Shown: positions 1 to 64,000 of the stretch, in pieces
How the letters are laid out: every line of letters begins with the position of its first letter
Numbering within the stretch: position 1 is the first letter of the stretch
Source of the DNA: Crossaster papposus
Lineage: Eukaryota; Echinodermata; Asteroidea; Velatida; Solasteridae
Assembly (NCBI GenBank): GCA_037893245.1
Contig: JBAIAA010000261.1
Location: 2,604,001-2,668,000 of the forward strand
Length of the DNA stretch: 64,000 bases
Reading direction: 5' to 3'
The notes under the pieces: generated by a model
The model's input: only the letters and a program-made list of their open reading frames with translations
Told to the model about the DNA's origin: nothing
Databases searched by the model: none
Position numbers and translations under genes: made by a program

Positions 1-358
1 ATCAATAAGCTGCTTAACTCTAACTCCCTAGTTTAATTTACTAGGAACCATACACTTCCTGGCAAATCCCAACACCATATGGCAAACTGTGCACACAAAC
101 TGTTGGAGGTATGCCTAACCCAGTGTAAAAGGCTGTCAGTTTAAGGGGGGCAGTACCCATCCTAACAGATTCCAACAAAACCTGGTGTCAGACTTTGACC
201 GGATAAGGATTGTTAGGGTTAACGGTTACATAGTTTAGTTACACTAATAACACAAAAACCAAACCATTGATAACTTGGAAAAATCACTTCAGTTCATTTT
301 TGTATTCAGTCTAAAAAATACAATTCAGGTTTGTTTGTTTGTTTGTTTATGTTTACAG
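1..358 (+). other. Intron sequence upstream of the first visible EGF exon
   Basis: No coding exon, RNA gene or clear repeat boundary was recognised. The stretch ends in a T/G-rich tract and an AG acceptor at 357-358. The following exon starts in phase 1, so the gene continues upstream of the window. Confidence 0.6.
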
Positions 359-484
359 ACATCAACGAATGTTTAAACGACACTCTGAATGATTGCCATG
401 TTGACGCTGACTGCCTGAACAATAATGGATCCTTTACCTGCCAGTGCAAAGACGGATTTACTGGCACAGGACAGGAATGCTTCG
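359..484 (+). CDS. Exon: calcium-binding EGF domain 1
   Basis: Acceptor TTTACAG ends at 358 and donor GTAACG starts at 485, a phase 1-1 exon. The translation starts with DINEC and has six cysteines in EGF spacing. It carries the Asn/Asp hydroxylation pattern C-x-N-x4-F-x-C (CLNNNGSFTC), typical of a calcium-binding EGF module. It is the first exon visible in the window. Confidence 0.92.
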
Positions 485-1316
485 GTAACGCATCTTGTAG
501 ATTAGTTTGTAATAATTGTTGTCTCGCCCAAACAAAGTTTTGGCGGCACTGACCTGTACCAGTCCTAAAACCGTATGTGGGTTTTAGGTTAAATTGTGTA
601 GAAACAGTTTCTAACTTCTATGCTTTACAGATTTTTTATGAAACTTGAATGCAGTGATTTACGGATAACGGAGGTCAACGGTTATGTAGGGGTCATTAGA
701 GGTCATTTTTCGTGCTTCAACTCTCGCTTTCATTTGTTATAGAATTTGATGGATTTTTCATGTAATTTGGATGGAATGATCCTTGGGTGAGGGTTCACCA
801 CAACTCTTTTGAAATAGGAGGTCAAAGGTCATCTAGGAAGCATTTGCATGTGGTCATTGATTACAAATGCAAATAGGAGAAGACAGCTCAATGCAGCGGC
901 CATTTCGGCTGCATTTTATTATTGGAATAGATTTTTAGATTTTTTTTTAAAGAAGCTAATCTTCACCACTCTAGGCTGGCTTAATACATGGAGCTAGCGT
1001 TCACAGTGTTGTTACATATCCAGCTAAAAAATGTCTTTCACCTTTAATTTCTAACTGAAAGCATTTCGGGCATTAAATTTTGTTGATATCGGCTTGAGTG
1101 GTTTTGACGTAACAAAATAAATAAAAAATAAGCCCACCTTTTTATTATTTGTTCACAAATTGAACCAGAAATCATAAACTAATTTGTGATAAAATGTAAT
1201 TATTTTAACCGAAATTTAAAAATGTCTTGTCAACCCAAATGAATAATTTTCATTGGTAGATTGACGTTTTTAATTTATTTAAATTCTCCCCCCCCCCCCC
1301 CACCCCCCTCTTTTAG

Positions 1317-1454
1317 ATATTGATGAGTGTTCCTTGATGCCCAGCGACTCCAACTATGCTGACTGCAATGTCTTCGCATTGTGCACTAACCTGGCGGGCT
1401 CATTCCAGTGCAACTGTACTACAGGATACCAGGGAAATGGGCAAACTTGCCAAA
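1317..1454 (+). CDS. Exon: calcium-binding EGF domain 2
   Basis: The exon follows a C-rich polypyrimidine tract and acceptor TTTTAG; the donor is GTATGT. It is phase 1-1. It begins DIDEC and has six cysteines, with the hydroxylation pattern CTNLAGSFQC. The C1-C2 loop is longer than in the neighbouring repeats. Confidence 0.92.
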
Positions 1455-2116
1455 GTATGTGCAAATTTCAGGGTTTCCATGGGGCATAGAAAGTCATGGA
1501 AAGAAAACTTGTTCTTGAATATCATGGGGAAGTTTTGTAAAATGTTATGGAAATCAAGATCATGCAAGGGTTATTAAAGTATTTCTGTAATTAAATTGGG
1601 TGGATTGGATGGCTGTAAGGGGAGGAGAAGGCCATTATTAATTAAAACTTTTTTTCCAAAGCTAACAAATGGTTAGCCCAACATCAGCGGTTCATCGATA
1701 TCCTAATTTCAACCAACTTTTCTCTGCAAAATAGCATTAAATGTCATGGGAACTGTCATATTTTAGTCATGGAATTTGGTTTTGAAATTTCTGTGGGCAC
1801 TCTGAAATTTACATGCATCTCCAGCATTCTAGTAGGCCACGGCCCTTAAAGGTAGTACACACCATTTGCATTTGCTGTAATTTTCGAAAATAGATGGGTT
1901 GGTCGGGATAGTGTATATTGTGATGCTGACCTGTTTAAAGTTTTGGGTTCATAGAAGCTGTAAAAACCAAGAAAAAAGTGCTGTTCTTGCAGTCTGGTTT
2001 CTTGACTTCCTTGAAATAGTGCTAGGCATTTTTTAAAATCTTGATATGTGCCCATGATGCAGATTTATTGTTGCCACTGTGAAATCACACATGTCTAACG
2101 CATTTTCTTTCACCAG

Positions 2117-2359
2117 ATATCGACGAGTGCGAGACTTCCGTCTGCGCTACCAACAGTACCTGCACGGACAACGAGGGCAGTTACCTCTGCACCTGCGAGG
2201 CTGGTTTCCGTGGTGACGGCTTCACCCAGTGTGTCAACATTGACGAGTGTCAGGATAACCCTGATAGGTGTCACTCCATGGCGACGTGCACAGACACCGA
2301 GGGCAGCTACAGTTGTGACTGTATTCAGGGTTACCAGGGAAACAGCACATATTGTGAAG
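2117..2359 (+). CDS. Exon: calcium-binding EGF domains 3 and 4 in one exon
   Basis: This 243-bp phase 1-1 exon encodes two complete calcium-binding EGF units, starting DIDEC and NIDEC. Both carry C-T-D-x-E-G-S-Y-x-C. It is the only visible exon with two EGF units, so an intron between them was lost or never present. Codon use is noticeably more GC-rich than in the flanking exons. Confidence 0.93.
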
Positions 2360-2364
2360 GTAAA

Positions 2365-3401
2365 ACGACTCATCAAGTTTGTACTTTTGTTGTCACATCT
2401 GACCTGTCTACGTGAAACAAGCTTAAAGTATGTATATATATATATATATATATTTTATTTTTTGGGGGAGGGGGGGGGGATGTCGGGAAGAAATGACATA
2501 TTTATTGTAACCCAACCCAACAAAATAAGTCGCAAATCACCTGAGCTACTTTTGAGTAATAGGCATTATTAAACAGTATCCTACACAATATAAATCAACG
2601 GAAACTGTCAATTTAAATAACGTCTGTGTATTCCGTCAATCGGTGGGGGACAGGGTAACATGTCCACCCCCCCCCCCCCCCCCCCCCACTTGTTAAAGTG
2701 TGGGGATATCATATCGTTAATATTGCTGTATTAAATTCTTTAAAAATGTTAGCCTTCGGACAGTAGCCAATGTTTACCACACCAGCTATATTAACCCTGC
2801 GCCGCAGCATTGTTTTTTGTTGTTTTTCTTATAATAAAAAAAAAACGCCCCTGAAAGTTCATACTCTAGATATGCCTACCCTGGCACTTGCCAAAAATCA
2901 CTGTATAATTACTGTTGGGCCTGAGTTGGGGGAAAAGCCAGGCTAAGCCTTAGAAGCGCGCTTCTCAGAAAGTCCTATAGGTTGTGCATAATTGGTTTCG
3001 CCCGCAGGCACGCATGTAACCCTATATGTAAACTGATTCATCAAGTTTATACTTTTGTTCTCACATCTGACCTGTTTCCGTGAAACAAGCTTAAAGTATA
3101 TATATATATATATATATATTTTTTTTAAATTATTTTTGAGGGGGGGGGGGGGGGGGGGTCGGGGTCGGGGAAAAATGACATATTTATTGTAACCCAACCC
3201 AAGAAAATAAGTCGCAATTCACCAGAGCTACTTTTGAGTAATAGGCATTATTAAACAGTATCCTACACAATATAAATCAACGGAAACTGTCAATTTAAAT
3301 AACGTCTGTGTATTCCGTCAATCGGTGGGGGACAAGGGAACATGTCCACCCCCCCCCCTCCCCCCCCCCACATGTTAAAGTGTGGGGATATCATATCGTT
3401 T
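2365..3401. repeat. Direct duplication (about 350 bp) flanking a 320-bp repeat
   Basis: Sequence from about 2367-2720 recurs at about 3034-3401, including a (TA)n run, a G-rich run, a stretch around AAATGACATATTTATTG and a C-rich run. The segment between them (2718-3036) recurs at 6634-6954. All lie in introns of the EGF/SEA gene. The copies differ mainly in homopolymer lengths, so the duplication looks young. Confidence 0.8.
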
Positions 3402-3952
3402 GTCCCCCTATGTAGCCCTACATTTGATTCTATACCTCGGACTAGAACACCTTTCTCATAAATTTAATAATAATAAATTTTGCTAACAAAATGGGATGAA
3501 GTGAACGGAAATTGACTCAGATCGCACCACAGAGCATCTAGAATCCAAATTGTTTCCCGGCCCTTAAGCAAGCCCCAGACCCCACGTTGTTAGGGCTTCG
3601 CGCCCGCATTACTTGTGATTTTCAGAAGCAATTGACACCCTTGCCTAGTGATATACCAATTTGTAGAGCAAATGATGTGCTTTTTACTGCATGTGAAAAA
3701 CTAATACCTGAAAACTTGTTACTGCGATACATTCAGAGGAGTTCGTCCATGTGTATTTGTGTTTCTGGATGTTTGCTGCACATGCTCTTTACATAATAGG
3801 CATAATGAGTTTCAATAATGGAAATGTGAACAACCTTAAGACCGTTTTCCAAAACTGCTTTTGCTGATCAGTTTGTAATGCTAACTTCCACATCCAACGA
3901 TAGAAATTTTACAGTGTTGAGATGTTGAGAATTCATCTTTGGTTGTCTGTAG
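3402..3952. other. Intron stretch without recognised features
   Basis: No exon with phased splice sites or EGF-like cysteine spacing was found here. The stretch ends with the acceptor of the next EGF exon. Confidence 0.5.
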
Positions 3953-4093
3953 ATGTGAATGAGTGCATGACTGATGGCCATGATTGTGCAGCCTACATTT
4001 CCGAGTGTACAAACAATGTCGGTAGCTACATGTGTGCCTGCATAAGTGGCTATGTCTCTGCGGAAAACTTACCAGCTGGCAGACAGTGCGATG
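3953..4093 (+). CDS. Exon: calcium-binding EGF domain 5
   Basis: Phase 1-1 exon with acceptor CTGTAG and donor GTAAGT. It starts DVNEC, has six cysteines and the pattern CTNNVGSYMC. The last loop between C5 and C6 is long, with an ENLPAGRQ segment before the final cysteine. Confidence 0.92.
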
Positions 4094-4595
4094 GTAAGTT
4101 TAGGGGTGTGCATTTACAGTTAGTTTGGGAACCGGGTACCCAATTACAAAAACACAGGTACCCGTTTAATGAAACCAACCACAAAATTTGAATTTCAGTA
4201 GTTCCTTTTCAGCTTGTTCATGAAGGTCCGCACTATAATACTGCCACATCAGTATTTAAAAGACAGCAAGATAGAAGTGTTTACAGTTTGCTTTGCTTTA
4301 AGGCGTCAACTGCAAATTTGCAAGCTTCATTAGTTTCAAATATATATTTTGTTTTTCTATGTAGCCTGGTTTAATTTTTAAAATGCCCAACAAATGACAC
4401 TCGAAACCTTTCACTTTAGTTTGTAAAGGTGGCTACACTGGCAGGTACTCGGTTCCATAATCTGGAATCGGTTCCTGACATCAACGATAAGGTATTCGAG
4501 TAGCTGTTTACAATGCACAGCCTTTGCCCAGTTCTGTCTCATTGTGCCAGAACGCCTGACATATCTGTGATTGTGTGGATCTTGGTTCTTTTCAG

Positions 4596-4724
4596 ATGTT
4601 GACGAGTGCTCTCTGAATAGTGACACCTGTGACACAGCGGTGTCTCAATGTAACAACACTGCTGGTAGCTACGTGTGCGATTGCCTAGATGGGTACTCAA
4701 AGATCGGAGCGGGCCAGTGTGAAG
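4596..4724 (+). CDS. Exon: calcium-binding EGF domain 6
   Basis: Phase 1-1 exon with acceptor TTTTCAG and donor GTAACA. It starts DVDEC and has six cysteines. It carries the pattern CNNTAGSYVC, which supports calcium binding and beta-hydroxylation of the Asn. Confidence 0.92.
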
Positions 4725-4821
4725 GTAACAAATGAAGTCAAGTGGGGATCCGGGTCCAACCCCTAAACCCTCCCCTCAACTCTGACACCAAAAACAAATG
4801 TATAACAATAATAGTGAATAG

Positions 4822-5335
4822 TATACAAATATTGACTGCTTTGAGTGGTATAGTAAAACTAGCCTCCCGAGGTGATCCATGGAGCATTCTATTTTCCCGA
4901 GGCGAAGCCGAGGGAAAATAGAATGCTCCATGGATCACCGAGGGAGGCTAGTTTTACTATACCGCGAAATAAAGCAGTCAATATTTGTTTTATAACACCT
5001 CACTCACAGATTCTGCACAATTTAAGCTTCCTGAAAGTATAGTAATGACAAAAAATCTCCGAATTATACGTTTCTCGATCATACGTGTACTTTGTTGCCT
5101 TGATGAACGGGTGCGAAGGTGATAGAGCAATGTTTACGCAATGCACCGAAACACACGTCTGGGTTTCAGTCACGCTTTCGTTGCTATGCGCATAGTTCGT
5201 GTGTTGCTATGCGCATAGTCCTTTTTGCGTGTTAGTCGTTTTGGATAGCACAAGTAAAAAATAGTAAAAATAGCAAGTGACACGTGCCGCGCTCTCGGCC
5301 AATCAAGACACAGAATCTGTGAGTGAGGTGTTATA
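4822..5335. mobile_element. Hairpin-headed MITE, copy 1 (514 bp)
   Basis: The first part (about 4826-4989) is a long near-perfect inverted repeat with a short GC-rich centre (GAGGCGAAGCCGAG). The second part is bounded by the inverted sequences TATAACACCTCACTC and GAGTGAGGTGTTATA. A nearly identical copy lies at 34305-34820. No coding capacity is seen, so it is probably a non-autonomous DNA element. The very high identity between copies suggests recent activity. Confidence 0.85.
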
Positions 5336-6150
5336 ATAACAATATAACATTTTGCACATTATACATCTTTAATAAATACCTAGGAGAGTTGAAGGCTTCT
5401 GATTGGCCGAGACTCGATCACGTGCCGGTCATTATATGTAGTAACATCATGGGTTTTCCAAGGGCCGTTTTCTAAACCCCGGCTTTGGGCTGCACTGTGG
5501 CCACATTACAGACGTTTTCCTAGTTCCGGATCGCAACAAATATTCAGGCTGTTTTCGGCAAGTCTAATCCTCGAAATTTAAATGAAATAGGTTTAGTAGT
5601 TTACCTTGAGTGATGGAGAAACTACAGTTTTTGTTTCGATATTTATGCTCTTCTTTATTTTAAAATACATACTGTACGACGTCAAATATACCGACATCCC
5701 TTTTTCTAGTTGGTTTAACCAATTCCGGATCGAGTAAAAAAACTGCTTCGTACATGTACATGTACGTACATGAACAATTATCACGCTAGAACCAACCCGA
5801 ATCAAGCCTATATTTCTGATAAAGTATTCATTAATTTATATAAATACAGTTTAAAATAAATGTCAAATACTTTAACTTCCAATAAAGTTTTTAAAAAGGA
5901 CTTGCAAGGAAATGCTTTGAAATGTTTTGTCCGTGTACGTGTGTTGCGCGCGGCAACGATCCGATAAACTTTGTCCCACCATGGAGACATTTCTCCATGG
6001 TCCATTAGAACACGTCATATGAAATCGCTTGCGCGCGTGCTGTTGATGCATGTATTTTACGGGCGATCCGGAACTAGAAAAAAAAAATGAACGTTCAGTC
6101 TTTGGCAGATTTTAGACTTTTACTTTGACTTATTTTTACTTATGTATCAA

Positions 6151-6216
6151 GATGGGGGATGACCGCTGGTAATGGACCTCGCCTTCGGCTCGATCCATTA
6201 CCAGCGGTCATCCCCC
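6151..6216. repeat. Perfect hairpin with 23-bp arms
   Basis: GGGGGATGACCGCTGGTAAT is followed, after a loop with CCTCGCCTTCGGCTCGA, by its exact reverse complement. Related sequence without the full hairpin occurs near 48680-48745. It lies in an intron and is probably part of a degraded MITE. Confidence 0.75.
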
Positions 6217-6512
6217 AACCCGGTCATTACCACGCAGTAATAACCGGGTTCTCGCACTGTTATTACCTATGTATATGGTGAGCATTATGGCTGGGAGAAT
6301 TTTGAATGGGAGAATTAGTAACAATGTGCTGCATTACCATTATGTGCACATGTCCACAACAATCAGACATGAACAAATCTGATGGGCCCTCAAAAATCAA
6401 CCCATTTTTTTCAATTTTTTTATATATTTTTTAATGAATCAAGAAGGTTCTTGGTGGCTGAAATGCCAAAAAAAGTTTGGGGTTGAAGACATATTTGTTG
6501 GCATCTTTTCAG

Positions 6513-6632
6513 ATGTAAATGAATGCGAAAGTACTCCGTGTGTGGTAGAAAAGACTGAGTGCACCAATCTACCAGGGACATATGAGTGCAACTGTGTGGC
6601 AGGATTCTATCAGCAAGACTCCATATGTCAGG
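6513..6632 (+). CDS. Exon: calcium-binding EGF domain 7
   Basis: Phase 1-1 exon with acceptor TTTTCAG and donor GTAATA. It starts DVNEC and has six cysteines with the pattern CTNLPGTYEC. This is the last calcium-binding EGF before the SEA-like module. The homology to the repeat at 2718-3036 begins at the T of its GT donor. Confidence 0.92.
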
Positions 6633-6633
6633 G

Positions 6634-6954
6634 TAATATTGCTGTATTAAATTCTTTGGAAATGTTAGCCTTCGGACAGTAGCCAATGTTTACCACACCA
6701 GCTATATTAACCCTGTGCCGCAACATTGTTTTTTGTTGTTTTTCTTATAATAAAAAAAAACAACGCCCCTGAAAGTTCATACTCTAGATATGCCTACCCT
6801 GGCACTTGTCGAAAAGCACTGTATTGTTACTGTTGGGCCTTAGTTGGGGGAAAAGCCAGGCTAAGCCTTAGAAGCGCACTTCTCAGAAAGTCCTATAGGT
6901 TGTGCATAATTGGTTTCGCCCGAAGGCACGCATGTAACCCTACATGTAAACTGA
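6634..6954. repeat. 320-bp repeat, second copy (also at 2718-3036)
   Basis: This block closely matches 2718-3036 apart from scattered substitutions. It starts exactly at the splice donor of the preceding exon. Within this window it is found only in introns of this gene. Confidence 0.75.
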
Positions 6955-7019
6955 TGTCAATAACCCAGCTCCAGGCCTTTGGCATCCCCAAAGGACATAG
7001 GGTAGACGGTGCTCCAACA

Positions 7020-7452
7020 TATATGTGACCTGTCATCACAAAATGAGCGTAAAGTCGCACGGAGTGATTTCCCAGTACGGCCAGTCAAAGTCAACATTTG
7101 AAGGGGTGGTCGATTTTGAGTTATATGGTTTTTTTTTAAAGACTAAATCCCCAACAATCAATTCCCAATTTTTCAGGACGATCAGATAAAAACAAAATTA
7201 GTTTTTGAGACAATTTTGACTAGATGCCTTTCTATGCCTTTCACACAATTTCTCGCAAGAAATGCCCGTTTTCTCTTAATCTCTGTATTAAGACTCCAGA
7301 CTAAAAAATAAAAATAAAAAGATATTGGTATCAAACCTCCAAGTGTTATATACCATTGGAAAGCTCTGTTTCCACAGAATTTAGAAATACCAATATCTCA
7401 ATTTTACATTTTGACGACTTGACGCTCATTTTGTGATGACAGGTCACATATA
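7020..7452. mobile_element. MITE with TATATGTGACCTGTCATC TIRs
   Basis: Both ends carry an inverted repeat of about 30 bp, TATATGTGACCTGTCATCAC outward, reaching into AAAATGAGCGT. A second copy at 46433-47470 is interrupted by another element, and a partial one starts near 20272. It has no coding capacity. Confidence 0.8.
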
Positions 7453-7645
7453 GTTGGTGTTTTTTTTTTTTTTTTTTTTTTTTGGTGGGGGGGGGGGGGG
7501 GGTGGGGGGGGGGGGGGGGAGACCCCTTGAGAAAGGATTGTGTAAATAGGGCACATGTGTATACTCTAAAACTGCCGATTTCCTAAAAGGGTGATGGCTC
7601 TGCCACCACCGCGTCAGCAGAAGTTGGCGCTGCCGCACAGGGCCC

Positions 7646-7891
7646 GTTCGCGTCGGATGCTGTGTATACACAAAAAGTTAATCCCAGAATTTAAAATAGA
7701 TGACAGATAAACACGCCACGAGGATCGGAAATGTCTGTCAGTGACGGGCTTGCAACGAGCGAGGCCAGAAATATTAGGATGTGCTACCCTCAGATGACGG
7801 TGTGAACCTGCCTGGCATTGAGGCTCATAAAAAAAAAAATTCTGCGCCTGTGTCCGGTCAATGTCAAAATAATCCCGGCACGAACTGGTTA
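7646..7891. mobile_element. Degraded MITE of the TTAACCAGTTCGCGCC family
   Basis: The right end reads CCCGGCACGAACTGGTTA and the interior shares the AAACACG...GACAG and GAGCGAGGCC blocks with the better copies at 21922, 25959 and 37948. The left TIR is eroded. A long T run and G runs precede it. Confidence 0.6.
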
Positions 7892-8179
7892 CATTAGTAG
7901 AGCACTGACTTGATGTACAAAGTGATGCATGCTGGGCGCATCCTATGTGAAAACTCCAAAAAATTTCAGCTTTTGTATGGCTATTTGCATAATTCTGCGT
8001 TTATAGACAATATTAAGTTGCACTGTCTGTGATAAACAGTGTGTGACATCATCAGTATGTAGGCCTATTTGTAGTTGGAATTACAATGAAATTAACATCC
8101 AAATGTTATAAAAAGGAACAAACGTTTTTGTGGGCGTGGTTTTGGGCTAATACTGTCTAAAATGCTCCAAACCTTATTT

Positions 8180-8548
8180 TTAAAAAATATTGAAAAAAGA
8201 AATGCGTCTCTTTGACGCATCTTTGGAAATGACGTTCTTTTTATTATTTTCTTCAAAATGACAGCATGCTAGAAGAAATAATTTTACAGGGAGTTTAGTG
8301 TCATCAATATCTTTACAACAAGTAAGCTTTTTAACAGTATTTTGGTTGGTTCCTTTTTCGACAGTAAACGGAAAGGGATGCCATCTAGAATAATGTGCGT
8401 AAGCCCTTGCTCATCAGAAATTCCAGGGACTTTGTATTGTTACACATACAAAGCCACTAGGAATTCTTAGGGTAAGGGCTTACGCACGTCATTCTAGATG
8501 GCCTTTTTTTCTGTCAACCTTTTTTGACAGCTACAAAAGGTATACTTC
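8180..8548 (-). mobile_element. R1 MITE copy carrying an inserted hairpin
   Basis: In reverse orientation it matches the R1 family (TTGCAACTATCC...AAAGATATTAATGA...GACGCATTTT) found at 10195, 19410, 25406, 36183, 40876, 41654 and 50079. Between about 8386 and 8506 an inverted repeat (CATCTAGAATAATGTGCGTAAGCCC and its complement) is inserted. The element ends only about 30 bp upstream of the next SEA exon. Confidence 0.7.
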
Positions 8549-8578
8549 AGCTTTTTATTTGTAATTTTGTTTTTTCAG

Positions 8579-8697
8579 AGGCTTTTTACAAAAGTGCATC
8601 TGCCACGTTTGAAATCATCAGTGGCGTGGAAGTTGGCAGTGATGCATTCAACCTGGAAACAGACTCCGTCACCTATCGCCAAGATTTGAAGAATTCG
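8579..8697 (+). CDS. Exon: SEA-like module, first half
   Basis: Phase 1-0 exon with acceptor TTTTTTCAG and donor GTAAGT. It encodes a hydrophobic-patterned segment (SATFEII...) that continues in frame into 10787. Split coding of a SEA module over two exons with a phase 0 intron is repeated in the second SEA at 30016/34027, which supports the assignment. Confidence 0.8.
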
Positions 8698-9116
8698 GTA
8701 AGTAGATCTTATACCAACAACCAGAGTTAGTTCTTCATGTTTATTCCGCCATATTTTCTATATTTAATCTGCCGCAATTTGGGAGACCGCCAACATACAG
8801 GACAAAGGAGCTCATTTGGTGGAGCGTAGTTTTCTTTGTTCACTTTGAACAATTTCCTCAAATTTACCCAGTCAGTTTCCCCTAGCCAGTCATGTGACGT
8901 ATTCTAATTTTAAAAATGTATATCCTAATAAGTGATCGTTGCAATGTCGCTTCCAAGGTTGTATCATAAAACTTGGGTGTGATCCCTGGCTATACAGCAT
9001 AACTGCTTTACAAATTCTGACTAGCGTCCCCGCGCCCCCTCCCCCCTAAAAAAAAATAAAAAAAAAAATAAATAATTTAAAAAAAATACAATAAATAAAT
9101 AAATAAATACACTAAC

Positions 9117-9220
9117 AATTTGGAAGATCGCCAACATGGGGTGGATCTAAACTCAGTTGAGTTCCAGAGGTTGCAGGTTGAATCCCACTCCTGCCAGTTT
9201 TCTTTGTTTAGTGTTTTTTT
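9117..9220 (+). mobile_element. tRNA-like SINE fragment
   Basis: GAAGATCGCCAACATGGGGTGG is followed by an A-box-like part and GCAGGTTGAATCCCACTCC, which resembles a B box. Similar GACCGCCAACAT sequence occurs near 8783 and at 16209-16320. It does not fold as a functional tRNA. Confidence 0.4.
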
Positions 9221-9488
9221 TTGTTTTTATTATGTTTATCTCATTCCATGTAATTGTTTGCATGTTTAAATATATAAGCCTCAGGAGCGGTTCTACTGGT
9301 ATTTTGGCAACCCTTAAAAACCTTTACAGCGGATGCTTACAGTTTAGATATCTGCTTTCACAAAGAATCGGCAATGTCTGTACACCCATTTAATTTTCGA
9401 AGCAGAAGCAAAAGAGAACTTGTTTACGCAACGGGAAGTTTGATTTAACCATTTTCAGTGACCGATAAAAATTGATGTTTTATTCCTA

Positions 9489-10115
9489 TGATATCGTCAC
9501 CGTTTTTACGAAGAGGCGAATTTAGCCTTTCACGGTCTGAACAAACTTTCGAGGAAAATCGCTTGTAAAGTTGGTTCTTTTTTCGTTCGGCAGTTTGAAA
9601 CATAAGGATCCATAGAATATACAAGATTAAGGTATCATGGGAAAGAAGGAATTCCAATCTTCTTAAATATGGCAAACTGTAAGAGAAATAGGTGATTAGT
9701 TTTGCAGATTTAATCAATTAATAGAATTGCCTCTTCGTGAAAACGAAAAAACTATAAATTAGCAAATTCGCCCGTGGCTGTGAGAGTCAGAATGTATACA
9801 TTTTCCCATTGCACCCCAAATTCTCCTCTTCGTGAAAACGTTAAAGTCAATACGCGCACCAAAGCGCCCCTTCATAAACACGTTGAAGTCAACGCTATTT
9901 TAAATTTGCCTCTTTGTGAAAACGCAAAACAGCACTTGAAGGGTCAATTTGCCCATTCGTTAATTGGGTTAATTGGGATTTTAATGATTTTTAGATGTAT
10001 AACTTCACCAGGTTGTAGATATTGCAATATTTAATCGTTTTCATCAAAAAAATAAATATCGATAAATAGATGATTTTTCATGAAATTCGCCCCTTCGTGA
10101 AAACGATGACGATAT
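9489..10115. repeat. Inverted-repeat element with internal CTTCGTGAAAACG copies
   Basis: ATATCGTCACCGTTTTTACG near 9489 is the near complement of CGTGAAAACGATGACGATAT near 10094. Between them the motif CTCTTCGTGAAAACG recurs at about 9731, 9825, 9869 and 9908. No coding potential is seen; it may be a MITE with subterminal repeats. Confidence 0.6.
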
Positions 10116-10194
10116 GTGCAGTCACACATAATTGGGCAAGCAGTGGCCTTTGTAAACTGTTGACTGAAACATTTCAATCTTGTTTAAATGGTGT

Positions 10195-10720
10195 GTGGTT
10201 TTATTTTCTTTGCCTAACATATTACCTTCTGCAACTATCCAAAAAATAACAAACAAAAATATTGTTGAAAAGCTTACTTGTTGTAAAGATATTAATTACT
10301 TCTAAACTCCCTGTGAAGTTATTCTGTCTAGCAAGATGTGATTTTGGAGAAAATAACAAGAGATCTGCCAAAGATATGTCACAGAGACGCACTTTTTTAA
10401 ATTTTTCCACAAATGGCGCACGCAAGCTTAAAAACGATGCACACGTGCGTGGGCGCTGTTATTGATCAGTTTGATGCGTGTCATGTGAGTAGCTGCAATC
10501 GTCTGGATTAGAATGTGCCCTGAATGCAGATTGTGAATTTGAAATTGTGAATTAAAATTAAAATCTTAGAATATTTTTTTATCGAAATATGCATCATCCA
10601 CAGAGCTAAAACTTTACAAGGTTAATTGTCAAGCACCATTTTTTATATTTTAAGCACTTTTGCTGCTTCAAACGATAAAAATGCACAACCGACAAATGGT
10701 CTATTGTCCCAAATCGTAAT
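10195..10720 (+). mobile_element. R1 MITE copy, forward orientation
   Basis: It runs from TACCTTCTGCAACTATCC to TGGTCTATTGTCCC and includes the conserved GACGCACTTTTTTAAATTTT and ACTTTTGCTGCTTCAAACG blocks. It lies in the intron between the two SEA half exons. Confidence 0.75.
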
Positions 10721-10786
10721 CTTACTGGGGATTCCCATCTAGAATTGCTGGTTATCTTTATGACCTATCTTAAAATTTGTGTTTAG

Positions 10787-11030
10787 ATGGAGGATGCCTT
10801 CATTGCTTCTGCACTGAGCAGCTCCTTCAGGGATGTCGTCATCAAGGACTTGGTGCGCAACTCGGACTCGACAGCTTTGCTGAAGTTAGTCGTCAACTTT
10901 GAAAGTGTGTCCAGTCACTCGGATCTAGACATCATCATGGCATTGCTCGACCAACTGACAGGTAGCAGTGGCGGCCAGCTGGCTCCCAACCATCAGCTGA
11001 TCAGGCGCACGTTCATCATCGGCGATCCTA
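10787..11030 (+). CDS. Exon: SEA-like module, second half
   Basis: Phase 0-1 exon with acceptor TTTAG and donor GTAAGT. The translation contains FRDVVIKDL and a beta-strand-like LLKLVVNFES, as expected for the core of a SEA fold, followed by a helix-like stretch. The GSVVV autoproteolysis motif is not present; NSDSTALLKL stands at that place, so this copy is probably uncleaved. Confidence 0.8.
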
Positions 11031-11663
11031 GTAAGTCTTCGCACTCGGACAAGATTTATTTATACAGGAAGTACAACGTGGAAGTGTTCTAGCCTAGTGG
11101 TCTGGAGCATTGAATTCTGCAGGTTGGGGATTCAAACCAAGCTTTGGGCTATGGCACTTCCACGCTTAATATGGGTAGAGGCATTATTAGTGCCTTGCTG
11201 TGGACTAGTTATCCATCCCAACCCTATTCATACTGTGAAGAGATCACGAGGGGCTAGTTCTTTCACACTTTCTTTTGTAAAAGAAAAAAAGTCTCAGTTT
11301 TAAAAATTGCTAATGCTTGTAATATTCTTAAAGAAAACGGTTTCGATAAATAGTTACTTTGTGCGGATAGTGGCCATATTTGACCATATTTCATTTTACA
11401 GTCGTCTCGGTAAAACACTTTCAAAAAATTATATTGTGGACACGGCTTAAGATAACTCTGGCAGCATACACATGTAGTTTTGTTAGACTGATTCTTTTGT
11501 GTTGTAAATCCCCAGACACTTACGGCACAACCAATACACGGTTAAAAGCTGAGAAGTTGCATTTGAAACATCAAATATAAACTTATCTGTATTCTCAAAA
11601 GCGGGAATAATGACCAGAGAAGACATTAACAGTTAATACCAATCCATATTCTTCTGATTTCAG

Positions 11664-11777
11664 AGTGTGATGTGACACCCTGCATGAACAATGGAGAGTG
11701 TATTGAAGACAACTTGGCCATGGGAGGCTACACCTGCAGCTGCCCACCTGGCTACAGTGGACCAAACTGCGAAGTCG
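11664..11777 (+). CDS. Exon: Notch-type EGF domain
   Basis: Phase 1-1 exon with acceptor TTTCAG and donor GTAGGT. It contains [12 protein letters not shown] and [12 protein letters not shown], six cysteines with a long C3-C4 loop. It lacks a calcium-binding DxxEC start. Confidence 0.92.
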
Positions 11778-11793
11778 GTAGGTAAACCTCTCT

Positions 11794-12013
11794 TTAACCA
11801 GTTCGTGCCGGAGGACGTATATACACGCAACGTTTTCCCCAGATTAAAAATGGATGACACATAAACACGTCACGAGCAAGGACAAAAATGTCTGTCAGCA
11901 GCGAGCAAGGCCGAAAAAGTGTGGGTGTGCTTCCTGGTACCATCGGCCTGAACCTGCCCCAGATCGCGCCTCAGCTCGGTGATGTTAAAATAATCTCGCT
12001 GAGAACTGGTTAA
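11794..12013. mobile_element. MITE, TTAACCAGTTCGCGCC family
   Basis: It begins TTAACCAGTTCGTGCCGG and ends GAGAACTGGTTAA. The interior is in the opposite orientation to the copies at 21922, 25959 and 37948. Confidence 0.75.
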
Positions 12014-12818
12014 AAGTAGTGGTTGGATTTAAAACATTTTTATAAGAAAATTTGTTACAATAACAAATAAAAAAAAATCATCTTTATTGATTGTTTTTAC
12101 ATACAAGACATTAATGACAATAATCTGTGATAACTACACTTCCTAAAAATACAATGTTCAGAAAAACGACTTGGTCACGATTTTCACCCATGCGTTTACT
12201 TCAACGACCGATTGCGTAAAACAGCCCCAGCGACTTATTCCTGATTACGATGGAGCGGGTCACATATGCTATAAAAGCATGTAACATGAATACTCATATT
12301 CTCTTTATTCGTAACCAATCAAAATGCCTAAATAAATATTCATATGTTCTTGTTTCTTAGCCAATCAGTGTGGTCGGTCCAAATTTGGTAGCAAGCCCCA
12401 TGTCTTGTGCACAACGAAAATCACAGATGGTTCAAGTCAGTAACTTGGGATCAAGCACAGAACGTTCCCATTATACAACTCGCTACATGTAGTGTCGGAT
12501 ATAGTGTCAGTTGCGGCAGTGCAGGCGGACTAACAACCAATTACCGACTTGATTTAAAGTCTTCATGATTGCGAGCTGAATAAGAACTTTCGGTGAAATC
12601 AAATAATTGTTATTCGGTTTGAAAAAAGAAAGCATAACCCTCAAATTTCTTCCACCACTGTTTAAAAGAGTGTGATTTCTTAACTTTGGTTGGGAAGGGA
12701 GGGGGGGTATTTTGTCTCCTCAGGACAGACGATTGCGACAGACGAATGGCTCACACGGGATTGGGAATTTGCCACATCTTTTAGTTTTGTGGTCTTACCT
12801 GTTTTTGTTTTTCCTCAG

Positions 12819-12938
12819 AACCATGTGATGTCAACCCTTGTATGAATAGCGGTGATTGTGAAGTCGATTCCACATCAGACATTGGCTACATCTGTACATG
12901 TGTTGAAGGATACAGCGGCCCCCAGTGTGGAACGATAG
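12819..12938 (+). CDS. Exon: Notch-type EGF domain
   Basis: Phase 1-1 exon with acceptor TCCTCAG and donor GTAAAC. It starts EPCDVNPCMNSGDC and ends CTCVEGYSGPQC. The spacing matches the previous exon, so the two probably arose by duplication. Confidence 0.92.
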
Positions 12939-13114
12939 GTAAACAATTATACTATGTGGCCCGAGACCTAGGCAGGAGTTTTGAGAATTTTTTTTACAAA
13001 AGCAGAGCAGACACGAACTGTATAATGCTGCATTTTAATCACATCGTGTTTCTCGTGTTCAGTACTGTGAAGTACTTCCATTTTACGATTGGGTTAATCT
13101 GCAAATTTGTATTC

Positions 13115-13375
13115 CTGTGGAGACATCTTTTTGTTTTCGTGTACAACATTTTTGAATTATCTTCAAAATGCTACAATTTCAACCATGGTTAATTTTCGGG
13201 GTTGAAATTTGGACCAAATATACCTTATATTATACCCTGAACCAAACACGCTATTTTTTTTTAGTAAAAATCTATTTTGTGGAAACCTTGTGGAGACCTA
13301 TTCATCTATAGAAACATACCCAGTGGAGACCTTTTTATTCCCATTGTCCCCATTGTGTTCAGGTCTCAAAAAGGA
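13115..13375 (-). mobile_element. MITE with GTGGAGACCT ends, copy 1
   Basis: In reverse it carries GACCTGAACACAATGGGGAC and GGTATATTTC-like parts shared with copies at about 18411-18745 and 39365-39640. It is intronic with no coding capacity. Confidence 0.6.
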
Positions 13376-13775
13376 TACCAAATTTGGAAACAATGCTACT
13401 CACCAACACGTGAATGTGTATAAACACCTTCCATCATGGAACTCCTATTGTTCCTCTATTGTTTGTACTTTTTGTCCTATTGTCCTCTGTTGTTCTACGT
13501 CCACTATTTGAACGCACGTGCACAGTTGTGTGTGTGTGTTGAAGGATGTTACCGGACAAACTAGTATGTGAACCACACGCGTGCATACTCCATTCGTTTG
13601 TCAACTCAAGAAGAAAATTCCGCCTCCAGTTCACCAGTGAATTCTAGTTACCAGGCAGTAAGAACACTATAAAACGACTATGCTAAGGAACTTGTGAACA
13701 CGGAAAACATGACGTGATTAGAACGCAACATAAGACTCTACTATTGGATCTTCTTCTTTTTTTAATGCTCCTCAG

Positions 13776-13895
13776 CACCTTGCCAAATGGGCAATGAATG
13801 TGCAGCCGGAGCAACTTGTATCAACGATCTTACCAATTCCCGAGGATACACCTGCAGCTGTGCTGATGGATTCATGGGAGTCAACTGTGATATAG
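13776..13895 (+). CDS. Exon: Notch-type EGF domain
   Basis: Phase 1-1 exon with acceptor CTCAG and donor GTAAAA. It encodes CQMGNECAAGATC and CSCADGFMGVNC. It is the third and last of the longer Notch-type EGF exons before the array of small modules. Confidence 0.9.
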   Translation, partial: HLAKWAMNVQPEQLVSTILPIPEDTPAAVLMDSWESTVI

Positions 13896-14430
13896 GTAAA
13901 AACATTGAATGTTATTCTTGGAGAAAGAATCATGTTTTACATCGTTTTGTTTTGGGTTTTTAATATTATTGAAAACTTCAATTTGTCGATGGGGTTCAAA
14001 GTATGTCTAACAGTTGCTTTGCTGTGATTTTTAGGAATGGATGGATTTGGGACGGGTATATTAAAATACTAGTCAACTGTATAATGTTTTTGTTCATATA
14101 TGCCGAGTAGAAAAACTAGAAAAAATACTGTTCTTGTAGTCTGGTTTCTGACCCAACCTCCGACGAAAAACAGGGCAATTAGCCAGTTCTTGTCATAAGA
14201 AGTGTGTCTACACGCTAAAGTTCCAGTATATTTAAAATAATCCCGGAGTGAACTGGTTAATAGAATTTAGGGCATCATGAGGTCAGGGAACCAGACTAGC
14301 TGTTGTGCACCTGTTCACGGATGTGTGACCGCGTAAAAACAAACTGTGCACTATTAACTATACAGTTCCTGGAAATTTTTTTTTAGACAGGAATATAAAA
14401 TGAGCGCTTGAATACGTGCTTTCATTTCAG

Positions 14431-14523
14431 CTTGTACGCTTGTGTGTGCCAATGGCGGAACCCGTGATCTTCCAACATGCACATGTACATGCACCGACAA
14501 TTGGAGTGGATTGAGCTGTGCAG
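14431..14523 (+). CDS. Exon: small EGF-like module 1
   Basis: 93-bp phase 1-1 exon. The cysteine spacing is C-x3-C-x9-C-x-C-x-C-x8-C with a Trp and Gly in the last loop (NWSGLSC). The C-x-C-x-C core differs from canonical EGF spacing. It is the first of nine such exons. Confidence 0.88.
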
Positions 14524-14665
14524 GTTAGCTTAACAAAACCATAAGCAATGTACTGCCCCCACCTGGGCACCCACAAATCCCCACCACTGTATGGCTTAAT
14601 TGTTTACAGTTAAATACAATGTAGTACAGGTGTTAATGGGTTGAATGTTGTGTTCTTGACACTAG

Positions 14666-14758
14666 ATTGCACTCTGGACTGCATGAATGATGGTAATCTG
14701 AACCAGGAAACATGTCAGTGCACGTGTGCAAACAATTGGATAGGAACGACCTGTACTG
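14666..14758 (+). CDS. Exon: small EGF-like module 2
   Basis: 93-bp phase 1-1 exon with donor GTAATT. It encodes CTLDCMNDGNLNQETC followed by C-x-C and NWIGTTC. The intron before it is only about 140 bp, the shortest in the gene. Confidence 0.88.
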
Positions 14759-14960
14759 GTAATTACATCGATTACGACTTCTTTTATGTCACTGTGTTTG
14801 TACAAGCACTTTGCTTCCAAATTGCATGGAGATAGATGAGATTTGTAGGTTTGCAGATTAACTGTCTAAAACGTTGAGTTCCCTCTGGTGCTTTTCAGAC
14901 CCACACACAACTCACAAACGAGAATTACCACATGGTGCTACTGCAAACAACTTATCTTAT

Positions 14961-15660
14961 AGTTTCCTAATAAATTGAAATTAATGCATGCATGCGCATT
15001 AATAGGCCGAGAGGCAAGAAGCGAAATTGGTACATGGTCCAACAAGTTTTGTCATTTTTTTCACAATTTTTTTCAGGATTCGTCCCATTTGTTCTCGTGA
15101 AAAGTCCCAAAAATCATCATAGGGGGGTACAACAATTAAAATTAACAAAATGATTTCGTCCCGTGTGCACGAGGTTGGGGGAAATCAGCAGGGCTCTTTT
15201 CTCCACGAGTCAAATAAAATACTGTTTCAGGGTAACATCCACCACATAGCGGCAAGAATTGCGGGTCTTGAATCGCGGCGTGAATCTCACTGTAATTGCC
15301 AGCACAAGCTGTGATTCACGATTCGATTCTGTGCCTGTGATTATGCCTGCAATGTAGTGGATGGTACCTCGGAAAAGTCACACTATTTTATTTTACTCAT
15401 GGGGCCCCGGGGAAAAGAGCCCTGCAGATTTCTCTCGACCTCGTCCGCAAAGGACGAAATTAAGTTTTTATTTTGTACCCCAAAAAACCTACTTTAGACC
15501 ATGTAATACCTACGAAGATTTCAGGGATTTTTCCAAAAACAAATGGGACAAATTCTGGAGAAATTGAGAGAAATGGACCCCTGTACGTTTTCAATGGGTC
15601 GATTGTGCTTTTTGCTTATTTATGCGCATGCGTGCATTAATTTGGATTTATTAGGAAACT
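14961..15660. mobile_element. 700-bp TIR element (AGTTTCCTAATAAAT ends)
   Basis: The left end AGTTTCCTAATAAATTGAAA with GCATGCATGCGCATTAATA is inverted at the right end with few mismatches, giving arms of about 42 bp. No transposase frame is recognisable. It is intronic. Confidence 0.75.
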
Positions 15661-15893
15661 GGTCTATTCATGGAGGTACAATTATAATTGAAGGTATAAT
15701 TAAATAATTTGCCGAACAATATAAAAAAAGGATATTCACCAATAAGCATTTGTCTCCTGTTGGTGACAAAGACTTGATAAACGGGTGTTAACATACACTC
15801 TCTGAAAGTAATTTAATTTGTATATTTCAGAAAACGAAGCAATAATTTCTGTACCACATATTATGGACACTAATTTTGACATTTTTTTTAAAG

Positions 15894-15962
15894 ATTGTAG
15901 CTTAACTAACAGTAGCTGTACAGAAGGAGAGCAACTGTTCAGTAGTGCTTGTCAATGTTCAG
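15894..15962 (+). CDS. Exon: truncated small EGF-like module 3
   Basis: Only 69 bp, phase 1-1, with a good GTAGGT donor and acceptor TTTAAAG. It encodes CSLTNSSC and SSACQCS, with four cysteines instead of six and no Trp-Gly tail. It looks like a shortened relative of the neighbouring modules. Being symmetric, it can be included or skipped without a frame change. Confidence 0.65.
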
Positions 15963-16168
15963 GTAGGTAATTATGAAAATATCAGTACTTTTAAAAATGA
16001 ACCACCTTTTTTTATATAAAAAAGACAAGAATCATACATATCAGTTCAACGTGCCATTATTTTCTAATTGACTGTTTGTCTGGGAACTGGGGGGGGGGGA
16101 ATGAAAATTTCTTAGTGAAAATGCCCCCCCCCCACCTCCCAATGCATGTTCCCCAGAGTGCCACCACT

Positions 16169-16345
16169 GGGCATTTACAGGTTTATGGTTCTGACTAGTG
16201 CCCTCTGAACAAAGATATTGACAAATTTGGGGAACCGCCAACATAGGGCTGGATAGCTTATAGACCCAGAATGTCAATCTGGTTTTGGAGGTCGCTGGTT
16301 CAAGCCCTACTCCATTTAATTTCATTGTTCAATTCTTCCAAAAAA
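16169..16345 (+). mobile_element. tRNA-like SINE copy
   Basis: GAACCGCCAACATAGGGCTGG, an A-box-like TGGATAGCTTA and a B-box-like GGTTCAAGCCC are followed by AATTTCATTGTTCAATTC. This matches the family seen at 9117. The stems do not support a functional tRNA. Confidence 0.45.
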
Positions 16346-16941
16346 ATATCTATAAAAAGCAAAGCAATTTGCAATCGAGCAAAATGAGTCAGATAATTTT
16401 GATTTAGATACTGATTAGGAGATATCAGGCCAGAATATGTGCTGGGGTTAAAATTTTAATATTGGGTCTTTTATAATATTTCACACAGTGAAAAACAAAA
16501 ATCTTAAATTCAAAAGAGAACAGGTAAAAAAATGTAAATGTTCAACCCTGAGTTCAATCATTGCCCAAAAGTGCGAAGTTAATTGATGCAGTGTTTTTCT
16601 TCATGTATTGTTCTATTTACATGCCAAGTTTCATTGCTGTATCTAGCACCAAGGTTACCATTGCTATGAAAGGACTTTGTTCTGCCGTGTATCAAAAGTG
16701 TGCTTTTCAACGACTCAATTGAATACTAAACCCGATTTTCTCTCTTGTCTTCTTTTTAATGTGTCGTTACTCAAATTGTTGTAACTTTTGAATCAAAAGT
16801 CGTGTCGAATTGGGGTTTTTACCAAATTATAAAAGAAAGTACAAGAAACTGATCGTTGTCGACTTGAGACTTATTTTGTTTGATCGCATAACATTTATGG
16901 AATTAACTTGTATACACTTATATTTTTATTGTGCGTGACAG

Positions 16942-17034
16942 CTTGCCCTTCCCCCTGTTTCAATAACGGAGTGCAAGATCAAGAAACTTGCTTGTGTACA
17001 TGTGACCAGAACTGGACGGGGAGTGACTGTACTG
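16942..17034 (+). CDS. Exon: small EGF-like module 4
   Basis: 93-bp phase 1-1 exon starting ACPSPCFNNG and ending NWTGSDCT, with the C-x-C-x-C core. The donor GTAATT is identical to that of module 2. Confidence 0.9.
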
Positions 17035-17272
17035 GTAATTATAAGGATTTTTACCATGTGTTACGTTGGTCTGTTGAGTTGGAAATCTTTTCTCTCTATG
17101 TATGTATTCAGTTGCACCACACAATGCATACATGGAATTTCAAAACCATAGTGCATTATCTTTGGATATGCCAAGCTCTCGCGCTTTCTCTCGGAGAGGG
17201 GACTTCCGAGTAAAAACCCCTTCACCAGTTCTCATTTTGGCAAAAGTAATCCTATCCAGAATGCATGCTCTT

Positions 17273-17481
17273 TTAACCAGTTCGCGCCGGGATTATTTTA
17301 ACATTTCCGAGCCTAGGCGCGGAAATTATTTTTAACGAAACTCAATGCGAGGCGGATTCAAGCCGATGGTACCGGGAACCACACCCACGCATTTCCGGCC
17401 TTGCTCGCTGCTGTCATCCAACATTGCGTGATCCGTTATGAATCTCTGAAAAATTTTGCTTAAAAAACAAAAACTGGTTAA
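17273..17481. mobile_element. MITE, TTAACCAGTTCGCGCC family
   Basis: It begins TTAACCAGTTCGCGCCGGG and ends AAACTGGTTAA. The interior GGATTATTTTTAACGAAACT and GCATTTCCGGCCTTGCTCGC blocks match the copies at 21922 and 37948. Confidence 0.8.
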
Positions 17482-17706
17482 AAACTGTCAACAAGTCTAA
17501 ATTTAGCATTTCTTTTTTTACAAAAGGAGTTAATTTTCACAATCCCACTGCTCTAGCCATTGCAACTATAATGATAATAAAGCCTCAAATAATTACTTGG
17601 CCAAATTATCATCTTTGTCAGGAGAATTGAGTAATTGTTACATTATAAGATGCCTACAGAAACAAATGTGCAAATTGGTGTTGACTCTAAGCCAACTTTG
17701 TTGCCT

Positions 17707-17961
17707 CTTAATCAGTTCACGTTGATGCCATGTATACATGCAAAGTTTTTCCTGGGAATCAAAACAGATGACGGATAAACACGTCATGAGCAAGACCACA
17801 AATATTTGTCAGTGACCGGCTCGCAGCGAGCAAGGCCTGAAATATCAGGGTGTGCTACCTACACGTGCTGTCCTAAACCTGTTTCGGATTGAGGGCCATG
17901 AAAATAATTACCCGTGCCTGGGCCATGTCAACGTCCAAATAATTCCGGCACGAACTGGTTG
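17707..17961. mobile_element. MITE, same family, opposite orientation
   Basis: It begins TTAATCAGTTCACGTTG and ends CCGGCACGAACTGGTT. The interior includes GATAAACACGTCATGAGCAAG and GCTCGCAGCGAGCAAGGCC. Confidence 0.75.
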
Positions 17962-18143
17962 ACAGATTATATTCAGAAAGCCCCTCGTCTTTTCAATTCT
18001 CTGAATTTCTTTTTCTTCTTCTTATCATTAACAATCATGTTGAGGTGCATCTAGTATTTGAGATTTCTTGGCAAATTAAAATGTTGACTGACATTGGTGG
18101 GATCTTCAAAGTGCTCAAATCTGTTGTCTGTTTTGTTTTACAG

Positions 18144-18233
18144 ATTGTCAGTTAGCATGTGTGAATGGTCAGCTTAATAATCAGACCTGTGATTGTACAT
18201 GCACAGGCAGCTGGATGGGAACAACTTGCTCTG
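18144..18233 (+). CDS. Exon: small EGF-like module 5
   Basis: 90-bp phase 1-1 exon with acceptor TTTTACAG and donor GTAAGT. It encodes CQLACVNGQLNNQTC, then C-x-C and SWMGTTCS. Confidence 0.9.
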
Positions 18234-18410
18234 GTAAGTGTTGTTCCCTTTTTCAAAAATGTCCTATTGTTGTCTATCTGTTTTGTGTGGTTGCAAATTT
18301 CGAATAGTAGTCCATCATCTCCATTTAGTTACATTTGTTCACGATGTCGCACACCTTGATGACCTAGGTGCAGTGATCTTGCAACATTGAACATGTTGTT
18401 TCTTGTTTCT

Positions 18411-18745
18411 GTGGAGACCTGAACACAATGGGGACAATGGGAGTCAAAAGGTCCCCACTGGGTATATTTCTATAAATAGGTCTCCAGGAGGTTTTCACAA
18501 AATAGATTCATGGATTTTACTCAAAAACTAGGGGTAGTGTTTGGGTTAGGGTTAGGTTTTTGGTTTATAGGGTATAGTATAAGGTGTATTTGGTCCAAAT
18601 TTGGTTAGGGTATAGTATAAGGTGTATTTGGTCCAAATTACAACCCAGACAATTAACCGTGGTTGAAATAGGAGCATTTTGAAGAGACTTTTTGACAGTT
18701 CACAAATGTTGTACACGAGAAAAACTAGAGATGTCTCCACGGAGA
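18411..18745 (+). mobile_element. MITE with GTGGAGACCT ends, copy 2
   Basis: It begins CTGTGGAGACCTGAACAC and ends GATGTCTCCACGGAG. It includes a short run resembling GGTTAGGGTTAGG, part of the element and not a telomere. Related copies lie at 13115-13375 and about 39365-39640. Confidence 0.65.
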
Positions 18746-19409
18746 TACAAATTTGTGAATGTGGGATCTTTGTCGGTGTAAGATTTTGAGTAGACAGAAA
18801 AATGTTTGACACGATCTGCGCAATCAGTCGATTGTGCTGCACTTTTGGCGAGTTGTCCTGTCGTAGGGATGCACAAACGCATTTGAATAAATGACCGAGT
18901 GACAGTGCAGATCCACTGATTGCACCCAATGAATACAAATACAATGCCGTGTCCGAAATGGGCTTCCAGAGCTATGGCTATTGTCAGCATTTTTCCACGT
19001 AGTTGTAATAGGCACACAGTACACCGGATAGGCAATAGCCCTAGACAGTAGTTTCAGATGTGGCCTAAATCTGAACAAATCTGGAAGTTCAAACGAGTTG
19101 TAAAGTGCAGCCAGTGGTAGTTGGCTGTGAATTAAGGTACTGTTTGCTGCTTTGCACTGGAGTTTTCACGGCTATACTTGTTTCTCTAGAAAAGTCCAAC
19201 ATAGACTTAAACACTAAATGATCCTGTGCTATACCATATTTATAAGTCATTTAACCTTAATACTTAATACTTCAAGTTACTACTTTCAAAGTAAACTGTA
19301 GTATGCACTACTCTTACTACTGGCCAATGATAATTGTGTCGTATACTGTAGTACAGTATACTGTACCCCAAATGAATGCCAAGAACGTTAGGGTCAATCC
19401 CAGGGACTT

Positions 19410-19770
19410 TTAAAAGGAAAGTATACCTTTTTGCAACTATCCAAAAAATTACCAGCCATATGATTGTTCAAAAGTTTTCTTGATATCAAGATATTATTGA
19501 CTCTAAACCTCTGTGAAATTATTTCTTCTGGCATGTTGTCATTCCGAAGAAAATAACAAAAAGGTCAAAAAATTCGTCTTTGAGATGCATTTTAGGAATT
19601 TTACATGAGTAGTTAGTTCAAAATCTAAATCTCAGAATACTATTTTCTAAGAATATACAGCTAAAACTTTGTTGTGTTAGTTGTCAAGCACCATTCTTTA
19701 CATTTTGAGAACTTTTGCTGCCTTAAATAATAAAAAACACAATAATTGACAAATGGTATACTAAAAAAAT
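19410..19770 (+). mobile_element. R1 MITE copy
   Basis: It runs from GGAAAGTATACCTTTTTGCA to AATTGACAAATGGTATACT, which are inverted at their outer parts. Internal blocks match the other R1 copies. Confidence 0.7.
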
Positions 19771-19840
19771 TAAATAAAAAGGCAAGAAACATTTGAGTGC
19801 AAGCTGGTATGAAAGTAATGAATATGAACTTTGTTCACAG

Positions 19841-19930
19841 AGTGTCAGTTGAACTGTGCAAACGGGAACCTGAATAGTGAGACATGTCAGTGTTCATGTG
19901 CAGGTAGCTGGAGCGGAACGACCTGTTCTG
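19841..19930 (+). CDS. Exon: small EGF-like module 6
   Basis: 90-bp phase 1-1 exon with acceptor TTCACAG and donor GTGAGT. It encodes CQLNCANGNLNSETC and SWSGTTCS. It is very similar to module 5, suggesting a local exon duplication. Confidence 0.9.
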
Positions 19931-20779
19931 GTGAGTGTTATTCTCATTATTGTAGACAGAGGGTCAGCTTTGCCAGAAAAATGTGTTGATTCTGCCACAA
20001 GTCAAACTGGCGTGGGGCCAATTTTACGAAGCTTCTAAGCCCCCAAAAATTTGCTTAGCACAAAAAGTCTTGCTAAGAAAGAACAGGTTTATACCAGCCA
20101 GAACACCAAGTGCTTTTCATGCTAAGCAAAAATCAGGTTTACATCACCTGGACATTTTGTTTTGTAACCCTGCTTTTGCCGAAGATGAATTTTCATGCTA
20201 AGCATTTGTTGTGTGCTTGGCAGCTTTAAACAGATTGTTTTGGCGTGTTGGGTTGATCAGTTGTCTTTATACATGACCTGTCGCCACAAAATGAGCTTTT
20301 AAAATAAAAAAAACACCAAAAACAGGGTTTGAAAACGCTTAAAGTTTGAAAGATCTAATACTATTGCAATAATTTAAAATTGTCATCTTGCCCCAAAGTG
20401 CCTTACTTTGACATAACACATTACATATTTGTAAATGCCATTTTCTCAAGAATAAGTTTTACCATGGCACTTCAGGTAAGTTGATGTTCCATATTTTCGT
20501 AACTGAACTTAATACCCCTTTAACCCTAACTCCCTCACCATTGTTATTGAACAATACAATTCCTTCAAAATCCTCCAACTTCCTTTGTTGTGTAAGGAGT
20601 TAGGGTTAATGTACTGTTATATACTATTGGAAAGATCTTGTTGTCCAGAATCCAGAAATTGTAATATTTAAATTCTTTTAACTATTGAAAGGATGTCAGT
20701 GATCAATTTTAGGTAATCCCCATAAATAAGAAAATTTAACATGAAAATGGAATTCAACCCTTACCAAATATAAAGTTGT

Positions 20780-21240
20780 GTCACAAGTAGGGCTGGCGAT
20801 ATTATTTTTTTTGCGTAGTCAATTTTTTCCCTCACGATAAAATTGGCAAAAAATTAAGGCATGAAAAAAATGTCACCAAAGGTATGCTCAAACAGCTTTC
20901 GAACACCCTCAAAGCTTTCTGTAAGTACCGCCATGATCGTCCATCAAACACATTGCAGGGTACGTACTCCCCCCTCCCCCTCTCCCCCTCCACGATTTGG
21001 CGATAAAATTGGCACAAAATTAAGGCATGAAAAATATTAAGGCATAAAAAAAGTTTCGCGAAAGGTACGCTCAAACAGCTTTCGAACACCGCCAAAGTTA
21101 AACCGCATTGCGGCGTATCGCCGATATGGCGATAAAATTGGCAACAAATTAAGGCATGAAAAAAAATTCCCCAAATTAGGTACGCTCAAACAGCTTTCGA
21201 ACCCTGCCAAAGCTTTTTGTAAATACCGCCATGATCGTCC
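20780..21240. repeat. Tandem repeat with GATAAAATTGGCA...GGCATGAAAAA units
   Basis: Three related units near 20837, 21000 and 21130 share CGATAAAATTGGCA, AATTAAGGCATGAAAAA, and TACGCTCAAACAGCTTTCGA. The unit is roughly 130-160 bp. The reading frames found here on the minus strand are repeat artefacts. Confidence 0.65.
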
Positions 21241-21709
21241 ATCAAACACTTTGTCTTTTTACCCACATTCCCAGACACAATCCATGTTACTGCAGGGGCC
21301 GGTGTTGTATGAATCCTGGTCTTCTATTAAACCTGGTTTCTTTGTCATGATGTGGCACTCAGTCTCGCACGTGTTTGCGAGTATTGGTTACACTAAGACA
21401 TGCCAGGTCATCAGGCCACCTGCAGTCAGCTCAGGACCAGGCGCGCGTTGTGTTGGTAAATGCCATGCCACACCACGCATGGCCGGCTATCATTCATCAA
21501 GGCCAAAGGCGCATTGGGCACAATGACTGCTGGTTCCCTGCTTTAAAACACAAGTATCGCATTTTAAGGAAAATGCGAGTCACGAAAAAATCGCCGATTT
21601 CGAAAATGATATCGGCGATATGCCGATTTTTAAAAAAGTATTAATATGTTCGACTCGTGTACAATAGATACCTTTCATTCAGCAGATGTGGGTTTTTTTT
21701 TTCTTTCAG

Positions 21710-21805
21710 ACTGTTCACTTAATTCCTGTGAAAATGGCGCTACTTTGAATAGGGGAACATGTCAGTGTGAATGCAATGGAAACTGGATAGGAGTTACCTG
21801 CACTG
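21710..21805 (+). CDS. Exon: small EGF-like module 7
   Basis: 96-bp phase 1-1 exon with acceptor TTTCAG and donor GTGAGT. It encodes CSLNSCENGATLNRGTC, then C-x-C and NWIGVTCT. Confidence 0.9.
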
Positions 21806-21921
21806 GTGAGTACAGGACCAGTCATAGGCCATGGACACACACAGTACTATTGCCATATACTGGTTTCAAACATTCTTTAGCTAAACGAACTACCTCTTTG
21901 GCTCCCAAATTGTGTGTACAG

Positions 21922-22158
21922 TTAACCAGTTCGCGCCGGGATTATTTTAACATCACCAAGCCGAGGGGCGGGATTATTTTTAACTAAACTCGATCCAAAG
22001 CGGGTTCAGGCCGAATAGTGCCGGCAAGCACACCCACGCATTTCCGGCCTTGCTCGCTGCTGACAGACATTTTTGAACTTGGCGTGTTTATGCGTCACCC
22101 ATTTTGAATTTGGGGGAAACATTGCGTTTATATATGTCATCCAGCGTGAACTGGTTAA
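21922..22158. mobile_element. MITE, TTAACCAGTTCGCGCC family, near complete
   Basis: Both ends carry the TTAACCAGTTCGCGCC / GGCG(T)GAACTGGTTAA inverted repeat around about 237 bp. It is one of the best preserved copies, together with 25959-26208 and 37948-38189. Confidence 0.85.
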
Positions 22159-23530
22159 ACAAGGCATTGGCTGCAGAGTTGTAGTCGAGTACTTTCTGAA
22201 TACTTTGTTTACTACCATAAATTGAGCTGTTCGTTGCAAACAATTGAAAGTAGACAACAGTTAATGTTAGAGAAAAACATTACTTAGGTCTTTGAATACA
22301 TAAAATACTTTTTAATCCAAGTTTTGAGACAGAAGTACTTGAAAAGTGCCCAGTCGAGTATTTCTGAATGCTTTTGTCTTAAAAGCTTAATTCATACAAG
22401 ATTCTGATTTTCTAAAGTCTTTAATTTGTTTAGCAAAGTGTTTAGCAAAGTATTTACTGTCCAGTGTTTGTGTTATCCATACCAAAACATCTTAATATCT
22501 GTTAGTTTAGCTGGTACTCCGTAAAGTATTGACTTCAACTCTGATGGCAGCCACAAATTCAACCCATTGTGTTTATTATAACACGGGTTTACTGGATCAC
22601 ATCTCACGTGACCCACTTTGCTGAGAAAAAGTCTGTAAGGCCACCTCCTTTAAAAAAAAAAATAGTTTGTCATCCTAAATTATCTCCTAAATTATCTGTG
22701 TGTAGATGTATAGTGCCTGCCGTGTCATGTGATAATCATTAGATGTTACCCCTGCATACTACACTCTAAAAGACTTAAAAAGAAATAAATTATGACTGGA
22801 AGAAAAAGTGCCGATATGAAAATGACGAAATAGTGCTGTTTCGTTTTAGTTGACCTAAACCTGGGTGTATTGATGTTTATACAAAACCTGATAAAATCCT
22901 TAAAAATCTAATTTGTTGTATTATCAAATGTCATTAAATTAATCGCGACCACACTGTAAAAATAGTATAGTTCCGTTCCACAGAAAATAGAAGTTATGTT
23001 GCATGATGGTCACATTGTCGGCACGGTGCTGTGTAAATAATAAATATTTCATATTCGTGGAATAGAAAGAACAATTGCATGAAGTGGCTGATGTTATTCA
23101 ACACCTATCTGTCACCTCTATCTATCAACATCTATCTATAATTCTTACCATTGCACTCGTAATTATTCATTATTTCTATATTATACAACACCAAATTGAA
23201 TCCCCTTCATCTGATTGGTGGACTGGTGATCAATGCATAGTGCGGCCGCACTGCAAACAATTGCAGTTCTATTAATCTATTAATCGGTGAATAAAGCAGG
23301 TGTTGTATAAAGCAAACAATGAACGTTTCACGTTCATGCAATGGATAGAATAATTTCATTCGGTGACAGATGGTATGTTCAATTCTACTCGGCTTTGCCT
23401 CATTGAATATTACCTCATGAAATAATTCTTACCATTGCACTTATATAATATTCATTATTTAAACAAAAAATATATTGTGGAAGGGAACATAATTAACAGT
23501 AAAAAAAAAAAAAAAATGTTTGTATTGCAG
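22159..23530. other. Intron without recognised genes
   Basis: A/T-rich intronic sequence. No phased exon or complete mobile element was identified, apart from scattered AT-rich inverted motifs around 23060-23460. Confidence 0.5.
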
Positions 23531-23626
23531 AATGCAGCTTGATGGGTTGCATGAATGGTGGAACGCTCTCCCGTTCTACTTGTCAGTGTGCATGTGCCCA
23601 GAGCTGGACTGGAATTGACTGTTCAG
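23531..23626 (+). CDS. Exon: small EGF-like module 8
   Basis: 96-bp phase 1-1 exon with acceptor TTGCAG and donor GTATGA. It encodes CSLMGCMNGGTLSRSTC and SWTGIDCS. Confidence 0.9.
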
Positions 23627-24535
23627 GTATGAAAACAATTTGAACACTTTGTTCGTGATTTACAGCGAATTACAGCAAATGAAGCCTTGATATTGATTAC
23701 AACATATACGGCATAAATGCAAGTCGTTTCTGTTTTGGTCATATCCAGCATGGATGCGTATGTTACAGTTGGAAGTTTCAATTTCAGTGAATGATTGGGA
23801 AAAATAGCGTTAAACGGTTAGACATGCCATTTTTGTGCGAAAGAAAACCTTTTACATGTAATAACACGGTTCTGTTTTCAACAGTACATGGTCATATGCA
23901 GATTTAGCCACGTTGATTCTGGGATTGCAAGATCCATCCATTTTGAAAAAATTACAGCAAAATCAAATGGTGTATATTATCTTCAACTAGTCATTAATTG
24001 TATCTTGATTTGAATCCTGGAATGTTAATGCTTTGTAAAATGTGATTTTTGTGAACCAAATTATATAAGTCTCTAACTTTTTTTTCCCTCCGGCATGAAG
24101 GTTATGTTTTTGCCAAAGTGTTTTGTCTATTTGTTTGTGTGTCTGTCTGTTTGTTAGCAGTATTACGGAAAAACTACTTGAGTGATTTTAACGAATCTGG
24201 GTGGGTAGATAGCTTATGGGTAAAGGATGATTCCATTGAATTTTCAAATTGATCTGATTTCAGATATACTAGATCAGTAGTCTGGATCACTTTGAATGAT
24301 TTGTTAACGTTTAGAGATATAGCGTTTTGCGGTTGGGGGACATTTGCCGAATGAGGAGCTGTACTAACGTTGGGGTGCATTTTGGCGGAAGTCACTAAAA
24401 ACTACTCAGTGTAGCGGTTCTTGTTGTATTTTCACGGAAAACTTATGTACCTATAAACCCGTTTTTGTCTTCAACTTTGTTCTATGGTTAAAATAGCCCA
24501 TCAGAAAATTTGTCGAAGAAAAAGACAAATGTTAA

Positions 24536-24610
24536 CGATTGTCGGATTCGAACCACAGACCTTTCGATCCATAGCTCTCCTCTCTACCAACTATGCTATT
24601 GGCGAGTTGG
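24536..24610 (-). mobile_element. tRNA-like sequence, probably SINE-derived
   Basis: On the minus strand TAGCATAGTTGGTAGAG resembles an A box and GTGGTTCGAATCCGAC a B box. The acceptor stem does not pair, so a functional tRNA is unlikely. Confidence 0.4.
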
Positions 24611-24745
24611 TTGAGAAAGCCGTTCTTTATAATTCTTTATAGTTCTTTAACAATTTCGTCCGGAGGACGTATATACCCGTCACAAGCATTGCCCATGAAC
24701 TCACATCTGGATCTGGATTTCCATGTTTGTCTTTGTTTATATTAG

Positions 24746-24847
24746 AGTGTTCACTGAGTGCCTCTATGTGCTCTAATGGAGGTAAAATCGATGACGAATT
24801 TTGCGAGTGTTTTTGCCCGAATGAGTATTCTGGACAATTTTGTGAAG
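24746..24847 (+). CDS. Exon: small EGF-like module 9
   Basis: 102-bp phase 1-1 exon with acceptor ATTAG and donor GTGAGA. It encodes CSLSASMCSNGG, then C-x-C-x-C and NEYSGQFCE, with Tyr replacing the Trp of the other modules. It is the most divergent complete member and closes the array. Confidence 0.88.
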
Positions 24848-25405
24848 GTGAGATTTTGCAGCGAGTTGTCATTTAAACTTAGATGTTTCTGCGTTCACAA
24901 TAGTCTCTTTATTATTTTATTTTTGAGACACTTTTTTTATCTATTAAGTTATTCGCTCCTGATTTTAAAAATGGCATTGACCATGCATTGCTTTGTTCTT
25001 CTTTCTTTTTTCACTAGAATCGTGAAATATGTAAAATATATTGCATCAAATATGAATGGATTTCTTTTTATTTTATATTTTGAATAAGTTAAAGTGGAGA
25101 GTTTAATATAATTATATAATTATAATACTTATAATAATTCTTCCAAATAGGCACTTGGGCAGACAAATTAGCGTAAGTTTTTAGGTAATGAGACAGTGGC
25201 ACTTAGAGAGACATTTCATTGTCTCCCTAAGTGTCTAGCTACCCTAAAAAACGATATTTGGGAGTTATTTTCGTCCTAGAACGACAGATTTTGGTCTAAA
25301 TAGCACAAATCTCAAAGATCTTAGAGAAAAGGGTTAGGGTAAACAAGTTGGGACTGTTTTAAGTTTGTGTACATCTCTATGGGATTGTCTCCCCAAGTGC
25401 CTATA

Positions 25406-25645
25406 CTTATTATAAAGATATTAATGACTCTGAATTCCTTGTGAAATTATTCCTTCTTGCAAAGATGCATTTCAAAGCATTTTAGAAATGCATTTTAGAA
25501 ATTTTCATTCTATTCTATTAGCAGTTGGTTCAAAATCCAAATTTTTCACAGAGCTACAACTTTATTTTTTTTTCTCCAGTTTTTGAGAACTTTTGCTGCT
25601 TCAAACAATAGAAATGCACAGCTGACAATTTTGTTTAGTCTCGGC
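25406..25645 (+). mobile_element. Partial R1 MITE
   Basis: AAAGATATTAATGACTCTGA to TGCACAGCTGACAATTTTG matches the middle and 3' part of R1. The 5' end is missing. Confidence 0.6.
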
Positions 25646-25735
25646 TGTCGAAGCTTTAATAGATGTTGCAATAATAGGAACAACAGTTTAAAAAGTCTGT
25701 CATTGTCTTACATTTTTAATTTATTTGGTTTTCAG

Positions 25736-25870
25736 TTGACAATCCCTGTGAGAACGACCCCTGCTCATTAGAGGGGACGTACTGTGTACCTGCTCACACC
25801 GATGTGGCCTACACGTGTGAATGCGATGGATTTAAACAATATTACACTAACAATGATGGTTCATGTACAT
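25736..25870 (+). CDS. Exon: EGF domain before the second SEA
   Basis: Phase 1-1 exon with acceptor TTTTCAG and donor GTAAGT. It encodes CENDPCSLEGTYC and CECDGFKQYY...SC, six cysteines in Notch-like spacing but with a long last loop. It leads directly into the second SEA module. Confidence 0.88.
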
Positions 25871-25958
25871 GTAAGTAGTATTATGTGCCCTACAAGCTTT
25901 AAAATTAACTGGAGCTGGACTTGAGTCTGCAGCCCGCAAATGCTGCAAGGTGGTTCTC

Positions 25959-26208
25959 TTAACCAGTTTGCGCCGGCATTATTGTAACTTTCACCGAGCC
26001 GTGGCGCGGGATTATTTTTAACAAAACTTGATCCGAGGCGGGTTTAGGCCAATGGTATCGGGAAGCACAACCATGCATCCCATCCGGCCATCAGGCCTTG
26101 CTCGCTGCTGACAGACATTTCCGGCCTTGCTCGTGAAGTGTTTATGCATCATCTGTTTTTAATAATCCATTTTGCGTGTATATACGTCCTCTGGTGCGAA
26201 CTGGTTAA
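25959..26208. mobile_element. MITE, TTAACCAGTTCGCGCC family
   Basis: It is bounded by TTAACCAGTTTGCGCCGGC and GGTGCGAACTGGTTAA. The interior contains a local duplication of the CCGGCCTTGCTCG segment. A further degraded relative lies at about 26390-26600. Confidence 0.8.
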
Positions 26209-27648
26209 CTAGTTCACATCGGAGGAGTTGTGTTAGTACTAGTTCGGGGTTGATAAAGAAAGGTAAAGACTGTCTGAACTCGCCATTTGGGGTTTACAAT
26301 GTGGGCCACCCTGTTTGCTCATAATTTATTCATACTTGCATGTAGATACAGAACATGCAGTTCGTATCACGGAATACGCAGTGTTAAGGCCTATTATACC
26401 AGACGTGTATACACGCACAGTTTTCCGGAATTCTGAGCAAGGCCAGAAATATCTATCAGCGACCAGGTCACAGCTTGGCCGCGTATATATCAGGGTGTAC
26501 TTCTTGCAGATGCCGGCCTGAGCTGAAACCATCTCAGAGCGAGGTTCGTGAAAAACAATCACGCATCTGGGCGGGGAATTTATATTTTATATAAACACAC
26601 GGCATGAATTGTTATTCTAATTATGGGAGACAGCATCATTACTCGGGAGCCACAACAGATTTTTGACGACGCTAGTATATTACACATCAATAGCTATTAT
26701 GTCATGCACAATGTTTGCGTGCAAATCAATGCGACCATGCCTGTGGATTTGGTGTGAAACTTTTTTGAGAGAAAAAACACACTTTTAGAAAAATATATAA
26801 AATATGAACAAAATTGGGGTAGGACCAAAAATCGAATAGGAAGGTGATGAAATAAAAGTTAAATGGCCTTAATTGATCTTTCTCGCTGTTTAAAAGACTG
26901 GTATTTAAAGTTGGAAGCCATAAACCTACATGTATTATCCTAAGATGCATGGAACAATTCAATACATTTTGTAAAATAATTAAACACCCACATAACTCCA
27001 TGATCTGAACAAATTAAGAAAAGGGAATTAAGAGATAGAAAAGTTATTTGAGGATGTTAACGAGTTGTGGGATAGTTGATTTTCTGTATCTTTCTGTGTT
27101 GCATTTAATCGTGTCTGGTTTAAACCAGACATGTTACGTTGGACTCTTGAATCGATATCAGATTTAAAAAGTGTAAGCAAATGTCTGTGACGGTTTGATT
27201 TTAAATGTTTGATCCCAAAATTATGAAGTAAATAATTTCTTGTTTAGCCAAGGATATTGTAGTTTATTCAGATTAAGAGCTTCATTATAATTGTATTTCT
27301 TTCCAAGTATAATTTGAACAGCTCCTTTTTTAATAAATTATATTTTCTTTACCTGGGATTGTGTATTGGGAATGTGATAAGCCATCTGAAATTTCCACAA
27401 AAATAAACCATTCTTGTACTTATTTAATAGCAAAAATTCATTTGGAAAAAAATACTGAAGACAAATTATCACAAAAGCTCATTTCATGTGCAATCTTCAA
27501 AAATATTCGATTTTTCTCTCCTCCCGTTGGCAAGGAACCATCTAGATCTTGCAAACCCACCTCGCGAGCAGAATTCCTTAAAACGTGATTCGGATTAGCT
27601 ATTGACGCTCCGGATTACTGAATCTGCGCGAAACAAACAGGCCCTAAA

Positions 27649-29640
27649 GCTGTAGCGTTAATAATGCTGTAGCGTTAATAATGCTGTAGCGTTAATAATG
27701 CTGTAGCGTTAATAATGCTGTAGCGTTAATAATGCTGTAGCGTTAATAATGCTGTAGCGTTAATAATGCTGTAGCGTTAATAATGCTGTAGCGTTAATAA
27801 TGCTGTAGCGTTAATAACGCTGTAGCGTTAATAACGCTGTAGCGTTAATAACGCTGTAGCGTTAATAACGCTGTAGCGTTAATAATGCTGTAGCGTTAAT
27901 AACGCTGTAGCGTTAATAACGCTGTAGCGTTAATAACGCCGTAGCGTTAATAACGCCGTAGCGTTAATAATGCCGTAGCGTTAATAATGCCGTAGCGTTA
28001 ATAATGCCGTAGCGTTAATAATGCCGTAGCGTTAATAATGCCGTAGCGTTAATAATGCCGTAGCGTTAATAATGCCGTAGCGTTAATAATGCCGTAGCTT
28101 TAATAATGCCGTAGCGTTAATAATGCCGTAGCGTTAATAATGCCGTAGCGTTAATAATGCTGTAGCGTTAATAACGCTGTAGCGTTAATAACGCTGTAGC
28201 GTTAATAACGCTGTAGCGTTAATAACGCTGTAGCGTTAATAACGCTGTAGCGTTAATAATGCCGTAGCGTTAATAATGCCGTAGCGTTAATAATGCCGTA
28301 GCGTTAATAATGCCGTAGCGTTAATAATGCCGTAGCGTTAATAATGCCGTAGCGTTAATAATGCCGTAGCGTTAATAATGCCGTAGCGTTATTAATGCCG
28401 TAGCGTTATTAATGCCGTAGCGTTAATAATGCCGTAGCGTTAATAATGCCGTAGCTTTAATAATGCCGTAGCGTTAATAATGCCGTAGCGTTAATAATGC
28501 CGTAGCGTTAATAATGCCGTAGCGTTAATAACGCCGTAGCGTTAATAACGCTGTAGCGTTAATAACGCTGTAGCGTTAATAACGCTGTAGCGTTAATAAC
28601 GCTGTAGCGTTAATAACGCTGTAGCGTTAATAACGCTGTAGCGTTAATAACGCCGTAGCGTTAATAACGCCGTAGCGTTAATAATGCCGTAGCGTTAATA
28701 ATGCCGTAGCGTTAATAATGCCGTAGCGTTAATAATGCCGTAGCGTTAATAATGCCGTAGCGTTAATAATGCCGTAGCGTTAATAATGCCGTAGCGTTAA
28801 TAATGCCGTAGCGTTAATAATGCCGTACCGTTAATAACGCCGTAGCGTTAATAACGCCGTAGCGTTAATAACGCCGTAGCGTTAATAACGCCGTAGCGTT
28901 AATAACGCCGTAGCGTTAATAACGCCGTAGCGTTAATAACGCCGTAGCGTTAATAACGCCGTAGCGTTAATAACGCCGTAGCGTTAATAACGCCGTAGCG
29001 TTAATAACGCCGTAGCGTTAATAACGCCGTAGCGTTAATAACGCCGTAGCGTTAATAACGCCGTAGCGTTAATAATGCCGTAGCGTTAATAATGCCGTAG
29101 CGTTAATAATGCCGTAGCGTTAATAATGCCGTAGCGTTAATAATGCCGTAGCGTTAATAATGCCGTAGCGTTAATAATGCCGTAGCGTTAATAATGCCGT
29201 AGCGTTAATAACGCCGTAGCGTTAATAACGCCGTAGCGTTAATAACGCCGTAGCGTTAATAACGCCGTAGCGTTAATAACGCCGTAGCGTTAATAACGCC
29301 GTAGCGTTAATAACGCCGTAGCGTTAATAACGCCGTAGCGTTAATAACGCTGTAGCGTTAATAACGCCGTAGCGTTAATAACGCCGTAGCGTTAATAACG
29401 CTGTAGCGTTAATAACGCTGTAGCGTTAATAACGCTGTAGCGTTAATAACGCTGTAGCGTTAATAACGCTGTAGCGTTAATAACGCTGTAGCGTTAATAA
29501 CGCTGTAGCGTTAATAACGCTGTAGCGTTGCCGTTAATAATGCTGTAGCGTTGCCGTTAATAATGCTGTAGCGTTGCCGTTAATAATGCTGTAGCGTTGC
29601 CGTTAATAATGCTGTAGCGTTAATAATGCTGTAGCGTTAA
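27649..29640. repeat. 17-bp palindromic minisatellite, about 117 units
   Basis: The unit is GCTGTAGCGTTAATAAT with variants at two positions (AACGCT, AATGCT, AACGCC, AATGCC). AACGCT-GT-AGCGTT inside the unit is self-complementary. Runs of identical variants lie side by side, as expected for local homogenisation. Near 29525-29600 a longer 23-bp unit containing an extra GCCGTT appears. The whole array lies in the intron between 25870 and 30016. Confidence 0.97.
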
Positions 29641-30015
29641 CCATAGGAACAGTCCTGCAGTGAGAATTTTGTTATTAATTGTCCTGAAATTTCACTTTGC
29701 TAATCAATCCTGCTGATAGCTTTAAGTTATACATTTGCATAGAGTGCATTCTCTAGCGAGCTGTGCATGAAGCCCTAGTTATGGGTGGGGGGGGGGGGGG
29801 GGGGGGTTAAAATAATCATTTTCCCACTCGCTGTGCAAGATTTTTGATCAGCCATTTCTATACAATACCACAATAAGACTACAGTACAAAATGTTGATGT
29901 TTTCTTCAACCCACCCCCACCCACCCAGAGAGGACTGTTGAATTAAAAAAAAAAGCATTTCTCTAAGATTACTTTGATACTAAATTTATGCTGAAAAACT
30001 GTTACTGTTTTGCAG

Positions 30016-30125
30016 ATCGCCAGTCACTTGCATTTGCCATGACATTAAACCTGCCGTTCTCCAGCAGCTACACTAATCCAGCATCTGCTGCATGGAGAAA
30101 TCTTGCCAGCAGAGTTGTTTTTGCG
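30016..30125 (+). CDS. Exon: SEA domain, first half
   Basis: Phase 1-0 exon with acceptor TTTTGCAG and donor GTAATA. It encodes the N-terminal strand and helix of a SEA domain (FAMTLNLPFSSSY...). It continues in phase 0 into 34027, the same split as in the first SEA module. Confidence 0.85.
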
Positions 30126-30529
30126 GTAATATACCATTATTATTATTTTTATCTATTTAAATGTATGCTATTGTGGAAAGTGAGCCTAAATATTGTGTGT
30201 GCAAAAAAGACGAAAGTGTAGTCATGTTTTCCATAACGACCGAGGATACCCTATAGTGTTTCCTTTTGTTTCTGTACTACATGTATAACTTAACCCCATA
30301 GACTTAGCTTAATACACTTTAACGCCCGAGGACAAAATTCAACAAAAGACGAACGTCCCAGGACTGAAGGGTTCAATTGTTTGCCTATTGTGCTTCTGTC
30401 CTCGGGAGACGGGGGGTTATGAAGTACACGAACAGTTTCATATGCGACGCAGCACATCCCTAAGCCAAAGTTGTGTGGTCTGCAAATATGTACTTAGTAG
30501 AGGCGTACCTTTGGAACTGTATACCCGTT

Positions 30530-30893
30530 GATAGGGCCAGATTAAGTGTTCCGTAGGCCCTGAGCACCGGTGTTCCGTAGGTCCTGAGCACCGGTGTTCC
30601 GTAGGCCCTGAGCACCGGTGTTCTGTAGGCCCTGAGCACCGGTGTTCTGTAGGCCCTGAGCACCGGTGTTCCATAGGCCCTAGACACTGGTGTTCCATAG
30701 GCCCTAGACACTGGTGTTCCATAGGCCCTAGACACTGGTGTTCCATAGGCCCTAGACACTGGTGTTCCATAGGCCCTAGACACTGGTGTTCCATAGGCCC
30801 TACTCTTAGGCACCGGTGTTTCGTAAGGATAGGCCCCGGTGTTTCGTAAGGATAGGCCCCAGTGTTCTGTGATCCATGGGCCCTAGGCACAAG
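30530..30893. repeat. 24-bp minisatellite, left part
   Basis: Units like CCATAGGCCCTAGACACTGGTGTT repeat in tandem with a few variants. Because 24 is a multiple of three, the minus strand shows long repetitive open frames with 8-residue periods, which are not genes. The preceding unique part (TGGTCTGCAAATATGTACTT) recurs at about 33171. Confidence 0.92.
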
Positions 30894-31126
30894 CAGGCGC
30901 GGCGCTACAGGGGGGGCAGGGGGGTGGCCGCCCCCCCTAAGATTTTAAAAAAAAAAAAAAAAGGAGAAGAGGAAGGAGAAGGAGGAGAAAAGGTGGAGGG
31001 GGTTGTGTTTGTCTTGCTTACATTTCCAAGGACCCGGATCTGAAAAAAACACTGACACACCGAAGACTTTGTGCAGACTGAGGCCCTAAAACGCTAACAA
31101 CGCTAAAAACGCCATGTTTGACCATC

Positions 31127-31597
31127 TTATGGGAGTCTGCGCTCCGAGAACCTCTCAAGGATATTACGTAGGCCTATGACCATCTTTATGAGTACACACG
31201 GGTCTTCGGTAATATTTGTAAGGTAAGGTGTGTAAGTCAGTGGACTAGAACGGTGTGAATGTGATTGCTTTACTTTGCTTGTACTTAGTTCTAAACTTTG
31301 AAATAAAAGCACAAGAACAAACATAGGCCCTATGCTATCATTATTTAGGTAAAGTCTTGCGTTCCTTTTTTGCGATGTCATACGTGGTGTTTGCCACAAA
31401 GACTTTAGATTTAAGAGCCTTCTTCGCTTTTCATTGGTCAACAGGTTTTTTTCCCAATAATGCGCATACGCTGGTAAAGCCGTGTTGTCAATGGAAGACG
31501 GGCTTCCTGCAACGTGGTCAATTTCAATTTCCGCCCGGTACATCGTGAGTAGGTCGTGCGCTTTACGACGAAACTTTTCAGACACTTTCGGGGGCAA
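31127..31597 (-). CDS. Unrecognised open frame (156 aa) inside the hAT-like element
   Basis: A frame starting MPPKVSEKFRRKAHDLL runs for 156 residues, basic and Lys/Arg-rich in its first half. The DNA upstream (31600-31830) is CpG-richer than its surroundings. No family is recognised and the second half is low in conserved-looking motifs. It may be captured host sequence, an exon of a lost transposase or chance. Confidence 0.25.
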   Translation of the reverse strand: MPPKVSEKFRRKAHDLLTMYRAEIEIDHVAGSPSSIDNTALPAYAHYWEKNLLTNEKRRRLLNLKSLWQTPRMTSQKRNARLYLNNDSIGPMFVLVLLFQSLELSTSKVKQSHSHRSSPLTYTPYLTNITEDPCVLIKMVIGLRNILERFSERRLP

Positions 31598-32530
31598 ATC
31601 ACGAGCAAATCATGACCCGGGATGCTAGAAACGTTCGCAAGAAATTTCAACTTTTTTAAAATTCCCGCCGAACTAAAAACGACTCCCGCAAACAATTGAC
31701 AACGGGCTTCCGAACCCCCGCGCAAGTTTGGCGAACATTTGGAACCAAAAATAAGAATGTTGGACTTTGCCATTTTGTTGGCATTCGCATCCCTCGCGAA
31801 TCATTCGCATGCCCTGTGAAAAACCCCACAGTATTGCTACACATGTCTATCATCTGTTCAGTAGTTTATGCGTAAGCAAAAAGGTATGTGATATCAATTA
31901 CTGGTTAACGTGATAGCATTCCAAATTTTCAGTTTACAGATTTAGAGCCTATATAATTAAGACTGTACATTTTTGTTTTATTTAACATGCTGTTACCGAT
32001 ATACAGTAGTGTTATTCCAGGCTGATGATTTTTGATAAAGTAATCAATGCGTTTGCCAAAAAACCTCCCCGCAGATTAGAGTCCCTTTTTACGGAATGAA
32101 ATTAGTGTGGGCTTACAAGCTCAATAGTTATGGTTATTTAGATTGAAAATCATTGTTCTACAAGTGTGCTATGTGTTTTAAACAAATTCAGAACACTTAC
32201 TACACATGTGTTAGGCATAGGCCTATGTGTTCTAATGCTTTATATGAACACATGCCTGTGTTCAAAAAGCGTAACACCAGAGAACGTCCGAGGTGTTCCG
32301 ATCAATTTGCAGTGTACGAGGCATGGAAGTCGCGGTGCCGGTAGCGAATTAGTTTCCGTAGCCAACATTTGAATAGTGATCGTAGAGTCAGCGGAAACGT
32401 TCATTGTCGATTTCAGATTGTATTAATAATATTCAATACATTAACGGTCTACTACGTGTACGCTCTATATCATATTAGGAATATAGATTGATTCCGTAAG
32501 AATTATAGAGGATTAAAATCACATCTTTGG

Positions 32531-32612
32531 CAGCTCACCCTCTCTGGTATAGTGGTTAGGTAGATTGGCATATTGATCAGTGTTCTGTGGTTCGAATCCC
32601 ACTCCAGTCTCA
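32531..32612 (+). mobile_element. tRNA-like sequence within the hAT-like element
   Basis: TGGTATAGTGGTTAGGTAG resembles an A box and GTGGTTCGAATCCCACTCC a B box. The acceptor ends (ACCCTCT / TCCAGTC) do not pair, so this is probably a SINE head or tRNA pseudogene. Confidence 0.4.
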
Positions 32613-33006
32613 TTTAAAAACTAAATTGTACAATATATTTTACAATAAATAAATAAGTCAAACAAATCCAACTATTGCTGTGTTGTGAGAGCCCGAAGCA
32701 AATGTTGACTACAGAAACAATATTGCGTCCCGGTAGCTTAATGGATGATCCAAAATTTGGGTCTGAAAATAAATAAATAACGAACCAAAAGCGTAAAAAT
32801 GCTGCATGAAATAGCTTCATTTTAGCTTTGACTTTGATTTTTGTTCCAACTTCGCCGGGGGGCACATTTCCCCTCACCCCCCCCCCCCCCCCCCCCCCCC
32901 CCACACCCCACCTCCGCGTAGCGCTAGTGCCTCGGCCGCCGCTGACGCGCCGTATTGTTAACCTTTTTTTCGCCCCCCCTATCAAAATACCCTGGCGCCG
33001 CCCCTG

Positions 33007-33790
33007 GGCACAAGTGTTCTATAGGCCCTAGGCACCGGTATTTCATAGGCCCTACATGTATAAGCACTAGTATTCCGTATGCCCTAAAGCACCAGTGTTC
33101 CATAGGCCTCGGGCACCAGTGTTCCGTAAGTACACGAACACGGAGGTTGGTAAACACCGCAAAATTTTCGTGGTCTGCAAATATGTACTTAGTAGAGGCG
33201 CACCTTTGGAACTGTATCCGTTGACAGGGCCAGATTAAGTGTTCCGTAGGCCCTAGCACCAGTGTTCTGTAGGCCCTGAGCACCAGTGTTCCATAGGCCC
33301 TAGACACTGGTGTTCAATAAACCCTAGGCACCGGTGTTCTGTAGGCACCAGTGTTCCATAGGGCCTACTCCTTGGCATGGTGTTCCATAGGCCCTAGGCA
33401 CTGGTGTTCTATAGGCCCTTCTCCTAGACACTGGTGTTTCATAGTCCCTACTCTTAGGCACCGGTGTTTCGTAGGGATAGGCCCCAGTGTTCTGTGATCC
33501 ATAGGCCCTAGGCCCAAGTGTTCTATAGGCCCTAGGCACCGGTATTTTGTAGGCCCTATAAGCACCAGTGTTCCATAGGCCCCAGGCACCGGTGTTCCAT
33601 AAGCCAAGGGCACCAGTGTTCCGTAGGACCTGGTCACGTGTTTCATAGGCCCTGGGCACCGGTGTTCCATAGATGGGCACCAGTGTTCCTCAGGTCCTAG
33701 GCACTAGTGTTTCATGGGCCCTAGGCAAGAGTGTTCCATAGGCCCTAGGCACCGGGCTTCTGTGGGCCCTGAGCAACAGTGTTCTACGAT
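33007..33790. repeat. 24-bp minisatellite, right part, more degenerate
   Basis: Units such as TTCCATAGGCCCTAGGCACCGG continue after the transposon. About 33140-33240 repeats the unique leader found at 30470-30550, so the array and its leader are duplicated. Minus-strand open frames here are repeat artefacts. Confidence 0.88.
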
Positions 33791-34026
33791 TTTCTTTGAA
33801 TAAATCAACTGTAATTTCTGGCATCCTCTGCTGTTTTCGGTACCCAGGCTTTGTCCCCGTCTTAAAACTTATAGAAAAGATGGGTTCTGGTTCATAGGAA
33901 GATAATTCATCATAGCAAAAAAGCAATACAAATTTTACCCCATTTTAAGTTATTCAAAAGTACCCTTTTTTCATTTTAAATAAGGACTGCCCTCATCTAT
34001 TCACTACTTTCTCTTTCATTCTTCAG

Positions 34027-34240
34027 CTCGTGACCAAACTGCGGGAAAATAGCTCCACCCAGCGGGTGAGTGCAGTAACAGTTTTGAGTTTCTCAAACGG
34101 CAGTGTGATCACAGAGACGTTGATAGCATTCCAAGGGACCGAACCGGCGGTGGATGACATCGTCAATTTGATAGCAGACGGTGAAGGACTAAGTGATGAC
34201 CTACCTCTTCTTCCAGACTCCGTCCGTAACCATGATCTAC
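34027..34240 (+). CDS. Exon: SEA domain, second half with GSV motif
   Basis: Phase 0-1 exon with acceptor CTTCAG and donor GTAAGC. It encodes VTVLSFSNGSVITETLIAF, with NGSVI codons at 34096-34110. In SEA domains of mucins and adhesion receptors, cleavage occurs between G and S of GSVVV-like motifs. That motif makes autoproteolysis possible here, unlike in the first SEA. Confidence 0.9.
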
Positions 34241-34304
34241 GTAAGCCTTCGTAATGCATCAGTTTCTTTGAGCTACATGTAGAGCAAGTTCGGGCACGAA
34301 CTAT

Positions 34305-34820
34305 TATACAAATATTGACTGCTTTGAGTGGTATAGTAAAACTAGCCTCCCGAGGTGATCCATGGAGCATTCTATTTTCCCGAGGCGAAGCCGAGGGAAA
34401 ATAGAATGCTCCATGGATCACCGAGGGAGGCTAGTTTTACTATACCGCGAAATAAAGCAGTCAATATTTGTTTTATAACACCTCACTCAGAGATTCTGCA
34501 CAATTTAAGCTTCCTGAAAGTATAGTAATGACAAAAAATCTCCGAATTATACGTCTCTCGATCATACGTGTACTTTGTTGCCTTGATGAACGGGTGCGAA
34601 GGTGATAGAGCAATGTTTACACAATGCACCGAAACACACGTCTGGGTTTCAGTCACGCTTTCGTTGCTATGCGCATAGTTCGTGTGTTGCTATGCGCATA
34701 GTCTTTTTTGCGTGGTATAGTCTTTTTGGATAGCGCAAGTAAAAAATAGTACAAATAGCAAGAGACACGTGACGCGCTCTCGGCCAATCAAGACACAGAA
34801 TCTGTGAGTGAGGTGTTATA
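34305..34820. mobile_element. Hairpin-headed MITE, copy 2 (516 bp)
   Basis: Nearly identical to 4822-5335, including the long hairpin and the TATAACACCTCACTC ends. Only a handful of substitutions separate the copies. Confidence 0.85.
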
Positions 34821-35725
34821 AAGTGCACTATTAGTCAGTCTCTGCTTTACCAATGATATACGATATACCGAGATATACGTCTTGCCGATAACCCTGTCAC
34901 TTACACAAGTAAGTCATCTTGGGTCCCAAACCAACTTAGTACTGCCCCAACCTCTAGTAGGGTTTATAGATTCAGTAAGGAGTAGTAACAATCACTGGAA
35001 ATGATAAGAAGCCGATCCTTTCTCTTGATTACTGACGTACCAACCTCAGAAACAGAGAGGGCCCAATTTGAGGGTCGAATTGCACAAGTTCTGTTGCTAA
35101 CAGAAATATCAACTGTTGGCCATTTGGTGTACAGAGAGAACATTACGTCGTGTGCCTGGCAGAAGGTTATATGCGCATATGCCCTTATGCGCAAACGCGT
35201 AATCACCAAAATGTTCCCAGCAAAAGGGCATATGCAAAACAACTGCTTATATTTTAATGAATTGTAAACATTTCTCCTTGAACTTAACACAGATTGCTCT
35301 CAAAAATTGTGATTCAGATGTGTGACAAATATAAAATGTGTACGGTTTATGACACGGGTGAGAGAACATTGGAATCATAGTACGTGTGTGGGAACATTGG
35401 AGCCTTTTAACGCAATTTTTATGAAAGTGATGTTTGTGTCAGAACGCTCGTATACCCTTCTGCCGGGCACCTGTTGATGTACATTATCGGTACAAGTGAA
35501 CATCTGTGCTGTCTAATATTGAAAAAAATATATAAATGGACTGGGAAACTTTCCGAATAAATCTTTTATTTTCCTGCAACAACTTAATTAAGCACAAACT
35601 GCTCTGTAAAGCAGTGGTCAATAAAAATAAAATAAAAAACACTCTTGGATAATATATCCAGTGCAAACTTTGATATACATGCACTGACATTTATACTAGT
35701 TATGTTTGTGTTGTTTTGTTATCAG

Positions 35726-35810
35726 CATTGCCAGAAGACTGCGTGCCAGGTTATTGCATGAATGGTGGAACATGCGAGAGGTCAAGCTTCTCTGCTCAGC
35801 TACTTTGCAG
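35726..35810 (+). CDS. Exon: juxtamembrane EGF domain, first half
   Basis: Phase 1-2 exon with acceptor ATCAG and donor GTAATA. It encodes CVPGYCMNGGTC and the fourth cysteine at its 3' end. Canonical EGF spacing continues into 38412. Confidence 0.88.
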
Positions 35811-36182
35811 GTAATATCAGGGGCGGAGCTAGGTTTGTTTTGAAGGAGTGGGCGTAAATAAAACCACAAGAAAGTAGAAAATAAAAACAAGACAAAAAAA
35901 ATGCCTGAATTCTTATGATTTGAATGATGAAGAGAAGTCAAAAGCTAAATGTAGACAATTTGCATGATTGTTATATTTATCAGCTTTAAACATGAAACCT
36001 GTACCAGCGGCATAACAAGGGTTAAACTTTCAGAAGGATTCATGAGGATACATGGACATCAAGAAGCCGAGGGAAAGGGGATGACTTTTAAAAATTTCTG
36101 GGAGTGCTTCCAAGAAAATCAACCAATTCCAGTTGAGCATTTTTATTGTTTGAATCAGCAAAGGTTCCTAAAATGTGAAGCA

Positions 36183-36750
36183 TAGTGCTTGACAACTAAT
36201 AACCTGACTAAGTTTTAGCTCTGTGAATGCTGTAAATTCTGAGAAAATAATATTCAAAGATTTCGATTTTGAACCAACTACTATATTTCAATTTTTTATT
36301 TTCTTCAAAATAATAATTATATAATAATAATAAATTGGGAGGCTAATCATCCTTGCTCACAGCTGGGGTGCTGAATTGCGAAGGAGACGGCTATAATGTG
36401 GTTGAGCCGCTGGTGGCACGTAAAACCTCGTATATGACTACAGAGCACAACCTGAGATCAAAAGTGTTTGATTTTTCCAGAGGGTGCAAACCGGAGGGCC
36501 CAGAGAAAAACCCTCATGTCACAGGATAGAACCAATGTACAACTCTACTCACATATGGTCCGGGTAGGGAATCGAACCCGGGCCACATTGGTGAGAGGCG
36601 AGCGCTTTCATACAAGCCACACATGCCACCCTAAAATGGCAGCATGCCAGAAGGAATAATTTCAGTGTTTAGAGTCATTAATATATTGACATCAAGTAAG
36701 CTTTTGAGCAATAATTTGGTTGGTCACTTTTTGGATGGTTTCAAAAGGTA
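36183..36750 (-). mobile_element. R1 MITE split by a SINE
   Basis: Reverse-oriented R1 parts at about 36183-36300 and 36633-36750 are separated by the SINE at 36305-36632. AAAAT occurs at both junctions and may be the target duplication. Confidence 0.75.
36305..36632 (-). mobile_element. tRNA-derived SINE
   Basis: On the minus strand it starts GGGTGGCATGTGTGGCTTG, carries GGCCCGGGTTCGATTCCC (B box), a body with GGGTTTTTCTCTGGGCCCTCC and a 3' tail rich in ATT repeats. The tail and B box identify a tRNA-derived SINE. It is inserted into an R1 element. Confidence 0.8.
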
Positions 36751-36753
36751 CAA

Positions 36754-37475
36754 CTAAACACCTCACCAAAAGTAAGTCCCCTTCCCAACAGTTCGTCATA
36801 ACATCGTCAGGTAAAACATTTTACCAATCAAACTTAGTTAAAAATAATCCTATGACTGTTTCCTAAATGTTGTTTGAAAATAAAAGATGTCCATAACTTT
36901 ATGGCTGAATGAGCTCAAATGAATAAAAAAAAACTGCCCTTCTCAAAAGTCACAAAAGTTTATGAATAGCTTCTTACTAATGGAAACAAAAACACCTGTG
37001 GTTTAATGCAGTTTAAAATACCCACCAAGTGTACATTACTCTAATCTGTAATCAATTCAAGATCATTCAACCATGCAAATCCCTTTCTTAGCTCAGAGCT
37101 TAGCACAGTGAGATGTTAGGTGATCAATCCCATTCCTTGACAAGCATAGGCCTACTGATTTTTTTTTGTGTTATTAAATTAAGCATTATGCCCAGACTGT
37201 CTGATCAAGACAGGGCCATTGCCATTGGTCTTTTACAGACTAATACCCCTGTGAAGCAGGTGGCAGATCAACTTTTGTGACTTTTGAGAAGGGCAGTTTT
37301 TGTCATTAATTTGAGCTCATTCAGCCATGAAGTCATGGACATCTTTTTTTTTAAACAACACTTGGGAAACAGTCAAAGGATTATTTCTAACTAAAGTTTG
37401 AGTGGTAAAATGTTTTATCTGACAATGTTATGACGAATTGTTGAGAGGGGGACTTACTTTTGGTGAGGTGTTTAG
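36754..37475. mobile_element. Tc1-like element remnant with about 200-bp TIRs
   Basis: The ends CTAAACACCTCACCAAAAGT and its complement enclose long imperfect inverted arms (CATAAC, GTTTCC and GATGTCCAT blocks in both). The central sequence retains a Tc1 transposase N-terminus (see 37188). It is a deletion derivative, now non-autonomous. Confidence 0.85.
37188..37280 (+). pseudogene. Tc1 transposase N-terminal fragment
   Basis: A 30-codon frame begins MPRLSDQDRAIAIGLLQ and continues TPVKQVADQL before a stop. This resembles the first helices of the paired-like HTH of Tc1 transposases. The rest of the transposase, including the DDE domain, is missing. Confidence 0.65.
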
Positions 37476-37947
37476 ATCAACCTAGCCCCGGACCATGGTT
37501 TCTCTAGTCACTTGCGAGTTACATCACGGTTTCAAGATGGCGAAAAGGTAAACTAGTGCAAGCTTTGCAAAAGTTTACGCTAAATTGATCTAATTATGAT
37601 AATTCTTTGCGATAAAAAAAAAATTATTGCACTAAATTAGGTGGAAAAAATATTTAAAATAAATCATAAATACAAAAATTCAAATTACGTGTCGTCTGTT
37701 CACAAACTAGATTTGACGTCATCGATCGACTAGACGCGGTCGAGTAAAAAACACCACGCATGCATGAGGTTAAATCGGAAATCGACAAAAGGAACTAGTT
37801 TAGCAGCACACGAACTTGCTCATGAATTTGTAACCCTATTGCTGTGGACTAACTCACGTTTAATAAATTGGAGGCAGTGTTTGAAAATAGTGAGATTCTT
37901 TAACGATTGCTGGCCGGCAATCGTTGGAAATTGATACAAATTTTCTC

Positions 37948-38189
37948 TTAACCAGTTCGCGCCGGGATTATTTTAACATCGCCGAGCCCACGGGCGGGAT
38001 TATTTTTAACGAAACTCGATCCGAAGCGGGTTCAGGCTGATAGTGCCGGGAAGCACACCCACGCATTTACGGCCTTGCGCGCTGCTGACATACATTTCCG
38101 AACTTGAACTTGGCGTGTTTATGCGTCATCCGTTTTGAATTTTTGAAAATTTTTCCGTTTATATACGTCATCCGGCGCGAACTGGTTAA
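37948..38189. mobile_element. MITE, TTAACCAGTTCGCGCC family, near complete
   Basis: Perfect-looking ends TTAACCAGTTCGCGCCGG and CCGGCGCGAACTGGTTAA enclose about 206 bp. It is the best copy for defining the family consensus. Confidence 0.88.
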
Positions 38190-38411
38190 GAAACAAAACG
38201 AAAAAACAGCACACCAGCGGGATTCATGATTTCACAGGATGATTGAGACTGTTATTTACATGTAGTCAAGTACAATATTTCCTAAACAATTCAGTAGTTT
38301 TGTTTGTTGATGTTTGCAAAAAGCAAATTGGTGTATACTCCCTTTTAAGTCGTTTAGAGAAACGTTACATGCATGTATAAAACACGAATGTATTCTGTCT
38401 GTGTTTTGTAG

Positions 38412-38497
38412 TTGTCCTGCGTCATTTACTGGTGAGCGGTGTGAGATTCCAGTAACGACTCCAGTAACGACTCCAGTAACGACTCCACTACCAGGGG
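38412..38497 (+). CDS. Exon: EGF second half and VTTP stalk
   Basis: Phase 2-1 exon with acceptor TTTTGTAG and donor GTATGT. It encodes CSCPASFTGERCE, completing the EGF, followed by three VTTP repeats from a 12-bp GTAACGACTCCA repeat. The Thr/Pro segment is a probable O-glycosylated stalk before the membrane. Confidence 0.88.
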
Positions 38498-39364
38498 GTA
38501 TGTACATGTATTGTTTTAATTTCCATACCCACTTTTACTCAGGTTTTATCAATAAAATCATACTCGGTGACAATTAATAGTTATTTACTGCCGTGATGTG
38601 GGATATGACCATTTTAACACCCGAGGGACCCCATATAGCACCCGAGGTAATGACTCCAATCCCGACCTGGAATCGAAACCGACTCAACATCGAAACCGAC
38701 TTCGGGTCGAGTGGGTCTTCGTTTTAGTTGAGTTAGGTCGGTTTCGGTCTTGTAAAACACCAGAAATAAACCAAAACATGGAATTCATGTGGTTCAATAA
38801 TATTGCAAGATACTTTGCCCGCTAACAAGTATTTCGTACTGCGTCAATCTGCTGCATATTGTACATGTACCATGTACATGTTATGTGCAATCTTTTAGGA
38901 ACAGTCCGTAACACAGAGCCAGCTACTTCAGTGTTCGTGATCATTATACTGTTTGGATTTTTATTGACAGACAACAAATACAACCGGATGTGGGTAATTT
39001 CTAGCACTAAGGCGGACACAATGTTTGTGAAATGTAGGATATTTGCCTAAGCCAGACATTTGTGGGTGTTTTTTCGAGATCTGTTTGTTTTTCGTTGGTT
39101 CGGGTCGGTTTTTCCCTTATTGTTTGTTGGGTCAGGTTGGTTTAGGGAGTTCAGATCAGTTTTAATTCGGATTCAGTTTTTATCTTTGCTGTTTCGGGTT
39201 GGTTTGGCCTGACCAACCCAATCCAATGCACATCATTAACCTGAGGTGAAGCTGAGAGTGTAATGCGTCCATCATGGGTGCATGGGTCTCTAATGAGGTG
39301 GACATGAGACCAATTAAGGTTGCATGAGTTCTCAGTAATTTGTGTGAGATTCTAAATTCGGTAC

Positions 39365-39640
39365 CCTGTGGAGACCTGAACACAATGGGAGTGAATGGAG
39401 GATAATGGGAGTGAATAGTTCTTCACAGGGTTTCACAAAATACATTCTTTGAGTTTTACTCAACAACTAGAAATTTCTAGGCCATGTTTATCCGTCACAA
39501 AAAGATCCTTGAGAGCTAAGGAAGAATGGAAATAGTTTGAAAATTAACCCTAGTTGATATAGGACAACTTTGAAAACAGCCCTCGACGTTCTCAGAATTG
39601 TGTACATGAAAACAAAGATATTTCTTCACAAGGATACAAA
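39365..39640 (+). mobile_element. MITE with GTGGAGACCT ends, copy 3 (degraded)
   Basis: It starts CTGTGGAGACCTGAACACAA and includes TTCACAAAATACATTC as in the copy at 18411. Its right end is diverged. Confidence 0.5.
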
Positions 39641-40280
39641 TTTGAGGTGTGTTGTGTGCAGGTTTTACATGCCTGCGAAACATGCATAAGAGCTTAGTCA
39701 TGCAGACATGAAATTACACCAATGAAATTACAGTATCCAAACACACTATATAACAATACTTGTTGATGTTGATAGGACTATCTGGCTAAAAATAGATATC
39801 ATGGAAATGTTCATATTATGCAGATTAGATTCAGATATTATGCAGATAAAATGCCAAGTCGCTGTAGGATTCCCCCCAGTCAGGAGGAAGGCAAACTTAA
39901 AATGAATGAGAACATTTGCTCTATCAAAAGGCACAGTTTAGTGTGGTCTTCCTTTAATGGCCTCTAGCTGTGGCCTCTTAATGTTGAGTTTCCTTTGGGG
40001 GGGGGGGAGGGGTGGGGAGATATATTTTGTGATAATTTATTAAAAAAAATATATAATGATGCAATTGGTGTTTTGTTAAGCAAGGCTATAAAAGTCACTT
40101 TAAGCAAAGGGCTAGGAAGAAGAAAAATAGGACAAAATAAAAAAAATTAAAAAGCTGGAGGGAAGAATTTATCGATGTTCTTCCTAAAATAGGCTAGATT
40201 ATAGAAATCTGAAGGTTTGGGGTACATGTAAAAAGCAAATCAGAGTTGTTTTAAGTTCTGTACTATTTGTGCTGTTGCAG

Positions 40281-40564
40281 ATGATGGAGTGTCATCTTTA
40301 GCAGCAGTTCTCATCATAGTCGGATGCATTGTCACCCTGTTGGCAATAGCAGGCTTAGCCATGTGTTTCTGCATGCTGAGGAGGCATCAGTACAATAAGC
40401 ATCGCTACCTTCAGTCAAGGAGACGGTTCCAAGCTAGTAGTGGACTCTCTTATAATGAAGACCGCAGCTACAGCGCAGCTGACTATTCCGCAGCTGACTA
40501 TAACGAAGAAGAAAGGCGGATGAATCGCCTCGCTCACATCATGAGTCAGTCATCATACCTACAG
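40281..40564 (+). CDS. Exon: transmembrane helix and cytoplasmic tail
   Basis: Phase 1-0 exon with acceptor TTGCAG and donor GTGAAG. It encodes a hydrophobic helix (LAAVLIIVGCIVTLLAIAGL) followed by CFCMLRR, a basic stop-transfer flank with membrane-proximal cysteines. The tail is rich in Arg, Tyr and Ser and has a small internal duplication (SAADYSAADY). If the donor is not used, the frame continues for VKQVF and stops at 40580-40582, close to an AATAAA at 40596. Confidence 0.92.
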
Positions 40565-40875
40565 GTGAAGCAGGTTTTCTGAGAGAGTTTTACAAAATAA
40601 AGAGGATGGCAAGTTGCTTCAGTTATAACTTTGTCCAGCCTAATTCCGAACATTGGATTTTAGCAAGGATTTTGTAAGATTCAGAAAAGTCCAGCTCATA
40701 AGCCAAGTGCTAGATTGCATGGGGTTTGACACCCCCCTTGAAAGCAAGAATCTTGTACACATGTACAGGCGCACAGTAAACTGGATCCCAATTACCTGAT
40801 TGTTTGCACTATATGTGCGCTCACAATTTACAATACTGTCTTTGTGTATCTTGTTTTTTTTGTATGTATGAATTA

Positions 40876-41345
40876 AAGGGGAAATATACCTTTTGTAGCT
40901 AACTAAAAAGTAACTAACCAAAATACTGTTGAAAAGCTTACTTCTTGTAAAAATACTAAAGATTCTAAACTCCCTGTGAAATTATTCATTCTGGCTTGCT
41001 GTCATTTTGACAAATGTCATTTTCCAAGAAGCGTCTCACAGACGCACTTTAAGTAAATTCCCGTAAATAGTGCGTTCAATCGAGGCATGATGCTATTATT
41101 GGTCTGTTCAGTGCGTGACACGTGAGAAGCTGCAATCGGCTTGATGGGAACACGCCCTCTAAGCAAATTGTAATGACTCAGTAAATTTTGAATTGAAATC
41201 AAAATCTTAAAATATTGTTTACTCGGAATGTGCAGAATTCAGAGAGCTAAAAAGGTTGTTTGTCAAGCACCTTTCTTTATATTTTGAGCACTTTTGCTAC
41301 ATCAAACGGTAAAAATACACAACTAACAAACTGTCTATTGTCCCT
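40876..41345 (+). mobile_element. R1 MITE upstream of the terminal exon pair
   Basis: It runs from AAGGGGAAATATACCTTTTG to GTCTATTGTCCC, with inverted outer ends. Its 3' two thirds are part of the exon duplication unit described at 40991-42303. Confidence 0.8.
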
Positions 41346-41411
41346 GCTGTCCAATCATGTGTGACTTACTGTTTAAACAATTGTTTTTCTTGTGACACAC
41401 CATCTGTGCAG

Positions 41412-41492
41412 AATCGTTCAGAGTTCATCCGACCATACATGGCCAGTGGGAATGAGGCATTGGAATTGCATCGTTACCGAGAAGATGAAGTG
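41412..41492 (+). CDS. Tail exon A1 (duplicated pair, copy A)
   Basis: Phase 0-0, 81 bp, with acceptor TGTGCAG and donor GTAATT. It encodes NRSEFIRPYMASGNEALE and then HRYREDEV. It is the paralogue of 42043-42123 with few substitutions, so both can be joined in frame to 40564. Confidence 0.88.
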
Positions 41493-41612
41493 GTAATTGA
41501 AACATTCCTGGTTTAATTTTCAAATATCAAACTGTGTTACCACAACTTAAATTTTGTACCACAACTTTTATTTCAAGATTGATTTCATGTATAGAGGTGT
41601 TTCATTTCACAG

Positions 41613-41732
41613 GACGTTGAAGGCCGTTTGGTGTACAATCCCTCCATCTACGACTGGCATACTGTCGTTCTGAAGAATGTCATTTACCAAGATGCATGTC
41701 ACAGACGCGCTTTGAGAAATTTCCACAAATAG
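41613..41732 (+). CDS. Tail exon A2 with MITE-derived C-terminus
   Basis: The acceptor is TTTCACAG. The first 13 codons (DVEGRLVYNPSIY) match exon B2, but from about 41654 the sequence is R1 MITE. The frame then runs through about 26 MITE-derived codons to TAG at 41730-41732. The original stop was lost at the duplication junction. Use of this exon would give a novel C-terminus. Confidence 0.65.
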   Translation, partial: DVEGRLVYNPSIYDWHTVVLKNVIYQDACHRRALRNFHK

Positions 41733-42016
41733 TGCACGCAAACATTAAATCGACGCATGGTGCTATTATTGGTCTGTTAGTGCGTGACACGCGAGCAGCT
41801 GCAATTAGCTGGATGAGAACACGCCCTTCAAGCAGATTGTAATCACAATGCAAATTTTGAATTAAAAACAAAATCTTAAAATATTGTTTTCTCGGAATGT
41901 GCAGAATTCAGAGAGCTAAAAAGGTTGTTTGTTAAGCACCTTTCTTTATATTTTGAGCACTTTTGCTACTTCAAATGGTAAAAATACACAACTAACAAAT
42001 TGTCTATTGTCCCTTT
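41654..42016 (+). mobile_element. R1 MITE, 5'-truncated by the exon duplication
   Basis: It starts inside R1 at CTGGCATACTGTCGTTCTG, matching 40991 of the upstream copy, and ends TTGTCTATTGTCCC. The truncation point is the duplication junction. Confidence 0.8.
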
Positions 42017-42042
42017 TTTCTTGTGACACACCATCTATGCAG

Positions 42043-42123
42043 AATCGTCCAGGGTTCATCCGACCATACATGGCCAGTGGGAATGAGGCATTTGAATTGC
42101 ATCGTTACCGAGAAGACGAAGCG
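42043..42123 (+). CDS. Tail exon B1 (duplicated pair, copy B)
   Basis: Phase 0-0, 81 bp. It encodes NRPGFIRPYMASGNEAFE and then HRYREDEA. Acceptor CTATGCAG and donor GTAATT are conserved with A1. Confidence 0.88.
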
Positions 42124-42258
42124 GTAATTTGAATATCACATTTTAAGTTTTAAATATTAAACTGTTTAAACACAACTTTCATTTTTACCACAACTTTCAT
42201 TTTTACCACAACTTTCATTTCAAGGCTTTGTGACATGTATAGGTGTTTTATTTCACAG

Positions 42259-42303
42259 GACATTGAAGGCCGTGTGGTGTACAATCCTATCATCTACCAA
42301 TAA
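42259..42303 (+). CDS. Tail exon B2, canonical C-terminus
   Basis: The acceptor is TTTCACAG. It encodes DIEGRVVYNPIIYQ and stops with TAA at 42301-42303. This is likely the ancestral end of the protein. The VYNP(S/I)IY tail with two tyrosines could be a sorting or docking motif, but that is inference. Confidence 0.88.
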   Translation, partial: DIEGRVVYNPIIYQ

Positions 42304-45300
42304 ACTACATCACTGACCTCGGAATCCACAGCCGCAAATGCAGCTTCAATGTCAGTAATTTTTACCCATGGGACAAGTGGACTGAATGACTAAGCAAAGG
42401 CTAGTATATTTACAATACCTGGTTACCAGTTCCAAAGTTGTACAAGTTCAGGTAGAAAATCCAAGTCTTGATCCATTTTATGGACAAAGCAAACAGCTAT
42501 TTTCGAAAGTAACCTCTTGACCCCAACATTTCAATAGAAATGTTCACACAACCTATTGGGTTAGGGTTAAATCTTTGACTTGGTTTTAATCGGTTTTAGA
42601 TCCAGTTAAGCCGGTTTTTACCCCCTACTCTACCAGGGGTAATTCCCTGATAACAACTAAAATGACAAATCAACATTAGTAATTGTATTCAGCCACTTCA
42701 TTAAAGTGAACAAAATTACATATTATTTTGATCTCAAACTTGTTAGCTCTCTTATTATGCCTCGCATCAAACAATTGTATACAATCTTGAATGGAACTGT
42801 TAATTGGTAGGTAAAGAAACTTGTTAGTTCTATCTTTATTCTTTGGTGTATTTAATCCGTAATAGGGAGTATGAGGTCTTTTTTATGTACATGTAATCAA
42901 ACAAAATTAATGTCTTTTATTTTTAAAATGAAAAAAAATGATGTTTAGTCTTTTTACAATTATAATTTACTGCTTTGTATTTTGAATAAGATTAAAACTG
43001 CTACATGATGCATAACAGGGTTAGGAGGAGAAACACAAAAGGGGGTGGGTTGTGAGGGAAAGGAGTATTACAAGAAAAAAATGTAAAAGGAAATTGGACG
43101 GGAGAAACCAAAAGAGTTTTTAAAAAAAATATAAAAAAAATAATAATAATAATAATTTAAAAAAATGTATAATGTACTGCTTTGTATTTTAATCAGTTAT
43201 TCCTTATAAAATCTCAAAATGTATTTTTGTTATGTATTCTTTTTTATGTATTAATAGTAAGCGGATGGAAAAATATGATATATAATATGGTGTTAAAGGG
43301 TGTAGTTGGTGTACTGTATAAAGCCAACATTTTCTATTGTTTTGGAAATAATGTTCCTGTCAAATCATAAACATTTAGAAGAGTTTTGAATTGCAATTTT
43401 GAAATTACAGATTCTTTAATCGTGCCCAACACATTAATCGGCTATAGTTATGACGAAATTCATTTACAATTACAGCACTTGCAATGTAACATTTTGTCAT
43501 AATTTGTATAGATATTGTTGTGTAAATGGACACATCATTGAGAACATTTTTAAAATTTGCCATTTCAAAAATGTCATTTTGATGTCTGTCACAGATACAC
43601 AAAACATTTTTAGGGGCCTTGTACAAAGCATAATATAATCAAACATTATTATATAATCAAATATAATCATATAATCAAATAATTATAATCAATTGTTTAT
43701 TTTTGCACATGTATCTGCATACATCAAAGTATAGTTTTGTATCGGATTATTAAATTTAAATATTAACTGGGGTTTCTATGGAATTAAGAGTATTTTCTTT
43801 ATTATGTAATTATTATTTACGTATTCAAATAAAAATCAGCTAGGGAATATTGTTTGGTTTTGCATGATACTTTTTATTGTAACATCACTTTTCAATAGGT
43901 TAAATGGATGATATATCTTAGGATAGCGTTACAAAATTAATTGACTGGTGTAAACGGTTATTTTAAGATTTTGGTTGTTATGATAGATTATTTCTAGAAC
44001 TATTAGGCACACGGGTGCCTTCTAGTTTCTTGAAGTAATGATACATCCACCCGGTCATTACGTTGTCGGTTTTGCATCATGAGGAATCAATTTAGCATAA
44101 TGGCCCATAGCAAAACATTTTGCCTAGAAATGAGACCAGCAAAAATTTTGAGAGCCATTCAAATGTCTTCCGTAATCTTTCATGTCTTCCCAAGGTAAAA
44201 CTTTTGAAGATAACAAGTCTCATTTTGTAGGAATTGTGTCGTATCGTATCGTATTTGTATCACATCTTTATTTTGACATTGTGGCCCATCTATAAAAACC
44301 GGGGTCCCCAGTACCGTACAATGTGCAAGTTCAATATTTTTTTAAACTTACTGCTCAACATTTTTCTTTAAATTTATATTTCGGTTGTGGATTAATAAAT
44401 AAAAGCAATAAATTCATTGTTTCCTGTGACTTTTTTCATTAAAAATGCAAGGTTAACCTCTAACAATTGACAAGTCTTCCAAAAAGTAAAATACTGGCGA
44501 ATTTGGTCGTTTTTCTAAAAAGTCGTTTTGTCCCTTTATGGTGCTTGGCCTTTCGGATTACATAAATTAGACATAAGCCATTTTTAATAAAAATGCAAAG
44601 TTAACTTCCTGCAACACTTAGGGTGCAACCACGTTTCCTTGATGGCACCTAGCTTTTTATTAGCCCTTTAAATGCACCCCCCCCCCCCCCCCCCCCAATA
44701 AAAAAAAAACAAACAAACAAAAACACGCTTTATATGCCTTTGGCAGCCACTGCTTTTGGCGTATATCATTTTTTTAATAAACTGGTTTGGATTACAATAA
44801 TTGCATATTGGTAAAGGCCAACAAAACAGAAAACAAATGAAAAAGCAAAAAGCTCATTACATATATCATAAAAATCTAGACATGAAAATGAACTATATGC
44901 TGTATATTACTCCGTTACGATATGCTATGTCTAAAGAGACGTGTCTATATTGTAATATGATTAGTCGGGGCAGATAATATTCAAGTTTGAAAAAGAAATG
45001 TCGCATCAAAATCTCTCACTGTCAACGGCCTGGATATGATTTCTCTCACAAAAATGTGACTTACCTATGTGATTTTAACAGGGTTTACCCAATATCACAT
45101 CCACACCACCAAAATCACACCCGAGCCAGAAAGCACTGCTTTCACAATGAAGAGGTGTGAAAACAAGGTGTGATTTTTATTAAGTGGCCAGACAGTAGAT
45201 ACAATTTTGGATAACCCCACCAAAATTAATTCTAGCTCTAAATTAACATTCTAGCTCCAATATCACATCCACCAAATTCACCTTTCCGTTTTTGTATGGA

Positions 45301-46432
45301 AATGACATCCAGGCCGATCAAAGTATCTTGTTATTCAAACTCCCGAACGGTCCACCAGGGACTGAACTGGAAGTTGAAGAGTGGACGGACTGGATATGCT
45401 TAGTGTCTGTTACCTAGACGTCTCGCCAGACACCTGAATTGTTTAAGTACTCGTGTCAACCTAGCTAGTGACACTGTTGGTTAGTGGCCCCAAATGTTGA
45501 AAAAAACTTGATCAAGTTTGTAAAAAAAAAAGCATTCAAATTCGTATTTGAATATACTTATTTAAGCGATTTTGGTCCAATGATGTGGTTCTTATTCACT
45601 TTTAGGTCATTCAGTTTCGTTAAAGAGACATTTAAATTCGAATGCTGTTTGAGTGCTTAGGTGGTTAATTTGGATGGTTATTTTGTGTAAATCGCAGGAT
45701 CGACGCTAAGAGTATTTTTGGGTACTCAAAAATACAAACTGAATGATGATACATTTTGGAGCAGCTTTTAAATTAGTGCGAAACGCATGATGCGGTGATT
45801 AAATTGGACGCTTATTTGCCGAAATTGACTGAGATAACATACATAATTAATATAATAGGCTAATGTATTTGATTAAACGTTAAAAAACATCGTGCAAACT
45901 TAATTAGCAGTATAAAATAAGCTAATCATTAAATTTAAAAAGAGCCAAGTACGACTGTTAGGGTATTCCTTTTTATATGGAAATAGTTCTTAATTCCGAC
46001 TGAATCTATTTTGAGTTCCTGTCCAAAGAAAAACATTTTACATTACTGCTGATGCTGTCTGAAACCCTAACTATGCTATATAGGATGGTAACAACAACCT
46101 CATACTTCCACTGAACCTTGGTTTACAAAAAGGGCACTGGAATGGAATTGGGAGTTTGGGTTTCATTTTCCTTCTAACAAGATTTCCTAGCCATAATCAA
46201 TGGTTTAGTTTCATGGATATTGAAAGTATGAGGTAGCGTTTTTGTATCACCATGTATAAAAGATTTAGACTAGAGAACAGCGTATAACAATCAGTGCAAT
46301 TCCTGAAGAGAGGGGTACTAGCCACTCATTACAATTATTAGGTGTCTATACAGTGCACTGTCACTGGGTATGTCATAGCTGCCACTACAGCCACAGTGGG
46401 CAGCACTGTGCAATTAGTCAACTATATGTGAC
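42304..46432. other. Intergenic and 3'-UTR stretch without recognised genes
   Basis: The 3' UTR of the EGF/SEA gene should begin here. A possible poly(A) signal AATAAA lies at 43828-43833. The remainder is A/T-rich with a poly-C run near 44677. No gene, RNA or complete mobile element was recognised. Confidence 0.5.
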
Positions 46433-47470
46433 CTGTCATCACACAATGAGCGTAAAGTCGCACGAAGTGATTTCCCAAGTACGGCCAGTCAAAGTCAAAA
46501 TTTGAAGGGGTGGTCGATTTTGAGATTATATGGTTTTTTTTAAAGACTAAATCCCCAACAATCAATTCCCAATTTTTCAGGATGATCAGATAAAAAAAGA
46601 AGTTTTGGAGACAATTTTAACGATTCCTTTCTTTGCGCGTTCACACAATTTCGCGCAAGAAATGCCCGTTTTCTCATAATCTCTGTATTAAGCCTCCAGA
46701 CTAAAAAATAAAAAATAAAAAAAATATTGAGTATTAAACCTACAAGTGATTTATATACCATTGGAAAGCTCTGTTTCCACCGAATTTAGAAATACCCATA
46801 ATCTCAATTTTTGATTTTGCCAACTTTACGCTCATTTTGTGAAGACAGCAGCCGATTTCACGAAAAGTGCGTAGCTTCCGCCATTTTCAAAAGTGGCGTA
46901 AGGCTTACGCAACAAAAATGTTGCGTAGCTGCGCCATTTCCTTATGGAGCATTTCACGAAACTTGGCGTAGGTGCGCAACGTTTTAAACAGCGTTTACGA
47001 CGACTGTTTGCGTATTATTGTGTTCTTTCACGAAATCGTCGTTGTATCACCTTCGCCCACCATTTTGAAAATAGTTTTGTCCGACTTTCCGCAAAATCGC
47101 ATGGCAACATTAACAATTCTGTCACGGGTAAAATAGTGATTCTGTTACTTCAATCATGAAACTGTAAGTGTCTTTTATCAAGCTTAATAAGTTGAGCAAT
47201 GACGGGCTCCACGTCAATTACGATTTGCTGGTAAAAAAGGTCATTTTCAGTCGCTACGCCATATCTTACGCCACCTAAATTGACTGCGCAAGCTACGCCA
47301 TAATTTGTTCCGTAAGCCGCGGACTTACGCACTGTCAAACTTTCGTGAAACTGTCGTAAGCGAAATGTTGCGCAGCAAACAAAAGTAGCGCAGCTTACGC
47401 AATAAATTGTGGCGCAAGGGGGCTTACGCAATTGCGTAATGTTTCGTGAAATCGGCTGCTGGTCACATAT
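46433..47470. mobile_element. MITE (TATATGTGACCTG family) with a nested element
   Basis: The left TIR TATATGTGACCTGTCATCAC and the final right part GGTCACATAT belong to the family complete at 7020-7452. The right TIR is split by the nested element at 46847-47460. Confidence 0.8.
46847..47460. mobile_element. Nested element with AGCAGCCGATTTCACGAAA ends
   Basis: AGCAGCCGATTTCACGAAA at the left is inverted at the right (TTTCGTGAAATCGGCTGCT). The interior is full of inverted TTGCGTAAGC-like and GCGTAGC-like motifs. It is 614 bp, non-coding, and inserted into the outer MITE. Confidence 0.8.
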
Positions 47471-47756
47471 GTCTTGACAAAGATGGCTTTACTATGTTTT
47501 CAGTGATATCAAATCATGATAAACCCACTGATAAACAAAACTATACGCTCTTGGCATCAACCATCTTTATGGGTGCAACTTATTTTTGTTTAGTATTGTC
47601 TTAAGTTTTTTTTTTTGCTGACTGACATTCTGACCCTACTTCCAACTAGAGCCTAGAGGCAAAACAATATGAAAAACATAGACAATTAAAAGGGATGCCT
47701 TAATACAGTACAATGCAATTGAAAGTTAACCTTAGAATGCGGCATTTTTATCAAGT

Positions 47757-47925
47757 GTGAAACCGAAGTGGGAAACCAATTTTCACAATTTTTCACACAA
47801 TTTGTACACTACTTCACACATGTGGGAAACCAATTTCCACACCTTTTCACAAAGTGGAAAACCGTTTTCACAATTTTTCACAAAGGGGTAAACCGTGTTC
47901 ACACTTTCTCACAAAATTCCCTATT
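47757..47925. repeat. Degenerate tandem repeat TTTTCACAA / GTGGGAAACC
   Basis: Units of about 30-35 bp with GTGGGAAACCAATTTTCACA and later variants repeat four to five times. It lies just downstream of the C3 stop on the minus strand and could be in its 3' UTR. Confidence 0.65.
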
Positions 47926-48022
47926 CTCATTTGCAGCGTTCAATGCTTTCAATTGCACTGTACTATCATGCAGAAGTGTGTCTCATTTGCATTCTGATTG
48001 ATAAAATGTGACCAACATGTGT

Positions 48023-48188
48023 TTAAGTAGCACATCCTTCTCCGTTGACCAGCTCACTTTTCACCTCACCGAGTGCCTTGTTAATGTTTTGCCATTTTTC
48101 TTTTTTCTTCTGTCGTATTTCCCTCTTCAGTTGCTGAGCCGTAGGATACGAATAGAAAAATGTCCTGTCGTCGATAATGTACTTGTAA
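48023..48188 (-). CDS. C3-like last exon: end of the C345C/NTR domain
   Basis: The minus-strand acceptor is CTGGTATAG and the exon enters in phase 2. It encodes YKYIIDDRTFFYSYP, then a basic helix (KREIRQKKKEKW) and ends GEGCAT before TAA. In C3 family proteins the NTR domain ends with a cysteine a few residues before the C-terminus, as here. Confidence 0.9.
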
Positions 48189-49041
48189 CTATACCAGGTA
48201 ATTGAGAAAGAATACAAAATAATAATGATAATACACTTTAACAGGCCTGGCATCAAAAACAAACAAAATAATGGCCCCTGAACCAGCATTGATCAAGCAT
48301 CATGTATAAAGTCAATGATTGGCCAAATAATACATTCAACAGACAACAGTCCTATGGTAAATTGAAATACAGCAGTACGTGTGTACGTGAATAAAGCACG
48401 CGTCAAATGTTGACACTGTACGCACGCGCATGTACGCGTAAAGCGTTTTTATCAACGAGCGTTATTTTGCATTTTTGAGCTTGGCATTTTAAAACAAATG
48501 CATGTATGTGTCGTTAGCTCATTGCACAGGACAGATAAGAAGTTGTGAGCTATACAGTCTGGTGTCAAAGTATGGGTAGTTATAACAACACATATTGAAG
48601 AGACTGGGAACCATGCATCAGCTAAAATGTGGCTCCTGAACACAAACACAAAAGTTTATTTCATTAAAAGGTCCATTAACAGCGGCCATCCCCTGGTAAT
48701 TATCACGCAAGGAAGACCGGCTCCTGACACTGTTATTACCTAATTGCTATTTGCCTAACGTTACATTAATATAATTTATTACATTGTTGGTTAATTCAGG
48801 TAAAACAAATTCCATGGCCAAATTCCATAGCTCTGCTATGTTTAGGAAAAATAGTGCTCATTTGTAGCGAAGAATTTTGGTTTCTGCGCATGCGTAAATC
48901 CCATATGAGATTATATGCTTACAGGGTTAGCACAGTATTTTTTTGCTAGCATTTATTAGCACAAAATGATGATTGTAAGCAAGGAATCATTGGATTAGCA
49001 GAGCCATAAAATTGGGCCCAGACCCAATATGTGGTACTCAC

Positions 49042-49180
49042 ATGTCCTCTCCCATATCATCCTTAGTTGGTAACCCACCACTACCGATTACTAGGTACCG
49101 CGTCATCTCAAGCTTTGGAGTATCACAGCTTTTGCTCTTCACAAAAACTCTTGTTGCGCCCCTGTACACATGATCCAACC
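49042..49180 (-). CDS. C3-like exon: C345C/NTR domain core
   Basis: Phase 1-2 exon with acceptor GTATCAG and donor GTGAGT. It encodes VYRGATRVFVKSKSC and the hydrophobic YLVIGSGG strand. The pattern matches V-x-x-G-x-x-R-x-F-[IV]...C of C3 NTR domains. Confidence 0.92.
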
Positions 49181-49474
49181 CTGATACAAATAACAGATTA
49201 AAAAATGTAATGTTATTTATAGAGCACAATTATTAATCTCCAAGTCGTAAAAACTTCAGGTGTAGGTGGTGTTTGCTTGCAAATGAATTGTCTCTCAATA
49301 GATATTCTGCAACAGAAAACATGTTGGAGAATTATCACAGTATACAAACCACCATGTTTGCAAAATAAAAGGCCACACAGAAACTACATTTCTTTATCTT
49401 CTATACATGCGTTTGTGAATTACGACTTTCGTAACTAAAATAAGACAAATTGATGCCATATCATTTGGTTGCAA

Positions 49475-49519
49475 ATGTGCTTTCTCCAATGAGCACGGTG
49501 CTCATTGGAGAAAGCACAT
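49475..49519. repeat. Perfect 45-bp palindrome
   Basis: Two 22-bp arms (ATGTGCTTTCTCCAATGAGC...) are exact reverse complements around a single G at 49497. It lies in a C3-like intron. No family relationship to the other repeats was seen. Confidence 0.95.
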
Positions 49520-49937
49520 AAAGTGGTAATGATAGCCACCGAATAATCTCCCATAGGAAAACACACATGTAAACTAGGAATGGAACCATCTGAGCTTAAA
49601 TTGCATTTTTTGCTTAGCAGATTACGAGCAACAATGGTGGGTAATATAGTGCACATGGTTGATTATTTGCCCTTTTAAACACCAATGTCATTGGCATATG
49701 TACTGCTTAACAGGTTTATGAAATTCACTATTAAGAAAAGAGAGATGAGATGCTGGATGCCTAGAATCATTATTTACTTTCAAATAAGTAAGATATTTCT
49801 TAATAATTCAGTAGTAAAAAATGTCGATATCAAATGGTGTATCATTCTTTAAAAACCAACCAGCACAAATTTATTCCCTTTATATTGAAAAGTGAGATCT
49901 CTTTGCATGCGTAACTCCAACAACTGTTATTTCTCAC

Positions 49938-50021
49938 CTTGTTTCAGCGGGATGTCGATTGTCATAGTGTAGAACTTGAAATTGCCTTTCTCCTCCTCAG
50001 CGGTAACGCTCACCTCGTAGG
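49938..50021 (-). CDS. C3-like exon: linker to NTR, beta-strand rich
   Basis: Phase 1-1 exon, 84 bp, with acceptor ACTCAG and donor GTGAGA. It encodes YEVSVTAEEEKGNFKFY followed by TMTIDIPLKQ. It corresponds to the YVYKTRLVKVQLS-like part of vertebrate C3. Confidence 0.92.
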
Positions 50022-50078
50022 CTGAGTGATGGATTGAAATAATACAACATTTAATGCACTAATAGTAAAGGTCCATCC

Positions 50079-51180
50079 TTTAAGGGGCAATATACCTTTT
50101 GCAGCCATCCCAAAAATAACCAAAAAAAAATACTGTTGCTTACTTGTAAAGATATTAATGATTCTAAACTCCCTGTGAAATTATTCCGTCTGGCATGCTG
50201 TCATTTTGAAGAAAATAAAAGAATGCCATTTTCAAATATGCGTCTCAGAGATGCACATTAGAACATTTTAGCAAATAGTGGGCACAAGTGTTCAAACGAC
50301 TGGCGGCGCACACGATGGCTCTACAGTTTTTCGAGGCGCGTGTTTGGTCGTTCAGTGCGTGATGCTTGAGTAGCTGTAATCCGCTGGCTGAGCTGCACCT
50401 TTAACGCAGATTGTGGTTGCAATTCAAATTGTGACTCAGCAAATTTTAAATTAAAATCAAAATCTTACAATATTGTTTTCTCAGAATGTGCAGCATTAAC
50501 AGAGCTAAAAACATCATCAGGTTGTTTGTCAAGCACCTGGCTTTTTATAGGTTTTCCCAGTCAATTTCAGCAAAAAAAACCCAGCCATTTTAACCACTAT
50601 GCCATTCGATTTCGTGCGAAATTGAATGCTTCTGAAAATGGTCATTCGATTTTGTTTTATGGCTAGGCAAATGTACTGCTGTGTAATATTCGATTTAACA
50701 AAATAACCATCTAATTTAACATTTCAACAAACGGCATTCAAATTCGCTGGAGTTTTTCGAGGCGCGTGTTTGGTCATTCAAATTCATTTTGGGGAAGGCA
50801 TTTCCGTCATTTGTACAATCTAAAAAACGCTCTGATGTTAAAACTTTTGTATTAAATTGAATAAAGAAAAACAAAAGGGTTTGACTGACTTATAAGTGAA
50901 GATACGAAACAAATGTCAAGCACAATTGATTTGTTGATCTGTATTTCTTTGTCATACTTATTTGAATTCTTATTTAGTGAAATTGATTGCCTCTTTAATA
51001 AAAAACTAAATGCCAAAATTCCGAATTTGAAACACGGTAAAAACCTTGATAGGCAAAATCGCTTTAATTCAGAAGCAAGGAAATTAAACTGGCTGCCGGG
51101 AAAACCTATATTTTTTACACTTTTGCTGCTTCAAATGGTAAAAATAAATAACTGACAAATAGTATATTGTCCCTTTAAAA
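50079..51180 (+). mobile_element. R1 MITE interrupted by another TIR element
   Basis: TTTAAGGGGCAATATACC and GTATATTGTCCCTTTAAA form the inverted ends. The copy is split by 50550-51106. It is the best source for the R1 TIR. Confidence 0.8.
50550..51106. mobile_element. Nested TIR element (GGTTTTCCC ends, TATA TSD)
   Basis: GGTTTTCCC...GTCAATTTC at the left is inverted at the right (GGCTGCCGGGAAAACC). TATA is duplicated at both borders. It shares GAGGCGCGTGTTTGGTC with the surrounding R1 copy near 50334, an oddity that suggests local copying. Confidence 0.75.
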
Positions 51181-51579
51181 ATGCTGTCTAGCATCCTAAC
51201 AAATATGATTTTAACGTATTATTAATCTTACCATAAAATTTCTGGAGAAACGTTGGGCAGCAAAGTGCCACCCGTATACTGTTGTATATTTTACAGTCAG
51301 ACTACCGATGTATACTGATAAGCCTTATTAAATTCTGCCACTTTACATGCCGGGAAAAAAAAGTAATAAAAATATTTGCAACTGTGGTCTGACTGTAAAA
51401 ACAAATACAATCAAAAGGTTGGCACTTCGCAGCAAGACTTTTGACTGTAAATGTTACGAATTTTTTTTTCAACAGTTTCAGTCAAACATTTTCGATCCAT
51501 TAGGATTACATACATGCAATGTGGTCGGTATCAAATGAGAAGAAGAATGGTCATGGTGATTTTGGTCATGGTGATTTTG

Positions 51580-51839
51580 GGCAAGGTATGCACCCCTGTA
51601 GTTGGAAAATATGTGATAGCATCGCAGCGGTGGCAGCTTTTTGTGTGTTATCACTCTCCCCCAAAAGAAATGGCTGCCAAAATGCTTGTTAACACATATA
51701 TTTAATCTGGTAACAAGCATATTGGCGGCCATTTTGACAAATATTGAAAAAAGTGATAACAGTAACACCCAAAACGCTGCCACAGCTCACGCTGCAAGGC
51801 TATCACACATTTTCCAACTCTAGGTGTGCATACCTTGCC
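51580..51839. mobile_element. 260-bp foldback element (GGCAAGGTATGCAC ends)
   Basis: GGCAAGGTATGCACCCCTGTAGTTGG is nearly the complement of the right end CCAACTCTAGGTGTGCATACC. Most of the element can fold back on itself (GGCAGCTTTTTGTG, GTTAACACATAT regions). Confidence 0.75.
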
Positions 51840-51971
51840 AAAAACTGCTATGAGCATTACTCCTCTCCATTATTTGATACTAGTACCTGGCCTGGTATAC
51901 AAAAAATATACAAAATGGTATCTTTTCCTAATGAATCGTTTTATGCACTACTTTGTATTAGTATAATTTAC

Positions 51972-52061
51972 CAAAATGCGCTTTTGTTGCACAGGCCTTT
52001 TCAGTCATCTTATAAGCATCATAGTCGCGTGCTTTGTTGAATGGATCCTGTGCACATTTTC
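51972..52061 (-). CDS. C3-like exon: cysteine linker, second part
   Basis: Phase 1-1 exon, 90 bp, with acceptor ATAACAG and donor GTAAAT. It encodes KCAQDPFNKARDYD...KACATKAHF. The two cysteines match the E-N-C and K-A-C cysteines of C3 family linkers. Confidence 0.88.
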
Positions 52062-52460
52062 CTGTTATAGAAAGAAAAGGTAATTTTAGCATCGCATCTG
52101 ACTTGTCTCGGCAGGTTTCGAAGATAGTCAAGCAGACTGGTGCACAATAGACCGTGTAAGTCTCGCGCACCACCGAGCCGCCAGCTATAGAACATTTACG
52201 ATTTCGTTTTCTATAATACCTTGTTTTTTAAGAAAATCTCAAACATAAAATGGCCATAAGTATGGATGATAAATTCAAACTTAATTTTACAATATATCAA
52301 AACATGTTAGTCAGTCAGAAAGTTCAAAGCGCACCTCTGTGACCGCAAAGTAAATCGATATAACTTGCATAATATGTACAGTGCTGTAATTATGCACCTG
52401 AACACAATAATATATGAAGATACTTTTTGCATATCATGTATCATAATTATGTGTACTTGC

Positions 52461-52519
52461 CTGCAGCACATACGCAGGTGTCGTCAACACATAATTTCCC
52501 AAGCAAGTTAGAACCCTCC
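52461..52519 (-). CDS. C3-like exon, 3' part after the transposon
   Basis: It encodes EGSNLLGKLC followed by VDDTCVCAA. The cysteine pattern L-C-x4-C-x-C-A is that of the C3 family linker. The donor is GCAAGT, a rare GC-AG intron. On the 5' side the codon is interrupted exactly at the transposon target duplication (CAA at 52522-52520). If the element is spliced out, the acceptor is TACAAG ending at 52519. Confidence 0.85.
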
Positions 52520-53216
52520 TTGTAGTGAGGTGGATTAAGGAAAAATTCGTTACACCGTGGACAAAAGCACCATTTTTTCACCAAAGTATCAGTTTGACCC
52601 ATAGATTTCAAAAAAGTCATGCTCCAAAAAATCTGGGAATTGTTAACCTTTAATTACGTCATTATGACGTCATAACCTCTTGTTATGTAATAAAGCAAAC
52701 GCAAATGCCATGGTGGGATTTCTACATGCCAAAATTATGTTTCTGAGGTCAAGGAATTCAATGAGGGTGGTATTAGTTTGTAAAAAAATAATATCCTTTA
52801 TGGTGACTACATGTATATTGATGTAAATATGACGTCATCATCGTCAATACTACACAAATAACACAAAATTTGAAAAAAACAGATTTTATTGCCGTTTTTT
52901 CACCAAAATGCTATTTTGTTTTTGTTCAAAATGGTAACAGTATAATTACCGTGGCACTGATCTACAAGATACCATGATGTCATTATGATATAATAAACAA
53001 TAACTATCAACCAAAACAATAACACATTAACACAATGAAACACAATGATTCTGACCGGATATAGGTTATGACAGGATATTTATTATATTGAATAGCGCAT
53101 ATAACAGTTGGTTTGTGTAGACGAGGGATTGTAGTGTGTTACCATTTATTTAACTGCATCTTACAGTTACATTTATTAGGTGTTTTTTTTACAGTTTATT
53201 ACTATTAACCACCTAC

Positions 53217-53429
53217 TTAAAGGGGCAGGATCGTCGCTCAAAAAATTGGCGTTCTCGGGAAACCTGTACCCAAGTCAATCAATGCTGGTCTATTTGTTTG
53301 ACGTCACAACTGTTTAAGTCTAAAGCGTTTATACCCAGTGAACTGCAAAGATATGTACATGTTGTTTGGCAAGTTAGGACATACTTCCTTCAATTATTGT
53401 TAAACTCATAGTAATCCTGCCCCTTTAAA
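53217..53429. mobile_element. 213-bp MITE nested in the 4.9-kb transposon
   Basis: TTAAAGGGGCAGGAT at the left and ATCCTGCCCCTTTAAA at the right form the TIRs. It has no coding capacity. Confidence 0.75.
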
Positions 53430-53592
53430 GTCCGTTTTGATTTTAAAGTTTGTTATTGTTCAATAATGAACAGTCTCAATTTCTGGTATTAAAACATTTT
53501 AGATTAATGTTTTGATGAAGCAAGCATCACATCTTCCAATTATTTTAGAGCTTTCGTAATTACTGTATCGTTTCAGATGACTGAATTAATTA

Positions 53593-53886
53593 TCAATGCC
53601 CAAACTGATTATTTTTGACAGTCGCAACTGCAAAGGTGCAGGGTAGACCAGCTCTTGAGCACTTGCAACGGTTGACACAGCCACGCTCAGATTTGCAGCC
53701 GCATTTGATGAGCTCGGTGCAGGCTTTTGCTGCTTCGGGGATAGTCATCCAAACAGGCTTCCACTGGTTGTCGTTCATGGTCCACCCCCATCCATCAGGG
53801 GATGGAACCATTGGTAGCGCTTGAGGACTGGTGGTCCAAATGCCTCCTTGGTAGACCACTCTCTTTACATGTTGGAGCAAGGCATC
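53593..53886 (-). pseudogene. Transposon gene, exon 3: C-terminal CXC motif
   Basis: It starts after acceptor CTATTTAG in the sense DALLQHVKRVVYQGG. It continues with PSPDGWGWT and a cysteine cluster (KCGCKSERGCVNRCKC, GLPC) of CXC/tesmin-like type, then stops at 53593. Proteins with this end are common as repeats in marine invertebrate genomes. The upstream exons are frameshifted, so the gene as a whole is dead. Confidence 0.8.
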
Positions 53887-54002
53887 CTAAATAGATGAAA
53901 AAGTAGAGATACAAGTTGGATAAAATGGAACATGATATTTATTTTTTCAAACAGGATGAAGAATGTTTACATTATAATTATATATAAAAACATAACTATT
54001 AC

Positions 54003-54586
54003 CTGGGCGGGAGGGATGTTTTCCAGTCCGCAGTTTTTCTTACAGAAGAGTTCTCTGCGGGCATCATTGACCGAATCCAGGCTACTTGTTACGTCGTACA
54101 TGAGCACCGTGAACCGTTCAAGGCACTGCATAATTATGTGGGGATGACAGGTCAACTTGTTGAAATGGGTTTTCAGTCATTGAAAGTAATGACTGGGTTA
54201 CATCAGGATATGATTTCCAGGTTTTCCAGGTTCTCTTTTTCCCCTTATTAAGAAAGCAAGAAGTAGTGTCACATCCAGTGAAGGCGTGGAACAGAGGAAG
54301 AGCTCGGGACCTGTCACTTCCAAGGTTGTTACAGATGGTGTTGATACTATAGTGACAAAAGCTCTTGCCCATACCGAACGCTACCCATATGTCAATATCA
54401 GGATGGTGCAGGAGAAAAACTGTCCAATGAGTATAATGACGATGTCTGTGTCTACTGTGCGGATCAGAATTTTCTTGAAATCCCTGTCCACTGCGTGCTG
54501 AAGGTGAACTACAATCCTTGTATCGGCTTCTTTATGTGTGCATTCCAACATTGGCTGAGTACTTCCCTTTGAAATAACTGAGGTAC
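54003..54586 (-). pseudogene. Transposon gene, exon 2: XPG/PIN-like nuclease motifs, frameshifted
   Basis: The acceptor is TACATAG and the donor GTAATA. It contains the family motifs HKEADTRIVVHLQ, RTVDTDIVIILIG, IDIWVAFGMGKSF and FHAFTGCDTTS. The conserved Asp residues resemble an XPG/PIN nuclease. The frame shifts between ILIG and IDIW and again before LERFTVLMYD, so no intact product is possible. Confidence 0.8.
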
Positions 54587-54700
54587 CTATGTAAGACAGA
54601 CATGATTTCAATTTAAGGTAATCAGTTTTTGTTTATTATTTGTTTATATTCTATAACATTGCAAACTAATTTCAATGCATTGAAGTTACAACATACAAAC

Positions 54701-55213
54701 CTGAAGTAATATACAGCACCTTGTTATGAGGACAGTCTTCGGTATAGCCATTGTCTGTGACAGGAGCGAAAACAGTTCTTCTTTGTTGGAAGAATCTCGG
54801 AGGAAGTCTTTTGAATTTGCTGGCATCTTAGTCTGAGGCGTCACCTTCCGACGCACACCACTGCCCCGCTTTTGCCGAGTTGAATCTTTGATACTGCTTT
54901 GCAAGTACCTGTCCCAGACCAAATCCAATCTCTGAACTTTCTGCAGTTCACGACGGAGAAAAGGCTGGAAAACGTTTTCTGCATAATCTGCAAAGGTGGA
55001 GGCAGATGACGTTGACAAACTGTGGACCAGAGCAGCACCATCAAAGATCTTGCAATCAAAGTACTCTGGAGGTTCGGGTTGTCCGTCAGTGTCTAGGCGG
55101 CTCAGCAACTTGGACTTTGCACCTGATATGCGAAGTTTGCCAAAGTTGGAGATTGACGGAGGATAAGGTTGGTTTTCATGGCTGAAGAATACACTTGGAT
55201 CTCCATCACGTAG
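54701..55213 (-). pseudogene. Transposon gene, exon 1 (visible part)
   Basis: It begins after acceptor AAATCAG with LRDGDPSVFFSHENQ and continues PPSISNFGKLR, KIFDGAALVH, LVWDRYLQSS and KRGSGVRRKV. A one-base shift near 54750 leaves the family ending NKVLYITS in another frame. The 5' part of the gene is not found; the 55259-56786 element is inserted just upstream of this exon. Confidence 0.8.
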
Positions 55214-55258
55214 CTGATTTGCAATATATAGAAGATTATGTCTCGAACGCTAATATTA

Positions 55259-56786
55259 TGCTAGGAGTCCACTGGGCCAGCGCCAGTTGATGCCAGTTTG
55301 CGCCAATGCATTTTGCTGTGGCGCCTAGTGTCGCCAATAAGGTGCCTATGGTGGCGTGTAGTGGCTCAAACTGCCTCCCAACTGGCTCGTGGTGGCCCGT
55401 AACGGCACCAAATTTGAATGTGGCGGCAAGAAAATTTCAAAATGTTTGAAATTTTCGTCGCGCCATTTGCATCGAGCAATCAGCGCCAAGTGTCAGCCAA
55501 GTGGCACCAAATGGCGCGAACATATCGCCCTTTGGCGCAAACAATCCGCCTATTGGAATCCACTGGAATGTAATGGCGCGCGCCAAGTTGCGCCAATGAG
55601 ATTTCGCGCCACATGGCGCCAAGTGGCACCTTGTTTGCGCCACTACGCGCCAAATAAATCCAACAGAGGCGGATAGCCCGCCAAAGCGCGCTTTGTGCAG
55701 TGGCGCGAGCCAAACGGCACCCGATTGGTGACTACTTCGCGCCAAATGCCACCTGGTTGCCCGCCATTCGGCGCCACTTGCCGCCTATAAAAGCAGGGCG
55801 GCATCGCAGGACTTTCTCACACAACTTTCAAGATTCGGCGACTCGGTATTTATACAGGGTGTCTCTAAAAAAAGTATACCCATTTTCAAATTCATATTAT
55901 TGCAAAATTACTGAACATTTCAGAAAAAGGCAAATGTCTGTTGAAAGGGTAGAATGCCCTCTGTCCAATGGTATAATGTTCATTATGTCATTGTCATGGA
56001 TGACTGAACTAACAAGACAGTTATAAGAGGTACTGAAATCAGCACTGTGACAAGTTGGGATGATAAGTCAGGCATGAGACTAAGATGCCAGCTATGCATT
56101 AACAGGAATGATAACCATCACCTTGCATTTGTCAAGAAAGGAACCCTGTCATAATTTTTCCAATGTGTTCAACCTCAAACAGCAAAGGGATTTGGCCTTA
56201 AAAACACCTGCCGTGAGCTTCGTCACTCAAGTAAAACCAACTTGTCACAGTGCAGATTTCAGTACCTTTTTATAACTGTCTTGTTTGTTCAGTCATCCAT
56301 GGCAATGACATAATAAACCTTATACCATTGGACAGAGAACATTCTACCCTTTCCACAGACATTTGAATTTTTCTGAAATATTCAGTAGTTTTGCAATAAT
56401 ACTAATTTTAAAATGGGTATACTTTTTTTTAGAGACACCCTGTATAGTCGGCAAGTAGCGCCAAGCGGCGGCAAGTTCAAACCAATTTGGCGACCTTTGG
56501 CACAAACTAATCACCAAGTGGCGCAAAGTAGCCTTCTATTGGCGCGAATGGCGCCAACAGGGTGAATTTTGGAATCAAATGGCCGTGTAATGGCGCAAAC
56601 TGGCGCAACATTTTGGAGCAAGCCGGGTGGCATTTGGCGCACGCCATATGGCACCCAGTTTATTCCACTTGGCGACACATGCCGAGCGGACATTAATTCG
56701 GCGCCACAGCGAGCCACTACGCGCCAATCACATAATCTTTGGCGCGAACTGGCACCAACTGGCGCTGGCCCAGTGGACTCCTAGCA
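55259..56786. mobile_element. 1.5-kb TIR element made of TGGCGCCAA-like motifs
   Basis: TGCTAGGAGTCCACTGGGCC at the left is inverted at the right end, with TA on both sides. The interior consists largely of variants of TGGCGCCAAGTGGCGC, themselves palindromic. It has no transposase. It is inserted in the 4.9-kb transposon and carries a further element at 55855-56442. Confidence 0.85.
55855..56442. mobile_element. Mariner-like MITE with about 220-bp TIRs, third nesting level
   Basis: CAGGGTGTCTCTAAAAAAAG and its complement are the ends, flanked by TA. The arms extend inward (GTATACCCATTTT, TGTCCAATGGTATAA, GACAGTTATAA) to about 56060 and 56235. TA duplication and end sequence suit Tc1/mariner-type elements. 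Confidence 0.87.
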
Positions 56787-57437
56787 TAACGGACACAATT
56801 AATCCTAACAAATGTGTTAATAGTTCATGTGTACTTTGATCTCAAAAACTGTCTGTGGTTTGGTCATCATAGGACATTTTCGACACCAGTTGCCCAAGAA
56901 ACAGTTTACAAAGTTATATATGGAAATTGCATGGTCTGAAACTGAAACAAAACCATTTCAATCCAAAACCGAGTTATAATTACAAATGTTACTAACTTTG
57001 GTCTGCTAGCCATCACAACCATGAGCTGAAATTGAAACATGTTAACATATTTTAATACAAACCACTGATTTTCCCACGTTGATGATGATGTATTTTATTC
57101 CATCATATGCTAATAAAGACAAATTTAATACAAAAATGATGAAACTGTTTGTTTCAGCGCAACACAAACGTTGCCATGCGATTCCTTGGCCTTTGATACA
57201 TATAATTCGCTACTAAAATCACTTGCCTCGGCATTATATAACTAAAAACATGCCGTTTTAAGGAAATGGCGGCCATTTTGAATATATTACGTCATAATTA
57301 GGTCAAGGTCATTGCAATTTTTTTGGAGCATGGGATTTTATTAATCTACATACCCATAGGAGTCTTTAAAAAAAAAATTGTGCTTTTGTCCACCGTGTCA
57401 CGATCTTCGTGTTTTTTGTCCTTAATCCACCTCACTA

Positions 57438-57468
57438 TTGGGACTGATGAACTTCAGACACTCCTCCG
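57438..57468 (-). CDS. C3-like exon, 5' part before the transposon
   Basis: Acceptor CTCATAG leads in phase 1 into TEECLKFISP and the first two bases (AA) of a Lys codon, where the transposon starts. E-x-C-x-x-F-x-x-P is the C3 family linker start. If the element is spliced out, the frame needs donor GTGGAT at 57430 (adding Asn-Ser-Glu). The stronger-looking GTGAGG at 57435 would shift the frame. Confidence 0.85.
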
Positions 57469-57699
57469 CTATGAGATAAAAAAACAGATAAACAAATTAA
57501 AGTGTCAATACTCCAAATGCAATTAAACATGTTTCAAATGATTTTTGTTTTGTACGAAACAAAAGTTGCAATTGATAATTGTTGAAATAGTAGTACGTTT
57601 ACCTCCTCTTTGTACTTTCCCAGTTCTTTACAGTTTCTAATAAATCGTCCCTAGTATGAATTCTAGCGATAGCAAGGCAGAATTATACAGACACGAAGG

Positions 57700-58285
57700 C
57701 TTGCCTCTGGTTAGTCTTGGTTGCAAGATGTCCTAATCGCAGTATGCAGCGCGCGTAGGCTGCCGATACAGACACCTTCTAATGCACGCTGTGCGTAGAC
57801 CACACGTAGACCACGCTGTGACCTTCAAATAGGTCGTCTTTGCTAAATCACATAATCGCTCGGAAAATTTCAAGCAGAATTGTGTCACATTTGCAGGCAC
57901 ATGACGTTACGTGAATAATCGCATGACGTAATATGAATAATCGCATGACGTAATATGCATAATCGCATGACGTAATATGAATAATCGCATGACGTAATAT
58001 GAATAATCGCATGACATAATATGAATAATCGCATGACGTAATATGCATAATCGCATGACGTAATATGCATAATTGCTGACTCATTGGTCAAGTTTATGTT
58101 ACGTCACGTAATTTTGCATGACTGTCACACGCGCATGTAAATGCGACACAATTCTGCTTGAAATTTTTTGAGCAATTATGTGAGTTAGCCAAGACGACCT
58201 ATACGAAGGTCATGACGTGGTCTATACAGCGTACGTTGGCGGCCAACACGCGCTGCATACTTGCAACCAAGAGTAGCCTCCGGTG
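57700..58285. mobile_element. Foldback element with a central TGACGTAA tandem array
   Basis: The arms (TCTTGGTTGCAAG..., TTCAAGCAGAATTGTGTC...) are inverted over about 180 bp. In the centre (57900-58075) a 22-bp unit GCATGACGTAATATGAATAA repeats about eight times. It lies in a C3-like intron. Confidence 0.85.
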
Positions 58286-58338
58286 ACCAGCTAAACTGTC
58301 TTGTACATGATCATCACATATAAGAGGATTACATACTG

Positions 58339-58870
58339 GGCCGAATACATAAACAAACTAGCAATTGCTTATAAGCAGAAGCACCGAGCTAAAGCAAAAG
58401 CTTATCAAGCAGAAGCAAAAGCAATTGTTTAAAAACATATACATAACCTTTTGCATTGACTAACAGCTTTTTCTTAAGCTTGCCTAGCAAATGCCTAGTC
58501 CGAGTATCATATGCCTAGGCCGAATACATAAACAAACTAGCAATTGCTTATAAGCAGAAGCACCGAGCTAAAGCAAAAGCTTATCAAGCAGAAGCAAAAG
58601 CAATTGCTTAAAAACATATACATAACCTTTTGCATTGACTAACAGCTTTTTCTTAAGCTTGCCTAGCAAATGCCTAGTCCGAGTATCATATGCCTAGGCC
58701 GAATACATAAACAAACTAGCAATTGCTTATAAGCAGAAGCACCGAGCTAAAAGCAAAAGCTTATCAAGCAGAAGCAAAAGCAATTGCTTAAAACATATAC
58801 ATAACCTTTTGCTTTGACTAACAGCTTTTTCTTAAGCTTGCCTAGCAAATGCCTAGTTCGAGTATCAAAC
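58339..58870. repeat. 179-bp tandem repeat, three copies
   Basis: GGCCGAATACATAAACAAAC starts units at 58339, 58518 and 58697, each ending near GCCTAG(T)CCGAGTATCA. The units are nearly identical. It lies in a C3-like intron. Confidence 0.93.
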
Positions 58871-58961
58871 ATATGTGTTGGTTAACGAAGCCATCTCCGA
58901 ACCAACGTCTGATATATGCGGACATATTTGACCCGCATAGCAGCCAATCGTACTTACTAGG

Positions 58962-59064
58962 GTTGTAGTAGTCATACACGTGGACTGCCACCGGTTGGAC
59001 CTTACCGACCATAGACTTGCGTTCGGCACGAAACTGAACCTGAACTGCTTCTGCGCCGGGAATC
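58962..59064 (-). CDS. C3-like exon: end of the receptor-binding domain
   Basis: Phase 0-1 exon with acceptor TTAACAG and donor GTAAGT. It encodes IPGAEAVQVQFRAER and KVQPVAVHVYDYYNP. V-x-V-Y-x-Y-Y-[NE] is a hallmark of the end of the C3/C4/A2M receptor-binding domain. Border positions may be off by a base or two. Confidence 0.92.
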
Positions 59065-59233
59065 TGTTAACACCAAAAATGCAATAAATTAATCAAGACA
59101 CAGTTCAATCACAAAGCTTATACAGCACTGACAAAAATGCAGTGTTAGATCAACACTATACCATCAAATAAAGAATGTACACGATGGTGTTTGGTGTTTT
59201 AACACTAAACACTCGCTGGTTCATACAGTCGTG

Positions 59234-59417
59234 AACCACATAACGATCGAGGCTCGATATTGTGTTTTCCTTTATTCCTACGTTATACCCAATCCCCATT
59301 GCTTTGCGCTTGCACCGTCGATCGAGGACCGAATTTTTCCATTCATACCGCCGACCGAGGGGCTTTTGTTTCCTTTGTTCTCCTTTGTGTCTCGCCCCTC
59401 GGTCGTTATGTGGTGCC
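59234..59417. repeat. Hairpin element (CCACATAACGATCGAGG ends)
   Basis: CCACATAACGATCGAGGC is inverted near 59395-59415 (CCTCGGTCGTTATGTGG). Short frames on both strands here have no family support. Confidence 0.6.
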
Positions 59418-60130
59418 GGAACATACAGTTGTATTGTTGTTTGTGTGTGTTTTATTCCTCTGGGAGTGGCATACACTATTTTTGAATGACAAGGACTGTA
59501 CGTTAGGACAAGACTTAAGTCATAGTATACCATTTGTCAATGCATTTTAATTTTTTTTAAGCAGCAACAGATCTTAAAATCTAAATAATAGTGCTTGACA
59601 ACTAACATGGGCCGCGTTCCACTAACGTGAACGTTACCAACAATTGCCAACTACACAATTTTCCGTTTGACATGAACACATTTTTAATGCGAATGTTGGC
59701 GAATGTTTGCAAAGTTTTAGTTCTTTGAATACTGTGTATTTCGAGAAATTAATATATTCCAAGACCTAGATTTCAATTCAAAATTTGATGAGTCATAATT
59801 TGAGTTGCGATCATTCGGAGTGCGTTCTCATTCATCCGAATGCAGCTATACTCGCTAGATTTGATATGCGTACGGGACATGTATGCGGCTCGAAAAAAGG
59901 CTCCTATTAAACCACCATATTGTGTTATCATTTTATCAATCTCAACATTTTTATATGAGAGGTAAATTGCCAATTTTGTACCAGATGAAATAACAACGCA
60001 AAATGCCTGGTGATTTAATAGATGACCTTTTCGAACCGCATAAGTATTCCGAATGCGTATCAAATCCTAATGGTCTCTAATGGTCCTAATGGTCTCTTAT
60101 TTATAATTGATAATATTTTGTTCCGTCCAT

Positions 60131-60420
60131 TTTCAACCAGTTTGCACCGGAAGACAAGTATACATATACCCAGCACGATATGTGGCAGAGGGGTACCCCC
60201 CTCTTATCCCTATACCTTATACACACTCAACACTATTGTAACCTATAGCACATCCCCCCTTGAAACCTAAAAAGAATTCCTGAAATTCCGGGAACACAAT
60301 GGGGAACACAATGGTCAACACAAAAGAGGGGGGGTTTTCTCTGCCACATATCGTGCTTCATAGAGTATACATGCAACATTTTCCCAAAAATCAAAGACCG
60401 ATAAACTAGCCATGAGTGAT
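60131..60420. mobile_element. Degraded TTAACCAGTTCGC MITE with an inserted 16-bp-TIR sequence
   Basis: ACCAGTTTGCACCGGAAGAC marks the family's left end. At about 60174-60357 ACGATATGTGGCAGAG and its exact complement bracket a 180-bp insertion. Confidence 0.5.
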
Positions 60421-60453
60421 TACGGTTTAACACCAGTGTCTAATTGGACTTAC

Positions 60454-60528
60454 ATCAGTGAAGTAGAACACCACCGTGTGATCTGTCACTTCATACCGCT
60501 CCACCCGCCCATCACTGTTTTCCATTAC
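60454..60528 (-). CDS. C3-like exon: receptor-binding domain, middle
   Basis: Phase 0-0 exon of 75 bp with acceptor GCCGACAG and donor GTAAGT. It encodes VMENSDGRVERYEV and HTVVFYFTD. It matches the V-x-x-Y-E...N-T-L-I-I-Y-L part of C3. Confidence 0.9.
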
Positions 60529-61833
60529 CTGTCGGCACAGAACCCAAAACAACATCAAAATAAAGATTGAGATTTGGGGAAATTGAAAAAACAAAAACAT
60601 AAAAATCCAGGAAATAATGGCCAAAAGGTTTTTGGATCACAGAGGGCCCAATAATAACTAGGGGTCTTTGTGTTATTAGCGAGTAAACACTTTTGTTGCT
60701 ATCAGTTTGTGAACATGTTTTGCATGTGACTGTCCAAATTCCCAAACATCAATATTCAATGGCTAAAACACTATCTGTCCTCATGCTAAACATGTTTACC
60801 ATGTAAACATGTTTATTACAAACTGATAGAAAGAAAGTGTTTAGAAAAATATTTACTTGCTATAAAACCCATTTTTGTTGCAGTGTACCCATGTATTTTG
60901 CTCTACATGTATATTATAACCTTTACATGTACAGAGACGTTTCCTGGTAAACTGTAACAAATTCTAGATTTTAAAGAAATTTGAAGGGAAACAAATCTGA
61001 CCCTTACCGGTATATTCCTTAATTGTTAGAAAAAATACAGAAAACTGCCATGTACAATTATTACGGTAAATCACAACTAAGGCCACAAACAAGGATTACT
61101 AGGGATGTGCATCATACCAGTAGTTTGGGAACCGGGTACCCAATTAATATAAACACAAGTTTAATTTCAGTCAAGTTTTAAGTGTGGAAAATGATTATGT
61201 TCAGGGCAAATAATTGAAACTAGTATTCATGTACAATTATCAACTAGTGAAACGACAACAAATTTGAGGTTGGCAATTTTGCTGCAAACAAATCCAGGTA
61301 GGTCGGGTGACCGTAAACACACATTTATTTTTTTTGGCCTAAATAGTTTTCTTATTCTTACAAACACTGTCAGCTGCACTGAGACAAAAACAACATCTAA
61401 ACCTCATCTCAATCCTAAACCAGTAGTGTTTATTACGTGAACTTCAAGGTTAGGATACACCATTGATAATTGCTTGAATTATCATGAATGGATGGATTTG
61501 GGGGTTGTATTTTATAGAAAATATCGTTTGACTGACCTGTCCGAAATTTTACAATCATGGATGCCGAGAAAAACATGAAATACGGCGTTCGTTTTCACCC
61601 GGCGTCGGGCAGTTATTCTTATGTTATTTTTTGGTTTTTTTTGCGATCGCCCTTCGGCGATCGCGAATATTCTTTTTTTAAATTCTATTTATACAATAAT
61701 TCCCGGATATCTAGCGCAATCATTTTGCTGGATATCAGATGTTTCTTAATAATTCGGTAGTAAATATTTTTGATATCTGCAAATGGTGTATCCTACCTTT
61801 AAGCTTCAACAAGTATTTTTTGTTTTTGCTTAC

Positions 61834-61921
61834 GGCTTTTAGATCCTCCACAACAGCTTTGTAGCCGGTGTACAGTCCCACATCTAAAATAGCCATGCCG
61901 GTTTTCTTCCCTCGCAAGTAT
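61834..61921 (-). CDS. C3-like exon: receptor-binding domain core
   Basis: Phase 2-0 exon with acceptor CAAACAG and donor GTAAGC. It encodes YLRGKKTGMAILDVGLYTGY and KAVVEDLKA. M-[AS]-I-L-D-[VI]-x-L-x-T-G-[FY] is the defining A2M_recep motif. Confidence 0.95.
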
Positions 61922-62968
61922 CTGTTTGATCAAATTGAATAATTCAGAGTTATTCTGAAACAACATCATTTTAATAAAAATCTCATACACAAGTATACAG
62001 TGACCATACGCCCCCCCCCCCCCCCCAAAAAAAAAAAAAAAGCGTGCTTCTGCTGCACTAAGGTCAAATTGTTATCATTTTCTTTCTCCTATATGGGTTT
62101 TCTATCCAGTGGTAAAGGTAGTTTTGGCTTTTGGAGGTAGATTTGTGTTTGTCTATTTTTTGTAGGCCGCCCTGTAGAAGGAAAACAAAACTTTGCCTAG
62201 AATGGTGTACATTTTCAGTTCATCCTAAGATAATTAAAATAGTGTATAAATAGTGATTTTTTATTAACTTTCATGAAGAAGCATTCTTTTTGTCTTCTAA
62301 GTCGGTGTAGCGTAAATTTAGGTTTATTAATAAAGACTGGGTCATTGGTATTGCGCATGCCTTTCATGTGTGAGGTTTTACCCAATAAAAGGGTAAAAGA
62401 GTTTGATTTTGTTATAGGATTCTAATGTTCATACTTGTATGACACCGGATTTGGGTTTGTTAGGGTCTGTGTCCTGGAATTTGTATGAAGTTGAAAATTG
62501 GCAGGAGCATTGCTCAGGACCCAAGAACGTGTCTAGTTTGAAATTGTTGGGATGAGCGGTTCTCTAAAAAGCTGCAAAAAAACCGCCGGACTGGAGGCCT
62601 ATAGACCTACAAACGTGAAGGTATAATCCCGGCCACGCAATAGACGGTGCACAATGTGAACATGCACTACACGGGTACGGGTAAAGGTAGAATGACCGCC
62701 ACAAATGCGAAAATGGAGGTTGACTGTATTGGGCTTGACCACATTTCTTGAATGGAAAAATTCGTGCAACGATGAGATGGGCTTCGACCATTTTTGGATG
62801 GGGGAAGATTACGCAATGGCGAGGTGTGGATATGGTGCGCTGTTATACAGGCACTGCATTCTAAATTACCACGTTTTGTGGTATGCCAACCAATTTGCCC
62901 ATTCCAAACATGTACATTTTGAACGGGCACTGCATAAAATATTATCGATCTCGGATTATCTATACCAC

Positions 62969-63090
62969 CTGACTTGAATGTTGTACCACAGAAACTCCTT
63001 GTCATTGTCCTCAACCTCGTCCTCGTTTATCACGGGTTCGAAGTCACACTCGCCCAAGTCGGGCTCAGGGATGTAGTATGTAGCCTCGAA
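62969..63090 (-). CDS. C3-like exon: start of the receptor-binding domain
   Basis: Phase 0-2 exon with acceptor TTTATAG and donor GTGGTA. It encodes FEATYYIPEPDLGECDF, an acidic stretch and FLWYNIQVR. In C3 the equivalent region reads Y...E-x-C-x-x-F...I-C-T-R just before the ILD motif. It is the most upstream C3-like exon recognised. Confidence 0.87.
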
Positions 63091-64000
63091 CTATAAAGAA
63101 TTGCGAACAAAATATTCACCAGGGTCAGTTTGGCATTGCATAGTGTACCTAGCTTCCTCGCTTTCCGACATTCTGCGGTCGAGACTATGGAAAACTCAAG
63201 TCGTTGGGTTCTCTTTTATTTGCAAAGAATGAACATTCACTCAATTCGAGTGAAAATTCACTCCCACAGTCTCAAACCAGAGACCAGGGACCAGTTTTAG
63301 AGTGAAATTAATTAATTTGAAAAAGGTCGAAATCCAATCAAATTCCTCTGAAATTATCCTTTTTTTTCCAGTGTGTTTTAGTGATTTCCACTTTGAAACG
63401 TCTAGTCCATAGTTTCACTGTTTAAAATTTAGAGAGTTGGTATGTCACTCCTTGGATTTTTTTTTTTTTTATAACATTTTCATTTTAATTCCCTTCAGAC
63501 TTTTATTAATGAGTCAAATAAACAAAGGAGGGTTCTGATATTCCGATCTTAACAAGATCTTTAGAGGCAAAATGCCTCCAAAAAGATGTTAAGATTGCAG
63601 TATCAGGCCCTCCTTGTTGATGATTAAAACGGCTTTCTGACTGAAATAAGCTGAATATATAGTGCGAGTCAAAAAGAAAGTGACCGTAAGTATTATTCAT
63701 TTTTCCATAAAAAAATTAAAAATTAATATTAGGCCAAGAGCATTAGATCATATAGGCCAAAACCTGGAAATAGCTCATATAACAAGCTGAATTTTTCAGG
63801 ATACGTCCAGGAATATCTGTAGAATAACATACTAAAAGTCCCCCAAAATCCCCCTGGAGCTCTCTCCAAAATACAAGATGGCGTCAAAAATGGCCGCCAT
63901 TTTCAATTTTAAGCATAACTTTGCAACCAAACGAGTTAGAAATACAAATTAAGTGCCTAAACATATGTTTTAAAGCACAAGGAATCCAATAAACCATTAT
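63091..64000. other. C3-like intron at the window edge, no exon recognised
   Basis: No thioester-domain or CUB-like exon with phase-compatible splice sites was found on the minus strand. The stretch contains poly-T and no identified repeat boundaries. Confidence 0.4.

Follow-up and report, generated by a model that had tools for sequence, protein, structure and literature searches.

Recent insertion of a composite DNA transposon into the linker exon of a 5'-truncated complement C3-like gene copy in Crossaster papposus

What becomes of a complement gene when a transposon lands in one of its coding exons: is the element spliced out as a new intron, is the gene lost, or does the insertion matter little? 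The window analyzed here (64,000 nucleotides; C261:2604001-2668000, in a 1.02-Gb genome of 1,841 contigs, designated by C and a number) raises this question. It carries a C3-like gene on its minus strand, in which 4,915 bases interrupt an exon whose outer borders are 57468 and 52461. The original prediction of a 4.9-kb element with inverted termini and a 3-bp target site duplication (TSD) was borne out, and its coordinates were correct wherever they were checked (Table 1). The TSD reads TTG on the plus strand and CAA on the gene strand. Removing the element with one TSD rebuilds, as had been predicted, a continuous 90-bp exon (31 + 59 nt, phase 1-1) that contains EECLKFISPKEGSNLLGKLCVDDTCVCAA, bordered by an acceptor at 57468 (CATAG/CGGAGG, the slash marking the splice border) and a GC donor at 52461 (GCTGCAG/GCAAGT).

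Table 1 Coordinates of the C3-like gene copy and of the inserted element within the window
Feature	Positions	Strand	Evidence or remark
Last coding exon of C3-like copy, stop follows	48026..48154	-	start approximate
Third C345C/netrin exon	49041..49178	-	NTR, PF01759, 21.7 bits vs cut-off 21.9
Second C345C/netrin exon	49938..50018	-	borders approximate
First C345C/netrin exon	51972..52061	-	
Interrupted linker exon, 3' part, 59 nt	52461..52519	-	terminal GC donor
TSD TTG, left copy	52520..52522	.	homologous exons, paired ends, empty-site search
Composite DNA transposon, 4,915 bp	52523..57437	.	inverted termini, ends recurring at other sites, 2/4915 differences to C646 copy, empty sites
Left terminal inverted repeat, TAGTGAGGTGGATTAAGG...	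52523..52578	.	
Decayed protein gene of element, putative transposase	53596..55249	-	reads in several frames
Nested element inside main element, 75-bp inverted termini	55256..56789	.	borders approximate
Second nested element, inside the first, CAGGGTGTCTC termini adjoining TA	55851..56446	.	borders approximate
Right terminal inverted repeat, ...CCTTAATCCACCTCACTA	57372..57437	.	
TSD TTG, right copy	57438..57440	.	homologous exons, paired ends, empty-site search
Interrupted MG8-C345C linker exon, 5' part, 31 nt incl. TSD	57438..57468	-	
Third MG8 exon	58958..59063	-	A2M_recep, PF07677
Second MG8 exon	61798..61908	-	A2M_recep
First MG8 exon of truncated C3-like copy, coding part matched	62971..63078	-	tblastn

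The linker exon is uninterrupted in seven homologous places of the same genome. Four of these, on C99, C709, C46, and C310, are 91-99% identical over 182 bp, and the exon is likewise uninterrupted in three more distant homologs (a second locus on C99 and on C709, and a more distant one on C56). Its GC donor is conserved in 6 of the 7; C56 has GT. A genome-wide search with a 242-base empty-site query found eight places: four whole sites (C46, C99, C709, and C310, i.e., all four near-identical copies), two partial ones at the second locus, and two halves at the window, the only locus where the site is split, with the halves overlapping by 3 bases. Because the empty site is whole elsewhere and split with this overlap at the window, the element landed in an exon and not in an existing intron, in agreement with the original prediction and with the seven uninterrupted homologs. 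A pre-existing intron at the site is ruled out (0 of 7 homologs have one), and a TSD by chance is ruled out by the empty sites. The insertion is variable among near-identical copies: the truncated form of the gene (see below) occurs on three contigs (C261, C46, and C310), the element on C261 only. Several near-identical contigs exist, as might favor an assembly artefact that joined unrelated sequence, but the perfect TSD, the termini common to other copies of the element, and the exact empty sites make this extremely improbable.

The element has the terminal inverted repeats and the fixed-length TSD of a cut-and-paste DNA transposon. The first 18 bases of its inverted termini are identical, and an additional 32-bp arm pair is 91% complementary. 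When left and right ends found elsewhere in the genome were paired by position, a perfect 3-bp TSD was present at 8 of 10 end pairs (the window included) and none at the other two (C116 and C88). The copy on C646 differs from the window element at 2 of 4,915 bases, nested inserts included, which indicates that the element is young and moved recently; five other right ends gave a full-score match over 200 bp. The composite, nested passengers included, moved very recently as a single unit. The two nested inserts and the decayed protein gene were not part of the original prediction.

That protein gene matches its relatives in more than one frame. Two of four relatives have 67 and 150 residues before the matched part, without a counterpart in the element; the other two have merely 2 and 25, so that loss of the start of the gene is uncertain. 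Attempts to name the transposase by Pfam, by PDB sequence profile, and by Foldseek gave nothing usable, and two protein searches returned 35 and 61 relatives, none of them informatively named and one with an unrelated-looking pump name. Weak fold evidence hints at an XPG/XRN-like fold in the putative transposase. Academ transposons are marked by a 3-bp TSD and by an XPG/XRN-like fold (XPG-like nuclease domain) in the transposase. The window element has a TSD of this length and, if the weak fold evidence holds, such a fold, and may be of the Academ type, a likeness to general features of the group and not to reference sequences; it differs in that its protein gene is decayed. The Academ superfamily of DNA transposons goes back to Kapitonov and Jurka 2010, as cited in PMC4455052.

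The interrupted gene follows the MG8 - linker - C345C order of the complement C3/C4/C5 family. The best PDB matches of its joined exons, covering MG8 and C345C, were cobra venom factor (E 4.5e-18) and C3 (E 1.2e-12). A2M_recep scored above its cut-off and NTR marginally below (Table 1). The copy differs from the family in that no thioester (TED) or CUB exon was found for it. By tblastn, none was detected across the window and the adjoining 30 kb upstream, a span in which the MG8 exons were matched. C261 extends 126 kb past those 30 kb, a part covered by the TED profile search (PF07678) only, and this search (all 47 first-look candidates scored, with 36 matches) placed no TED on C261, C46, or C310. 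Matches fell on C99, C709, and five other contigs, and a GCGEQ motif was read in the TED on C99 only. Because TED and CUB exons were not found although the first MG8 exon was, the window gene is, on this evidence, a 5'-truncated C3-like copy that retains MG8, linker, and C345C exons. This truncation had not been noted in the original prediction.

The truncation bears on whether the insertion recently turned a functional complement gene into a null allele. Retention of the element would bring a stop after FISPNSEVD, within its terminus, and near-identical element-free copies exist, both of which fit such an allele. Yet C99 and C709 carry TED-bearing copies. With no TED or CUB exon detected for the window copy, the insertion probably had no functional C3 to inactivate, and we regard a null allele as improbable. 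The original prediction had offered intron gain or a null allele in an immune effector. A recent transposon in an exon of a C3-family gene stands, but "null allele of C3" and "introner in an immune effector" overstate what a copy without a found TED or CUB exon can bear.

We compared coding state and relatedness among the copies. With the element and one TSD removed, the eight exons on C261 contained no stops and no frameshifts in 278 codons, and their splice borders look intact except that 3 bp are inserted at the first MG8 donor, as they also are on C46 and C310. No stop codons were found in the compared exons, and one MG8 exon of the truncated copy on C46 is shortened by a 1-bp deletion. 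C261 and C99 differ by 11 nonsynonymous and 4 synonymous codons in the 278, C310 and C99 by 13 and 4, C261 and C46 by 2 and 2 in 243 codons (the gapped MG8 exon of C46 left out), and the two TED-bearing copies on C99 and C709 by 3 and 2 in 164 codons (three C709 exons lie outside the compared stretch). These counts are small, and since C99 and C709 themselves differ by 3 and 2, they do not demonstrate relaxed constraint on the window copy. In weighing a near-neutral insertion, we counted in its favor the C46 deletion, the codon differences between C261 and C99, and the reading of the element's protein gene in several frames; the eight open exons of C261, with splice borders mostly intact, were counted against it.

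C46 is 99-100% identical to C261 in two test stretches that lie ~98 kb apart on C261. C310 is 99% identical in the upstream stretch and matches in fragments of 81-98% in the downstream one. Similarity is mosaic, with C261 closest to C46 (and C709) in one stretch, while C310 resembles C99. We infer that at least one of C46 and C310 is the other allele of C261. One 1-kb match (98%) links the end of C99 to C261 sequence upstream of the truncated copy, and this single match suggests a tandem arrangement in which the truncated copy would lie ~466 kb downstream of a TED-bearing one.

Could the element be removed as an intron? Among donors and acceptors at its two ends, we found a single pair that preserves the frame: donor GAG/GTGGAT with acceptor CTACAAG/GAG (57431/52518), which would replace K by NSE. 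The neighboring donor A/GTGAGG is out of frame and leads to a frameshift, and both options are as originally described. Donors were scored with a position matrix, which ignores the second base of the GC donor. The in-frame donor scored 0.99 and its neighbor 1.38. Of the gene's seven natural donors, six scored 1.77, 3.81, 4.40, 4.70, 6.34, and 8.95 (the last being the GC donor), and that of the first MG8 exon scored 0.94 on C99 and -0.18 on C261. The in-frame donor is weak, yet within the gene's own range, because the first MG8 exon donor scores lower.

De novo intron gain, in which the element is spliced out through this pair with the frame kept, is thus possible from sequence. The acceptor has a pyrimidine-rich tract (TTTTTCCTTAATCCACCTCACTACAAG) and is composed of the terminus, the TSD, and one exon base, and the donor not only exceeds that of the first MG8 exon but is among only 16 of the 289 GT sites in the element that score at least 0.99. 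Precedents are available: Tc1 and En/Spm are removed by splicing, according to the titles of Rushforth and Anderson 1996 and Menssen et al. 1990 as cited in PMC4120734, and Introners that add codons are among those treated in PMC9860276. Against this, the donor lies below 6 of 7 natural donors, its neighbor scores higher and yields a frameshift, and the 5' exon would be just 38 nt. In the gene sense, poly(A)-like hexamers occur 13 times within the element, where a first-order simulation predicts 7.6 and attains 13 in 26 of 500 replicates. The insertion is also too young for much splice-site selection, and the gene copy is truncated. On balance, intron gain at this site has a low probability. 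A fuller version is less probable still, namely, that an Academ-like terminus already held a splice donor and, with the TSD, an acceptor; that the 4.9-kb insertion would instantly have been an intron; that the copy would still be made as a short MG8-C345C protein; and that the states before and after the gain would coexist among near-identical copies in one genome.

Another conceivable outcome is in-frame exon skipping, with the split exon going unrecognized. The linker exon is 90 bp long with phase 1-1, and the borders of its neighbors are intact, so that joining the third MG8 exon to the first C345C exon would keep the frame and lose 30 residues, four cysteines among them. It is possible that this copy is not transcribed in the first place, and skipping is rather unlikely. 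The truncated copy might nonetheless be expressed, e.g., as part of a chimeric gene.

We also asked whether the element behaves as an introner family. Of the nine further sites at which both ends were read, one (C674) falls in coding-derived sequence, belonging to a family of C-type lectin genes (PF00059) that has 25 matches on two contigs, both insertion halves included; this lectin copy had already decayed, with stops and frameshifts. A Pfam scan of flanking open reading frames (ORFs) at six of the nine sites (C55, C123, and C92 left out) gave no match over the cut-off, and because the C674 flank ORF also gave none, such a scan can miss coding sequence. The window site was selected for being exonic and so does not count as evidence of exon enrichment. 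The median length of the Introner families described in PMC9860276 is 30-654 nt and their copy number 5 to over 2,000 per genome; only two groups among animals and land plants, both of them animals, are reported there to carry Introners. The window element resembles them as a DNA transposon with inverted termini and a TSD, lying in an exon, with candidate splice sites in its terminus and TSD. It differs in its length of 4.9 kb, and in that the nine other sites (six of them scanned) revealed no further insertion into an intact exon. With Tc1 and En/Spm it shares the placement of a cut-and-paste transposon in an exon and a terminus offering splice sites; these belong to other superfamilies, and for them the cited titles speak of observed splicing, whereas here the splice sites are predicted. 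In the available portions of the literature on exon insertions spliced as introns and on transposons in C3 genes, no match to the window case was recognized.

The reading that we consider probable is that a recent, probably non-autonomous composite transposon inserted in the linker exon of a 5'-truncated C3-like copy. A recently active element with a 3-bp TSD, a decayed protein gene, and two nested passengers would have been mobilized in trans and entered the 90-bp exon. Any transcript would then have ended or been truncated in the element or have skipped the symmetrical linker exon in frame. The insertion was most likely near-neutral, given that neither a thioester nor a CUB part turned up for the window copy. 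With the filled and the empty site in one genome, the locus offers a clean before-and-after pair for asking whether a transposon terminus is spliced, is skipped, or ends the transcript. Should splicing be observed, the locus would be one of the rare animal examples of a transposon giving rise to an intron; otherwise it shows an ordinary insertion in a spare gene copy.

The MG8-C345C linker exon of the C3-like gene, which the transposon interrupts, has a donor of the GC type (CAG|GCAAGT) at 52461, shared by the same exon on contigs C99, C709, C46 and C310 and found in six of the seven uninterrupted homologs. Two tandem repeats lie in the intron that precedes the split exon, and their copy number seems to vary from contig to contig.

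Tandem repeats of this intron (window positions)
Repeat unit	Copies	Position
22 bp	8.3	57900-58080
179 bp	3	58339-58867

In the 5'-truncated C3-like gene copy on C46, the second MG8 exon (C46:about 68590) carries a 1-bp deletion that is absent from C261, the contig of the window, and from C310.

Outside the window, C261:2443000-2498800 holds a tandem array, also present on C310, C99 and C709, with 12 copies at 97-100% to a 1,500-base probe as well as partial copies. By eye, one ORF of this array looks like a hyalin (HYR) repeat.

C-type lectin genes that carry mucin-like NPVDTEST repeats form a tandem family at C674:1452000-1627000, where a further copy of the element lies inside one decayed lectin copy.
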